From Datnioides undecimradiatus (lineage: Eukaryota; Chordata; Actinopteri; Lobotiformes; Datnioididae), in NCBI GenBank assembly GCA_008933995.1, contig WARS01000033.1, forward strand, positions 3,841,813 through 3,905,812: DNA of 64,000 bases. Direction: 5' to 3'. The position numbers were made by a program, and so were the translations under genes. Positions 1-64,000 of this stretch are shown piece after piece. The notes under the pieces were generated by a model. The model did no database searches, was not told where the DNA came from, and saw only the letters and a program-made list of their open reading frames with translations. How positions within the stretch are numbered: position 1 is the first letter of the stretch; the number at the start of each line of letters is the position of its first letter.

Positions 1-630
1 CGGTCCAGATTAATAAAGCTTTGTTTCATGTCAGGGCGCTGTCCTAATGTCACATCTAATGTTAAAGGCACAATCAGTAAACGTTTTTCATAATCAATTG
101 ATAGTTTGAGTAATTTCTCACACGAATATGTCAAATTCCTCAGCTGCAAGGATTTAATGTAATCTGAATACATTTTGAGGGTAAGTCGGACAAAACAAGA
201 TATTCATCTGCACCGCATTTGACTTTGAAAAAGTAACTGGCCGATGATGAGACTGATCATTTCGATCACCAGGCTTGAACTGGGCGACAGCTGACGAAGG
301 TCTGCCGATGCCGGGTTTGCACGGGCCTATTCTGTCAAGTCGGTCATCTGAGGAGAACAACATGCTGATGGAAAACAAATGTGTGCACGGTGACTACCTC
401 TGCTGCAGCTATGATCGACGGCACAGTGATGAAGTTACACCAGGAAAGAGCTCCTGAAGTGTTTTCTGTATTGTGTGACTGAGCCTGAAAGCCTTTTAGC
501 ATTAGCAGTGCAGAGATATTAGCAACGCCTCAAATAACATTAGAAAGAAAGAAAGAAAGCTAATATCTCCTCTTCTGATTTTAGTAAATGAACACTGAAC
601 CTAAGCAGAGCCATGAAGGTGATGCCTCAC

Positions 631-1147
631 CTGAAGGAGCAGTGGGTGCGGGAGGGCGACGCGCTCATCGGCTGCAGCCTGTTCTGTTGGAGCCACTGTT
701 CCCCGACGCTGACGGAGCGGCAGCGAGGCTTCGCCACCTGAGGACGCGCGACCACAGACTGGTTAGACGGCGGTGTTAAACGGAGGACGCGTCACACGCG
801 AAAATACATTTCTGTGGTGCAGAGAGAGCGAATAACAGACAGGCAGATAGATAGACGGACCCACCTGAGCGTTACTGTGGCCGGAGACGGAGGTGGAGGG
901 GGTCCAAGCCTGGCAGCCGGGGCTCCTGGAGGCCACAGATACCTGGACGGGGCTACAGGCCTGAGAGGAGCAGGAGAGAGGCGACAACACATGACGCATC
1001 ACGTATGTAGGACTTTCAGCTGGCTCAGAACATGTTTCATATGAATGTTTCAGTTCTGGCTGATCAGGATTTACCAAAATTCATCAAAAAAGGGGGAAAA
1101 CTTTTCAGTACTCAGTAGCTTTATTAAAGAATGTAAGCCAGTTAAAT

Positions 1148-1200
<53 letters not shown>

Positions 1201-4200
1201 AACTACAAATGATGGATCCTGAAGTCCAGTATCTCCATTTAGCTCTTTTTTGGTCTCCACCATCTCCTGAGTGCTTAGGTGCTTAAGGCTTTGCTACTCT
1301 CACAAGCTCATTCCTAGCTCTGTCTGACTTCTGATTGGTTCTGGACAGGTGGTTTTCACAGTGGTTAACCACAACCGAGCAGTCACGCGCTGTAAAACCA
1401 AAGCGGCGAGCTGGGACAAGCAATTTAAAAAAAAAAAAAAAAAAAAGCAGTGGAGCTGCTGGAACCCTGCAGGTTCTGGTGAGGACCCTCTGCACGGTTT
1501 GCTCAACTTTATCTCAAAGACGTCAGCATGAAAAGCCAAACAAGGAAGATACCAATATAACAGAGAGGGAGGAGGCTAATGCTACAACTGTAACAACCAC
1601 TAAGACATGAGAGCATATAATGCCCATGCTGGCCAACTCAGACTGGCTTCCTGTTCCACAAACACAACTCTAATGCACAATGTTCCTGACAGGAAACAAT
1701 GATTTTGTGCAGAACAGTTACAACAAATCAATTTATGACCTATGATTCTGGAACAAACAAGCAACAGCCGAAATGCCACGCACTGAATCATCTCTTCCCG
1801 AGACGTTTTTTCCCCAGTCCCTCTGTCCTGTTCTGGTTCCTCCTCCCTTCGCGGCCCCCAGCTCTCTGAAGAAAGCCCCTCCCGCTGGACCCCAACCACT
1901 CTGACCCACAGCGTAGATAGAGAAAAGTGGCTGAAAATGCTCTGATGCCCACAAGACCAAACACGATGGTGGCGCGCGTTCGCCGCGTTACACTGAGTGT
2001 GCCGAGAGCCGAGTAAAAAAAACAAAAACACGCCAGCGTGAGTTCAGCGCAGCGGTCGGGCATTTCAAGCCACGAGCAGCATGACACACACAGTAACCAC
2101 TGTTCCACCAGCGGCGCTGACCCACAATTCAACCCACACTCCTGCTTCAGCCGGACCCTGCCACACTTCTGCAAACGAGGGGCAAAACAGACACATATCC
2201 TAAACTCTGTATCACACCGAAAACGCCGCGATCATGCTTATTTATTAAGTCTGCGAGGAAGACTGCTCAGGGCGTCAGTAGGTGGGTGTAGATGTGTGCA
2301 CACAGAGTCCTCGCCGCCGTGCAACCACACAGGAAGGAGCCGTGTCGTGTTTTGGTGCCTCTCGCAGGCTGCTGAGAGTCGAGTCTCCTTGGGGGAGCGA
2401 GTGAGCCGACAGCTTACTCTCTCACTGTCACAAAGCATCCATTTACAGGCTCAGGCGGTGCAGGGTAAACGCAGGTCACCAGTGAAATGCGCCGCTTTGT
2501 GGTGCGTAATCAAAGCGGTGGCTCATTGGCTCGTTAGAGAGGTATCAGAGCGGGATGGGGGGGTGGGGGTGGGAGTGGGCTAAGGAGGACCACGACTGTG
2601 TAACATGAAACCCCCTGCATGGAAACTTCACTAACGTGCAGATGATGCTCGGCAGAGAAAGGGAGCCAGATACTGCCTCTTTCCATCTGCGGCCTGATTT
2701 CACGGGAAAGACGATGGAGTTTGGGCGACGGGGAAGCCGTGACGCTTGGAAGACCCGATTCCTGAATATTTAATAATTCATGCTAACAAGGGCCGTGCCG
2801 TCGGCTCTCCCCCCCCCCCCCCCCCCCCCCCCAAGACACGCAGCCTGCTTTCGGACGACAATGCAAATGCGGGGAAGTGGGACGCTTGAACGTGCCAAAA
2901 CTCAATTTGACCTCGACTAAGCTCTGATATTAGATGTATTTAAGCATCTTCTCAGAATAAACTCCAGCCTGTGAGCAGCATTAAACAGAATCCCCATTCA
3001 AACTGGGGCTGCTTTAATGATTTGACGGAGTTTCATCTGAGGCTCTATGGCTGGCATTCATACATAGTCTGGGGGAACCTATGATATGTTATTAGCCACA
3101 TCAGACTCATTACAAGATGCTAGAATATGATAACATCTTGCAGTTTTGTAAAAAAAACACTCTTCACACACTTTTCCTGCCAGGACACGACAGCAATCAC
3201 AGTCAGCAGGCCCCAAAACTCCTCAGGGACTGAAAGCGACGCTGCTGCACCCACCTGGTAGAGATGCTCCGAGTGGATCTGCCAGAAGCTGCTGGGGGCC
3301 GACTGGCTGAGCGGACTGGGCCTGCTTGGGCCGGGCCCGGAGCTGGAGTTGGACCTGGGCCTGTGAGCCGGGGGGATCTGGAGCTCCGAGGCCGGAGGAG
3401 AACCGCAGGAGCCCCAGCTGAGATGAGAAGACAAGGCCTGGCCCAGAGCCTGCTGGGATGGAGCTGGAGCTGGAGCGGAGCTGGCGTCCACGGGCTCACA
3501 GGAGATCTTGGTGTAGTAGAAGTCCTCCTCTCTCTGGGACTGATCCGACCCACTGCTGTGTGTTTGGCAGATGGAGGGACAGACCAGCGGACACAGAGTA
3601 AAAAGACTGAGTTGTTTGTTTGGACCGTTACTGAATGCAGCGCTCTGTGTGACCCAGATATGAAACCTGGAAAATGGCTCATCACTTCCTGTAACTCAGC
3701 CGGAGCTCCTCCACAACCTGAAAATTTTATCCCCTCTTGTTTTTTTAATGCACTTTTTCAGCTCGGAAATGCTCTGCAGGGCTAAACTGACTGCTTTTCA
3801 CTTCACCTCAGACTACAACAGAGGAGTCTGGAAACCTAGAGTGTCCGAATGACAACACCCCCGATACCCTCACCTCTGCAACAAAGACTCAATCAGTCCC
3901 TCATCTTCTAGAAACCACAGAACGAATAGGAACCTGCGGATTAACACATATATCGGCTAATATCGTAATATAAACCCTGAATGAAATGTGTATGACTGAA
4001 AACAGGCAGGGTGAAATCTAAATTCAGTCTATTGCATCAAAGCAAACTCACTGTCCCGAGAAAACAGGTTTTTGTGGAAAATTTCCCAAAGTAAGGGGCC
4101 GTAGGAAATTTATTTGGAAGAGACACAAACAAATATATACAACGCACTTTAATTCATCCATCCCTTGAAAGATTTAATGTGTAAACATTTAGTTCAGGTA

Positions 4201-6134
4201 TTGTTTAATTGAAATAAAAGGCTCTGCCGGGAGCCGCTGCGAGGCTCCTACGAGCCTTCATTTTAGCAGTTTAGTGTTTAATTTAAGAGTTCTCGGCTCC
4301 GAGCCATTAAAAGCTATTTGTTTTACAGCAAGAGATTGGATTGTGAATTAGAAACAAATAAATTGATTTTTAGTTTTGTTTGGAGAAACCAAAGGGGTCA
4401 CACAGTCCCTAAGTTACCAAGAAAGGATCATTCTGACGTCTGCGCTGAAACTCTGCAGCTGAGTTGACCGGTTTCATGCGACATGCTCCCCTAAGAGGAA
4501 TGCAACTGATTGTGCACGCAGGCGACAAGCATTCCAACTCACCGCAGATGCAGCACACGGATGTGTCTTTTTATCCCCACTGAAGACGTTAGCACCTTGC
4601 CGCAACTGGGCCACAGACACTTGTACACACCCCTGAAAGAGCTCTGTGGGAGGGAGGAGGCAGCACGGGTGAAGGACAGAAGGTAAAGAGAGACACACGA
4701 AAACACAGACTCATCTGGAACACACTGAGCCACGCACCTTTGGCTTTTTGGCATTGAGCTCCTCCCCGTGCTCCAGTTCAATATGTAGGCCCTCGTCAGG
4801 GCTGCTGTCCATCTCAGTGATGGAAGGCGAGGGGGCGGGACTCACATTGCCGTGGTCCCAGCTCCAGTAGCCACTGCTGCCGCTGTCGGAGAGCTCGCCG
4901 CCGCCGCACTCCATGTCAGCCGGCGACGTCGAGCCAGCTGGAACACAGGAAGAGTCAATGTCAGATTACAAAAAAACAACAACCTGGTGTTCCTTTAACA
5001 CGACTGAATGACCTATTTTTCTCCCAGTACCTTAAACGCCCCATCAGGTTCGATTTGTCCTAGCTGCCAGGGAGTGGGTGATCCCACAAACATCCCACAG
5101 ACAGAATATACCCTGTGTTTTAGATACAAACAGCTCTCTGGCCCTTTGTGGTTACAACAGACACTGAGCGCGTGGGACCGCTCTCTGCTGCTCTCCTCTC
5201 TGCCCGTCCTACAGAGCGCAGCAGGCGGCCCACACCGGTGCCAAGGTTGTGATGTGTCTCCTGACAGTTTACCGCGGGTCCGGCCTCTCCTCTCTCTTCC
5301 CTGTCTACTGATATCCCGCTGCTTTACTTTGCCTGAAAGTTATTTACTGTCTACCAAGGCAACTTTGATTGCACACAGGGAAGACAGACGCGGGAGATGC
5401 TTCTGCAACCACTACATCTACACCAGTCGGGTGTACATCTCACATATTTCCTGCGGTTCTAGTTTAACTTACAATACGTGGATCATTTGAGTTGTGCCAA
5501 ATCTACTTTTTTGTGAAGCTATCAGCCAGTTGTCGGGTTAATTTGGTTTCCTGTCGACAGCTTCATCACCCCCTTTGTGCGCGAGTCATTCTGCCAGAAT
5601 CTGTTATTAAATTACTTTTTCTATCCACTTTCCAATTAATCACTGTTTATAAAAAAGCTATTATATCGCTTCTCTCCCAACCAAAATATTAATGTTCTCA
5701 ACTGCAGACTCGATTTCTTTAAAGGCCCTTATTAATGACTTATTATGTGCATAAATGCAGCCCTTGTGGTTTAATTGGTGAGAAGTTTCTTACAGTTTAT
5801 TACTGAATTAACAACATATATAACTGCATTATTATCATGGGAATGATAGTTCACTGATGCATTAGTAATTGTTTTGTTTAGGATTAATAAATCCATAATT
5901 TACTGAATAAAGTGGTATTTCAAACAGCAGGGACACTGGTGAGGCCGTGTGCTCGTGAGGTGAGGCAGACCTGGTCCAGGATCAGTTTGTGGAGGACTCT
6001 GGACCACAGGGCTGCAGGACAGGCTGGTCAGAACCATGGCTGCCATGATCTCATCCATCTCCACTGACTCCGGACTGCGGAAACTGGAGGTCGGAGGAAG
6101 AGATGCTCTCAGACTCAGAATGGGATAAGCTTTA

Positions 6135-6177
<43 letters not shown>

Positions 6178-6821
6178 ATAGACCGTTCCCTGACCTGTAC
6201 GGAGCCTCTCCTGTGGCTGACGCGTTGCTCAGGTGCACTGTTGGTCCCACAGTTTGCAGGGGGGCAGCCAGGTTGCTCCAGCCTCGCTCAGCCTCCCCCT
6301 GCTGCAGGTGAACCGATGTCTTGCTCTTGCGTTGCCCGCTCTCCATGAACGCCTTCTCAGGCTGCACACAGCTCTGCGCGTACACCTTTAGACAGAAGCA
6401 ATGGAGAACACAACACTCACAATCAAATGAATAGAAAGAGAGCAACCAGGGACTTTACCTGCATGCCACCAAAGCCTGATCGAATGTGATTGGTCAATAC
6501 TACTTGAACCGCAAATGGAAATGTTCTGCTGCCTCCAGCTTCTGTATGTATTTGCAGAATGTGTTTGGAGAGTGTAAAATGACACGTTTGTCACTCACTT
6601 AGGCTGAACGGGAGTCCCATCCCTCTCGCGTCTACTCACCAGAGTCCGCTGCCGGTCTGGCTCTTTGCCGTTGCGCGTCGTTGTGGAGACGCAGGCCTGC
6701 AGTCCCGACGGGCAGACAACCGTCCCGCCTGGCCCCGCTCTAGCTCTGTCCTCAGGTCCCATAGCTGCCATGGTGCTGCTGCACACAGTGGGGGGGGGAC
6801 TCAGCACAGTGTCGCACGTCC
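631..6821 (-). CDS. znf395: ZNF395-like zinc-finger transcription factor, 3' end outside window
   Basis: Coding exons, high to low coordinate: 6771-6640 (exon starts 6821), 6385-6195, 6083-5971 (alternative acceptor gives 6074), 4937-4738, 4643-4543, 3555-3255, 960-865, 737-631. All have GT/AG borders and phases join without a stop, giving 413 codons in the window. The start is ATG 6771-6769 (MAAMGPEDRARAG) because the frame upstream in the 5' exon is closed. Residues about 115-136 contain MAAMVLTSLSCSPVVQSPP, a ZNF395 hallmark. One C2H2 finger of C-x4-C-x12-H-x4-H form (YKCLWPSCGKVL) lies at about 219-244, followed by REEDFYYTK and SAPSSFWQIHSEHLYQ. These match ZNF395 better than SLC2A4RG. 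The C-terminal KKCRKVYG/WCTACRWKK block expected of the family is not found and should lie left of base 1. The N-terminal GQKVYVWYGG-type domain of human ZNF395 was not seen. Family role: sequence-specific DNA binding, shuttling between nucleus and cytoplasm. ZNF704 orthology cannot be fully excluded. Confidence 0.85.
1151..1200. repeat. (CA)n-(TA)n microsatellite
   Basis: Uninterrupted CA dinucleotides from 1151 to about 1192 run into TA repeats to 1200, inside the znf395 intron between the exons at 865-960 and 3255-3555. A 20-base A tract follows at 1427-1446. Confidence 0.95.
2809..2832. repeat. Homopolymer of 24 cytosines
   Basis: A pure C run lies in the znf395 intron. On the transcribed (minus) strand it is a G tract and could fold as a quadruplex. 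Length may be affected by sequencing or assembly slippage. Confidence 0.95.
3556..4542 (-). other. znf395 intron, noncoding
   Basis: No exon or RNA gene seen. The stretch at about 4215-4320 has short self-similar words (gctccgagcc, ggctcctacgagcc) within AT-rich flanks and could be a conserved regulatory block. That is a guess from composition only. Confidence 0.4.
4938..5970 (-). other. znf395 intron, noncoding
   Basis: No coding exon is supported. The plus-strand open frame at 5008-5490 has no recognisable motif. The segment from about 5680 to 5900 is AT-rich. Confidence 0.4.
6135..6175. repeat. (CA)n microsatellite inside a 111-nt intron
   Basis: The repeat fills about 41 of the 111 bases of the znf395 intron 6084-6194. 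On the mRNA strand it is a UG repeat between the donor at 6194 and the acceptor at 6085-6084. Confidence 0.95.
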
Positions 6822-9035
6822 CTGCAGACAAGACGCCAGGGACAACATGAGGAGCCATTCAACATATCCTACTGCATCTCTACAGCAATGCTCACTCCTA
6901 TAACTGCTTATTAAAGGAGCGCACTCACAAAGTTCAGAAGACAAATATTAAAAAAGCTGAGACAGAGATATCCTGACTCTGAGTCTCTAGTAAGGCTCAA
7001 GCTTTAAAACACTGGATCCTACATTTCCCATAAGGCATAGTCAATTTCATCTTTCATTTGAGCTCCCTGCTTCCTATTGTTTTAAACTCCACCTTTAGTT
7101 TGTCTCAAGCAAAGATAAGCTTAATGAAATCATCTTTATGTGTAAAATCAGTGAAGTTCCCCTTTGAACTGCATGATTAAATCACCCCTGCATTACATAA
7201 TATTTCCTATAATCAAGGAAAATATTAAGTTTGGTGAAAACAATAGAACTTTGCTATAAGAATAAAGGTGGTTTCCAGCTCGGATGAATGTGCTCATCAG
7301 GAGCCCTGGCATGGAATGAGACACATTATGCCTTCTTTGATGAAGAAACATGTTGATCCGAGCAGAAGGCAGCTTCGCTGACTAGTGAGTGTTGGCAAAC
7401 ACTCGTGCACTCATTCCATCTTGCGTCTCCCTTCCTGACGGTGCGGAGCGGAACCACCGCGGGGGATTTGAGGATCATTGCAGGGGTTTGAGGTGAACAC
7501 AGACCCGTGTGGATTTAGATCGTGGCTGGACCAAACATCTTGCTGTAGTTCTGTTTCTGCTCCAATAGCGTACGTGACTGACTGCGCGTTCCAACAGACG
7601 TAATCTGACGTTCGGGTACATTCACTGTGGCCCGTCAAAATGGGGGCAGTGCTGCATTCAGGGAGCATGGGAATTATGACGCATAAGTAGACGATCGGCT
7701 CAAAGCAGTGATTTTGCAGCACGCACCATCCAAGATTTACTATGCTATGACAATTTGAGTTAATCAGACTTAATAACTCTCATTACAGCCTATAAATAAA
7801 CTCGGGATAATATCAATGATAGAGTTAGAAGATACACCATTAATAATACAACTGCCAAATACTTTCTGTTTTCATATTGTTAAATATGATTCTTATGGTT
7901 TTGCAGTGTTGAATAGCAAATGTCTGCAGGTTAAAGACTGTTAGTCAGACAAGGCAAATAAATGTTTTATAATAATGATAACAAAGGTAGTACAATAATA
8001 ATCATAATACATAAAAATACACGACAAAACACAATAAAAATATTAATATTAACTTTTGATAAATATCCATTACAGGAATTCACTACTCTCATCTAGAGGT
8101 GGAGGTCAGGTATGTCAGTGTAAAGTTCTCAAGTTGTTTACCACTTTAAACCCTAATACCTAACAGTATTTTCAGCGACAACCCTCAACTCTCTAATTCT
8201 TTTCTATGCACGCGAACGCAGCATAAAGCCCGATTTTCCCCACCTTTCCACCAATCAGCGCCCAGCGCCAGTAGTAAACAAGTGGCAGAGTGTAGGCGGG
8301 GAGTCGCCGCTCATTGGCTGAGCTCTGATTTTCAGATACACACCCCCTTTCTGACAACGTGTTCAGACACGAGTTTCGCCGGGAGGGACTGAGCTGGACT
8401 AGGGAATACCGCTGAAAATAACCCCATAATGCGCACAAAGAAAGACACAAACGCACCGAAAAAGTCCAAATCCAACAAATGACACGTCGCGGCGCAGTTA
8501 GCACGAGGATGGAAGTGCAGCATGTGTAAACAGTGTTGCTAAAATTAACACGCACATGAAAATAACGTCATCCTCCTCCCCCCCGGTGTAGAGGAGGTAA
8601 AGGCAATTAAAGTCCTAATTACGGTCGCGGAATAAGAGCTTACACACATTTTAATGAGAGGCAGTAAAAAAAACCCGTGGGTCCTTGGAAGTGGGCTCGC
8701 GCAAATTTAATGCAAGTTGCACACCAAGACTGCAGCTTTAAAGGAAGCAGCTGTCACTTTCCCAAACAAACGCAACATCGGAGTTGTTTGCGCGTCTGAT
8801 TGCGTTGTGTTTTAGGATAACAGGCGTCTAGAAGTCGTAGTTTATCTTCCTTCAACTACATCACTGATCTCCACCCGGCAACGCAGATTGAGATCAGGAG
8901 AAACACCCCCACCCCTCCCTCCCTCCACCCCCTCCAGCTCACAGCGCTGAAGAAAAACAATATTTTTTTACTGCGCTCACTGCAACACTAAAACACATCC
9001 GAGTGGATGAAAACAGCATATATCCTCGTACTTAC
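6822..9035 (-). other. First intron of znf395-like gene, noncoding
   Basis: No coding exon recognised. Composition is AT-rich from 6850 to 8170, then becomes CpG-rich toward the 5' exon. The minus-strand open frame at 7411-7722 matches no family I know. Confidence 0.45.
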
Positions 9036-9270
9036 TCGGTACCAGACTGGAGACCTCTGTTGTGTCCGTCCCGTCGGCGCTGCAGCAGCGGGTCGTCGCT
9101 GCCTGGCTGTCCCGCCGATAGCCGGCTCTTCAGTCTGCCGGTGGAAGAGGGGGTTGGTCGTTCGGCTGCGCGCCTACGTGTGTCTGCTTGGTGAACCAAT
9201 GCAGGCGGTGACAGCTGGACAGAGCGCAGAGATATCAACCTGCAGCGCGCTCTGCACAAAAGGATGATCT
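8200..9270 (-). promoter_or_regulatory. CpG-rich probable promoter region of znf395-like gene
   Basis: CpG dinucleotides are far denser here than in the flanks, for example around 8480-8510, 8620-8700 and 9060-9250. The region overlaps a minus-strand 5' exon with a good donor and lies about 2.2 kb upstream of the coding start. CCAAT-type elements are present (attggctga near 8313, ccaatcagc near 8252). No TATA box placed by eye. The assignment to znf395 rests on position and the donor orientation. Confidence 0.45.
9036..9260 (-). other. Candidate 5' noncoding exon of znf395-like gene
   Basis: Read on the minus strand, this GC-rich stretch ends in a consensus donor (ACCGA then gtaagtac, exon end 9036). 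It faces the acceptor cttgtctgcag at 6832-6822 that opens the first coding exon. The frame that would join to the coding exon carries a TGA with no later ATG, so it is read as 5' UTR. The upper limit is a guess; the transcription start was not located. Confidence 0.5.
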
Positions 9271-9937
9271 AGGTGAGGGGTTACCAGAGCAGAAGCAGCA
9301 GCAGCATCCTCTCTCTGTCTGCCTGTCTGCCTGCCCGCCTGCCTGTCTGTCTCTCTCTGTCTCAAGCGCATATAAATCTACGTGTTTGTTGGTGTTGATT
9401 GTTTGGATTCTGTCATTAATAAATAAAGGAATAACATGCAGCCTAAAATGAATGCACTGTAGCACAAAACGGACCCACATATCACAATAATAAGCAAATA
9501 TCAATGCAAATAAATTAGATATATTTTGATATAATACCAAAAAGCCCAACAAACAGCCATAAGGCCACACCATTCACAAAGAAGTGCCATAGCAATATCA
9601 TAGTCATTTTTTATTGAGGGTTATTGCTTGTATATGCAGTTTACGGCGGTGTTGTTATTAATCAGATGCAGAGATGCAGAGGAATATTGAAGTTAGTGGT
9701 TTGAGTTGCATTAATAAACACCAGATGAGTGATCAGGCAAACCATGCAGCATGCACCATTTTAATCAAATCGTGCAAAACTCATAAAAGTGCTGACACCT
9801 TGGTGCACAGGATATCAACCCCCAGCATCACATGATACATTCCGTGTATGGAGATCAAACACTACGTCCATGTGTGTTTCCAGTATGTGTGTGTGTGTGT
9901 GTGTGTGTGTGTTGCACAGCCAAGGCCTGTGTGTTTC

Positions 9938-9968
<31 letters not shown>

Positions 9969-10051
9969 CCGGATTAGTGTCGGCTGTCTGCACCCTCTCC
10001 ACCAGACATCTAGTCAGCAGGGATTTTAGGGTCTGAGCACCGACACAGTCA

Positions 10052-10085
<34 letters not shown>

Positions 10086-10529
10086 CCCAATCCTAGTCCC
10101 AATCTGATTCCTAAACCAGACAGAATTCCTTCGCTTCCAATTTCATTCACTAATGACACTATGTAAGCTTGGCAGACCTTGTGGCAACCGCCTCAACCGG
10201 TTAGACAGACTGGGATTGAAGTGATGAACAGGTAATGAATTTATCTGCACAGCAGGAGATAGCAAGTAAACATTCACACAAACTGCACAGTAGATCTGAA
10301 CGGGACATTAAAGCGTGGGTGTTAGTCATCTAATGTGTATTTATAAAGGGTAGTGGTCACAAGGCGAGTATTGATGCCAGTTTAGATGGGTGGTGTTTCC
10401 TACTGTTAGGGTGGATCCTTGAAATTGGCCATTGGCCAAATTTAGGTCATTTCAAAATGAGATGTCCCCCATTACAAATAATGACAGCTGCATTTTAGCA
10501 AGACAAAGAGAAGAAGATCGACAGGCACA

Positions 10530-11040
10530 CTAGAGGATGGAATAGCTAACATGCTTATGCATAGCAAGAGTAATGACCCATGTTAACTACCTCAGCTTGG
10601 TGTTTCAGCTAACATAATCAACACTTAAGTCAAAGTACAGCTGAGGCTCATAGCAGTGTTGTCAGTGTTGAATGTATTTAGTCAAAAACCAAATAATGTG
10701 GTGAATGTAATTTTCGGCTGAAGATGATGTAAATAAAATCACAGGATTAATAAAGTTCTATCTCTGGGGGCGTGAGAGCGTGCAGCAAACATTCACAACA
10801 GTCTAGATGACAGTAGCTGAGACATTTTGAGGGGAAAACCCCAAATTTTAACCTCATTTTACATAAAAAAACATTGCTTAAGCGGACGTCAGAGGCAAAT
10901 ACCGCAGCTCATCATCTGGGAACCATGATTTTGCAACATTTGACAGATATATCCTCTGAGGAAAATGATTGTCTGGTTAGAATCTCACATGAGTCCATCC
11001 CATGGTTGTTGAGCTAGTTCAGTCGAGCCAAAACAGTGAT
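10530..11040 (-). repeat. Interspersed teleost repeat, copy A (decayed)
   Basis: Contains caaagtacagctgaggct and, further on, catcatctgggaaccatg and ccatggttgttgagct. The same sequence words appear on the opposite strand at about 63430-63920. The pattern matches a repeat common in teleost genomes that I know by its sequence but cannot name with certainty. No transposase or reverse transcriptase is encoded. Confidence 0.6.
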
Positions 11041-13069
11041 CTTAGTGACAAACTTTGCATCTACCAGTTAATTACTGAAAACTGACTGGTAAAGAGGTAA
11101 CCTGGGTTTAATCCCTTTTAAATTTATAGGTCATAATGTTTGAAATGTCATCGCTTTAGTATGAAGGACCTAAAGGCCTCATGAAGTAGATGATAAGTAG
11201 ATGATGTAGCTACTTTCCAGTCCCATAGAAAGTTTCCAGTCCCATGTACAAGCCATCAGCCCTTCTTTAATGTTGTCAGGCCACAACTATACAGTTACTG
11301 TCTCCAGCCAACTGAATATGGTTTCTAAGTAGAAACTGGCCGATCAGTCATTTGGATATTGTGTAAGTGTATCACTGGCAGCTGAGCTCCCTGTGGGAGA
11401 ACAAGGCAGTGGAAACAGACTGGTGTTGGACAAAAGGGTTTGTCAGCAGCTGTGCTGAAGAACGAGGACTTTGGGCGGTGTCTACAGTCGTAGGCAGCAG
11501 AAGTGTTTCAGCTGCAGTGTGCAGGCTAACAGCTAAGGGTAAAATAGCTGAGTGAGTGGGCGTGTTGGTGTGAGGGCAGACAGAGGTGTGTTGATGTGTG
11601 CATAGCTGTGCGAGCAGTATGATCTGTGAATGTAGCTGTACAACTATCTTTTGATCAATCACAGCGAACGCTGATGAACTGTGGGTGGTTACTACCGGCA
11701 GTAAAATCAGACTGTTAAACCTGAGTGACAGATATACGCCCTCAAGAAGTGAAGGAACATCAGATCAACACTTTTTTTTATGTTAACATTGTTACAGGAA
11801 TGTTAATCAAACATATTAATGGCTGAGATACTAGACTTATATACACTGGACCTTTAAAACCACTATTTTTTAAATCTTTGTCTTTAAAATACAATTTGAA
11901 TGTCTACTACACAGTCAGAGTTATTTAGTTAAAGATCAACACTCAAAAACTAGCTATTCTTCTTCATTAGCTCAATACTTACGTAGTTTGAGAAGATTGA
12001 AAGTGGCCAAACAAGACATCTATTGTCCTCGAAGGTGGACAGAAATGTTGTTGAATCCTGAGAGGTGGACTGAAAAACCACCATTGTCCCGCCCACTTCA
12101 AAACCAGTGAGAGTCAGACAACAGCAGAAGTACATACACCTAAAAACTCCCAAACTCAAACAGAAACTTTTGTGTCAATGTGAGATCATAATGCTCATAA
12201 AGACGCAAGAGAAAAATAGATTTTCAAGGACTTTAATGTACAGCGGGCAAGAGAGGCGATATCACTGCAATCAGTGTCGTCTCAGCTGGGTGTGTTCTAT
12301 TTGGACAGCTCAGTGGATTAATATGGCAATGCGTGGTATGACAGGTGGCATTACAAGAATGACAACTCCACCCTGCTTTGAGGTTTTGCGACCTTTGGTT
12401 CACTTTGAACTCTCGGTAGGCTCCGGCGCCACTCCCATCTCTCCACAATCAACCAGGATACGGTGGAAGGACAAACAGACCCATAAGTATTATGAATGAC
12501 TTTAGAATAAAGGTAATGCTGCAGCATCTGCCCCAGCTGACCAAACCAGGTACTGTTCAGCATTGTCTGACAAACATAGGAAGAATTACAAAGGAACCAA
12601 TGCAAACAGAAAGTCCATCCCTTCATGTATATTCAAAGTGCACCGAAGCTTAGAAAAATCCCCTTGTCTCACAACACAAACAGTACACATCCAAAAGTCA
12701 CTTCCTCTATTATCGCATCCAGCACAACAATGTGTTAGCACCTTTGATCCCCTACATCAGAAACACAAAGAAATCCCATTTTTGGCAACCACTTTGCTAA
12801 ATAACGCCATTGTGTTTTAGAGTTTTGCATTTTTCTCAACATTTCCATCAGTCAAGTAACAAATCAGACTCCTCACCCGCTTTGTTGGGACATGAACTGA
12901 CAATCAGTCTGATCAGGTTTCAAGAATCTGCTCATTCATTTTCGTAAGAGACATGAGTGGAAACCGGTTGCTGCCAGGTGGCCAATAATATGTTAGTTTT
13001 GAAATTTGAAAATGGCTGACAAAAACATTTTAAAAACAGCGACATTATGTGAAACACGCTTTTTAACTT

Positions 13070-13300
13070 TCTTGCCAAAAGTAAGATGAGAGAACTGATA
13101 CTACTCTTGTTGAATATGAAACTACAGCCAGCAGCTAGTTTGCTTAGCTTAGCACAATCACTGGAAAAGGGGAAACAGGTAGCCTGGCTCTGTCCAGGGG
13201 AAAAAAACGTCTCCTAGCAGACGAACTAACACGTTATATGATGATTGTTTATAATGAAACTGAAGTAAAAGGGGAATGTTTTGTATTTTACAGGGAAGAT
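13070..13300 (+). repeat. TTAGC-type interspersed repeat, copy 1
   Basis: Carries cttgccaaaagtaagatgag, then ctacagccagcagct, gcttagcttagca, ggggaaacaggtagcctggc and tctgtccaggg. The order of words is the same as in the copies at 15080-15290 and 49170-49440. Non-autonomous element, no coding capacity. Confidence 0.7.
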
Positions 13301-14373
13301 GTGACAGACAGACACGAGATAAACAGTGAGCTTTGAAGGTAGTTGGGATGTGACTTATTTACCTTCAGACAGAGTTTAACTAAAGTGTTACCCCCACTTC
13401 TGGTCTTTGTCTTGAGCTAAGCTAAGCTAACAGACACTTATGAAAGCGATGTTGATCCTATCGTCTAATTCCTCACAAGAAATCCCATAAATGCATTTCA
13501 CAAAACAAGTAAACAAGATCCGTATTAAACAGGTTGAAAGTTTTACTTTAATAGTCCTTAAACTGCTGTCCTCCACTGAATGCTATTTAGAAAAGAGCTT
13601 CATGACAATTACAGAATATGATCAGCTCCCTGTACTGGCTTCATTTAATAGTGGGAAGTGATACTCTACTAGCCTCGCCTGCAGTCTGTCCAATCAGCAC
13701 AGGAAAAAACCCCCAACATGAGTTAGTGACAATCAGACGTAATGAGTCATGTGACCAGTCTAACCCCTACCCTACCTCAAAAACTGGACAGGTAAGCTTC
13801 AAATCAACACTTCCTCTCTACTCCAAAATACCTGCCAAGATCAAATCAACACAGCTGAACACTGGCACTTGCTGCTTTCAAGACTTTGAAACTGATGATC
13901 GCTTTAGGTATTGTTTTCAAGCCAATTTTCCAAGGTTTTTGGGAATGATCAGTTTAGTTCCTGGGTAGGTAATGGCGGAAAAGAACAGTAAACGCATACC
14001 GATAACAAACTCTGCAAAAAACACAACATGAAATAAGCTAGTAGGTTGAAAGTCTTCATGTAAGAATTTCTTGTCGGATTAATTCTGATGCCATAAATGA
14101 GGCGGGGGGGGTAGAAAAGAGGGGTTGTTCTTTAAAGACTGCATCCAGATAAGTGAAGTCCACTGTGAAGACAAGGTGTGGATGGTGGCTCAGGCTGGCA
14201 GAGGACACGACCAACTTTCCCTCCTACCATTCCTCTTTTTTCTGTCCATTAAGTGTGAAAAATGGAAGGTCTGCGCAACTGGATGGTTTGTCCTTCTTGC
14301 CAACAAATTTGGGAACTTTTTGGGAACGTTTCTCATGCGGCTGTGGCGACTGTTCGGGAGTGTAAGTGGCTGG

Positions 14374-17300
14374 TTAGTTGGTTAAGGCGTGAGGTCTCTC
14401 CAGTGTGCTGGGAGTTTGCGGCATGTTTCTGTGGTCCCTCCAGTTTATACTTCCTTGGTCTGGAAATTCAAAAGAGAACATGTAAGTGAATGGCAAACGT
14501 TTGATTGAAAATTTGCCTCCATTTGCAGAGAACTCACCGCCGCCACCTGCTGACTTTGTGCCAGTGGTCCCCTTGGTTCCTCCTAATCCGTCACTCTACC
14601 ACAGAGGAAGATAAAAAGGCTCGTAAGGTCAGGAAGGACACAGTGCTGATGAGTGAATCTGGTCAAGTTGTGCGAGGCAAACAACCTCACTGTGAATAAA
14701 CTGAAATCAACTGGTTATGTAATAGGTTATTTCATTTCTTCATTCCAGCTGTGAAATGGTATCCCCTCTTTCTGTCACTATCACTTCTTTTTTGAGCTTT
14801 TCAATCTTTAAAGAGTGTCCTTTGCACATTTTAAAAACAATCTTTCTTTCTTAACTTACTTATTATTATATCTAGGCTGCTTAACACTGTCTTTTATGCA
14901 TGAGCATTTTAAATTTGACTCGCAGTTTTAAGGTTGACTCAGCCTGTCTTTGTGTGGGTTGGTTTTCGTTTTAACTGGCTTTGCTAAACTGTTCTATATT
15001 AAGTTTTTATGTTATTTACGCTCCTGCACCCAATTTACAATGTGTTTTTCTGCTGCAAATAGTAAATGCACTGACGCTGACTCTGATGTATATACAGTAT
15101 ATATGTTCATATGGTCAATGTGGAGCTGCAGCCAGCAATCGGTTAGCTTAGCTCAGCATAAAGACTTGAATTAAGAGGAAATAGATGACCTGGGTCTGCC
15201 CAAAGGTGACAAAATCTACCTGCCAGTGTCTCCAAAGTTAACTAACATGCTGTTGTGTATTTATAGTAACAATGTCCTGTAGCGTTATTACGCTGACCAA
15301 TCTCACTCCTCCTGTCTAAACCTAGTACTGGCACCGCACAGTAAAAGAGCTTCTATACAAGCCAAATATCTGCATTCAAAACTTAACTTGTATGTATGTG
15401 TAGAATGCTAGCATTGTAATCAAAATGTGCTTCAAGTATCAAGTAGTGAGTATTTTAATATTATATTAATATGTATATATATAATATTCCTGCTACATTC
15501 ATGTGCATGTTCCTGCTTTAGACGGTTATGGCTGAGCTTATGTCAAGTCTGAAGCATGGTTGTCCTGTGATAAGCATGCATGTCTATAAATCAAACCTTT
15601 CCTGAGAGATACAAACCATTTTCAAACTTTGTGACAATTTATTTTCCATTTAATCCGAAAGGGTTCTCTGCACTCTATTGTAAGGTATTAAGGGTGTGCC
15701 AAATTCTACTCTGGAAACTAACGAGTAATAAAATCTGTCTGACAAATACAATAGCGTAGAAAGGTCAATACTTGCCTCCTGAAATTACATTTCATGGAAA
15801 TAAAAGTATCTTTGTACTGTGTAGTACTAAGGTAGGTATAGTTAGTGACACCACTGCTGTTGTTGGCATTGTAAGAAAATATATATTATATTACACACAC
15901 TGTGTACAACTGGTGAAAAAAGCTTATTGGGAATATTGTGGAATTTGCCGTACGTGCGATGTGTTTTAATGCCAGCCTCTCAAAGTGAGGCTCTCGGATA
16001 TAATGCAGCTCGGGCAAAACAGCAAAACAACTACTACACAACAGCTACGGGGTTTTTTCATTGTGCTCAGTTTCCTCCTTCCACGCTTGGGGTGGTTTCA
16101 TGGAAGTGAAGTTAACCCATCAAGGGTGACAGCGCATGAGAAAGAGTTGGCGCTATGTCAAAGTGGGCGGGACGACTCCACGCTTCCTGCATGAGGGTGA
16201 GGAGCTACAGTTTGTAGCTTCAAGTAGGTGTCTTGTGATATTGATTAGAGGCTGATGTTCATCATACTAATGAGACTAATGGTCATGATGCACCACAATA
16301 TCCTGACAAAATTCTTTTTAATGTTCTTTGAGACATTGTCATTGATGGTCTAATCTATTTTCATTTGTCTCGTGGGTTTGCATAGCTTCGATCTAATGAG
16401 GCCAACAGCAGCTACGGTATCAAAGCCTACGCCGTTCATCTGCTGATTGCGGATAGCCAACCACGTATCGCTCCTAACTGGCAGCTAATGAACCGCAACA
16501 GATAATCCACGCTACATTTAGATGTGGAAGGTGCTGCAGTATGAACGGAGTGAAGTGTTTAGTGACAGACTGGGAGACTGAGAGAGAGGGCGGGGAGGAA
16601 CTGCAAATGCAGAAAAAGGACAACGAAAAGCAGGTAGATCTTACCGTTGTGCCACTCACATCATACGCGTTGCCAGATTTCCTGTGGGTGACAACAAAGA
16701 AAATTAGATTGAATTATCTTATTAGGTCTTAAAATGTTATGGTGGTATGCCATATCCATATGTACAGGGACAAAGGGTGCGTAGAGTCCTATTTAAATAC
16801 GTAGGTTTGATTTATGGCTCGAGATCTTTAAAACTTGGTCCGTCTAGCACCTGTTTGGTGCTTGACTCTTTTCCAAGTTTGTATCCTTATTGTCTTTATC
16901 ATCCTGGTTCACACACACACAGACACACACACACACACACCATGTCCTTTAGTCACAGTCCCCTGCTCTCCTTCCAAAAAGGCTTTCTGTCATAATGACC
17001 ATCGTGCTGCTCTCAGCACTCTCCGGTCCTGCCTCACTGCACCTTTCAACAATCCAGCGCAGTATACAGTAAATTTCTCTTAATACTTAAACTTAGTTGG
17101 ATTTGATTAGTCCTAATAGACCCGACTGGCTCATTTGAGCTCGGGCTGAACTTCAACTGCTTGGAAGGCCAAACTGTCATTAGCAAACTGTATATAAGTG
17201 ATATCAGGCTTGAGTCAAGCTCTCTAACCTAAAAAGGTTCAGAAAATGCTGAACTCACCGTTGTCCCAAATTGAGCTGACAAAGGTTATTATATTGTATT

Positions 17301-18574
17301 CTGGACAGAGCCATTGGTATAATTAACAACATTCATCAGGCCTTGATTTGATAAGACTTTAGGTTTAACTTGGGACTTGACATGACTTGAGTCTAGACCT
17401 GGACTTGCCTTGGCTTTGATAGGACTTCAGAATGAATTTGGAACATGTGACGTGACTTGATTTAAGATTTGACTTGACCTGGGATTTGTCGCACCTGTAA
17501 GACTTACTCAGACTTGTGCATTTATAATAATGAATCCCTCCCTTTCTCAGAAAAATATAATACATAGAGTTTTCTGCTGAGCTTGTGTGATCAACTGGAG
17601 ATTTATCTCTGGACTCACTTTGACAAGACTATTAATCAAACAGCTGCCACCACAAAGTCTCCCTTGTGTTCTTCCTTGATGCAACACCTTTAGCCTTCAC
17701 CTTGTCAGCACACACTAGCACAGGTGTGTTCCCCTTCTGCAAATATATATCATTTTCTGAGTTACGATTCCCATCTATCACTACAGTCTCATTCCGGCGT
17801 CATTCCACTGAGTGACAAGCAAGCCTTGGAATGTGCAGAAACCGAGTGCACAAGATAAGACTATTGTCTCAGCCAACAGTACCTCCGTGTCACTGTCTCT
17901 GGTATGTTTGGTGTGACAGCCCCACTAATGGGCATACAAATATGCACGTGGATGTGTATGAAAACACCTACATATGCACACACACACACACAAAAATCTA
18001 CCATCAGGCTATGGAAGTTTAAAGGTCCAAGCCCAGCCCCTTCAGCTCAACTACCTCATCCTTAAAACAATATTTTCCGATTATATATCTCGGCCTCCTT
18101 CTCTTCAAACAGGCAACACCCTTCATCAAAAACGACCCATCGAGTCCAACAAGTCTCTGCTGAGCAGTGATGAATAGCAATTAAAGCCTTGAAAGTTGGT
18201 AGACGGGAAAATGATTCAGCCAGCGTATTGTGAGCAGCCACTGCAAACAAGAGAGGACTTGTTCTGGGTGCCACGGTTGGTCACGATTACTCATACATTC
18301 GGTGACACAGCTCTTAATAACTTGTGACGGCATTCGGGAGCGCAAATGATCAAAGGTCAGATATTTCAGGGGAAAAGAGAGTTTAAAAGACGTGGCTCAA
18401 CACAAATCTACCGAAAAGAACGGCGCTTTGCATCAGCACGTTCCCTCACCTGTGACACCTGGCGCACAGGGCAACGAGAATGATGCTGAGGACGAGGAAG
18501 ACGATGAGGGAGACGATGCCCACCTCCGGGGATGAAAACCAACCCAGCGTGTCAACCATCCCTAGTGGAGCCAT
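14374..18574 (-). CDS. LAT/LIME/PAG-like transmembrane adaptor (partial model)
   Basis: Minus-strand exons: 18574-18450 (exon starts 18586), 16681-16645, 14595-14538, 14459-14374. Every border is a good GT/AG site. Each exon is open in the phase handed on by the previous one; exon 3 is open in that phase only. The frame ends at TAA 14376-14374, giving 101 residues. Residues 1-18 (MAPLGMVDTLGWFSSPEV) precede one membrane span at about 19-36, then CARCHR and SGNAYDVSGTTSDGL. This resembles the LAT membrane-proximal region (CVHCHR, SYDSTSSDSL), with a palmitoylation-type CxxC next to the membrane. The Grb2-binding YxN motifs of this class are not in the model. After the TAA the same frame stays open for 49 more codons. 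The gene may be truncated or decayed, or have unrecognised exons. Exons 1 and 2 are well supported, 3 and 4 moderately. Family assignment is inference. Confidence 0.5.
15080..15290 (+). repeat. TTAGC-type interspersed repeat, copy 2
   Basis: Lies in an intron of the adaptor-like gene. Contains gagctgcagccagcaatcgg, ttagcttagctcagcataaa and gacctgggtctgcccaaagg, in the family order. Confidence 0.7.
16911..16940. repeat. (CA)n microsatellite
   Basis: Interrupted CA repeat in an intron of the adaptor-like gene. A shorter one lies at about 17977-17991. Confidence 0.9.
17345..17520. repeat. Degenerate GACTTG tandem repeat
   Basis: Roughly a dozen imperfect copies of a GACTTG/GGACTT unit occur within 175 bases (gggacttgacatgacttgag, acctggacttgccttgg, gtgacttgatttaag). 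It reads as an eroded minisatellite with no coding content. Confidence 0.7.
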
Positions 18575-18586
18575 TGTCCAAGTGCT

Positions 18587-19301
18587 CTGCAAAGGACAGC
18601 AAAAGCTGCTTCAAACGTATCGACATAGCAACCAAGCATCGTTCACAAATAACCAAAATGTGTTTCCTAAAATTATGTAAAATCATGAGAAAGTTCCCAC
18701 GACACATTTCAGGTGAATTTCAGTTTCTGCATGAAATACAATCCTGATAGCATCCAGCGAACATATTGAATCTCACATGTTAAACTCCAACCTGTCTCGA
18801 AATAACGATCTATGACGAAACACAATTAACAAAAAAATAATTAAAGCTCTTAACTCACGTTGTGTGCTGCTTGACACCACTGTAGCTCTGTCAAAAACTG
18901 TTCTCAGTCATTCAACTGCCTTCGCTTTATGAGGCTCACAGCAGGCAGGCAGACGACTTAGGGAGGGACTCTGTTCATTGGTGTCCTGTCTGTTATGAAG
19001 GAGGTGCTGACAGAAACCCATAAACAGCCCATTGTGTTATTTATCTCAGCTAAATTACATCCGCACCTGACATGCCTGTGGCTTCCAGGAATGTCGGAAT
19101 GCGTGTTTTAGCCCCTAAAAGACTGAAACTTGACAACATAGATGTGGAAAATATACATATTTATAAAACAATACAAGACAGATGTTTTGAACTTTTACTG
19201 AGAATACTCCGGGTGTGCGAGCTGAACCAGCCGTTGATGTTAAATCATGTGTGCGCTGTAGCTGCCTGCCAAGGAAAAGCTGATTAGGCAAAGACAGACA
19301 G

Positions 19302-19332
<31 letters not shown>

Positions 19333-20561
19333 TGCTTTCATACAACACCTCCCTCTAGCAGCAGTTTACATGACTGCAGAATGCTGACACGTCATCTCAG
19401 GCCTCCGCGAGCTCATACTCCAATCTTTACTCATTTTGAACGTGCCGTCATTTCTGTAGTGGCGGATTCCTGAGCTATGACTTTTATAGTATTCATCACA
19501 TTCTCTCTCCAACATGTGTTTTATGTATTATTTCCACTCATAAAAGCACAAAATAACCCTACATTTATATTTACATTTATTTATATTCCACATGATTGTA
19601 GATATATGATTAATATCTGGTAAATTACAGTAGAAAAAAACACTGCTGTGTCAGTATTCACCAGTTTCTCCTTTATGACCTAGAGCTAAAACTACTGAAA
19701 TCATACTGATAAGGGACCTATTAAAAATGGAAGGATCACTGCTTTACTGATCAGGTCCAGTCATGAAAGTAAAAGCTGAAGAAAATGCTAAAGTTAGCCG
19801 TATCGTCATCTGAGTGCTCAGATGAACAGTTGGTGTGCTAATAAATGTAGCAACCTGGAAAACCTGAAAACAAATAGACATACCAGCGCACCGACAGGAT
19901 ATACTCTGTCCGTTGGTGGCATACCGATGCGAGGTGAAAACTTGCGAGTGTGCCTGTTGTGCGCCTGTTTCCAGCCACACCTGCGAAATAATGCTATCAG
20001 CCTTTTTTTTTTCTTTTTGACTGCTTGGTCAGTGGAATTACCCCATGCAGTGCCAAGGGAGCAGGTCGATTATGTGATTCAGCGTTCACACTTTATTAAA
20101 GTCACCAGACATCTTTCGTACACTTTCCATCTGCTGTTTCCCTCCACAAAAACCTGTCTTTAATTGCATTTTTGGTATATGTTTGTAAGATTTTGCTTTA
20201 TGTATGCTTTTAAAACAAAATATGTTAATTAAAAAGAACCTTTACAGCTCACTAATAAATATACTATATGCCCTTTCTTTTATCTGTACCATAAAACTAG
20301 CTGTTCCTTCCAGAGCTTAGTGTTAAACAATGCTAACTGTCTCCTGGCATCAGCTTCAAATGTAACGCACATACATAATATTAGTACTGATCTTCCCATA
20401 TAACTCTCTGGAAAAAGGTGAGTAAGGAGTATTTCTCAAAATGTAACTATCCTTTTAATGACATAATTGCTGTGAAATATAGTTTTGGAGATGCAGAGAC
20501 ACACTGGAAGGTAGCAAAGGCAGAGGGAGAATTGCACTGATTTACCCGCGGCTCACATGTC

Positions 20562-20592
<31 letters not shown>

Positions 20593-22101
20593 CACACCGC
20601 AAACACATCTCTTTGTTAGTGATGACAGCGACACCAAGTAACACCCACGCCCATTACTCGCTTAACAGACCCATTCTGTCATAATCGTCCTCTGAAGCCC
20701 TGCAGAACAGGCAATCTGTAGCTCTGAGCAATTTTCATTTGTTTCCTTTCTGGGATCCGTGTGAGATTTGCTCAGAGGCACAAAGCAAAATCAATAGCTA
20801 CACTTTCACAGCAGGGTGAAAAGGAAGCCTGTGGGAATCATGGCCAATTTCAAATATTTGCAACATAATCCTGAAAGCACAGTTTGCTCATATAGGAATG
20901 AACCCAGCTAACAAATAATCTCTATTTGTGTGCAAATTGAAAAAATAATAACCTTCCTGATGCTTGCTGAGTTTAACCCTGCAGAGGGAAGCGGGCCCGC
21001 TGCATGAATCCATCAGTGCTACCACAGGCTTCGCTCACACGCGCGCTGCTCTGCTGCTTGTTTTCATTCACACTATCACAAATATCAGATCAGTTACAAT
21101 CAGATATTATACATACATATATATAGTCATACAGTCGCAGTTCTAAACGTTTATTTAGGTTTCAACTCTTCTGACCAAAGAGTGGCACACCACTCACACA
21201 TTTCAGATTAAATCACTGTCCAGTTAAACCTCAAGACAAAACTCTGAAAGTCACTGTGGTCATCCAGCACACAACTTCTGTTTGACTGAATAAATAAGAC
21301 ACGCAATGTTCATTAATGAGTTTTTTTCTTTTTGTTTATTTGTTTTGTTTAAGACCATTATTAGCGTAATGTACCATACACATTAGCCTAAATGTGTAAC
21401 TATTCCTTTAAAACGAGGCCTGAACTGTGACCCACGCACTGATACTGGGCCATCCTGAATCTTGTCCGGAGGGAATTTCCTTTTCATATTAGAGACAAAA
21501 GGTGTGGCTACCAGCTTAATGAAAAATAAAAAAACCCCAAAACAAAACTGAAATACAATCTGCATCTGCAAACAATGAACAGGCTAAACCTCAGAGTCAC
21601 GCTGACAGCAGCCTAGTTTGCTCCACACGAACAAACAGGGTCAACAAGAAATATCTGAGTTTAACATTAGCATCTAGACACACTTGATTTACTTCATAGC
21701 TGCTCTAAATATTTAGTATTTCCCAAGGATTCGCAATTTTTTCCATTTTCCTCTAGATTCTATTCATGTAGCTTTTCATGTTAATTGTTACATAGTGCTC
21801 GCCCTTGCTGGGTGTCTGGCTTGTGTACAATCTACTAAATATAAGATAACCAAGATTTCATGTGCTGCAACATCTGCCAATCACACTGCTTCAATTTGTA
21901 AAGAATTAGCTTTTTTTTGGATATTTGAAACTCCTTCTTAAGAGAACAGAGGAGGACAGCTTAACCAATAGTGTTGGACTCAACCATTGACCACATCTTG
22001 AGAGTCGTATGAGTTTTAGATTGGGCAGAGGAATAACAGAAACTATAACTGGTACCTCTTACCCCTGCAGGGCAGTGTTGCCCCTCAATATCATTTCAAA
22101 A

Positions 22102-22135
<34 letters not shown>

Positions 22136-22800
22136 ACACTTCACAGTAACTGGATCTGCTGAGGGATTTGACCCATGCGGAAGACTGTTCTGCCAACTTC
22201 CCTCCATGTGCACTCTATCCCCCTGCCTCAGTATTAAACTAGCCTCTTTGTTCGCCCCAAATCCCACTATCTGGCTAGTCCACTTCGGTGAATGCTGTAA
22301 TCCAGATTTGGACTCCGTCTTTCAGTGTTGACGCCGCTGCTCGCCTCACAGAGCAGAGAGCCTCTGTGGCGAACAGGAATGTCAAATATAAAACTTGAGA
22401 CGCAGGTTTGGAGCAGCAGTATGTCCACAACAGGACAGTAAACAGACTTTGGATACCAACTGCTTTATGTCTGTATCAGAAGAGGTAAAAGAGTTTGAAA
22501 ATTCATCTTTTTTATAAATATTTAAACTATTTGTGTTTATTTTTCCAACATTTTTACTAAAGTTAGAAACCGAAAGGCATGTAGACATTATTAGCTTTAC
22601 TCCTGGTTTGTTTCAGACCAGTGTCCCTCATCAGAACAGACTACGTCATCAGCAACAATTAAACTGGAGGATGATTCACTGTGGAAAACTTTACTGAGCC
22701 ATAGTTAGCAAACTATGGGGTCCACTGAGCCAGCTATTGCTATTGTTGAATCAGCAGTTAAACCCTTAGGACATTTCAGGTGACCTGGTAATTGTTGTAG
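18587..22800. other. Intergenic, adaptor-like gene to paqr8
   Basis: No coding exon is supported. It should contain the 5' end of the adaptor-like gene, since its first coding exon is preceded by an acceptor (cctttgcag at 18595-18587), but no upstream exon could be fixed. It also holds CA repeats at about 19303-19327, 20563-20591 and 22102-22133, and an inverted TTAGC-type repeat copy at about 20285-20450. Confidence 0.45.
20285..20450 (-). repeat. TTAGC-type interspersed repeat, inverted copy
   Basis: On the minus strand it reads gatagttacattttgagaaa, then gttacatttgaagctgatgc, caggagacagttagca and ctctggaaggaac. These words follow the family order but are diverged. Confidence 0.5.
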
Positions 22801-22902
22801 ACAAGAGGCTGTTTCACATCGTTTTATTGTTTAAATACTTTAAGTAATCACATTGTTCACAGACAAACCGATTTGTGTTGAAGAAAAACATATAAAGATT
22901 GC

Positions 22903-22908
22903 TTTATT
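22903..22908 (-). terminator. Polyadenylation signal of paqr8
   Basis: AATAAA on the minus strand, 57 bases past the paqr8 stop codon, implying a very short 3' UTR. A second AATAAA lies at about 22823-22828 and would give a UTR of about 160 nt. Confidence 0.55.
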
Positions 22909-22964
22909 AGTAGTATTTGGTACATTTAAATCCAACCTTTTCCTGTCTCTCTCACACACACTTG

Positions 22965-24041
22965 TCACTTGTCTCTGTCTTGTTTGCCCTGCAGTTGCTT
23001 TTTCATGTGCCTCATCATGATCAGCGCTGTCACGATGCAACACAGGAACAGGGCGGGGAAGGATACACAAGCCCACCACAGCCGCCTCTCTCCAAATACC
23101 TCCACCACTGTGTCCCTCCGCCTGGCGTAGTCCTGGAACAGGGCCTCCAGCTGGAACACGGTGCAGAGGGACAGAAACAGGTGGAAGATCTGGTGACCCT
23201 GACCTACAAAGTCACAGTGGCCTGGGAAGAAGCGCTCAGGGATGGGACAAGAGAAGAAGAGGGCAGACAGGAGGAAGGAGCCAATCTGGAGGGCGTGGAA
23301 GGGCAGCGAGGGCTCCTGTGACCAGGAGACGGTGAACAGGCGGTGGGCTACGGGGCTGATGTCCAGCAGGTATGCTAGGGTGGTAGGTATCAGCTGGCAG
23401 ATTTTACGCTGCAGTGGATATGGCCGCCGGTATCTGCACTTAGCGAAACAGCAGCCCGCACAGGAGAGCCACCCGAAAAAGGCGGCTCCAGGTAGAAACA
23501 CCTCCCCAATGCAGCTCTCTCTCCAGGCTGGCTCTGACGTGTAGAAATAATGTCCCAAAGAGCAACCATACTGATACACAGCTACACCCACATAGTCAAT
23601 GAAAAAAAGGAAGTAGTGCGCGTGTTCAGAGCGCGACTGCAAGAGGTGAGCTGCCACGCTGAAGAACAGATAAGTGAAGGAAGACACCAGGAAGATGCTT
23701 AGAGGTAGAGAGGTTATGTCTAGGGTGTACCCCAGGGCACCTACGTTGGCCCACCAGCGGAGCAGCAGCACAGGACCCGCCAGGAGGTGTGTCCACACAT
23801 TCAGGGATTCATTGTGTCTTTGGAAGAGGCTGAGGAGGTAGCAGCGCCAGTCCTGCTGGACGGGACGGTAGCCCGACAGGATGTAGGGCTCTCTGAACAG
23901 GCTAGGCACCTGGGAGGCGGCGACGGTGGGACTGGGTGACGGAATAGAGGAAGGGATGAGGTCGGAGAAGCGCGGCACGCGGCCAAGGTGCTTGATGCTT
24001 AGGGACAAGGTGCTAAGCCGCTGCAGAATGTCGCCCGACAT
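22965..24041 (-). CDS. paqr8: Membrane progestin receptor beta (PAQR8)
   Basis: One uninterrupted coding exon of 358 residues, the usual length for mPRs. The N-terminus ILQRLSTLSLSIKHLGRVPR closely follows human PAQR8 (ILERLSTLSVS), which separates it from PAQR7 and PAQR5. PAQR-family marks, with approximate positions: LFREPYILSGYRP 49-60, RHNESLNVWTHLL 75-87, HLLQSRSEHAHY 132-143, IDYVGVAVYQYG 148-159, DISPVAHRLF 227-236, GHQIFH 282-287. About seven or eight hydrophobic spans follow between 80 and 342. H132 and the HxxxH pair H283/H287 correspond to the metal-site histidines known in adiponectin receptors of the same superfamily. mPRs bind progestins at the plasma membrane and, in fish, take part in oocyte maturation. 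A splice acceptor at 24097-24096 just upstream of the ATG shows that the 5' UTR is split. It lies head-to-head with mcm3, as in human. Confidence 0.95.
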   Translation of the reverse strand: MSGDILQRLSTLSLSIKHLGRVPRFSDLIPSSIPSPSPTVAASQVPSLFREPYILSGYRPVQQDWRCYLLSLFQRHNESLNVWTHLLAGPVLLLRWWANVGALGYTLDITSLPLSIFLVSSFTYLFFSVAAHLLQSRSEHAHYFLFFIDYVGVAVYQYGCSLGHYFYTSEPAWRESCIGEVFLPGAAFFGWLSCAGCCFAKCRYRRPYPLQRKICQLIPTTLAYLLDISPVAHRLFTVSWSQEPSLPFHALQIGSFLLSALFFSCPIPERFFPGHCDFVGQGHQIFHLFLSLCTVFQLEALFQDYARRRDTVVEVFGERRLWWACVSFPALFLCCIVTALIMMRHMKKQLQGKQDRDK

Positions 24042-25183
24042 AGTGGTGGGTGGAGGGTGAGGAAGAGGTGCAGGACAACTCTGGGACAGAACAGCCTGTG
24101 GGAGACAAAACTTTTATTGCAGTTCAATATCAGAATACCATATAGTATCAAACAAATATTTGAAAACTGCAAGCTTTTTTATTGAGAAAGAACTTATAAT
24201 GGCAGCAACCAAGACTGTTCTTTGGTTGGATGCCAACAAGTGTCATCAAAGCGGAGGCATTTTTAGAATGCATTAATCAGTGAATCTGAGGTATGAAGGT
24301 GAAGTTAGAGGCTAATACAAGCTGAGAGGGATTAACATTGGGACAGAAAGTTAATAAAACTTCACCCAAGCCAGCCAGGGGGACATGCTGTGAAGATTCC
24401 ATAGATTAAGACCCTGAAATACCACAGCCGCAATTCTTTTGGTTTTTCACCTCTAAGGGACCATGTGCAACACTCCATATTAATATTTCATTTGACATAT
24501 CAGTCTGAATTTAACTACGTAAGCTAATTTTCACTTGCGGTCTCACGGCACATAACAATTAAACACTTACACAGTTGACACAGAACACACATGGACGACA
24601 TTCTTTTCCAAACGAGTCACAGACAGTGGAAAAGCAGGTATGTAGTCCAACCTGTAACCATCACCCTTCTGTTATGTCACGCACACACAAAGAAGAATGT
24701 AACTACTATTGTCACCAAGGGAAATGAGCACCTATGGAGACAAACAACCACCCATCTGAGGATAGACTGCTCCTGAAAACAGCTACTGGATCGCCTCCCG
24801 TTGGGTGCGCCCTGACCATACCGCCCCCCCACTCTATTGTTGTCACATTAGTATTATTCCTCTGACCTTAAACACAAGCTCCTGTTAAAATCCTCCAAGT
24901 AACAGCTTGAATCAGAGTGGATGTCACACAAACATGGGGAAGTCTTAGGGTCTGAGGTGTATGAAAACTGCTGTATATGCAATTTAGAACACAGATAACA
25001 CGCATAAATAAAGCTCTGGTGACAAAGTAACAGTCTACAAGTCCTTGTCAAAGGATGCAAGCTGCAAACTGACGCCAGACACTTGGGGCTGCGTAACGGG
25101 CGTGACGTTAGTACATACACACCAAGGTGGTATAACAGAGCGATTTAAGTGGTGTGACCCAAGAGCAAGAAACATCACCTCAC

Positions 25184-25390
25184 CTGCGCGTGTCGACCGA
25201 ACACCTACGGCCCCCTTGGAGTCGCGGAATAAACAAAAGAAGCCAGTTACACAGCAGGATTTCCCTCCTGAAGGTGCACAGACCCGGATCAGCAGAACAT
25301 GTTGAGGTAGAGCGGTATTACAGAGGCTGCAGGGAGGGAAAAGCGTGAAAACACAGCTGACCCGACAGCCCGTAGAGTGGGGAGTGTAGG
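25184..25390 (-). other. Candidate 5' noncoding exon and promoter of paqr8
   Basis: On the minus strand, CGCGCAG precedes gtgaggtgatg, a consensus donor with exon end 25184. This is about 1.1 kb upstream of the paqr8 acceptor at 24097-24096. CpGs cluster here, and a GC box (aggcgggg) lies at about 25388-25395. The outer limit is unknown and no transcript evidence is available. Confidence 0.35.
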
Positions 25391-25399
25391 CGGGGTTTA

Positions 25400-26640
25400 A
25401 ACTGACCGGAAACGCCCCAAAGTGCAGTTATTATCAGTCATTAGGCCTGTAAGTATTAATAAACACAGTGTATTCATATAAAACAAAGTTAGAGATGCAG
25501 TTTTAATAGATAAGTCCATAATAAGTTTGTTTTTATTATTTTTTTTATTTATGTATGAACTTCTGGTTGAAACTCGAAAGTGTGAATTGTGTGATAATGA
25601 GCAAACATCTTCACATATAATCAGACTGGACACGCTATTAGAAACCTAGTTTAGAAAGAATGACCGGAGAAAGAAATAAATGCGTGTTTAACCTTACATG
25701 TGTGTCTCCATCTGCTGCCCAGCGCTGAGCACTGCATTCATGTACAAAACAAGGTTGGTCTGTTTTACTACAGCAGCGCACGCGCCAGCTGACATGCAAC
25801 TTACCCATGTATAGACAGTGAACTAGCATGGCTAAAAACTAAACCAATAATAAGACCACGTGATTTTATAATGTATATTTACAAACATTTGTCTCAAAAT
25901 TATAATTATCAGATAGTTATATTATGACTCATGCTTGATCAGGATTTGTTGATTGTACTGAGAAATGAATAAACTAATGAATACGTTTGTGTGCAGCTAA
26001 ACCGAAATATGGCCAATTTACTGTCATATTGCAAATAATAAATGTGACAAAATATATATTAACATTTAATATTTTGGATATTTTATGTGATTTACCATTT
26101 AGAGGTACCCTCTATATTGACTGGACTTAGCAATGGACTTTAGTTGCTACATTTAATCAATTTTTTAAAATTAATTGATTAAACTAAATAACTTAGATCT
26201 CCCCCATTTCCTTAATATAAGGCCATTGAAACTCTTGCTCTGGTGTTTGTATCCAATTTGCAGATGCTCAACAAAATCAACCTGGTATGAACAGAACTTA
26301 CTTCTATGTCAGCATCACTCTACTCCTAATGCATGCTACATTTGGAAGAATTATTATTTTACATGTAAAATTAAATAGAATAGATATAATTATATAGAAC
26401 AGAATAGAATAGAATAGAAGTACTTTATTAATCGCCTGAGGGAAATTTCGTAATAAATATAAATTATAAATCTAAAACCAATTCATTCAGACAAATAGTC
26501 ATCAATATAATATCAGTTTTTTAATATATTATAACGTTGCAGTAAATGAGTGGAATTTGAAGGAATGGATGAATTTTTATTTTCATTAACAATCAGCAGT
26601 GTCTGTGTTTATGTCGCCACCTCCTGGACACACCAGGTAA
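25400..26640. other. AT-rich intergenic DNA between paqr8 and mcm3
   Basis: No gene seen. It contains a repeat tail (26385-26450) and AT-rich single-copy sequence. It separates the two divergent promoters. Confidence 0.5.
26385..26450. mobile_element. Possible decayed LINE 3' tail
   Basis: An (AGAAT)n run (agaacagaatagaatagaat) is followed by tactttattaatcgcctgag and ggaaattt. The motif 'actttattaatc..gaggGAAATT' with a pentanucleotide tail resembles 3' ends of teleost LINE elements. No reverse transcriptase is nearby, so this is only a short remnant. Confidence 0.4.
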
Positions 26641-26689
26641 GTGACGTTTGCTCGGCTTCTCCTCCTTTTTATCAGCCCGCCCCTTCCTG

Positions 26690-26860
26690 CTCCGTTTTCG
26701 CGCGAGTTCTTAAAGAGGGCGGGGTCACGTGCCGTAACGGTGGAATCTATTGGACGGCTATACGTCTACCCGCCGACTATGCAAAAGAGTACGTGCCGAG
26801 TTGACCAATCGCGTCTTACGCTCTGCTTGTACCCGGCACGTAGTGGCGCGAAAACCCTGC
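26690..26860 (+). promoter_or_regulatory. E2F-type promoter of mcm3
   Basis: Two E2F consensus sites in opposite orientation: TTTCGCGC at 26696-26703 and GCGCGAAA at 26846-26853. Between them lie a GC box (GGGCGGGG, 26717-26724), an inverted CCAAT box (ATTGG, 26749-26753) and a CCAAT box (26805-26809). There is no TATA box. This is the classic layout of an MCM gene promoter driven by E2F at the G1/S transition. The mcm3 ATG is 100 bases past the second site. Confidence 0.75.
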
Positions 26861-26952
26861 AGTTGTGTGGTTTGACGGTAGCGGAGCACACACCGGACAA
26901 GGCTCTGTGCAATATTTGAAGAACTTTAAAGTGAAGTAAATAATCGGTAAGA

Positions 26953-31734
<4,782 letters not shown>

Positions 31735-32165
31735 GGGAGGGAGAGGAGCGTTTCTGAAATCGATGACACGGACTGTGAAAGAATCAAAGAAACGACCATT
31801 CATATTCACATGTACATACTGGACGCGTCACTTCTATCCATGCTTCCTGCTTCTCATCATTTCCTCCTGTTGTCGTCGTCCAATAATAATCTCACGTCGC
31901 GCCGGCCCCACTGCGGTGCAGCTTCCTCTATCAGCTCGCATGTTTGACACGAGTGTAAAGAGACAAGTTTTCATGTTCCTGCACTTGTTTGTGTTCAGTG
32001 TTAATGTCACTCTGTAATGTCCTTTATAACTGGAGAGTCTCAGCAGAGTGTAACAGTGTGCATCACTCCATCATAAGGACATTATGAAGTTGTTTTACCA
32101 TTTGGTTTTGTATATAGTTGAAGGCAGGGTGTTGGAATTGTTAATGACTGTAGTTGTGTATTAAA

Positions 32166-32171
32166 AATAAA
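32166..32171 (+). terminator. Polyadenylation signal of mcm3
   Basis: AATAAA 432 bases past the mcm3 stop, followed by a GT-rich stretch. This gives a 3' UTR of about 450 nt. Confidence 0.7.
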
Positions 32172-33134
32172 ATGTAATGCTGGGGAAACGCCTCGCTACC
32201 TTACATCATGTCTCGTCATACGAATGCACCTGCTCTACATCCGGGGGAAATCACTGCTCGCCTAGCGCTGTTGAACTTGCACTTGTGGTTTCTCAGCTCT
32301 GTTTTTATTTATGTTTGATTACAAGAATAGCTGCGATGGCCTGAGGTGCCGGGGAACTTCACGGCTTCCCAAAAGTTCTCAGATGACGAAAGCGCTTCCT
32401 GCTTCTGCAGTAGACGGGTTTGTTTACAAGAAGCATTTTATTTAACCCCCATCCATTGAATCCAGACCCGTGGGTGGGAGGCAGGTCCTGCAAAGTTCAT
32501 AAACCTCCTCACTGGTTAGAAAAATCACTGTTTGTCTTCCCTCTGACGCATCTTTACACCAGTTAGTAGCTGATCAGGTTCGCCATGAGTCATGCGTTAA
32601 CACACAGCATCACTGCACCCACACTGTCACCCTGTGATGCAGCTCAACTGTTGCAGTGCAGCGACCGCAGGTGAGGAGCTAGAAACCGCCGCTGCTATCA
32701 ACCAGGACGCAGGGAGACAAGAGCGCCCTACACCCACTGCTGACTCAGATCTCGCACAGCCTGCGCCTCCTCACAGCTACACCTCAAAGTTTAGCGTCCT
32801 CTGAAGTGGATGGTCATAGTAAACATTATGGATGAATAAAATGTTTAAATTCTGTCTCTTCTGCCCTCTCGAGTCTGAAAAACCCAAAGTGCACTCGAGG
32901 AGGAGCTCGTATTTAAGGTTATTTAGTCTTTCCTTCAGCCGATCGGATACAGTTTATAGGTCACTGCATAAGCGAGACAATAAGAACCGCTTCCATATGT
33001 ATGCAGTAACAGCGTCACAGAGTAGCAATCAACCTGGCTTTGCAGCTAACCAGCATGTTCAGTAAAACACGTTCTATCTTGTTGGTTAAATCAGTGCTGA
33101 AGTGCGAAGAAAAACAGCAAACTAGTTTTCTGAA

Positions 33135-33240
33135 TCATCTTTCCATTGTTTCCAGTCTTTTATGCTAAGCTAAGCTAAATGGCTGATGCTTCATATTTGT
33201 CTTTTACCTCCTCTTTTGTCCAGTGCAACAGCAGAAAGCA
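33135..33240 (-). repeat. TTAGC-type interspersed repeat, inverted fragment
   Basis: On the minus strand it reads caaatatgaagcatcagcca, then tttagcttagcttagcataa and aagactggaaac. It is the central part of the repeat in opposite orientation to the copies at 13 kb, 15 kb and 49 kb. Confidence 0.7.
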
Positions 33241-34809
33241 TATTTCCCAACATGTCGCACAGCTATTGCTTTAAGGCAGAACGCAACTGCCTTCCTGAAC
33301 TTCAAACTTGTGCGAAAGCTGCTTTCGTTTCCTGGAGAGCGAGTTTCTGAATCGAAGAACGACTTGATGGAAGTTTCAGGAAACGCCTGTTCACATGTGC
33401 ATTACTCCTCTCCTCTCAGAGCATTTAGTCACAATTCTGTGATCCAACTAGTATCTGTCCTGGTACTGAGGGGTTCATTTGCCAAGAGAACTCCATCAGC
33501 AGCATGTGGCAACCTGTTGTTCTACCACTACAACTACTGCTACATCCACAGGAGCTCAACAGCAGACTGACAGTTAAATGATGTTTATGTGTGACACGTG
33601 AAGGTTTATTGTGAGTTCGGTTGAACATTTAGCTTACTCATCATTTTTTTTGCTTCCTCTTGTGTGGACCTTGTATCTCCCCCCTCTGGCAATGACATGC
33701 TTGTGACCGTAGGTTCCTCTGGTGAACCAGGCATTGCTTACTGACGTCAATCACAGCAGAACCAGGTGTTAATAGGTTCAATCAGCCTTGTGTGAACTTG
33801 TTTGGCTGGAATGTAGCTGACATGTCATTTGTAAAAGTCCTGCACTGTAGCTTTAAAAAGAATGAAAGAACATGTGAGGAGGTGTTGTGTTGCTTCCTCT
33901 GCCTGCAGCTACAGTGGAACCATGCAGCTTCCTGTTTCCATCTGACCTGCACCGGAGCAATTCAGCTCGTTTGTCGTAACGGTGGGATAAAGGTCTGAAT
34001 AAAGACCAGATCGTCTTGACATCTGTCAGGAGGACTTGATTTCTTACAGTTTGCTCCAATATGTTCCAGCAGAAGTTCATCACAGGACGGCTCATTTGTC
34101 TTCAAGAATGTGACATCAGCCGTGCGCTGGCCTGTATTCTCTCTCTAACTTAACACACTCCGTCTTGTGCTTGGCTTTCTTCTCGCTCTTTTACTTGGTG
34201 CATTATGCAACACCATCATTTTGTCCTGTGATTGATAATTGATCAGTCTGACAGAAAGTCCTCTGAGCCAACCTTGTAATGCGCGGCTGTATAAATAAAT
34301 GATCTTGAGCTTGACTCACTGTTATGTAATGGACTGAGGAGCTGGATAAGTCTGGACTGGCACTGGAGCTCTTCACTGGGGATCAATCAATGTATTGATT
34401 ACATTGATTATATACCAAGGAAATAATGTAAAAATAAGGGAAGAAGTAATGCACCTCTGCTCAATTCGGTTTGTGAACTGATGGTGTAAATATAAGATCA
34501 GTGTCATCAGAAGATGTTTTTCCACTTTCTAAAGTGTCTTCATGAGTGAATGAACTAAAGACAGCCACATTTAAAGCTGCAGCGATCACAAATTTTTAAA
34601 CTAACAATGGATGAAATGCTGAAGATTGTGAAAGTGGAGAGAAGCATCATCTCAGTCTGCAGCTCGGCACAGCTCTGCAGAGCGTTTCGGCATCTTTCAG
34701 CTCATTGTTTTGGTTTCACACATCGCATTTTTGCTGTTCCGGTACAGGCTCAGACTTCCAGACTACACAGGCAGCTGCTCTCGGGGCTTTCATAAACAGA
34801 CCGCGTGCC

Positions 34810-34945
34810 TCCTGCTGAGCACGCAGACAAAATTAGCAAACCAGCAGCTGCTGAATACAGTGGAGCATTAAGCAACTAAAGAGCCAGATATTTCCCTTGA
34901 GAGTTGGCAAAGACCAAAACGCAGCAAAGAGGGGAGTGAATCCTG
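34810..34945 (+). repeat. Second interspersed repeat type, copy 1
   Basis: Contains cagtggagcattaagcaact, aaagagccagatatttccct and gaccaaaac. The same words in the same order occur at 59385-59525 and 61690-61805. Confidence 0.7.
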
Positions 34946-36627
34946 GTGATCGTCAGCGTTGATGAGACATTATAAAGCAGCACAGACTATAAAATCAGTG
35001 GAACGAGCCTTTAAATTTGATCAACGTGCAGCACTCTCGAGGTTGCAGGCTGCAATATTTTCGGTTTTGTTTGTGATCACAAGCTTCAAGCAGATGCATT
35101 CACTGACCCATCGTTACACCATATGGACCGTTACTACAAACCAGAGAAAGGCACCCAAGGGTTTCTGATTCTTCCCCCAGCTATCAAATGTCTGAACTCA
35201 TCTCAGTCATACATCATCAGTCCGATTCTGCTCCATCTAGTCACTTTCATCATTTATTTAGTCATTCATTTTATTTATTGTACAGATATTTCTTGTATTG
35301 CAGTTTTAATGGTGTTAAACTCCTCCGAGGCTGTAGCTCTTTACTCTACATCCCGTACAGCTGCGCTCCAGTTAGCAGCCTCCTTACTCATACAATGCAC
35401 GAGAGGGAGAAGATGTTATCGCACCATCTTGCCTTTGATGAGGAGGCTTGCTGATTTATTACCAGAACCAAAGCATTTCAGGTCAAACACTTCCTTGACC
35501 TACATAGTTTAGCGTGGGATGGCAGCGTGTAGGTGGAATTACTAGCAACTCAGTGTTTTCTATGACTCGAATGGAGAGAAAGTTGAGGCAGCTCAGAATG
35601 ATTCGACTCTGGCGTAGCAGAAGGAAATCAACAGTTTGTCGGCCTTTACTGTCGGAAGGTTCTTTTGAAAGTCATAATGCTTGATATAATATACAGATAT
35701 GAGATTTTTGAGGCTGAAACTGGTTTTAGTGGGAAAAAATCACAGAAATGCAGCGAAAGCAGAACTTTCCTCCATGGATTTTGCAACATTGTGACTGTGC
35801 AAAAGAATATCTAAGCAAATAACTTTTAACTTTAATTACATACTCTTTACAAAATGTTGTAGTGACACCATTATGTTACCACAAGCAGTTTTCTGCATCA
35901 TGTACCAGAAATGATCTGCGGTTATTGGTAACACATGCGCTCAGCCAAGTGTGTAAGCCATATTTTATGAAAAGACATTAAAAATAATTGTTTTTTTCAG
36001 AAACAAGAAAAAATCTCCTCTGCATTTTTTTTTTTCTCGTCAGAAAACATTTTCGAGCTGCGGATTTTTACGTCAATGCATTTTTTTCTCCCTTTCTCTC
36101 AGCTTCTCCTTTTTTTTGCTGTGAAAAGTGAGTTGTTTTCACTGCAACATGAAAAAGGTCTACGGGTGAAAGAGCGTTTTCACACCTTGTGACAGGTCAG
36201 AGATGTGAAGATGTCGTCTGACTCATCACACTTTGAAATTTAGCCCCGGGGATTTGCTGCTTCTTTCCGTTTGACTGGTTAGGTCTAAGGCCACGCTGAG
36301 GCTGAGAAAAAGAACAATGTTTGGAGAGAAAATTAAGAGAAAAGTACAAAAAAAGCAGCGCAGCATTGTCGTCGTCAGTGTAAGGGTGCCTTCTCTTCTT
36401 GTGCGTTTCAAGTGAATGTTGCCATGTGACAGGATCCACGACAATGAGAAACATGCATGCACAGGTAGGTGTAACTGGACACAGGCAGAGGGGAAAATGC
36501 TGACCACACACACACAATCACTGTAATCTTGTTTACAGAGCAACATGTGCATCTGTAAAATCAGTGACAGTCATAGCGGAAATGCACCTCAGATCTTGCC
36601 AGCGCACTCGAGCGCAGTCCGCCTGCA

Positions 36628-36633
36628 TATAAA
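36628..36633 (+). promoter_or_regulatory. TATA box of il17a/f
   Basis: TATAAA lies 90 bases upstream of the il17a/f ATG and about 30 bases upstream of a plausible start near 36660. This inducible-type promoter contrasts with the TATA-less CpG promoters of the neighbours. Confidence 0.65.
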
Positions 36634-36717
36634 CACAGCGCGCCTGTAGACATAACAGGACGCCTGAGGCAGCGCTTCACAGTTCAGGTTGGGCTCTGCA
36701 GGCGAGACGACGCAGTC

Positions 36718-38846
36718 ATGCAGTTGGTGAGTCAGGGGCTTCTGCGCTCATCTTTGACTCTTGATCACGATCGTCTCGCTGATCGCTTGTTCGATATAGC
36801 TTGCCTTCAAGGTTTAAATGAGATGTTGTGACATGTGCTGAGTTTCCGTAAAGTTGTTTGACGTTTGAATCCAAATTTCATGCAAAAAAGGAGGCAAGTG
36901 AAAGAACCGTGAACTTTTTTGTCATTTACACAGAAATCAATGATAGCATTTACACATTAATCACCAAAAAAGACTTTCAACCAAGGACAGGCAGCTGAGA
37001 AAAGGAAGACTACATGTAAATGAAGTGTTCTGTTTCAGTTTTGTTTTGTTTTACAGCCTCTGCCTTGTGTTCAGGTGCTGATGGCTCTGCTGGTGCTGGG
37101 CCTGACCATGCTGGTGCATGCCACCAGGAGAAGCCAGGCGGTGTCTGTGAAGCTGGGGTGCAGGTCTCAGGTGAAGGGCAAAAGAGTGAGGCTGATCCTG
37201 GATCCTTCTGTGTTGCCCCAGATTGCCAGCACGTCTGCACCAACCTTTGCCAACATGTCTCTGTCGCCGTGGACGTACAGGTGAAGCCTCGCTGAAGACA
37301 GTGTCAACAGTTTTCGGTTTGGGACTGTTTAAACCCTGGATTCCACAATTATATGTGTTTCCTGCCTTTCAGAGAATCCTATGTGCCATCTCGGTTGCCT
37401 CAGCAGATCTCTCACGCTCAGTGCCTGACCTCCGGCTGTCTGAGCCTGCAGGGAGGAGGAGAGGACACAGCCCTGATGGCTAAACCCATCTATCTGCAGG
37501 TCCTGGTCCTCCACAGGTCAGACACCACAGCCTTTGTAACCTAGCATTGCTTTTGTTTGCCTCTGCTGACAGTGACAGAGCTATAACCTTAACTATTCAA
37601 TGTAATGTTTGGGAGCGTTTATCTCTCTTAATCTGATGCATTTCCTGTTGAAACAGCTGCTAGGGTGGGACATAATCACAGCAGGCACCATGCAGTAGTG
37701 TAAGTATATCAGTAAGTGAGACAAAGGCAGCCACATTCTGTTGAAGAGGCAGAGGCACAGCACCGTGAGAAGTCTGTTTTTATCACCTGATTTTGTATTT
37801 TATGCACGACATTCATTTGGCACGCGTTAATGAGTAAGTACGTATTATGGGATGCACTGTTGGAACATCACCTCATATCGTCATTGTGGCTTGAGGTGGT
37901 GGCAATATGAAAACCAAAGGTAATCAGATGTCAGTGTGAAACGCTGAGGTTAGGTCAGTTCTGCATCGCCTCAGACAGAGAAACAACATGCACGATCGAA
38001 TAGAGCTCAGTGGTGACAGCTCTCTAGCTGACCGCCCTCAGGTTGCTGATTGCGTAGTATGATGTATGGTGTGTTTGGCATTAAAAACATGGATTAATTA
38101 ATTAAAAAGGGATTAATTTGGGTTTACGGGTAGTTTAGTTTTTTGAAGAAGTGTTGTATGAGCTACTGATCTACAGTCAGCGTGTTACCTACAGTAGATG
38201 GCGCTCTTCATGCCCCTAGCTGGGAGAAGCCGTAGGAGTACTGATGTAGGACGTTTGGCAATGTACTGCTGTGATCAACGGCCAAACAAGTTTTAGCCAC
38301 CTATAGGAAAGCCCACCTGAAAAACATATGTCAGTTCCAGCGTACGCTACATTTAGAATAGAATTTCACTGCTTTATCCTGCCTTCAGACGGCCCTTTTC
38401 AAAATGAAACTCTTCAAATCCACCAGACTCCTTTGACAAAAACAGTAATTTTATCCCACAGAACACAGGAGTTGCTAGTCTGCTGGTGCCTCACTCGGTT
38501 AGCTGGTTTGTGCTGTTGTGTGTTTTCTGCAATCCATAAAGTTAAGTTCAGATTTACCAAAGTCCACCCACCCACCAAGGCAGCAGCAACTGCTATATCC
38601 CTTTCACTGTTGCTTGTTTCTTCCCTGTCCAACTTGAATTGAAGGCTATAATCTTGCAATGAAATTGTGAGTGTGTGTTTGTGCGCATCCTTACTGATTT
38701 TCCCATCCTGCTCCAGAGTGCAGAGGCAAAGGAAAAACAACAAAGGTGGGAGGAAGGCAAGGAACAAGTATGAATTTCGACTGGGGACGGAAGTGATCAC
38801 AGTGGGCTGCACCTGTGTGAGGCCCAGTGTCGTACCACAGCAGTAA
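36718..38846 (+). CDS. il17a/f: Interleukin-17A/F-type cytokine
   Basis: Four coding exons: 36718-36726 (MQL only), 37075-37280, 37373-37516, 38717-38846, giving 162 residues. A second in-frame acceptor at 37055-37056 would add six residues to the signal peptide. Residues 1-19 are a hydrophobic signal (VLMALLVLGLTMLVHA). An N-glycosylation site NMS at 63-65 lies just before SPW (67-69), as in human IL-17A. The cystine-knot cysteines are AQC89, SGC94 and GC151TC153, ending VGCTCVRPSVV. C32 sits where the N-terminal interchain cysteine is expected. There is no equivalent of the second interchain cysteine (PPHC in human); a basic stretch KNNKGGRKARNK (126-137) occupies that loop. The gene lies directly downstream of mcm3 on the same strand, as IL17F does in human. 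IL-17A/F cytokines are secreted dimers acting on epithelium through IL-17RA/RC. Which teleost copy this is cannot be decided here. Confidence 0.92.
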
Positions 38847-39036
38847 CACGGAGGACACCTCTGAGGATAGCAGGTGTACAATATTGATTGCTTTCTAACT
38901 TAAACTTGGATTAATCAATGTTTTTTGAGGCTGAAATAATAAGACTTATAGATTAGTGCTTTCATGCCATGTTTGTTAGCCTTTTAGCATTAGCTCAGCA
39001 GTAAAAGCAGTTAGCAACAAGCAAATTTTATAAATG

Positions 39037-39042
39037 AATAAA
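39037..39042 (+). terminator. Polyadenylation signal of il17a/f
   Basis: AATAAA 191 bases past the il17a/f stop, the first canonical signal downstream on the plus strand. Confidence 0.5.
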
Positions 39043-39049
39043 ATGAATT

Positions 39050-40880
39050 TTGGCTCGCCGGGTTCTAACATGACCAGACATTTAACATGCTGTGTCACTT
39101 ATCATCTCAGACTGTCTTCCTTTCTGCCCTCTAGTGGTGAAAATTTGCTAAGTGCAGCTTTAATCCGGAGGTAAATGTGCAGAGTCCGCCAGATGATTTG
39201 TGCTGTAGATGTTATTTTGTTGTTTTGGTTCTGTACCATTCCTAACTGTCTGATTTTGTTGCAATGGAGATGTTTTATTCCAGGTTCACCCGTAAGAAGT
39301 TCTTGCAACCTTTTATTTGAAAATTGCAAAATATACTCAGAGGAATTTCTTCTTCAAAACAGTGGCTGAATGCATTTTCACAGGAAGACTGAGACGTGAA
39401 AGGGGTGTTTTTGGGAAATATACATTTGAATATGCTGGGTTTGTTTGTATGTTTATATTTTGTGTGTTATTGTATGTTATATGGTTGTTTTTATAATTGA
39501 CATATTTTATAATAGCCCTAATAGCCTTAACATTATAAAAATGCTTCATTAAAGTTTTATCCCAATTTTAATCTGAGGTGCAGAATTGATTTTTTTTCAA
39601 GGCTATTATTGTTTAGAAATGTACATGCAAATAAGATCTTTCCTTTACTAACTCATTTGTATCCTTCAGAGCACATATGTCAGAGATCATCATGCTAATA
39701 AATATTAACATTTAACATTATGTAATAAAATCTTGTGGATGATGCATAGTAATTTATACTTATAAACAGTTAGTTTTTATAATTATTGCTATAATTGTTG
39801 GACATTATTAATGGCAAATTAAAATAGAAATGACTTTTTTTTTTGCATGAAAAATATCAGGTGCAGGACATTTTTTAGTCCTCAATAGTGTCTGCAGGTA
39901 TTCACTTCAGGCTTGCAAGGTAGGGCAGCCTGTATGTATGTATTGTTTGTACTCCATGATATGAAACTATCATATTAAAACGGTGACCTTGAATTATAAC
40001 AGTAAGGGAGACATGCTCGCCATCCATAGAAAGGAGTTATGACACTTCAAAACACACTTGAACGTGGTGTGTGTGTGAGATCCTGTTAAACATTGTGAAT
40101 TCAATCTGCAGATTAGCAATGAGGACGAAGGAGCGTGAGTTCAATCAAGCTGCTTTTACTGACCATGCCAAATAGATACAATCAATCCAGCCTTGAACAT
40201 ATACAGCGACACACAGTTACAGCAAGTACAAACCCAGTGTTGCGACTCCCCCGTTACAGTGCAAATGTTTTAGACATTTCAATCAAGTCAGTATGACTCA
40301 ACAACTCGAGCAAATTTCATCTTTCTCTTTCTTTTTTTTTTAGGCTTAAAATTCCCTCGTAAATCATAAACTGACAATCAGAGCACAGTGACACATGCCA
40401 AAGCAAAGGGAGACCACTGCTTAGCCAGAACCCACCCCCCCTACCAAAAAAACTCATATTCCAAACCAAATATGTCCAAATTCTGAACTGCTGTCACTCA
40501 CTGCTTCGCCCCTTGTGATGTTATTGTTGTTCGTTCTGTATATATTCACTGTCCTTCATGGATGCATATGTGCTTTTGAGTTGTGCTTAATGAAATAAGA
40601 GTGCAATCAGTGCTCTAAATCTAGGAGACTCGAATGCATGTCACTGATCTACGACTACACTACAGTTTAAAGTTTCACAAAGAGCCTGAAAGTGGCAGAG
40701 TACAGCAGAGCGTCTTTCTTTTACTCCCCGAGAGCACAAGAAACAAAAGCCCGATGCTTCATTTTCTATTCATGAACCACAGTTTAGCACGCGCAGACGT
40801 CCCCCCCCGTGATGGGCCGAACAATCCCAAAAAGCGTTGCGGCGAAGAATAGGCATGAGAGCGATGGACCATGGGAAATC
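39050..40880. other. Intergenic between convergent il17a/f and stmn4
   Basis: AT-rich DNA from 39050 to about 40130, then more balanced composition that may belong to a longer stmn4 3' UTR. No coding sequence seen. Confidence 0.5.
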
Positions 40881-40884
40881 GGTT

Positions 40885-40890
40885 TTTATT
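40885..40890 (-). terminator. Polyadenylation signal of stmn4
   Basis: AATAAA on the minus strand, about 770 bases past the stmn4 stop; the first canonical signal downstream. A longer UTR ending further left is possible. Confidence 0.45.
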
Positions 40891-41659
40891 TTAAATTTGG
40901 AAACAGCAGAAACTTGTGTGTTATGTTCTGTTTATGTGTATTGACCAGTAAGTGTACTGTAAACCAAAGGCTGAAGAAGGCTGGGACTCTTGGCTTTGAC
41001 TTGGTTGTGACTGACTCGGGCTCCTAATCTTCATCTGAGTGTCCAGATTTGTTTCTTCACGTTTGGTGAGGTAATAATTTAAATTGCAACTCCGTGCTCC
41101 AGAGTCGCAGACTAATTTTGAAAAAAAAAAAAAAAAAAAGCGTTCTTGATTGGTTTTGTTGCCGCCAAATGGGTTGAGTCAGTGATTATTTCTGATACAA
41201 CCGAAACACGACTCCGGTTGCGCTGCTAAAATATCACAAAGGGGAGTTATGATTTCCCGCTTTCTGACTGAATAAAAGTTTAGAAGTGTTGGAGCCGCAA
41301 TTTCAATTGCTACCTACACTTGCACCGATGCAGCTTTCACTCCGAACAAGCGCTGCTGCCGCCCCCTTTTCAGAAATGTTAATTGTTCGTTTGGTTGCCG
41401 CACCACCCCACCCACCCACAAACTGTCCTTTAGAAAAAAAAGTAAGATTTCTTTTTGAATTTCAACATCAAGAGTTGGCTAAACTTTGTACAGCTTGCTC
41501 AGAATCGTTACAGCACACATCAAATACGAAAACTCTCCATTTCCTTTTGTTCGAGTTGCTTTTGAGTTCTTTTTTTCTTTCCTGCACTGTTTTGACTTCC
41601 TTTCCTTCCTTCCTCTCTCTCTCTCTCTCTCCCTCTTCTTCTTCCCCAGCGCCGCTTGT

Positions 41660-42555
41660 CTACCGGCAGGCCTCCTCCTTCATCTCCTTGTTCTTCCTCA
41701 CTTCTTCTGCGTGTTTGTCCTGCCAGACAAACACAGAGACATGGCAACATCAGAGTCATTAGCATTCGTGAATACATTAGCATTAATGAGGGCGATGCAG
41801 GAGGGACTCAGCAACGGTCCACAAAGATTTGAACAGTGGAATGATACAGAGTGGGGAGAACTAAAAACTCTTCTCCGCCTCATGAAATATTCATGATGAC
41901 TGATCAAGCTTGTGAACAGTGTTAAAATAGTAATGCTAGCCCAGTTTATGATATCGAAGGTTCGCTTCAACTGCACTCACAAGAACTTTCAATTTAAGCT
42001 CTCAGTTGAACCTCTGGTGGTTAAAGTAAAGTTTAATGACATTTTGGAAAATGTTTTGTTTTCATATCCTTGTTGTGGTAGATGAAATCAATACAGTTCT
42101 TGTGTCTGTATGGTAAATATGCAGCTGTAAAGATGACAGTTTACTGTTTTATGAACCGAACAGTTTCTTGGCAGGGACAAGGAACCTCGTGACGTTTCTG
42201 CCAGTTGCCTGGCAACTGGTTCCAGCAAAGAAACAGGAACACAGGAAACTGTGAAATTCCCTTTTTTATACTTTTTGTGCTTTCTTGTAAAGATCCAACA
42301 AACAGGACATAACTACTTAAAAATAAATTAATTACTTAATTACTTAAATAAACTTCAACGATGCTGGTGGGTGGATTGGTTTAGCTTTGGACACAGTGTT
42401 TCCCTGGTCTTCAGGCTAAGCTTCATTAGCTGGCTGGTCAGCTGGTGAACAGCAATGACACTGCTACTAATCTAGTCACCTAACCCTAAGTAAGAATGCA
42501 AATAAATGAATCTTGTACATTTCTATATGTCAAAGTCTTCCTCTTAAAATGAAAT

Positions 42556-42604
<49 letters not shown>

Positions 42605-45600
42605 AAGATGGATAGAAAGTGAATGGAATAGTTGCAATAGTTCTTGCTAATAGTTCTTTTACTATCTGAGAGTCTGATGAGAACATTGATGTGAAACAAT
42701 TAGCCTAGCTTAACAAAAAGACTGGAAACAAGACTTGGAAACAAGTTAGCAGCTGGGACTAATATATGAATGTTGCTGAATGTATGCTAATGTAGTTTCA
42801 AGTGTTCATTTTTATCAAAAGTTTGGTTTAAACAAGTTGTTCAATGCTATGAAAAGCTACTCTGAAGCCATGATGCTTACAGCTCATGTATTCTCATGAT
42901 TCATTCAGGTACAGTAGGTCAGTCAGTCTTTCATGATAAGCAGTTTGTGCTCTCGGCCCATACTTTTCTCATCATAAACATAAGCATATTTCTGAAAATG
43001 TGGACCATCCTTCGTAGTTTCTTGATCACACCACTCGTACGCAGCAGCCCAGCGGGAAAAATAAGACTTTTTTTTTTACTAAATCTGGCTGAATCACATT
43101 GTAGAACTCATGATTAATGTGTCCCACAAACAGGTTAAGCTCCCACTAATGAAGACTGAGTTACAGCACACAATAGATGTAACTGGAGAAGACATGTAGA
43201 AATTGAGATAACAAACATTTTCTATTTTAAAATCCATGTGTTTGAGAACACTGCAACCAGCCCTGAATGGACAGTACCTTCTCCTGCAGCCTCTCCAGCA
43301 TGGCTGCCAGCAGGGCCTCCCTGTTCTCCTTGTTGGCCTCCATCTTCTGCTCAAGCTTTTCCTTGGCGTGCTTGATGAAGTTGTTGTTCTCCTCGAAAGC
43401 CTTCTGGATGACCTCCCGCTCGTGCTCCCGCTTCTCTGCCAGGTGCTTCAGCAGCTCAGCCTCCTGGCACTAGAGGGAGACAGAGAGCAGCAAAGATGAA
43501 CCAACAGGCAGTTTTCACTCTTGTAAAGCTACAAATGGGAAAGAGAGCATTAGCTTGGGGATCACGGGGCAGCATATGCATCAGGGGAGGAGAGCCTGAA
43601 GACCTGACATGCACCATTAACAGATGGTCACATGTAGGGTTAAGGTTATGGCTGTGGCTTTGAATGGTTTTGCCATCAGTGTGAGTCCTGCACACAAAAT
43701 CCATTTTTACAGATATTCACACTCCTACCACATGTCAGGAAATGCAAATATTAAAAAGGTGAGCGGTTAGGATCTAAAAGAAACCCAGTGACCCCTTGCT
43801 GAAAGTGTGTGTGTGTGTAAAGTTATGTTCTTGTTTACATGTCTCCTGGGTGTGTGCATTTCTGTGATTTACGGTGGGCGTGACCAACGCCCTAGGAAAT
43901 ACTTAAATAAATAAGTAATCTACATTACGGCTGACTGTTTTCCACAGAAGGCCATTATGTTTTTCACTTGTGCGTTTGTGTGACCACACAACAGGCACGA
44001 TCATGTGGACCTTTAAAGTTTCAACCCATAAGCATTTCACTCATTAATATTCATGACTAAGTAAGGTCTATCAAAGATTAAAAAGCATTGTTGGGTGTTA
44101 TTTATCAGGTAATTAACAGTCCAAAACAAAAAACAAAAACTATGAATGAACAATCATTAACTCTTTTGATGTGAGGTATTAAATTGAAATATCCAAGTAA
44201 AAAGGCAGTTTTTAAAGAAAGAAACATGGCTTCTGTCGTGTGAATTATGTCAAAGAAGAAACAAGAGTGAATTATTTATAACCAGAGCTTTCACACTGAG
44301 ATTTGAGACACATAAGATGCACGAATATCCACTGCCAGTGTCATAAACAGCTAAACGACGCTGGTGACAGTTACTACTGATGGATAGTAGCTTGAGTGGG
44401 AGGCTGCTGGAGTTGAGTCAGCGTAGCAGCATCGGTAAACACGGCTGTTGTCTCCAACTGAATCTCAGCCGAGCCTGGACCAAAGAGCTGGTTGGTTATT
44501 TTGAGGCAGCACTTTGCATGATGCATGATGATTTGATCAAACGTGCAGATGTCCTGAAATATAATGTCTGGCCACTGTGTTGGATCATTGACCCCCTGGG
44601 ACGGGGGAGACTGAAAGACCATGAAACTTGGATTCAGGCAAAGCTGCAAGATTACTCTGAGACACGTCCATAAAACAAAGTCAAGCACAGATCTAACTGC
44701 GCTGACATCACAATCTGTTTCAAATGCTGTGGAATCTAATTGGTGCACGGATGCGCACGACATCGTCTTCTTCAATCTGAGCCTTGCCCACCTCAGACCA
44801 GTCAAACTGAGAGAAACCCCTGAACCTGTCATGTTAAAGTGCTAAAAGCAGAAAACTGTTTTCAGGGCCTTTAAAGGACCTAATAAACAATTTTATTAAT
44901 GGAAACATTTGATGTCGCAGGTGTCTGGTGACTGCTCTGTAGCTGTTCCCTCTCTGTGCCAGCTATTGAATCTATCTCCTCTCACCTTTCCCCTATCCCT
45001 CCGTCCCCCCTCTCTCCACCATCCTCTCCACTTGATGAATATGAGCCATTGTGAGTGTGTCCTTGCATGATTGCCCTTGCACTTTCATGTTCCTCTTTTC
45101 ATCTTCCTTACCCTCCCTCTGCTCGTGCTTCCTCCCTTCCTTTCCATCAACTCCATCTTTCCTTTTATCCATTTCCACCCTTTTTCTCCCAAGTTGATAA
45201 ATCACGCTGCCCACAAAGAGTGTTGTCAGATGTTTGACAAAGCCTGAATGAGCTACAAACAGCTGGGCTATGGGTTACAGCTTTGAGCGAGGGCCTGTCC
45301 AGTTTGGTTTCTCGTGTTGATGCAAAAACCCCCGCCCTCTCCGCCCTCACCTTCCGCCTCTCCTCTGCGGCCTCCAGCTTCTTCTGGATCTCCTCCAGGG
45401 ACGGGTCGCGGCGCTGCGGCATGGAGGTGTTGAGGTCTGGCACGCCGTCAAAGGACGGGGGCTTGAGGATGACCTCGAAGGCCTGGCCTGATGCCCGCTT
45501 GTTCAGCTCGATTACCTCCACATCTTTGATGACGCACCAGCCCAAGTCCACCGCATCTGTGGTGTTGGATTGTGGCCATGTTTAGATTATCCATGCTGTT

Positions 45601-45890
45601 ACACATCTCTTCATCAATACATGTCATTTTAGACATATTGTGTGGTTTGTGCTTAACCCACATTCCTTCTGCATGTCTCTGCTTAACGGGAACAAATTCC
45701 TACATTTCCCAGAATGACTAGAGGTAGTACCAGCTATAATACTGTGTGATTGTTAATGTGTGTGTGTGTGTGGAAGTGGTTTATTTTTACCTTCTGCCTT
45801 GTATGTAGGTTTTTCTGCAGTCTGTGGGTTCAGGCAGGCACAGAATAGAGACACCAGGGGGAGCTCTTTGACCTTCTCTTTGTAGGCTGA

Positions 45891-45938
<48 letters not shown>

Positions 45939-46208
45939 TCTGTTATGCTTGACATTGTGTTGACTCAGGCTAAATGATGAACAAGCATTCAAGGACCGAT
46001 GATGTAATTCTCCTTTTCAGTGGCAGTGACTAGTCCATTTCATTATGTTGTTATAACAGTCATAACAAAGACAAGATTCATGGCTCAGACAATAAAAATC
46101 GCACTCTTGTCGTTAATGTAACATCTGAACCATGAACAGTGTGTACAGTACAGGAGCGGGGAGCCGTGAGGGGTGCGACTTCCTGCTGCGTTTACCTGCC
46201 AGAGTCAT
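41660..46208 (-). CDS. stmn4: Stathmin-4 (RB3-type microtubule regulator)
   Basis: Coding exons on the minus strand: 46208-46196, 45886-45791, 45556-45351, 43469-43278, 41719-41660. They join in phase to 188 residues (human 189). The N-terminus [20 protein letters not shown] is almost that of human STMN4, with palmitoylation cysteines C20 and C22 for Golgi and vesicle anchoring. The stathmin-like domain starts at about residue 47 ([20 protein letters not shown]) and includes [12 protein letters not shown], specific to STMN4. The long tubulin-binding helix ([34 protein letters not shown]) ends in [16 protein letters not shown]3 has SPSDLSPESPM at the KPPSFDG position, so it is excluded. A tyrosine usual after ERRK is a cysteine here. 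Function: sequesters tubulin dimers in neurons. The gene has a distal 5' exon and lies convergent to il17a/f. Confidence 0.97.
42050..42260 (+). repeat. TTAGC-type interspersed repeat, partial copy
   Basis: Contains tgtgtctgtatggtaaatat, gcagctgtaaag and, further on, cagttgcctggcaactgg, parts of the same teleost repeat, within the last stmn4 intron. A further fragment with ttagcctagcttaac and aagactggaaac lies at about 42700-42745. Confidence 0.45.
42556..42597. repeat. (CA)n microsatellite
   Basis: About 21 pure CA units in the last stmn4 intron. Confidence 0.95.
43470..45350 (-). other. stmn4 intron, noncoding
   Basis: It holds an open frame of 152 codons on the minus strand (44374-44832) with no recognisable domain and no splice context, taken as chance. 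Pyrimidine-rich DNA lies at about 44980-45190. Confidence 0.5.
45891..45938. repeat. (CA)n microsatellite abutting a splice acceptor
   Basis: On the stmn4 mRNA strand this is a (UG)n run of about 23 units. It is followed directly by UCCUCAG and the exon that begins at 45886, so it replaces the normal polypyrimidine tract. Confidence 0.95.
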
Positions 46209-46258
46209 CTTCTCACTGTGTGCGTATCTGTCCTGGGATGCTGAAGATCCTTCTCAGT
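46196..46258 (-). other. stmn4: First coding exon of stmn4 with 5' UTR part
   Basis: The acceptor tctctccctgacag ends at 46259, so the exon starts at 46258. About 50 bases of 5' UTR then lead to the ATG at 46208. Only 13 coding bases (ATGACTCTGGCAG) precede the donor gtaaac. Confidence 0.8.
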
Positions 46259-46997
46259 CTGTCAGGGAGAGACGTGCACACACACACAGAGGGGGAGGGA
46301 TTGAATGAAGCAGCCTCAAAGGTCATATAATGAATGTGAAAAGCAGTGGGTGAGGAGTGAGCCACCAAGACCGCAATCTGCAGAGTGCTTGTGTAAGCAC
46401 CTCCCATTAAGGTTTATTGTAACCAATGAGAGGGAGGCTCTGTGTCAATCTGTAAACGTAGGCCAAAAAGAGGGTAACTCTTGCCAGGGATCGTCTGTGG
46501 GTTTCAGCAGCTTGGGAAAATCTAACCAGCTACATATGAAGTCATCATCACAAACATAACATCATAAAACATTCAGACTCGTCAGACATCATCAATCTTG
46601 TTTGCATGTGAACAAAAATGGCCCGAGAGCTCCTTCAGGGAAAAAAACGCTGTCTTGTTTGCTCCTGATACTCTCATAGATCACTGATCTGTGATGCCAT
46701 GTCTGGCCTTGAGACAGTGATTCCTTGTTTTTCCCATAATACCACAGAACAGGCTGATAGGTCCCACTAAGACATGTTTGAAGACAGACTTGTGTCTGAT
46801 CATTTTTATTTTCACTAAAAGTTAAATTGCCCCTTCTTCTTCTCCTTAATTGAGGAATTTAGAGTCTATACTGTTGACCTGAAAGTTATAGAACTATATT
46901 TGACATAAAAAGAGGTTAAATTCATTCACTTCCATAGCCAAATTTAAATTGAAAGGTACAGCAAAGTTGCAAGGAAAACTAAATATCTCCACAGAAT

Positions 46998-47015
46998 ATG
47001 CAAATTAATTTGCAT
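46998..47015. promoter_or_regulatory. Perfect 18-bp palindrome of two POU octamers
   Basis: ATGCAAATTAATTTGCAT is its own reverse complement and contains two inverted ATGCAAAT octamers. A second homeodomain-type word (ctaatattaat) follows at 47036-47046. It lies in the stmn4 5' intron about 790 bases upstream of the coding start. Binding is inferred only from the motif. Confidence 0.5.
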
Positions 47016-48341
47016 TTCCATTCGCTCTTGTTCTGCTAATATTAATTTTCCACTCATGCCCAATCAAACCAATGCAGAAGAAGAGGGCTCAGACTGGAAA
47101 CTATGGGTTTTTATGTGCAGCCTGAGAATGTATACAATCAATCTATGGAAACACTGTTTGTATTTCCCCTCTCGTCCCAGCTCTCTGTGCTGCAGTGGAG
47201 CACAGCTGTGTCACAAGTGGGAGAGGCAGCTGTAAATCTTAGAGAAGATGCAAGAAAGGAAGAAGATATAAATAACAATGCGAGGCATCAACCATGACAA
47301 CAAGATGTTTCACCACCTGCCGGGAACGCACCTCAGACCTTTTAAACGGTGCTGTGAAGCAATATGTGCTGTGATTAAAGCAAATGTGTCCCCCTGATAC
47401 AAACTGTGGCCTGTTCATCGCGTCTGATAACTCTCATTGAAACTAATGAATAACCCAGTTACATTTACAGTGAATTCAAACTGTGACTGAATCCAACTGA
47501 AGTGTACCGAGAGAGGCAGCAAAGTAGCAAACTGTCTCACCAGACCCTCCACCACCTGCTATCACTGTCCCTCTGTTTGTCTATCTGCCCGTCTGTCAGA
47601 TGGCCTCATCCACACTGAATTGATAGACATCTGGGGGGGTGCTGCACTTTAAACTGAGCTCGTATAATAGATCATAGTTAGATGGAGGCCAGCTCAGTAA
47701 GACTTGTACCACTGCAAAGCAAAAGCAAAGTGTACAACTTGATCAAATAAATAAAAGCAGGATAGAACTTCCTGCATTACTCCTCCCCAGAAATAATCAT
47801 ATCATCAAATACCCACAGGTCTCAAATTCTTTACCACCCTGCACAGTTCAATGACCTTTTCACAGCCGACTGCACAAGCTAATTAAGTTTTGCTTTAATT
47901 CGGGGCACCAGTCGCGTAAACACCCTCATCATGAGGACACTCGCCACAATCATGTGTTGAAGAAAACAGGAGAGTGGGAAAGGTTCATAAAACAGATTTC
48001 CTCTACGGGCAGCGGCACCTGATGTGGGACCTAATTTAATCAAACATCTGCGATGGGACGGATCTGCCAGAAAATTCCCAATTTTCCCACCAGCTCTCAG
48101 CTGCCACCTTCCTGGAATCTTCTAAGACAGGGTTCCTCATGGATGAGCATCCAAACAGGGACCTCCACTGTGAAATGACCTGATTAGAAGGCATGTAACA
48201 CATGTGAACATGAAGCACCACACTTTCTATTAATGGTTTGTTTGAATGTCTTAAAATGCGTCTTTCCATTAGCTCATGCTGGTTCTGGGTGGTGAGTGGG
48301 TGCTAACGGTGACAGATTGACACATCTGGATGTAAAGAATA

Positions 48342-48419
<78 letters not shown>
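48342..48419. repeat. (ATCT)n tetranucleotide array
   Basis: Nineteen to twenty uninterrupted ATCT units; expected to be length-polymorphic. Confidence 0.97.
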
Positions 48420-48572
48420 GTGTCAGTATGTGAAATGCCTGAAGCTCTAGAGAGTAAGAGAAGTGTACTAATGAGACAACCTATAACTCAGAGGTAAAGC
48501 GAGACGTCTCATTACAGTGCAGAGCACACGCTCACCTGACATGGTTCCCTGTGGGACACACACACACAAGGT

Positions 48573-48605
<33 letters not shown>

Positions 48606-49169
48606 TTATATACGCATGCAACATACATGGACAGATAGGGTGAAATGCGCAGGGACGTGCATACATACTAATCAGCCAGTAAATGTAATGCTTCACTCCC
48701 CTGGGTTGGAATGCACAAATGCACGCACATGTGCACACACACAAACATACGCAGCTGCTTCTCATCTAATGAAACCACCCAGGCTGCAGATCAATGCGCT
48801 GCTTCCTGCAGGAGTAATTGTGCTCCATTTGGTGTGTCAATACAGAGACAGAGGGGGAAGACTCACGGGGAACATGTGGGTCGTACTGATTTTGAATTTT
48901 GCTGACGCGTTGTATCATTCTGATGTTTTTCATTGGATCATTTTAGGCTTTTTGTGGCATTTTTGTCCCAGAAGACCAACGTCCTGCATGTCTGCTGAAA
49001 TGAATACTTCTCCCTCATGCTCACCACAAATTGGGCTTATACATAACAATGTATAATGGTCATAAGATCAGGAAATAAATGCAGGAGTTTGCATGTTAAA
49101 ACTGTAAAAAGCAAAGTGAGCGATTTTGTGCATACATGTGTCTATTTTGTCACCCTACAATATTCAATC

Positions 49170-49440
49170 TTAAAAGCAAAGTTCAACAGTTTGGGAAATA
49201 TAATTTGATTTCAAAATCAGTAAACGAATTATATTTCGTTTGATATAGTTTGATGAGAAGATTAGTTTGATGAGAAGATTAACATCACTTTATGATTAGC
49301 TTAGCTTAGCTTAGCATAAAGACTGGAAACAGGGGGAAACAGCTAGCCTAGCTCTGTACAAAAGGGACAAAATCAGCTCAAAAGTTCACTAATTACTAAC
49401 GAACATGTTATATAGTGTTAAACATGCACATAGCGCTTGT
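49170..49440 (+). repeat. TTAGC-type interspersed repeat, best copy
   Basis: Starts with aacagtttgggaaatataa. It contains a duplicated gtttgatgagaagatt, then cttagcttagcttagcataa, agactggaaacaggggg, aaacagctagcctagctctg and aacatgttatatagtg. It is the longest of at least five copies in the window and is useful as a reference for the others. Confidence 0.75.
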
Positions 49441-50790
49441 AAAATGACAAATTAATGTTTTAAGTTAAACATTGTTCCAGTACAAATGACTGTGAAAAGA
49501 CAAGATACGGCATTTTCTCATTTAGCTACAGTTGTTTTCTTGTTTATGAAACTCAGGAAACTTGGAAAGGTGAATTAGAGCTTGGGGGTTTCACATTTTA
49601 AAATACAGATAAATAAAAACGACCTGTGGTCAGTAAAAGACTCACAGAAGACTAAATAAAATGTCCACCTTGTTCCACGGTCTTACTTTCTGCAGTGCCA
49701 GCGGACATTTTGCTGGGACGCGTATCAAGTTTTCCAAAGTGTCTCGTTATCATTTTTCAGACAGCACTGTGCACCGATACCCTCAGTGTTCTCCATGAAC
49801 TGCGTTTCCCAAAAAAAGAAAAAAATCAACATGAAAAACAAATAATTTCCCATAATGCATCTGTTTCCAAGGATGCAATAGTTGATGCCCTGCTATGCAT
49901 TTATAAAACTCTCAGAGTAATGAACAGAACATTAATACATCTAATATAATGATGTTTGCACAACTCAGTGTTCTAAGAGTAAGGCTTTGATTTCATACGT
50001 GACTGGTCAAAAGAAACTCTGACTTCACGCCAAACTTATAAAGTGTGTCCTGCACATCAACATCAGACTCATGTCAACACCCATCCATATCTGATGCTCC
50101 GTTTTCATGAGCAGCTATGACTAACATGCTTTGTTTTACAGGCTTTTACAGAGATTGCTTTTACAAACTGTTGTTTTTCCTTCCTTGCTTGCAACCTTCA
50201 CTTAAAAAGGCACTTCGCACACACTCACAACACGGTACAGCTAAAAGGTGCGATTATCACTGAAGACACTTTGCAGGCTCTAAACCAGCCAAGAGTTTAA
50301 GTCAAATGGAAACTTTTGCAAACTCTTCATCACAGTTTTTCATCTTTCTCTGTTTTCCTTTTTCCCTGCAATATCTGACACACACACACACACACACACA
50401 TGCACACACCTTTTCGCCACATAAACGCGTACAAACCCCCTCATTTTCCTCTCCCACTCTCTTCCTGTCTCTCCTGTCTGAAAGCAGACACAAAGCTCCA
50501 TCCGCACATATGGAGGATCAATAATAAATGACACCGGTTACATGCCGTGTGTTTTGTGGGTACACCGAGTTCTCTCCCTCTCTGCCTGGTCCTCCCTCTC
50601 CTGCCAGCAGGAACCACTGCATCATCACCACCCTCACCGTCGCCCCATTACACCCTACCAATACACGCCCTGGCAAACACACACGCAGAGGAAGCCTTCA
50701 TTTATGCAATAAGACGTCAACTTCAGAACCTGAAGTGACCCAGGTAAAATGCAGATGTGTGCAGCTGTGTGTTCCGCGGTGCAGACTTAC

Positions 50791-50920
50791 CCCCCCTCTG
50801 CGCCTGTGTTCTCTGCTGCCGATGGTGGACCGGTGACTACGGTTACCCCCGTCTGGCTGCACGGATACAGGCGCCGGGCAACAGCATCAGCAACAGCATC
50901 AATGCTGCCTCCATGACATC
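50791..50920 (-). other. stmn4: Distal 5' noncoding exon and promoter of stmn4
   Basis: On the minus strand GAGGGG precedes gtaagtctg, a consensus donor with exon end 50791, facing the acceptor at 46260-46259. CpG content is raised at 50770-50880. Two CCAAT-type elements follow: on the mRNA strand ccaatagg at about 50934-50941 and gattggctgg at about 50970-50980. The start site probably lies near 50870-50920. No ATG-led frame joins in phase, so it is read as UTR. Confidence 0.55.
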
Positions 50921-50984
50921 ACCTTGGATACGTCCTATTGGTCTGAGACACTGCCAGCATCTCAGCCCCCCAGCCAATCAGAGG

Positions 50985-53900
50985 GGAGAGGAAGGATGGG
51001 GGGAGGGTCGGCAGCTCTTTGTGTTGTACTGCAGGGTGGGTGGTAGAATCACTGTTTTATGATATGGCGCAGGAGTGTGGGATTGTGCGCATGTGTGTGT
51101 GTGCGTGCTTGTGTGTGTGCGTGTGTATCGTGCATGGGAGAGACTTGGGTAAACCAGTGAGAGGAAATTGGTGAAAGCCGGTAGTCTGTGCGCGCGTGTG
51201 CACGTGTGTAGGTGTGCGTGTGTGTGCTTGCGTGCCTGCATCTCAGCAGGGGGCCCAGCTTGGAAGCACGGAGAACACTAAATTATTTAGATGCTGACTG
51301 TAAATACAAGAACAAGAAGAACCTTTTGCAGTGTGAAACACATGCAGTTCATCATGTTAAATATTTGGAACTACTCTTCAGACCATAATTACTGGTTGTT
51401 CAGTGCATTTATTTAACTCCTGCTAAAAAAACAACAACACATGTTCATGTCATCACAATTATTAGCTTTGCCTTGTGTTTCAATCTGTTGCTGAACTTCA
51501 CATTTACATACAGCTCAAGTTTAGATTTGTAGCATGTATTATCAACCTGTTTTCAGCTGTGGATTTAGTTGGATGTGGGGTTGCTGTGAAATTATTAATA
51601 TAAATACAAATAAACAAATGAACCTTATACACTCAGATACATTTAAGTAAAGATATGTTTCAGCACCTAAGTGTAGAGGTTTGGGATGTTGAGTCATGAT
51701 TGGGTCATGATTGGGTTGTTTGAGGAGTCTGAGTTCACACAGGCAGGCCTCCTCTAGACTGGAGTGAAGTGTAAACTGGACTGTTTTGGAGTGGTGGAGA
51801 GCATGTGCATGTGCCAGGAATTCAAAGCAGCCCTAATCAATATTTTTAGATTAGGGATGATTCACATAAGAGCTGTTAACGTGAAAGGTGTCAGTCAGCG
51901 GGACAGTCTTCATATTCTACAGAGCGTTTTCAGTGTTTTCCAGCCAGTTTCCTCGCAGCTCTCATCTACCGTTTAAACTCTGCACAGTGCACGCTGCTCA
52001 GAACCCGAGCTGCAGACCGATAACACTTGCTGTCACTTTTAATCACCTGTGTTGTCCTCATGTATCACAATCTGCCTCTGTAGGATCGCCATTTATTGAA
52101 CTGGGGTAGGCTTCATGTTTACGCTAATGACACCATAGGGGCAATGCAGCGGGCAGAGTGTCTCTGGTGTAATGCAGCTCTGACCCTGCATGCAGTTTAC
52201 CTTCACCTCCTGGAGACACTTTTTTTTTTGCAGTAATGGATGTAAGTGCCTGTTCAGACTACAACTGTTATCTCTGTAAATGCTGCTGGTGATTGGATCG
52301 CCATCATTAACAGTGACATGTCACTACTAATAATGTCTTCTATCACAGGCTTTTTTCTAAATCCAATATAAAATGTGAAGGTGAGGATAGAGAAAAGGCG
52401 AAATGGCTGGAGGACAGTGAGGAGAGGTACAGTGACGTATCTGTTGTCGCCGCCCTTTGATCGTGTATTCAGCTCACACAACTAACATGATGTCACCGTG
52501 CTGTTCACAGACACACGAGATGAAAGGGCTTACAACACCGGAGGAGAGAGAGGGATATGCATGAGGTCACATTAGGGTGTGTCCTGTTGTCGCTCTCTCC
52601 TCTCCTCTCCTCTCCTCTCCTCTCCCCGCACCAGCCACCACTGACGGTAAACGCATGTGTGACATTAGACATCACACACATCCTGGAAATGAGATCACCG
52701 GGGAGAAGAACAGAAAAAAAAGAAGAGAGGAAGAGTGAGAGAAGGAGGAGGAGGAGGAGGAGGAGGAGGGCATGAGGAAAATAAGGAGGAGGAAATAAGA
52801 TCAAACAGATTATTTCAGTGATTCTGGGAGAACAAAGATAAGAGGGAGGACCAGAGCAGAGGAAAATAAGGAGGGAAGACCGAGTGAAAAAAGGGAGGGA
52901 GGCTTACTGGGAGCACCCATGGGAGACGTTGGGAAGTGCTCTGGGGATGGAGGATAAAGAATCACACATTTTACAGAACATGAAAGTAGCTGAGTAGAGG
53001 GAAGAGAAATGGACAGGTTCCTCTGATGAGAGGGAATACATCTAAACCTCTCTGCAGGAACCGGGGGAAAGAACCAGATTTAGAAGCGTAAATGTAAGAA
53101 ACAGAGATGCAGATCAGCCGGCGGCCAAGTTTATGTTCTCCTCCCTTTCCTTTTGTAGTTTTAACAGGGTGTCCACGTTCCTGTTGACAACGGAATCACA
53201 GAAGCAGATAAAGCTTTTACAGTTCTTTAGTGTGCTCAATCAAAAGTCATATCCTTAAAGTACCTAAGTGCAAACACGCACAGACTCACACACACACACA
53301 CACAAACACGCACACGCACTTGCACACGTCTGCTCCACTCTTTCCCCAGCACCGCGAGCCCTCGTGGCCTATAAAAACATAAACAGTTACAGTAGCTTAG
53401 CGGCACTGATCTAAAGTCTGACATCATCTCTCAGTGTCTCAGGATGAGATCATTCCATCTAACTACCAGCCTTACTCACTCCACTCAAAGTGTGTGTGTG
53501 TGTGTGTGTGGCTGCGCGTGTGCAAAACGGATCGTGAACAAGTCTTCTGCATAATGTGAGTGGCCGGACTCAGTGTGTTCATGTCTGTGCTCGTGCAGGT
53601 GTCCACTGTGGGCCAATTAGATTATGGATAAAATACTCTGCAGAGTGATCTAATTGAAGTTGAAGGGGCTTTTACTAGCATTGATTTTGACAGGGAAGGT
53701 CTGGTGTCAAGGGGAAACAAAAGCAAGCACACCCACTTCGACAGGAAGTGGAGTGTAATCTCTTTTGGACCCTGAACTGTAGAGAAGTTTGGCTTAGATA
53801 CTGCTTACCCGAGCTAAAACTCGGAGAAGTGGCTCGGGCCTTGTATAAACAGCTGCAAAATTCAGCCTGCATTAAAGCAGCATCCTCTTAAACTGCATCA

Positions 53901-56900
53901 TAACCACGCTAATCTCATTTAGACCTCACACAATTTGATCATAATCCACAAGGAGCAGTTGTCCTGACCCCCTTTACTGTGCAGACTTCAGCTTGTGTAT
54001 GTTACTCTTGTCAAAGGACCGCATGTCTGGAACAGTCTGTTACCATGGGAACAGGGAACTGACAAGTACAGTGCGAGAGAAATCACCCAATGCCAGGAAA
54101 AGTGTCTGAGTATGTTATCCTGAGTATGATGGCTTGGGAACATCTTGTATGTTTGCACGGGTGATAAACGCAGCTCATCCGCAGAAGAAACAACGTTGTC
54201 GCTTTTGTTGGCGTGTTATGGAGGAAGAGGCTGATTTTACCGTGTCATTTAAGCTTCCCAGTCCGGCAAGAGTATACTCAGAGGGGAGGAGTGGAAAGAG
54301 AGGATGTTGCAGTTATTACAAATGCTAGCTAGCATGCTCCAGTGATGGTGCCACACTATGCTTACTGAGAACATATACCATACAAAACTGGTCTTGAAGA
54401 GTCAGTTGAACCACCTCTATATTCTCCAACTCACCTTAGTACACTTGGCATAACACTGGCACTTTGTATTCTAAATCTGTTTTTTTTAATACAAATCACA
54501 CCTGACTAACTTGTTTCACGACAGTCTTTAAAGTTTTTAAGTGACCGTACCTTTAAGACAAATACCTTGCAGGGCAGTGAAAGGTCCCATAAAGACACAA
54601 AGAGTGATCCGGCAGCACAAAACACACACCCCATGAAAGTTTTTATTGCTCCACTGTAAAAAAGCCAGTCAGTCACACACCCGACCTTTAAGAGTTATTT
54701 TCCCAAGAAACAAAGCCGACCAATGGGGCAACATCGCTCAGCTCGCTTCCCGTGCAGGCCCCCCTCATGTACCTGCATGGGGCCGCACTAACTTAAGACT
54801 CGACTCTGGAGCTGCTGCATTTAATACCTGTCATGTAAAGCTCGACTAAACAGGGAAATTCATCATGGCGCACCCTGCTGGCTCAGTGGGGGATCCATGT
54901 CATACACTCTGTGATGTATGAAAGAAGGGAGGAATCGTTCCTCTTTACTTGGCCACGGTTTTTCTCAAGTGGTGGTGCCACCTACTGGCCAAACGCAGGC
55001 ATGTTTCCTCAGGTATAAAGTGGGTACAGTTCACAGTGTAACCACAGGATACAGTGGCTCATGGCTTCCTGTGCAGTTTGAGTAGATCCGATTTCTTTTG
55101 TTTCCACTTGTCTCCCCATCAAAGTCCTCTGGGTGCTGGAGGTCACCGGTGAGATGTTCCAGGTATCTTTTCTGATGCATCAGTGTGATGGGAGACGGTT
55201 TTATTGGATTGCAATTCTTTTTAAGCAGTGCACATGCTCAGAGAGACACAGGTCCCTGTGCAGCAGGGGTCAGGGGTGTAAAACGAGAGCTTTCCTGTGA
55301 TGGGCCGGTATGACAGTTATGACTCTCCTGTGTGATGTACGGGTCAGCGAGGATGACGCATTCCTCAAAGACAAAGGTTTTCTTGCCCATTACTCTCACC
55401 AGGGACTGACCGGTGTCTTTAAACTGGTTATTATGAATTAAAGACAGACAGTAAAAGCACATTCATTCCCCGAACATAACAAGTGTTTACCTTGCAACTC
55501 TCACCGGAGCCTGACTGATGTTGCTGCAGCTACCTCTGCAAATTACAATCGTGTGGAGGGGAAGAGGAGACGGCGATGATTTCACGCTGAATGAAGATGT
55601 AACTGCAGGAGAACTGACGCAGGTGACACGTGCCGAACATGTGACAGATGGAGGAAACAAAGGAATGAATCATCTTCAAAGACCTGCTCGTCCAGTATGT
55701 CTCATTACAGTGAAGCGCGTGCGTTGAGAGAAATCAATCACATTTCATGCATCTTTTGCCCGATCCATGTTCTTACAGGATCACGACTGTGTTTTTGGCA
55801 GCAATTAAAGTCAAAATAAATGTACCGAATGAAAACACATGCAAAAATTATGAATTACAAATGTCATAGAGAAAAATGTAATAATATTTTAAAAAAGATA
55901 ACAATCAGTAATTCAATAAAAACAAGTTCCAGCAAAATTCTGTTGATAATAAAATAATAATAACTAAATAATAATAAGTTGATTCATCAGAATACCTTAA
56001 GGTACCTTAAGAATTTAATGGCTAATTTCTATAGATCACAAAATTTAATATCCAGATTTTTTAATTAATCATTTATTTATTAAAATTGAACAGTCCAGTG
56101 ACACAAAGGTAACACTCCATAACGTCACTGTGGACATTCTGAATACACACCAGTTCATTTTTCTTAAACCAACTGTTTTTAAATGTAAAATGAGCAGAGA
56201 GGCACTGAAGCAACTGCTGTGGTCACTAAACCCTTGTCGTAACTAAACTGCAGTGTGATGTCGCGGTGCTCTGTCACCCCCTGGTGCCTGAAATATGGAT
56301 GAGTCCATTTTCCACACAGCCACAGCTGACTTCATCATGCTGTATGTGCAGTGATCTGGACTTCCCCACTGCAGTTACAGCATCCGCCGCTGCCGCAGGA
56401 AAAAATGTAATACTGATGACCCACAATGATGTTATCATTACAGGGAAACTGGACACTTCAAACAGGAAGTTGTCTCAAATGCAGTCACCAGTAACAAGCT
56501 CCCCTGCAAGAATATAACTTCCTACAGATGAAATGTGAGAGCATAATACCCCAGTGAAAAGTGGAAAGTTTTGTGGTATGCAGGTTTTTATAGGTATGGA
56601 CAAAGCAAATTTCATAAGAGGGTATGATTATGAGTGGGATAACCTAATCATATCAATTTGTTGGGTAAAATTGAATTAAACTGTGCTGCAGATGCAGATA
56701 AGGCTGGTCTGAGTTCACTGAAAACCGAGAATGTTCCCAGCCAGAGCCACAGTATTATGATGAATAGCTGGAAATCAGTTGCGTTTAATGCAGAAGCCAT
56801 TTTTAGCAAATAAACACTGTCCTCGTGGATTTTATTATGGAATATGAAAATTTAATCATCTTACATGTTTGGCCTTTCTCAAGTAATTTTGATTCATCTG

Positions 56901-58900
56901 AAGAGGAAAAATAATCAAATCCAAACATGACTTGGTAAATCAAATCAAACTAAGTACTCTCCACTCTGGCGTGGCCACAAGTTGTATCCACATGAAAACA
57001 CAGAGGGCCACTGCTCTGGAGAGCTGTTTTCTATCTGAAACTGTTGGGAAGCGCGTAACTTTTGACAGAGCTGACCCACTTACCTTGAACTGCACCATCA
57101 GTTATCCATCACGTCCATATGGACACCATATGGATTCAGGCTCTCTGATGTATTCACAAAAACTTCAATGCTCTTTATTGGCCGGAGAAGCAGAGCAGGT
57201 CGAATCTATTTTTATCTCTGACCAGATGTATTCTCCTCTTTTCCCCAAGTGCTAATATGCACCATGTGAAAACATTTTCTTAAACGAAAATCTTTTTTTT
57301 TCATTTTTACTTTATATTATGGCGCAACAGATGGAATAAGTTGCCTCAGTCCAAACAAGCAAAATATGTATAATTGATTCTAATCCACACAACAATGCTG
57401 ACATTATCTCTGAAAACACATGGAGGCTCCAGCTGTTCTTTCTCTGTTAGTGAGGAGCTTCCATGAGCAGCCAGTAGAGCAAGACCCGTCACTGGCTTCC
57501 CACCAGCAGACACCACGCATCCTGCTCAAAGGGGGACCCAGCACCAAAGGACAGCCTATGGTTATGAAAACTAAAGTACTTCTACTACATTATGGGCATT
57601 TTAACATGCTATGACTATGTAAACAAATTAATGCATGTGTGCAAAGTAAAAACATGTATTTACTTTTGTATTTCATTGAGTTAGCACTCTCCAAGTGCAT
57701 GTGCAGCATTTGTTATTGTAGTTCCATGAGTCCTTCTAGTATTTTTCATTCAAATCAGTACCATCCCAAATGTTTACTACATGAAAATTACAGACAGAAC
57801 AAAGTAAAGTGATGCTAACGCAATGAAATGCTATTAGCAGCTAGTTGCTAACTTTGGATTTTGGTGTACGGCAGTTTTATCACAGCTTTTAAATTGACAG
57901 CAGCAGCTGCGGCCTAAAACAACAATGCTGGACCAAAACAGTAAATTTGCGGGCCGTAAAAAACAAAACAAAGAGCTGAAAGACACTAAAACCTTTTGTG
58001 GACCTAAAAGGAAACTGCAGAGTCGGCTTATGACTCTATGGTTTTGTTGCTAAATGATTTACCTTTTTCTCATTCTTCACAACATAGCTGTGTATTGTTG
58101 ATATAAAATCCTCAGAAGAGCGACTTTAATATAAGGAAATAAGAAACAGTCTAATCAGTGTTCTGCGCTTGCTACTGACTAAGTGGCTTCACTTGGGAGG
58201 GATCTGTAAGTTAGTGTTTGTTTTAGGGTAACTAATGTGCATTGTGGGCTAATCAATGAGGCTAATCAGTCAGGAGGAGGACAACACTTCACTGTGCCCC
58301 TCTGTGCGCGTGACTGAGTGTGTGATGAGGGACTCAAGAGCTTTGTGATGTGTATTAAAAGATGCACCTAGAGCAGAATGGCGGAAGGCTAACAGGCGGA
58401 CGCCTCCCCACTGAGACTGCAACACTTATCTTTGTTCTCTGCACCTCTGCCAAAAGACAACTGACCAGGATGAGTGACCTCTGAGCAACAGGGGAGGGAG
58501 AGGAGGGCAAAAAGACACAGAACTGAGGACAAAAAGATAAAGAAAGGAAGACAGGCTAGTTAAAAGATAGACAAAGAGAAGCAGATGAAGGAGACAATGG
58601 GAGACACAAACAAAAACACACACACATACATACATATTCCAACAATCAAATGCACCAAACTGGCCTGTCAACTCCTTTCTGACCCACCTGTTTAATAAAC
58701 GACTTCCCCCTACTGTAACAAAAGCATATTTGAAGTCAACTTCCACAATTAGAAACAGATCCAGGTGGTGACCCACTGAACAAACAAAGAGTCAGGGTCA
58801 CACCGGGCCGACCTTTCACCCTTCTGGCAAATAGCCTGAACATCCAGGGGACGCACAGGGTCTATTCTTCCTGAGACTGAGCATGTGTTTTGGGGGCTGC
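50985..58900. other. Gene-less stretch right of stmn4, part 1
   Basis: No coding exon recognised on either strand. Low-complexity blocks: GT-rich 51090-51235, (TCTCC)n 52595-52625, purine-rich 52690-52960 including (GAG)n 52747-52769, and CA/GT runs at about 53288-53302 and 53489-53510. AT-rich DNA lies at 55800-56090. The open frame at 58426-58776 (minus) is low-complexity and not accepted. Confidence 0.5.
52560..52960. repeat. Pyrimidine then purine low-complexity block
   Basis: (CTCTC)n at 52595-52625 is followed by a strongly purine-biased plus strand from 52690 to 52960 with (GAG)n. It is a mirror-like polypurine tract that could form triplex DNA. Confidence 0.7.
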
Positions 58901-59384
58901 TGTCAAGGCTCATTTAGCAAAATGTACCCTCCATTTACGGTTACTGTTAACCTCTTGCCGAGTGGCTGTGAGGGTGTAACGGTGTTGAACCTCAGCTGCG
59001 AGCTGTGTTGAGTCTCTAAACATGAACTGTGAACTGACAGGAAATTCGGGCATTTTAGGCACTAAACAGCAAGTGAGTATCTCTTTTACTACTGTGGACT
59101 TTATTCTTATGTAAACCATTATAGTATATTAAAGGCGCAGTTATCAGTGACTATTAAAGCTGCATAATTTATATCAACAATGTCTCCAACAACAACATGT
59201 TATGTAAAAGGTGTCATTTGTAGTGGTGAACCAACAGAGAATTATCACACGACTCTGCACTTTACCACAGCTTTACTGAGACTTTTAGCACCTTTTGGTT
59301 TATTGTTTTGGTTTTGCGTGTCAACTGTTCACTCTTAAGGCTCTCATCAGTGATGTTTCCAGGAGCAGCAGAGCTCTAAAAAGC

Positions 59385-59525
59385 TCTAAAAACTCACTCA
59401 GCACTAGCTGCAGGGCGCAGACAAAGTCAGATACTAATTGGTGAACATAGAGTAATTAGCGGCTAAAGCTATACATTTCTCCCAGATTTTGGTGAAGACC
59501 AAAACAGAGCTAAAAGGACAGTGGA
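59385..59525 (+). repeat. Second interspersed repeat type, copy 2
   Basis: Contains cactagctgcagggcgcaga, attagcggctaaagc, tggtgaagaccaaaacagag and ctaaaaggacagtgg, matching the 34.8 kb and 61.7 kb copies. Confidence 0.65.
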
Positions 59526-61689
59526 TCTTTATCTTTTAGAGTAAACAGAAACATGACTCCAAATGATGCTAACGTTGCTAGATGTGTAAGCAACAGTTTG
59601 CTAACATAGATGTGCACAGCTAATGATTGCTCTTGCACTTTACACTTTCCATTTTCACCGTAAATTTCATTTATTATTCATCACATTTCTATTTTAAAAT
59701 ATTGTTAACATTTCATTTTTGTCTGTTTATTATTAGTAGTTTTATATTCATTTCCTCAATGGGACTGTGGGATCTGTTGTGTGTAGCAGGACCACACCAT
59801 GCCAGGTCCCTGCTGACATGAGCGGTGCACCCCAAATGCCGCTCCCAGTCGGCTGCATGCTGTCCATGTTGTAAGTGCAGTTAGGCCTGTAATAGCAAAA
59901 CCCACCAAAACATTTGTGTCTGTTGGAAAAATTAGTTTTATGTGTGTTTCATGGCAAATCTCTGAGCTATGTTGACAGAGAAGGATTTGTTACAGAATGA
60001 TAAACATCTAGTTGAAGGCAAAAGCGTCGGTTTGGGCCTCGTTCATTGCAAGACTCAACAGAAAGTACACAACACATTTGCCATATCAGTTTAATAAGAT
60101 CAGACTATGTCAGTGTTGTGTTAGCAGCTTTTGTTGTGCTGCAGCTGCCAAGTGGCCTGGAAAAACACTGATTTAAGCAAAAGAAAGCTAATAAATTAAA
60201 TTAGATGCAGGCTGCTGTGTGATGAGATACCTTAGACCACTTTAAATCTCAGTTGATTTATGATTAAGTTAAAAATATTGCAGAGAAATTAGATAAAAAG
60301 TGTTCTAACAGTAAAAAAAATAACATGAAAAGAGAAAAGAACAAAAGAAACCCAACAACTCCCCTCTGTGTCTGTTTTTCTCCTCTTCCTCATCATGTCT
60401 GGTCTAAAAATACTGTGTTCTCCTTTGTTCAGGGAGTGAATGTTGGGAATTTGGATCTACAGTACAGTCTACGCAATGATCTGCCAAACAAGTAAAGTTC
60501 AACCTCAGACCTCCACCCCCCCCTGTCAGTCAGGGGGTATCTAATTTATTTTTAGATAAAATCACATTTCCATCAATAAACCAATTCTGTAAAAAATCTA
60601 TACCTCATCTTGTCTGCCAAAATCCACTCACTCGGCTTTTCATGCACGGACCAAACTATTTCATTTCAGGTTTACCATGTGGTTTGAATTAACCATGCCT
60701 CTATAGCTTGTGGCTAAATGGAACATGTCAGCCTATAATGTCAGGCCACAAAAAAACACATCAGATATTGTTTCGTGATGTCCAAGTCTCTCCAAGTCTT
60801 ACCTGATTCTGGGAGAAAATACACATGCAGTACAGATGCTCAATAGTAAACAGACTTGTGCTTTATAAAATAAATATGGGTTCGTTTTGTCACGTGTAAC
60901 GGACTTTCCTTGAGCCGAAACCATTTCCTGTCAAAAGCACCAAAAGTCCAAACCTACTTAAAATTGTTGGCATCTTGCAAGAAGATTCCTTTGGGACAGT
61001 AATGATATTATATGAGCACAGGAAAAACAATTAACTGTGTCACTGATAACAGAAGGCCTTGTGAGGATCATAAGTCTCCTTAATTTACAGGAACTGAGTG
61101 AAGATGTCTGAGCAGACCATTCTGCATTAGTTCAGCTCCTTCATGGGGGCCAAACACAGATGTGCTCCTGTGGAAAAGTGAATTCCCCCCTCTGATCCCG
61201 GAGCTCGTCAGCTGACCACCGCACTCTCATAAACCAAGGCCAGACCTCTGCCACGCCTTTGATCACCTTACACCTTGAAGAAGTGCTTCCCATTTATCAC
61301 CACTTTAAAGGGGCGCTCAGAGATCTGATGATCCGCTGCATTCCTCACGTGTCCCGTCATCGTGTTTTCTTAGAAGGAGTTCGTATTTCTTAAGTGCTCC
61401 TTCGCCAACACAAAGGCACCGTACCACAAAGAAGTTTCAACATTAAAGGAAGAATGCCTTTTTTTTCTCCATGCTGAAAAATCTCAAGTGCTACATGCTA
61501 CAAGAAACAGCTGCTTGAATACTGCATATTGAGAAAAGTCTACAAAAATCCTATCCTACTATACTGTTTTCTTTTTATTGGTTGATGCAGCAGCTCCATA
61601 TTGGCTGCAGTTGCAAAACTACTAAAATGTCACTACTTAAAGCTGCACTCGTGGTGACAGAGCCATCAAGAACTATCAAGGACCCACAG

Positions 61690-61805
61690 AGAACCAGCCT
61701 CTGACCCAGAGAGATTAGCTGGTGAACACAGTGGAGCATTTAGCCACCAAAGAGCCACATATTTCCCTCAGCAGGTGACAGGGGCCAAAACAGAGCTGAA
61801 ACGAG
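61690..61805 (+). repeat. Second interspersed repeat type, copy 3
   Basis: Contains cagtggagcatttagccacc, aaagagccacatatttccct and ggggccaaaacagagctgaa. It is the copy most like that at 34.8 kb. Confidence 0.7.
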
Positions 61806-63429
61806 ACTTAATACTGCACTCGATGGTGTTGAGATGGATGGAGATGGTGGAGAAAAGATTAAACAGTAAAATCCCTCAAATGAATATATGTCATAAACAT
61901 CTTATGGCATGTCATATTTCCATCAAGAGTTTTTCATTTTCCCCATTCTCCCCTTCTGATTACATGAAACTATTGCGACCCTTCTGCAATGGCTTAATGA
62001 CAGCAGACTGGACAATCAGTGCATCAAGATAGGGACTGTTTATGTTGATGCATCCAACTCCTCATACTGGCATAACAACAGAGGGTGGAAATTCAAATTA
62101 TTCTTCTTTTGCTGGGAATTGGGTTAAAAGTTGTGTTGTGGTCAGGAAATGTATTTAACGCAGGTTTTAATACTTTTCATTCAGTCGGCTTCTCTCCACG
62201 ACTGAAATACTATCAAAAGTTTGCAAAACTATGGACACATTTGAAGGTTTACCACCATAAAGTGAACAACATTCAACGTGAACCGTAAGAGTGCCTTTAA
62301 AAAGTATGACCCCACTTTGGCTTTTTCAGTAAAACCCCTGATGTGAGTCTCTTAACATCTCAGATCTTACCTTTACGGGTCCCGGCTGGTGTTTCCCCAG
62401 CGGTACCGTTTAAAAGCAGGAAGGATGGAGGCCTTCCTCCATCCAAGGCCCCCGTGCTCTTGCCTCTCTCTCACCATGCTCTAAATCACAGCAGCAGGAC
62501 CTGCAGGGGGCAGAGGGGAACATAAAGTACCGCAGCTCTGACATGCATGAAAGACTATGGCAGAGCTGCACAGTGCAGGAAAGCTGCTTGGAGCTGAGGC
62601 AGGACAGATACAGATGAATAAATGGATGAAGGATGGATGGATGGATACCCTGAACTAATGCCCACCCCCTCTGACTTGGACACGTGCAGGGGGAAAAGGG
62701 CAAACGTGAGGAAGCCTGTTTACTGATCAAACAGTGCCTCAGCTGCATTTCATGAGTTTTAGTGAAGTTATATGACATTTTCAACGGCCCTAAGTCACAA
62801 TATTGTTTCTAATTTCAGGCTAACAACAGCAGCAATCTTTAACTTAATTAGAAGTCAGATATGAGCAGACAACAAGTTCCACAAATATGCACAACTCTTT
62901 GGAAAGCAATGAAAAAAAATGTGATAATTTAGCTGACATGATATATACATATAAAATTGCTCCAGCAAGCCTTCTAACATGGTTGTCCATGCAACACTAG
63001 AAAAATGCTGAGAATTATTGGCAAACGCTGTCCAGGTCTGGTTTGAATCACCTTCACAAACACACCACGTCCCAGAACTTGACTGAGGCTTATCTTATCT
63101 GCCTGGCTGCTTTTGTTTTTAAAGGCTGATAATTTCATTCTCACCCATGGCCTCTTTTCACCAGGCAGTTGATTGTGTCAGGACAGAGAGGGTAGCCAAT
63201 TAGGACAGGAGAGGCACTTCAGACAGGACAGCGTGCGTGTGTGTGTTTTGTGTCTGTCTGTGCAAAGGATGAAGCATTACAGTAAAGCTGAGACACCTGG
63301 TATAATGTGAGGAGCAGATTTGCATGCAGACATGAAACAAGACAGTTTTATGCTTAAAAGCAACTACAGCACTGATAATCTGGACACAGTGAAAGAATTA
63401 TCGCTACAGTAACCGACCTGAACAGGCAG

Positions 63430-63920
63430 ACACATGTCGGCCAGTCCACCATGCTGGCCCACACTGAAATGTCTTAACAACTGCTGGATGGATTCTCAAC
63501 ATGTTCCCCAGAGAATGAATCCCAAAGACTTGGTTACGCTGACTTATGAGCTAATGTGGCAATTAGGATTGATATTTTTGGTTTTGTGTGAAATATCTCA
63601 ACAGCTTTATGATGATTGGCATGAAATTAGATACAGACATGAAGGGTCTCCAGTAATTGTGAGGACAACGGTGATCTCCGAGCTTTTCATTGAGTGCCAC
63701 GCGCAGGTCGAAGTTGTCAACTCTCCACTGAAAACATCTGGCATTCACAAATCTTCCCAAAAATTGGAAGGGGACTTGAATTTAGCCCCACCAGTAGATA
63801 AACATTTTAATCTGCTTAATACATTGGTTTATAGCCAAACTAATGGCATTCCCATTAGCAGATGCCAGCACACTAAACTAAGCCTGGATTTGTATTTCTG
63901 TGGCAGCGACGGTGCCACAG
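63430..63920 (+). repeat. Interspersed teleost repeat, copy B (decayed)
   Basis: An internal near-duplicate is visible: gaaatgtcttaacaactgct then ggatggatt, and about 120 bases later gaaatatctcaacagct then tgatgattggcatgaaat. Also catgttccccagagaatgaa. Toward the end, aaactaatggcattcccatt mirrors the reverse-strand copy at 10.5 kb. No coding capacity. Confidence 0.65.
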
Positions 63921-64000
63921 AAACCTACAGAACAGGTGGTGATTTATATTATTGTCAATGTACAGTAATTGTATTGTACATGATATTCCCAATTGTGACC

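Follow-up and report, generated by a model that had tools for sequence, protein, structure and literature searches.

A fish gene beside znf395 suggests an overlooked relative of the PAG1 and LIME1 membrane adaptors

Introduction

The adaptors LAT, LIME, NTAL and PAG have a C-x-x-C beside the membrane that is described as a palmitoylation-type motif (PMC2803307). Kiwi LAT is reported to lie beside SPNS1, as in human, and zebrafish LAT to retain its phosphotyrosine motifs (PMC10079008). The titles and abstract openings listed in searches of the open-access literature on adaptor evolution, fish TRAPs and PAG1/LIME1 duplicates address neither the gene described here nor PAG1 and LIME1 as whole-genome duplicates. 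We analyzed a stretch of 64,000 nucleotides from Datnioides undecimradiatus (the window, on contig C478), in which an initial annotation had proposed a LAT/LIME/PAG-like adaptor next to znf395, and compared this locus with related ones in the same genome.

Gene structure in the window

The features recognized in the window are located as follows.

630..6175, minus strand: znf395 exons, with the MDEIMAAMVLTSL exon near 6064 and the zinc finger near 4622
Near 3530 (EEDFYY) and near 719 (RSVSVGEQWL), minus strand: further znf395 exons
14224..14373, minus strand: open frame past the adaptor's TAA, 49 codons; 16% of background attains its codon-usage score (not significant)
14374..14459, minus strand: adaptor exon D, DQGSINWRDHRNMPQTPSTLERPHALTN plus the stop codon TAA at 14376-14374
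14538..14595, minus strand: adaptor exon C, SDGLGGTKGTTGTKSAGGG, phase 0 in, phase 1 out
16645..16681, minus strand: adaptor exon B, (R)KSGNAYDVSGTT, phase 2 in, phase 0 out
18450..18574, minus strand: coding part of adaptor exon A, with start codon (18574-18572), short N-terminus, span and C-x-x-C; donor gtgaggga
18455..18466, minus strand: CARC, the juxtamembrane C-x-x-C, residues 37-40
18467..18523, minus strand: predicted membrane span VGIVSLIVFLVLSIILVAL, residues 18-36, mean Kyte-Doolittle hydropathy 3.19
43266..45524, minus strand: stmn4 stathmin-domain exons (C478:3885078-3885281 and 3887154-3887336)

Exons encoding one membrane span, CARCHR and AYDVSGTTSDGL had been reported, and these join into a single 101-amino-acid frame on the minus strand. 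The gene has four exons with a coding part from 18574 to 14374 that ends in TAA, and its three introns are all GT-AG, in phases 2, 0 and 1. Exon A ends in phase 2, splitting the Arg codon of CARCHR, and probably begins at 18586, past an acceptor (tgtcctttgcag) at 18587 that is 12 bases ahead of the ATG. The interval of 14374-18586 given earlier is an exact fit to this gene model, since its ends are the TAA and the first base past the acceptor. Exon D is likely the last exon. A further candidate at 14162-14057 (VDFTYLDAVFKEQPLF...) has a good acceptor and a fitting phase, but its coding score is typical of intergenic DNA (equalled by 57% of the background), and we rejected it. The open frame past the TAA has a chance-level match (E 2.6) to a stretch of pag1.

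We scored the codon usage of each exon against a background of open intergenic DNA. Exon A is matched or exceeded by 1.3% of the background and exon C by 2.3%; for exons B and D the fractions are 20% and 18.5%, neither of them significant.

The predicted protein has a short N-terminus of 17 residues ahead of a 19-residue span, which is the only one, as in TRAPs. The C-x-x-C that follows is also a TRAP feature, and CARC is a putative palmitoylation site judging by its sequence. The tail past CARC has 61 residues with one tyrosine, Y48 (AYDV; codon 16665-16663 in exon B), which is the sole tyrosine of the protein; TRAPs, by contrast, have long tails in the cytoplasm that carry several tyrosine motifs. 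Because there is one tyrosine and a stop in exon 4, full adaptor function of this copy is not supported.

The minus strand carries znf395 as well, which puts the adaptor upstream of it: the initial annotation was right that the two genes share a strand, but the adaptor does not follow znf395. The last znf395 exon is outside the window, with the C-clamp exon starting 277 bases past the left edge. The stmn4 gene that had been noted in the window is present there.

Adaptors at four znf395-family loci

All four znf395-family loci that we found in this genome have one adaptor each, upstream of the zinc-finger gene and on its strand. These are pag1 with znf704 (C480), lime1 with an slc2a4rg-like gene (C469), the window adaptor with znf395, and another adaptor with a second znf395 (C495). 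The four adaptors start alike, with a span and C-x-x-C followed by introns in phases 2, 0 and 1. Having seen the four genes, we defined a strict signature (ATG, membrane span, C-x-x-C and a phase-2 split codon at GT) and scanned 508,000 strand-bases, which gave exactly one match at every locus, as against one match in 83,058,000 bases of simulated first-order Markov DNA.

The C495 adaptor, of 225 amino acids in six exons, has two tyrosines, both of the Y-x-x-I type (YHVI and YAQI). It is accompanied by the second znf395 and by a second stmn4-like gene, which places the adaptor before the duplication that produced these copies. The window and C495 genes are joined at 100/100 in a tree of the four znf genes and at 98/97 in a tree of seven stathmins. 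By identity, window stmn4 is closest to the C31 stathmin (72%), not to that on C495, with equal path lengths of 0.48; the second domain exon of the C495 stathmin is the least like the window's (57% versus 62-77% for the others). None of the 13 stathmin matches is on C469, while stathmins are found on the contigs of the other three loci, so the three-gene block is incomplete at some loci.

The proposal that an ancestral ZNF-adaptor-stathmin block was duplicated gains support within this genome from the same place, strand and phases at all four loci, and the paralogon reading is well supported at this scope. The accompanying loss of the adaptor in tetrapods would be a separate, conjectural step. 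Calling the window adaptor the fourth paralogon member needs correction: counted by ZNF gene it comes third, and the locus that brings the total to four is its duplicate. We think it likely that the window adaptor is a genuine gene that represents the PAG1/LIME1 adaptors on the znf395 side, and that an ancestral adaptor-znf pair was duplicated with the vertebrate genome.

The alternative that survives best, although we regard it as possible rather than probable, is that the window gene is a copy in decay, in which the stop in exon 4 cut off the tyrosine exons, with function carried by the C495 copy. The stop in exon D is followed by 49 codons of open frame, only a single tyrosine is left, and the coding scores of exons B and D fall short of significance. 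Exons 5-6 of the C495 adaptor have no counterpart in window positions 9300-22900 at E below 0.001; among the matches listed for the C495, lime1 and pag1 proteins in this region, just exon A is below that threshold. Against decay, neither the start codon nor any splice site or any of the three phases is disrupted over 4.2 kb, although identity between the two copies in exon A is down to 38%, and exons A and C score as coding.

Family assignment

Membership in the PAG1/LIME1 group was also assessed by profiles and alignments. The C480 adaptor (exons 1-4) matches Pfam PAG at 162.4 bits, and the C469 adaptor matches Pfam LIME1 at 42.5 bits, with a PAG match below cut-off (E 1.7e-5). The initial annotation had suggested a profile search of the full protein; with Pfam, neither the window nor the C495 protein reached any family cut-off, and neither matched PAG (PF15347) or LIME1 (PF15332) at E up to 10. 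NCBIfam gave just a SecG match below cut-off (E 0.03) and PDB a single chance match (E 0.24). Local alignment scores were compared with 1000 composition-kept shuffles. The window protein scores 77 with the C495 protein (shuffle mean 29.1, reached by 0/1000), 60 with lime1 (1/1000) and 46 with pag1 (3/1000); the C495 protein aligns weakly with lime1 (9/1000) and not significantly with pag1 (137/1000). Of the LAT/LIME/PAG-like assignment, the kinship with PAG1/LIME1 stands by locus, phases and alignments, and LAT membership does not.

It is improbable, in our judgement, that the adaptor beside znf395 derives from pag1 or lime1 through a later duplication confined to fishes instead of from a whole-genome duplication. 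Such an origin would fit with evidence from one genome and with a lime1 alignment that is better for the window protein than for C495. However, order, strand and phases are alike at four loci with paralogous zinc-finger genes, all of which a separate jump must recreate, and stathmins are on the contigs of three of the four.

More doubtful still is that the window gene is fish LAT itself. LAT is the best Pfam match of the window protein (E 0.041, or 0.022 with exons A-C alone), but at 14.1 bits against a cut-off of 27 it is barely over Cadherin_C_2 (13.3). The pattern CHR..G..YD...SD.L resembles human LAT, which has the same short N-terminus, one span and C-x-x-C-H-R. The lat gene of this fish was not found, in that the profile search of the genome gave no other LAT over cut-off; the LAT2 profile had no match either, which does not imply absence. 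The search also gave weak LAT matches at two places, C464 (E 6.3) and C490 (E 8.1), of which the latter has no open frame with a span and C-x-x-C. The former has 14 hydrophobic residues then CLYC, but a stop directly ahead and neither an in-frame start codon nor a phase-2 donor behind CLYC, and was provisionally taken as chance. The best spns1 matches are on C215, with equal-scoring matches on C218, so that spns1 does not adjoin the window adaptor; four lower-scoring spns matches are on C478, 2 Mb from the window. No LAT was seen in the spns1 surroundings that were read, which comprised 6 kb behind the gene and two 3 kb loci that overlap, and the same stretches gave no flagged span with a C-x-x-C after it. 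Zebrafish LAT with its phosphotyrosine motifs and the SPNS1 neighbour in kiwi and human (PMC10079008) speak against LAT for a gene with one tyrosine, as does the strong tie in locus and phase to C495, lime1 and pag1, which one would not expect for LAT. On the available tests, the window adaptor is not LAT.

Chance open frames resembling an adaptor are the least credible explanation: the protein is short, exon C is of low complexity, no Pfam match exceeds its cut-off, and a looser scan of the same regions gave 30 candidates, mostly CV-type repeats, but the strict signature occurs once per 83 Mb of simulated DNA versus once at each of the four loci, and the alignments to C495 and lime1 are significant.

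Discussion

Under the favored reading of a PAG1/LIME1-type gene, the ancestral pair would have had the adaptor first and the zinc-finger gene second on a shared strand, near a stathmin. Its duplication with the vertebrate genome would have produced pag1-znf704, lime1-slc2a4rg-like and adaptor-znf395 in this fish, and a further copying of the last would have given the window and C495 loci. The short N-terminus of the window protein is predicted to be outside. If palmitoylated on CARC, the adaptor may collect in ordered patches of membrane, the sites of Src-family kinase activity, with a putative immune role. By analogy with PAG1/LIME1, YHVI and YAQI of the C495 copy may serve as docking sites for SH2 proteins, for instance Csk or a phosphatase. 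The 101-residue window copy, whose one tyrosine is in a weak context, would most likely not serve as a scaffold but as a minimal anchor, or would compete for sites at the membrane. With its stop in exon 4 and its lone tyrosine, it could be an adaptor either reduced to a minimum or in decay.

More tentatively, znf395 in fishes may have kept a third PAG1/LIME1 branch since the early vertebrate duplications, and the teleost-duplicated copies, both still znf395-linked, might have split their tasks between tyrosine docking and a tyrosine-poor stub competing for the same patches.

The fish gene by znf395 is PAG1/LIME1-related, which suggests that one ancient gene pair was copied around the genome and that one adaptor copy has been overlooked. 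If true in other fishes, PAG1 and LIME1 would be duplicates of one ancestral adaptor, zinc-finger-linked since early vertebrates, with a third branch so far unnamed. This would explain where some of the adaptors that tune Src-family kinases in lymphocytes came from, and would make it possible to test which features (here the tyrosines) a raft adaptor can shed yet be kept.

Among the systems compared, LAT has several phosphotyrosine motifs and an SPNS1 neighbour (PMC10079008), and the window gene has neither. The C495 adaptor is its sister, with an alignable span exon (WF..P, LSI.L.ALC..C.R), yet it has six exons whereas the window gene stops in exon 4. PAG1 (Cbp), like the window gene, is the upstream same-strand neighbour of a zinc-finger gene (znf704) with a stathmin on the contig, one span and introns in phases 2-0-1; it has CASCQG after the span and GRELPSIPP, which aligns beside HRNMPQTP of window exon D. 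In contrast to the window gene, pag1 has a tyrosine-rich tail and the strong Pfam PAG match. LIME1 (Lck-interacting transmembrane adaptor 1) shares with the window gene the upstream same-strand position next to a ZNF-type gene (slc2a4rg-like), the single span and the 2-0-1 introns. Its CVGCQR is the counterpart of CARC, RKS after the cysteines is common to both, and GRQLPQIP aligns beside HRNMPQTP, while lime1 in this fish has 502 amino acids and 11 tyrosines versus 101 amino acids and one tyrosine in the window protein.

A membrane adaptor gene upstream of znf395

Beside znf395 in the window lies an adaptor gene, confirming the initial annotation on this point: four minus-strand exons with GT-AG introns (three of three; phases 2, 0 and 1) join into one frame for a 101-aa protein, MAPLGMVDTLGWFSSPEVGIVSLIVFLVLSIILVALCARCHRKSGNAYDVSGTTSDGLGGTKGTTGTKSAGGGDQGSINWRDHRNMPQTPSTLERPHALTN, ending in TAA. 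Because znf395 is also on the minus strand and has the lower coordinates, the adaptor precedes it in the direction of transcription, whereas it had been proposed to follow znf395. The accompanying stmn4 was found as described.

Features of the window
18574-18450 (coding), minus, adaptor exon A
16681-16645, minus, adaptor exon B
14595-14538, minus, adaptor exon C
14459-14374, minus, adaptor exon D
near 6064, minus, znf395 MDEIMAAMVLTSL exon
near 4622, minus, znf395 zinc finger
near 3530, minus, znf395 EEDFYY exon
near 719, minus, znf395 RSVSVGEQWL exon
starting 277 bases past the window edge, minus, znf395 C-clamp exon
24113-22968, minus, open frame that we take to be of paqr8 type
from 26953, plus, presumably mcm3
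43266-45524, minus, stmn4

An acceptor-like tgtcctttgcag ends 12 bases upstream of the ATG, which makes it likely that a non-coding exon comes first; the base directly after the acceptor, 18586, is the end of the initially annotated interval. Scores based on codon usage, with 1334 codons of this genome as the training set, exceed the background of open intergenic DNA in exons A and C (1.3% and 2.3% of the background as high); in B (20%) and D (18.5%), both short, they do not. By eye, degenerate repeats of CTTGA/TCAAG units occupy about 17340-17510 in intron 1.

Adaptors at four znf395-family loci

In the 581 Mb assembly, a znf395 probe gave seven matches at four loci, on the window's contig C478 and on contigs C495, C480 and C469, and 60-70 kb was read at each of the latter three. 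A loose scan of the four regions (span, then cysteines) returned 30 candidates, mostly CV-type repeats; it recovered the adaptor exons at three loci (window, C495 and C469) and missed the C480 pag1 exon that the PAG profile had found. A strict signature (ATG, 19 hydrophobic residues, C-x-x-C, one or two further residues and a phase-2 split codon at a GT donor), defined after the four genes were seen and excluding low-complexity spans by rule, has exactly four matches in 508,000 strand-bases, one at each locus, always upstream of the znf gene and on its strand. No further match occurs within these 508 kb, the sole real-DNA background, and one occurs in 83,058,000 bases of first-order Markov sequence modelled on the same regions. 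From the ATG to the MDEIMAAMVLTSL-type znf exon is about 12.5 kb in the window, 13.7 kb on C495, 36.2 kb on C469 and 48.3 kb on C480.

Judged by profile, the predicted C480 adaptor is PAG1 (exons 1-4, Pfam PAG 162.4 bits; five stretches over cut-off) and the predicted C469 adaptor is LIME1 (42.5 bits, cut-off 27; 502 aa in seven exons, C469:8282548-8272681, loci L028-L029). The LIME1 span also matches PAG under cut-off (E 1.7e-5), and the protein has a PAG-like C-terminal tail, ENFYETISDV, resembling that of human PAG1; because this fish LIME1 resembles both families, it supports PAG1 and LIME1 as putative duplicates of one gene. The C495 adaptor (225 aa, six exons) has no Pfam match over cut-off, and its exon 1 donor, gtcagc, is weaker than those of the other three. 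Phases 2, 0 and 1 after exons 1, 2 and 3 are common to all four.

Roughly the first four exons were aligned (window whole; C495 105 aa, lime1 133 aa, pag1 169 aa) and local scores compared with 1000 shuffles preserving span and flank composition. Five of the six pairs have scores that fewer than 1 in 100 shuffles reach: window-C495 (score 77, shuffle mean 29.1, reached by none), lime1-pag1 (72, none), window-lime1 (60, one), window-pag1 (46, three) and C495-lime1 (46, nine); C495-pag1 did not (33, 137). By eye, HRNMPQTP of exon D aligns beside GRQLPQIP in lime1 and GRELPSIPP in pag1.

Possible decay or recent use of the window copy

That the window copy is decaying and has lost its tail is a serious reading: exon D holds a stop past which the frame stays open for 49 codons (coding score not significant), and no later exons of the window adaptor were found. 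Against this, start, splice sites and phases are intact though exon A shares just 38% identity with that of its C495 sister, which speaks for a gene apparently in use until recently at least.

Weaker is the proposal that the window gene is LAT, one of the families initially suggested. The LAT profile gives its protein 14.1 bits, under the cut-off of 27 and beside an unrelated family at 13.3. PMC10079008 places kiwi LAT next to SPNS1, like human LAT, and describes zebrafish LAT as retaining tyrosine motifs; the best spns1 matches here are on contigs C215 and C218. Exclusion of LAT is not complete because the lat gene of this fish was not located by the profile search, which gave two sub-cut-off places. 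The best match besides the window gene (L016:1513-1600; C464:2298698-2298781; E 6.3) encodes 14 hydrophobic residues and then CLYC, has neither start codon nor phase-2 donor, and is likely a chance match.

The spns1 exon matches at C215:129127-129518 and C218:129019-129410 have equal scores, lengths and spacing at near-equal offsets; the two contigs are probably two haplotypes of one region. Open frames at the spns1 locus (L049:2515-3122) resemble the terminal part of a reverse transcriptase from a retrotransposon.

History of the block

In a tree of the four znf genes (conserved blocks joined), window and C495 group with support 100/100; in a seven-row stathmin tree, window stmn4 and the C495 copy group with 98/97. 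The stathmin most identical to window stmn4 is nonetheless that of C31 (72%), with equal path lengths from window stmn4 to C31 and to C495. Over the first stathmin exon the C495 copy is closest to the window (76% vs 60-65% for five others); in the second it is least alike (57% vs 62-77%) because the C495 copy is shortened. This exon (L018:8271-8432) is also divergent and lacks the EENNNF stretch, so the C495 stmn4-like gene may be decaying. Three of the four blocks (C478, C480, C495) have a stathmin match on their contig; none was found on C469. The lime1-slc2a4rg block is on C469 around 8.24-8.29 Mb, and a stathmin, presumably stmn3, is instead at C315:21109791-21111583. TPD52 matches C480 only.

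The simplest account would be that an adaptor, a zinc-finger gene and a stathmin formed an ancestral block that was duplicated early in vertebrate history, and that the znf395 block was duplicated one further time, we infer in the teleost duplication. In human, LIME1 precedes SLC2A4RG and PAG1 precedes ZNF704; tetrapods may have lost the adaptor beside ZNF395, as proposed initially. The initial interpretation is partly supported: within this genome the case for the paralogon is strong, and the window copy is only a partial adaptor.

Comparison with known adaptors

The C495 adaptor has two tyrosines (DHIYHVI, NSVYAQI) in Y-x-x-I contexts, a type commonly read by SH2 domains, and could be a small scaffold of PAG1/LIME1 type. 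The window protein has 61 residues past its juxtamembrane CARC and a sole tyrosine, Y48 in AYDVS; it would be a membrane stub, at most competing for membrane sites or kinase. According to PMC2803307, TRAPs cross the membrane once, expose only a short part outside it and carry several tyrosines on a long tail; LAT, LIME, NTAL and PAG have in addition a palmitoylated C-x-x-C. The window protein shares with these four the single span and the C-x-x-C motif but lacks the long tail.
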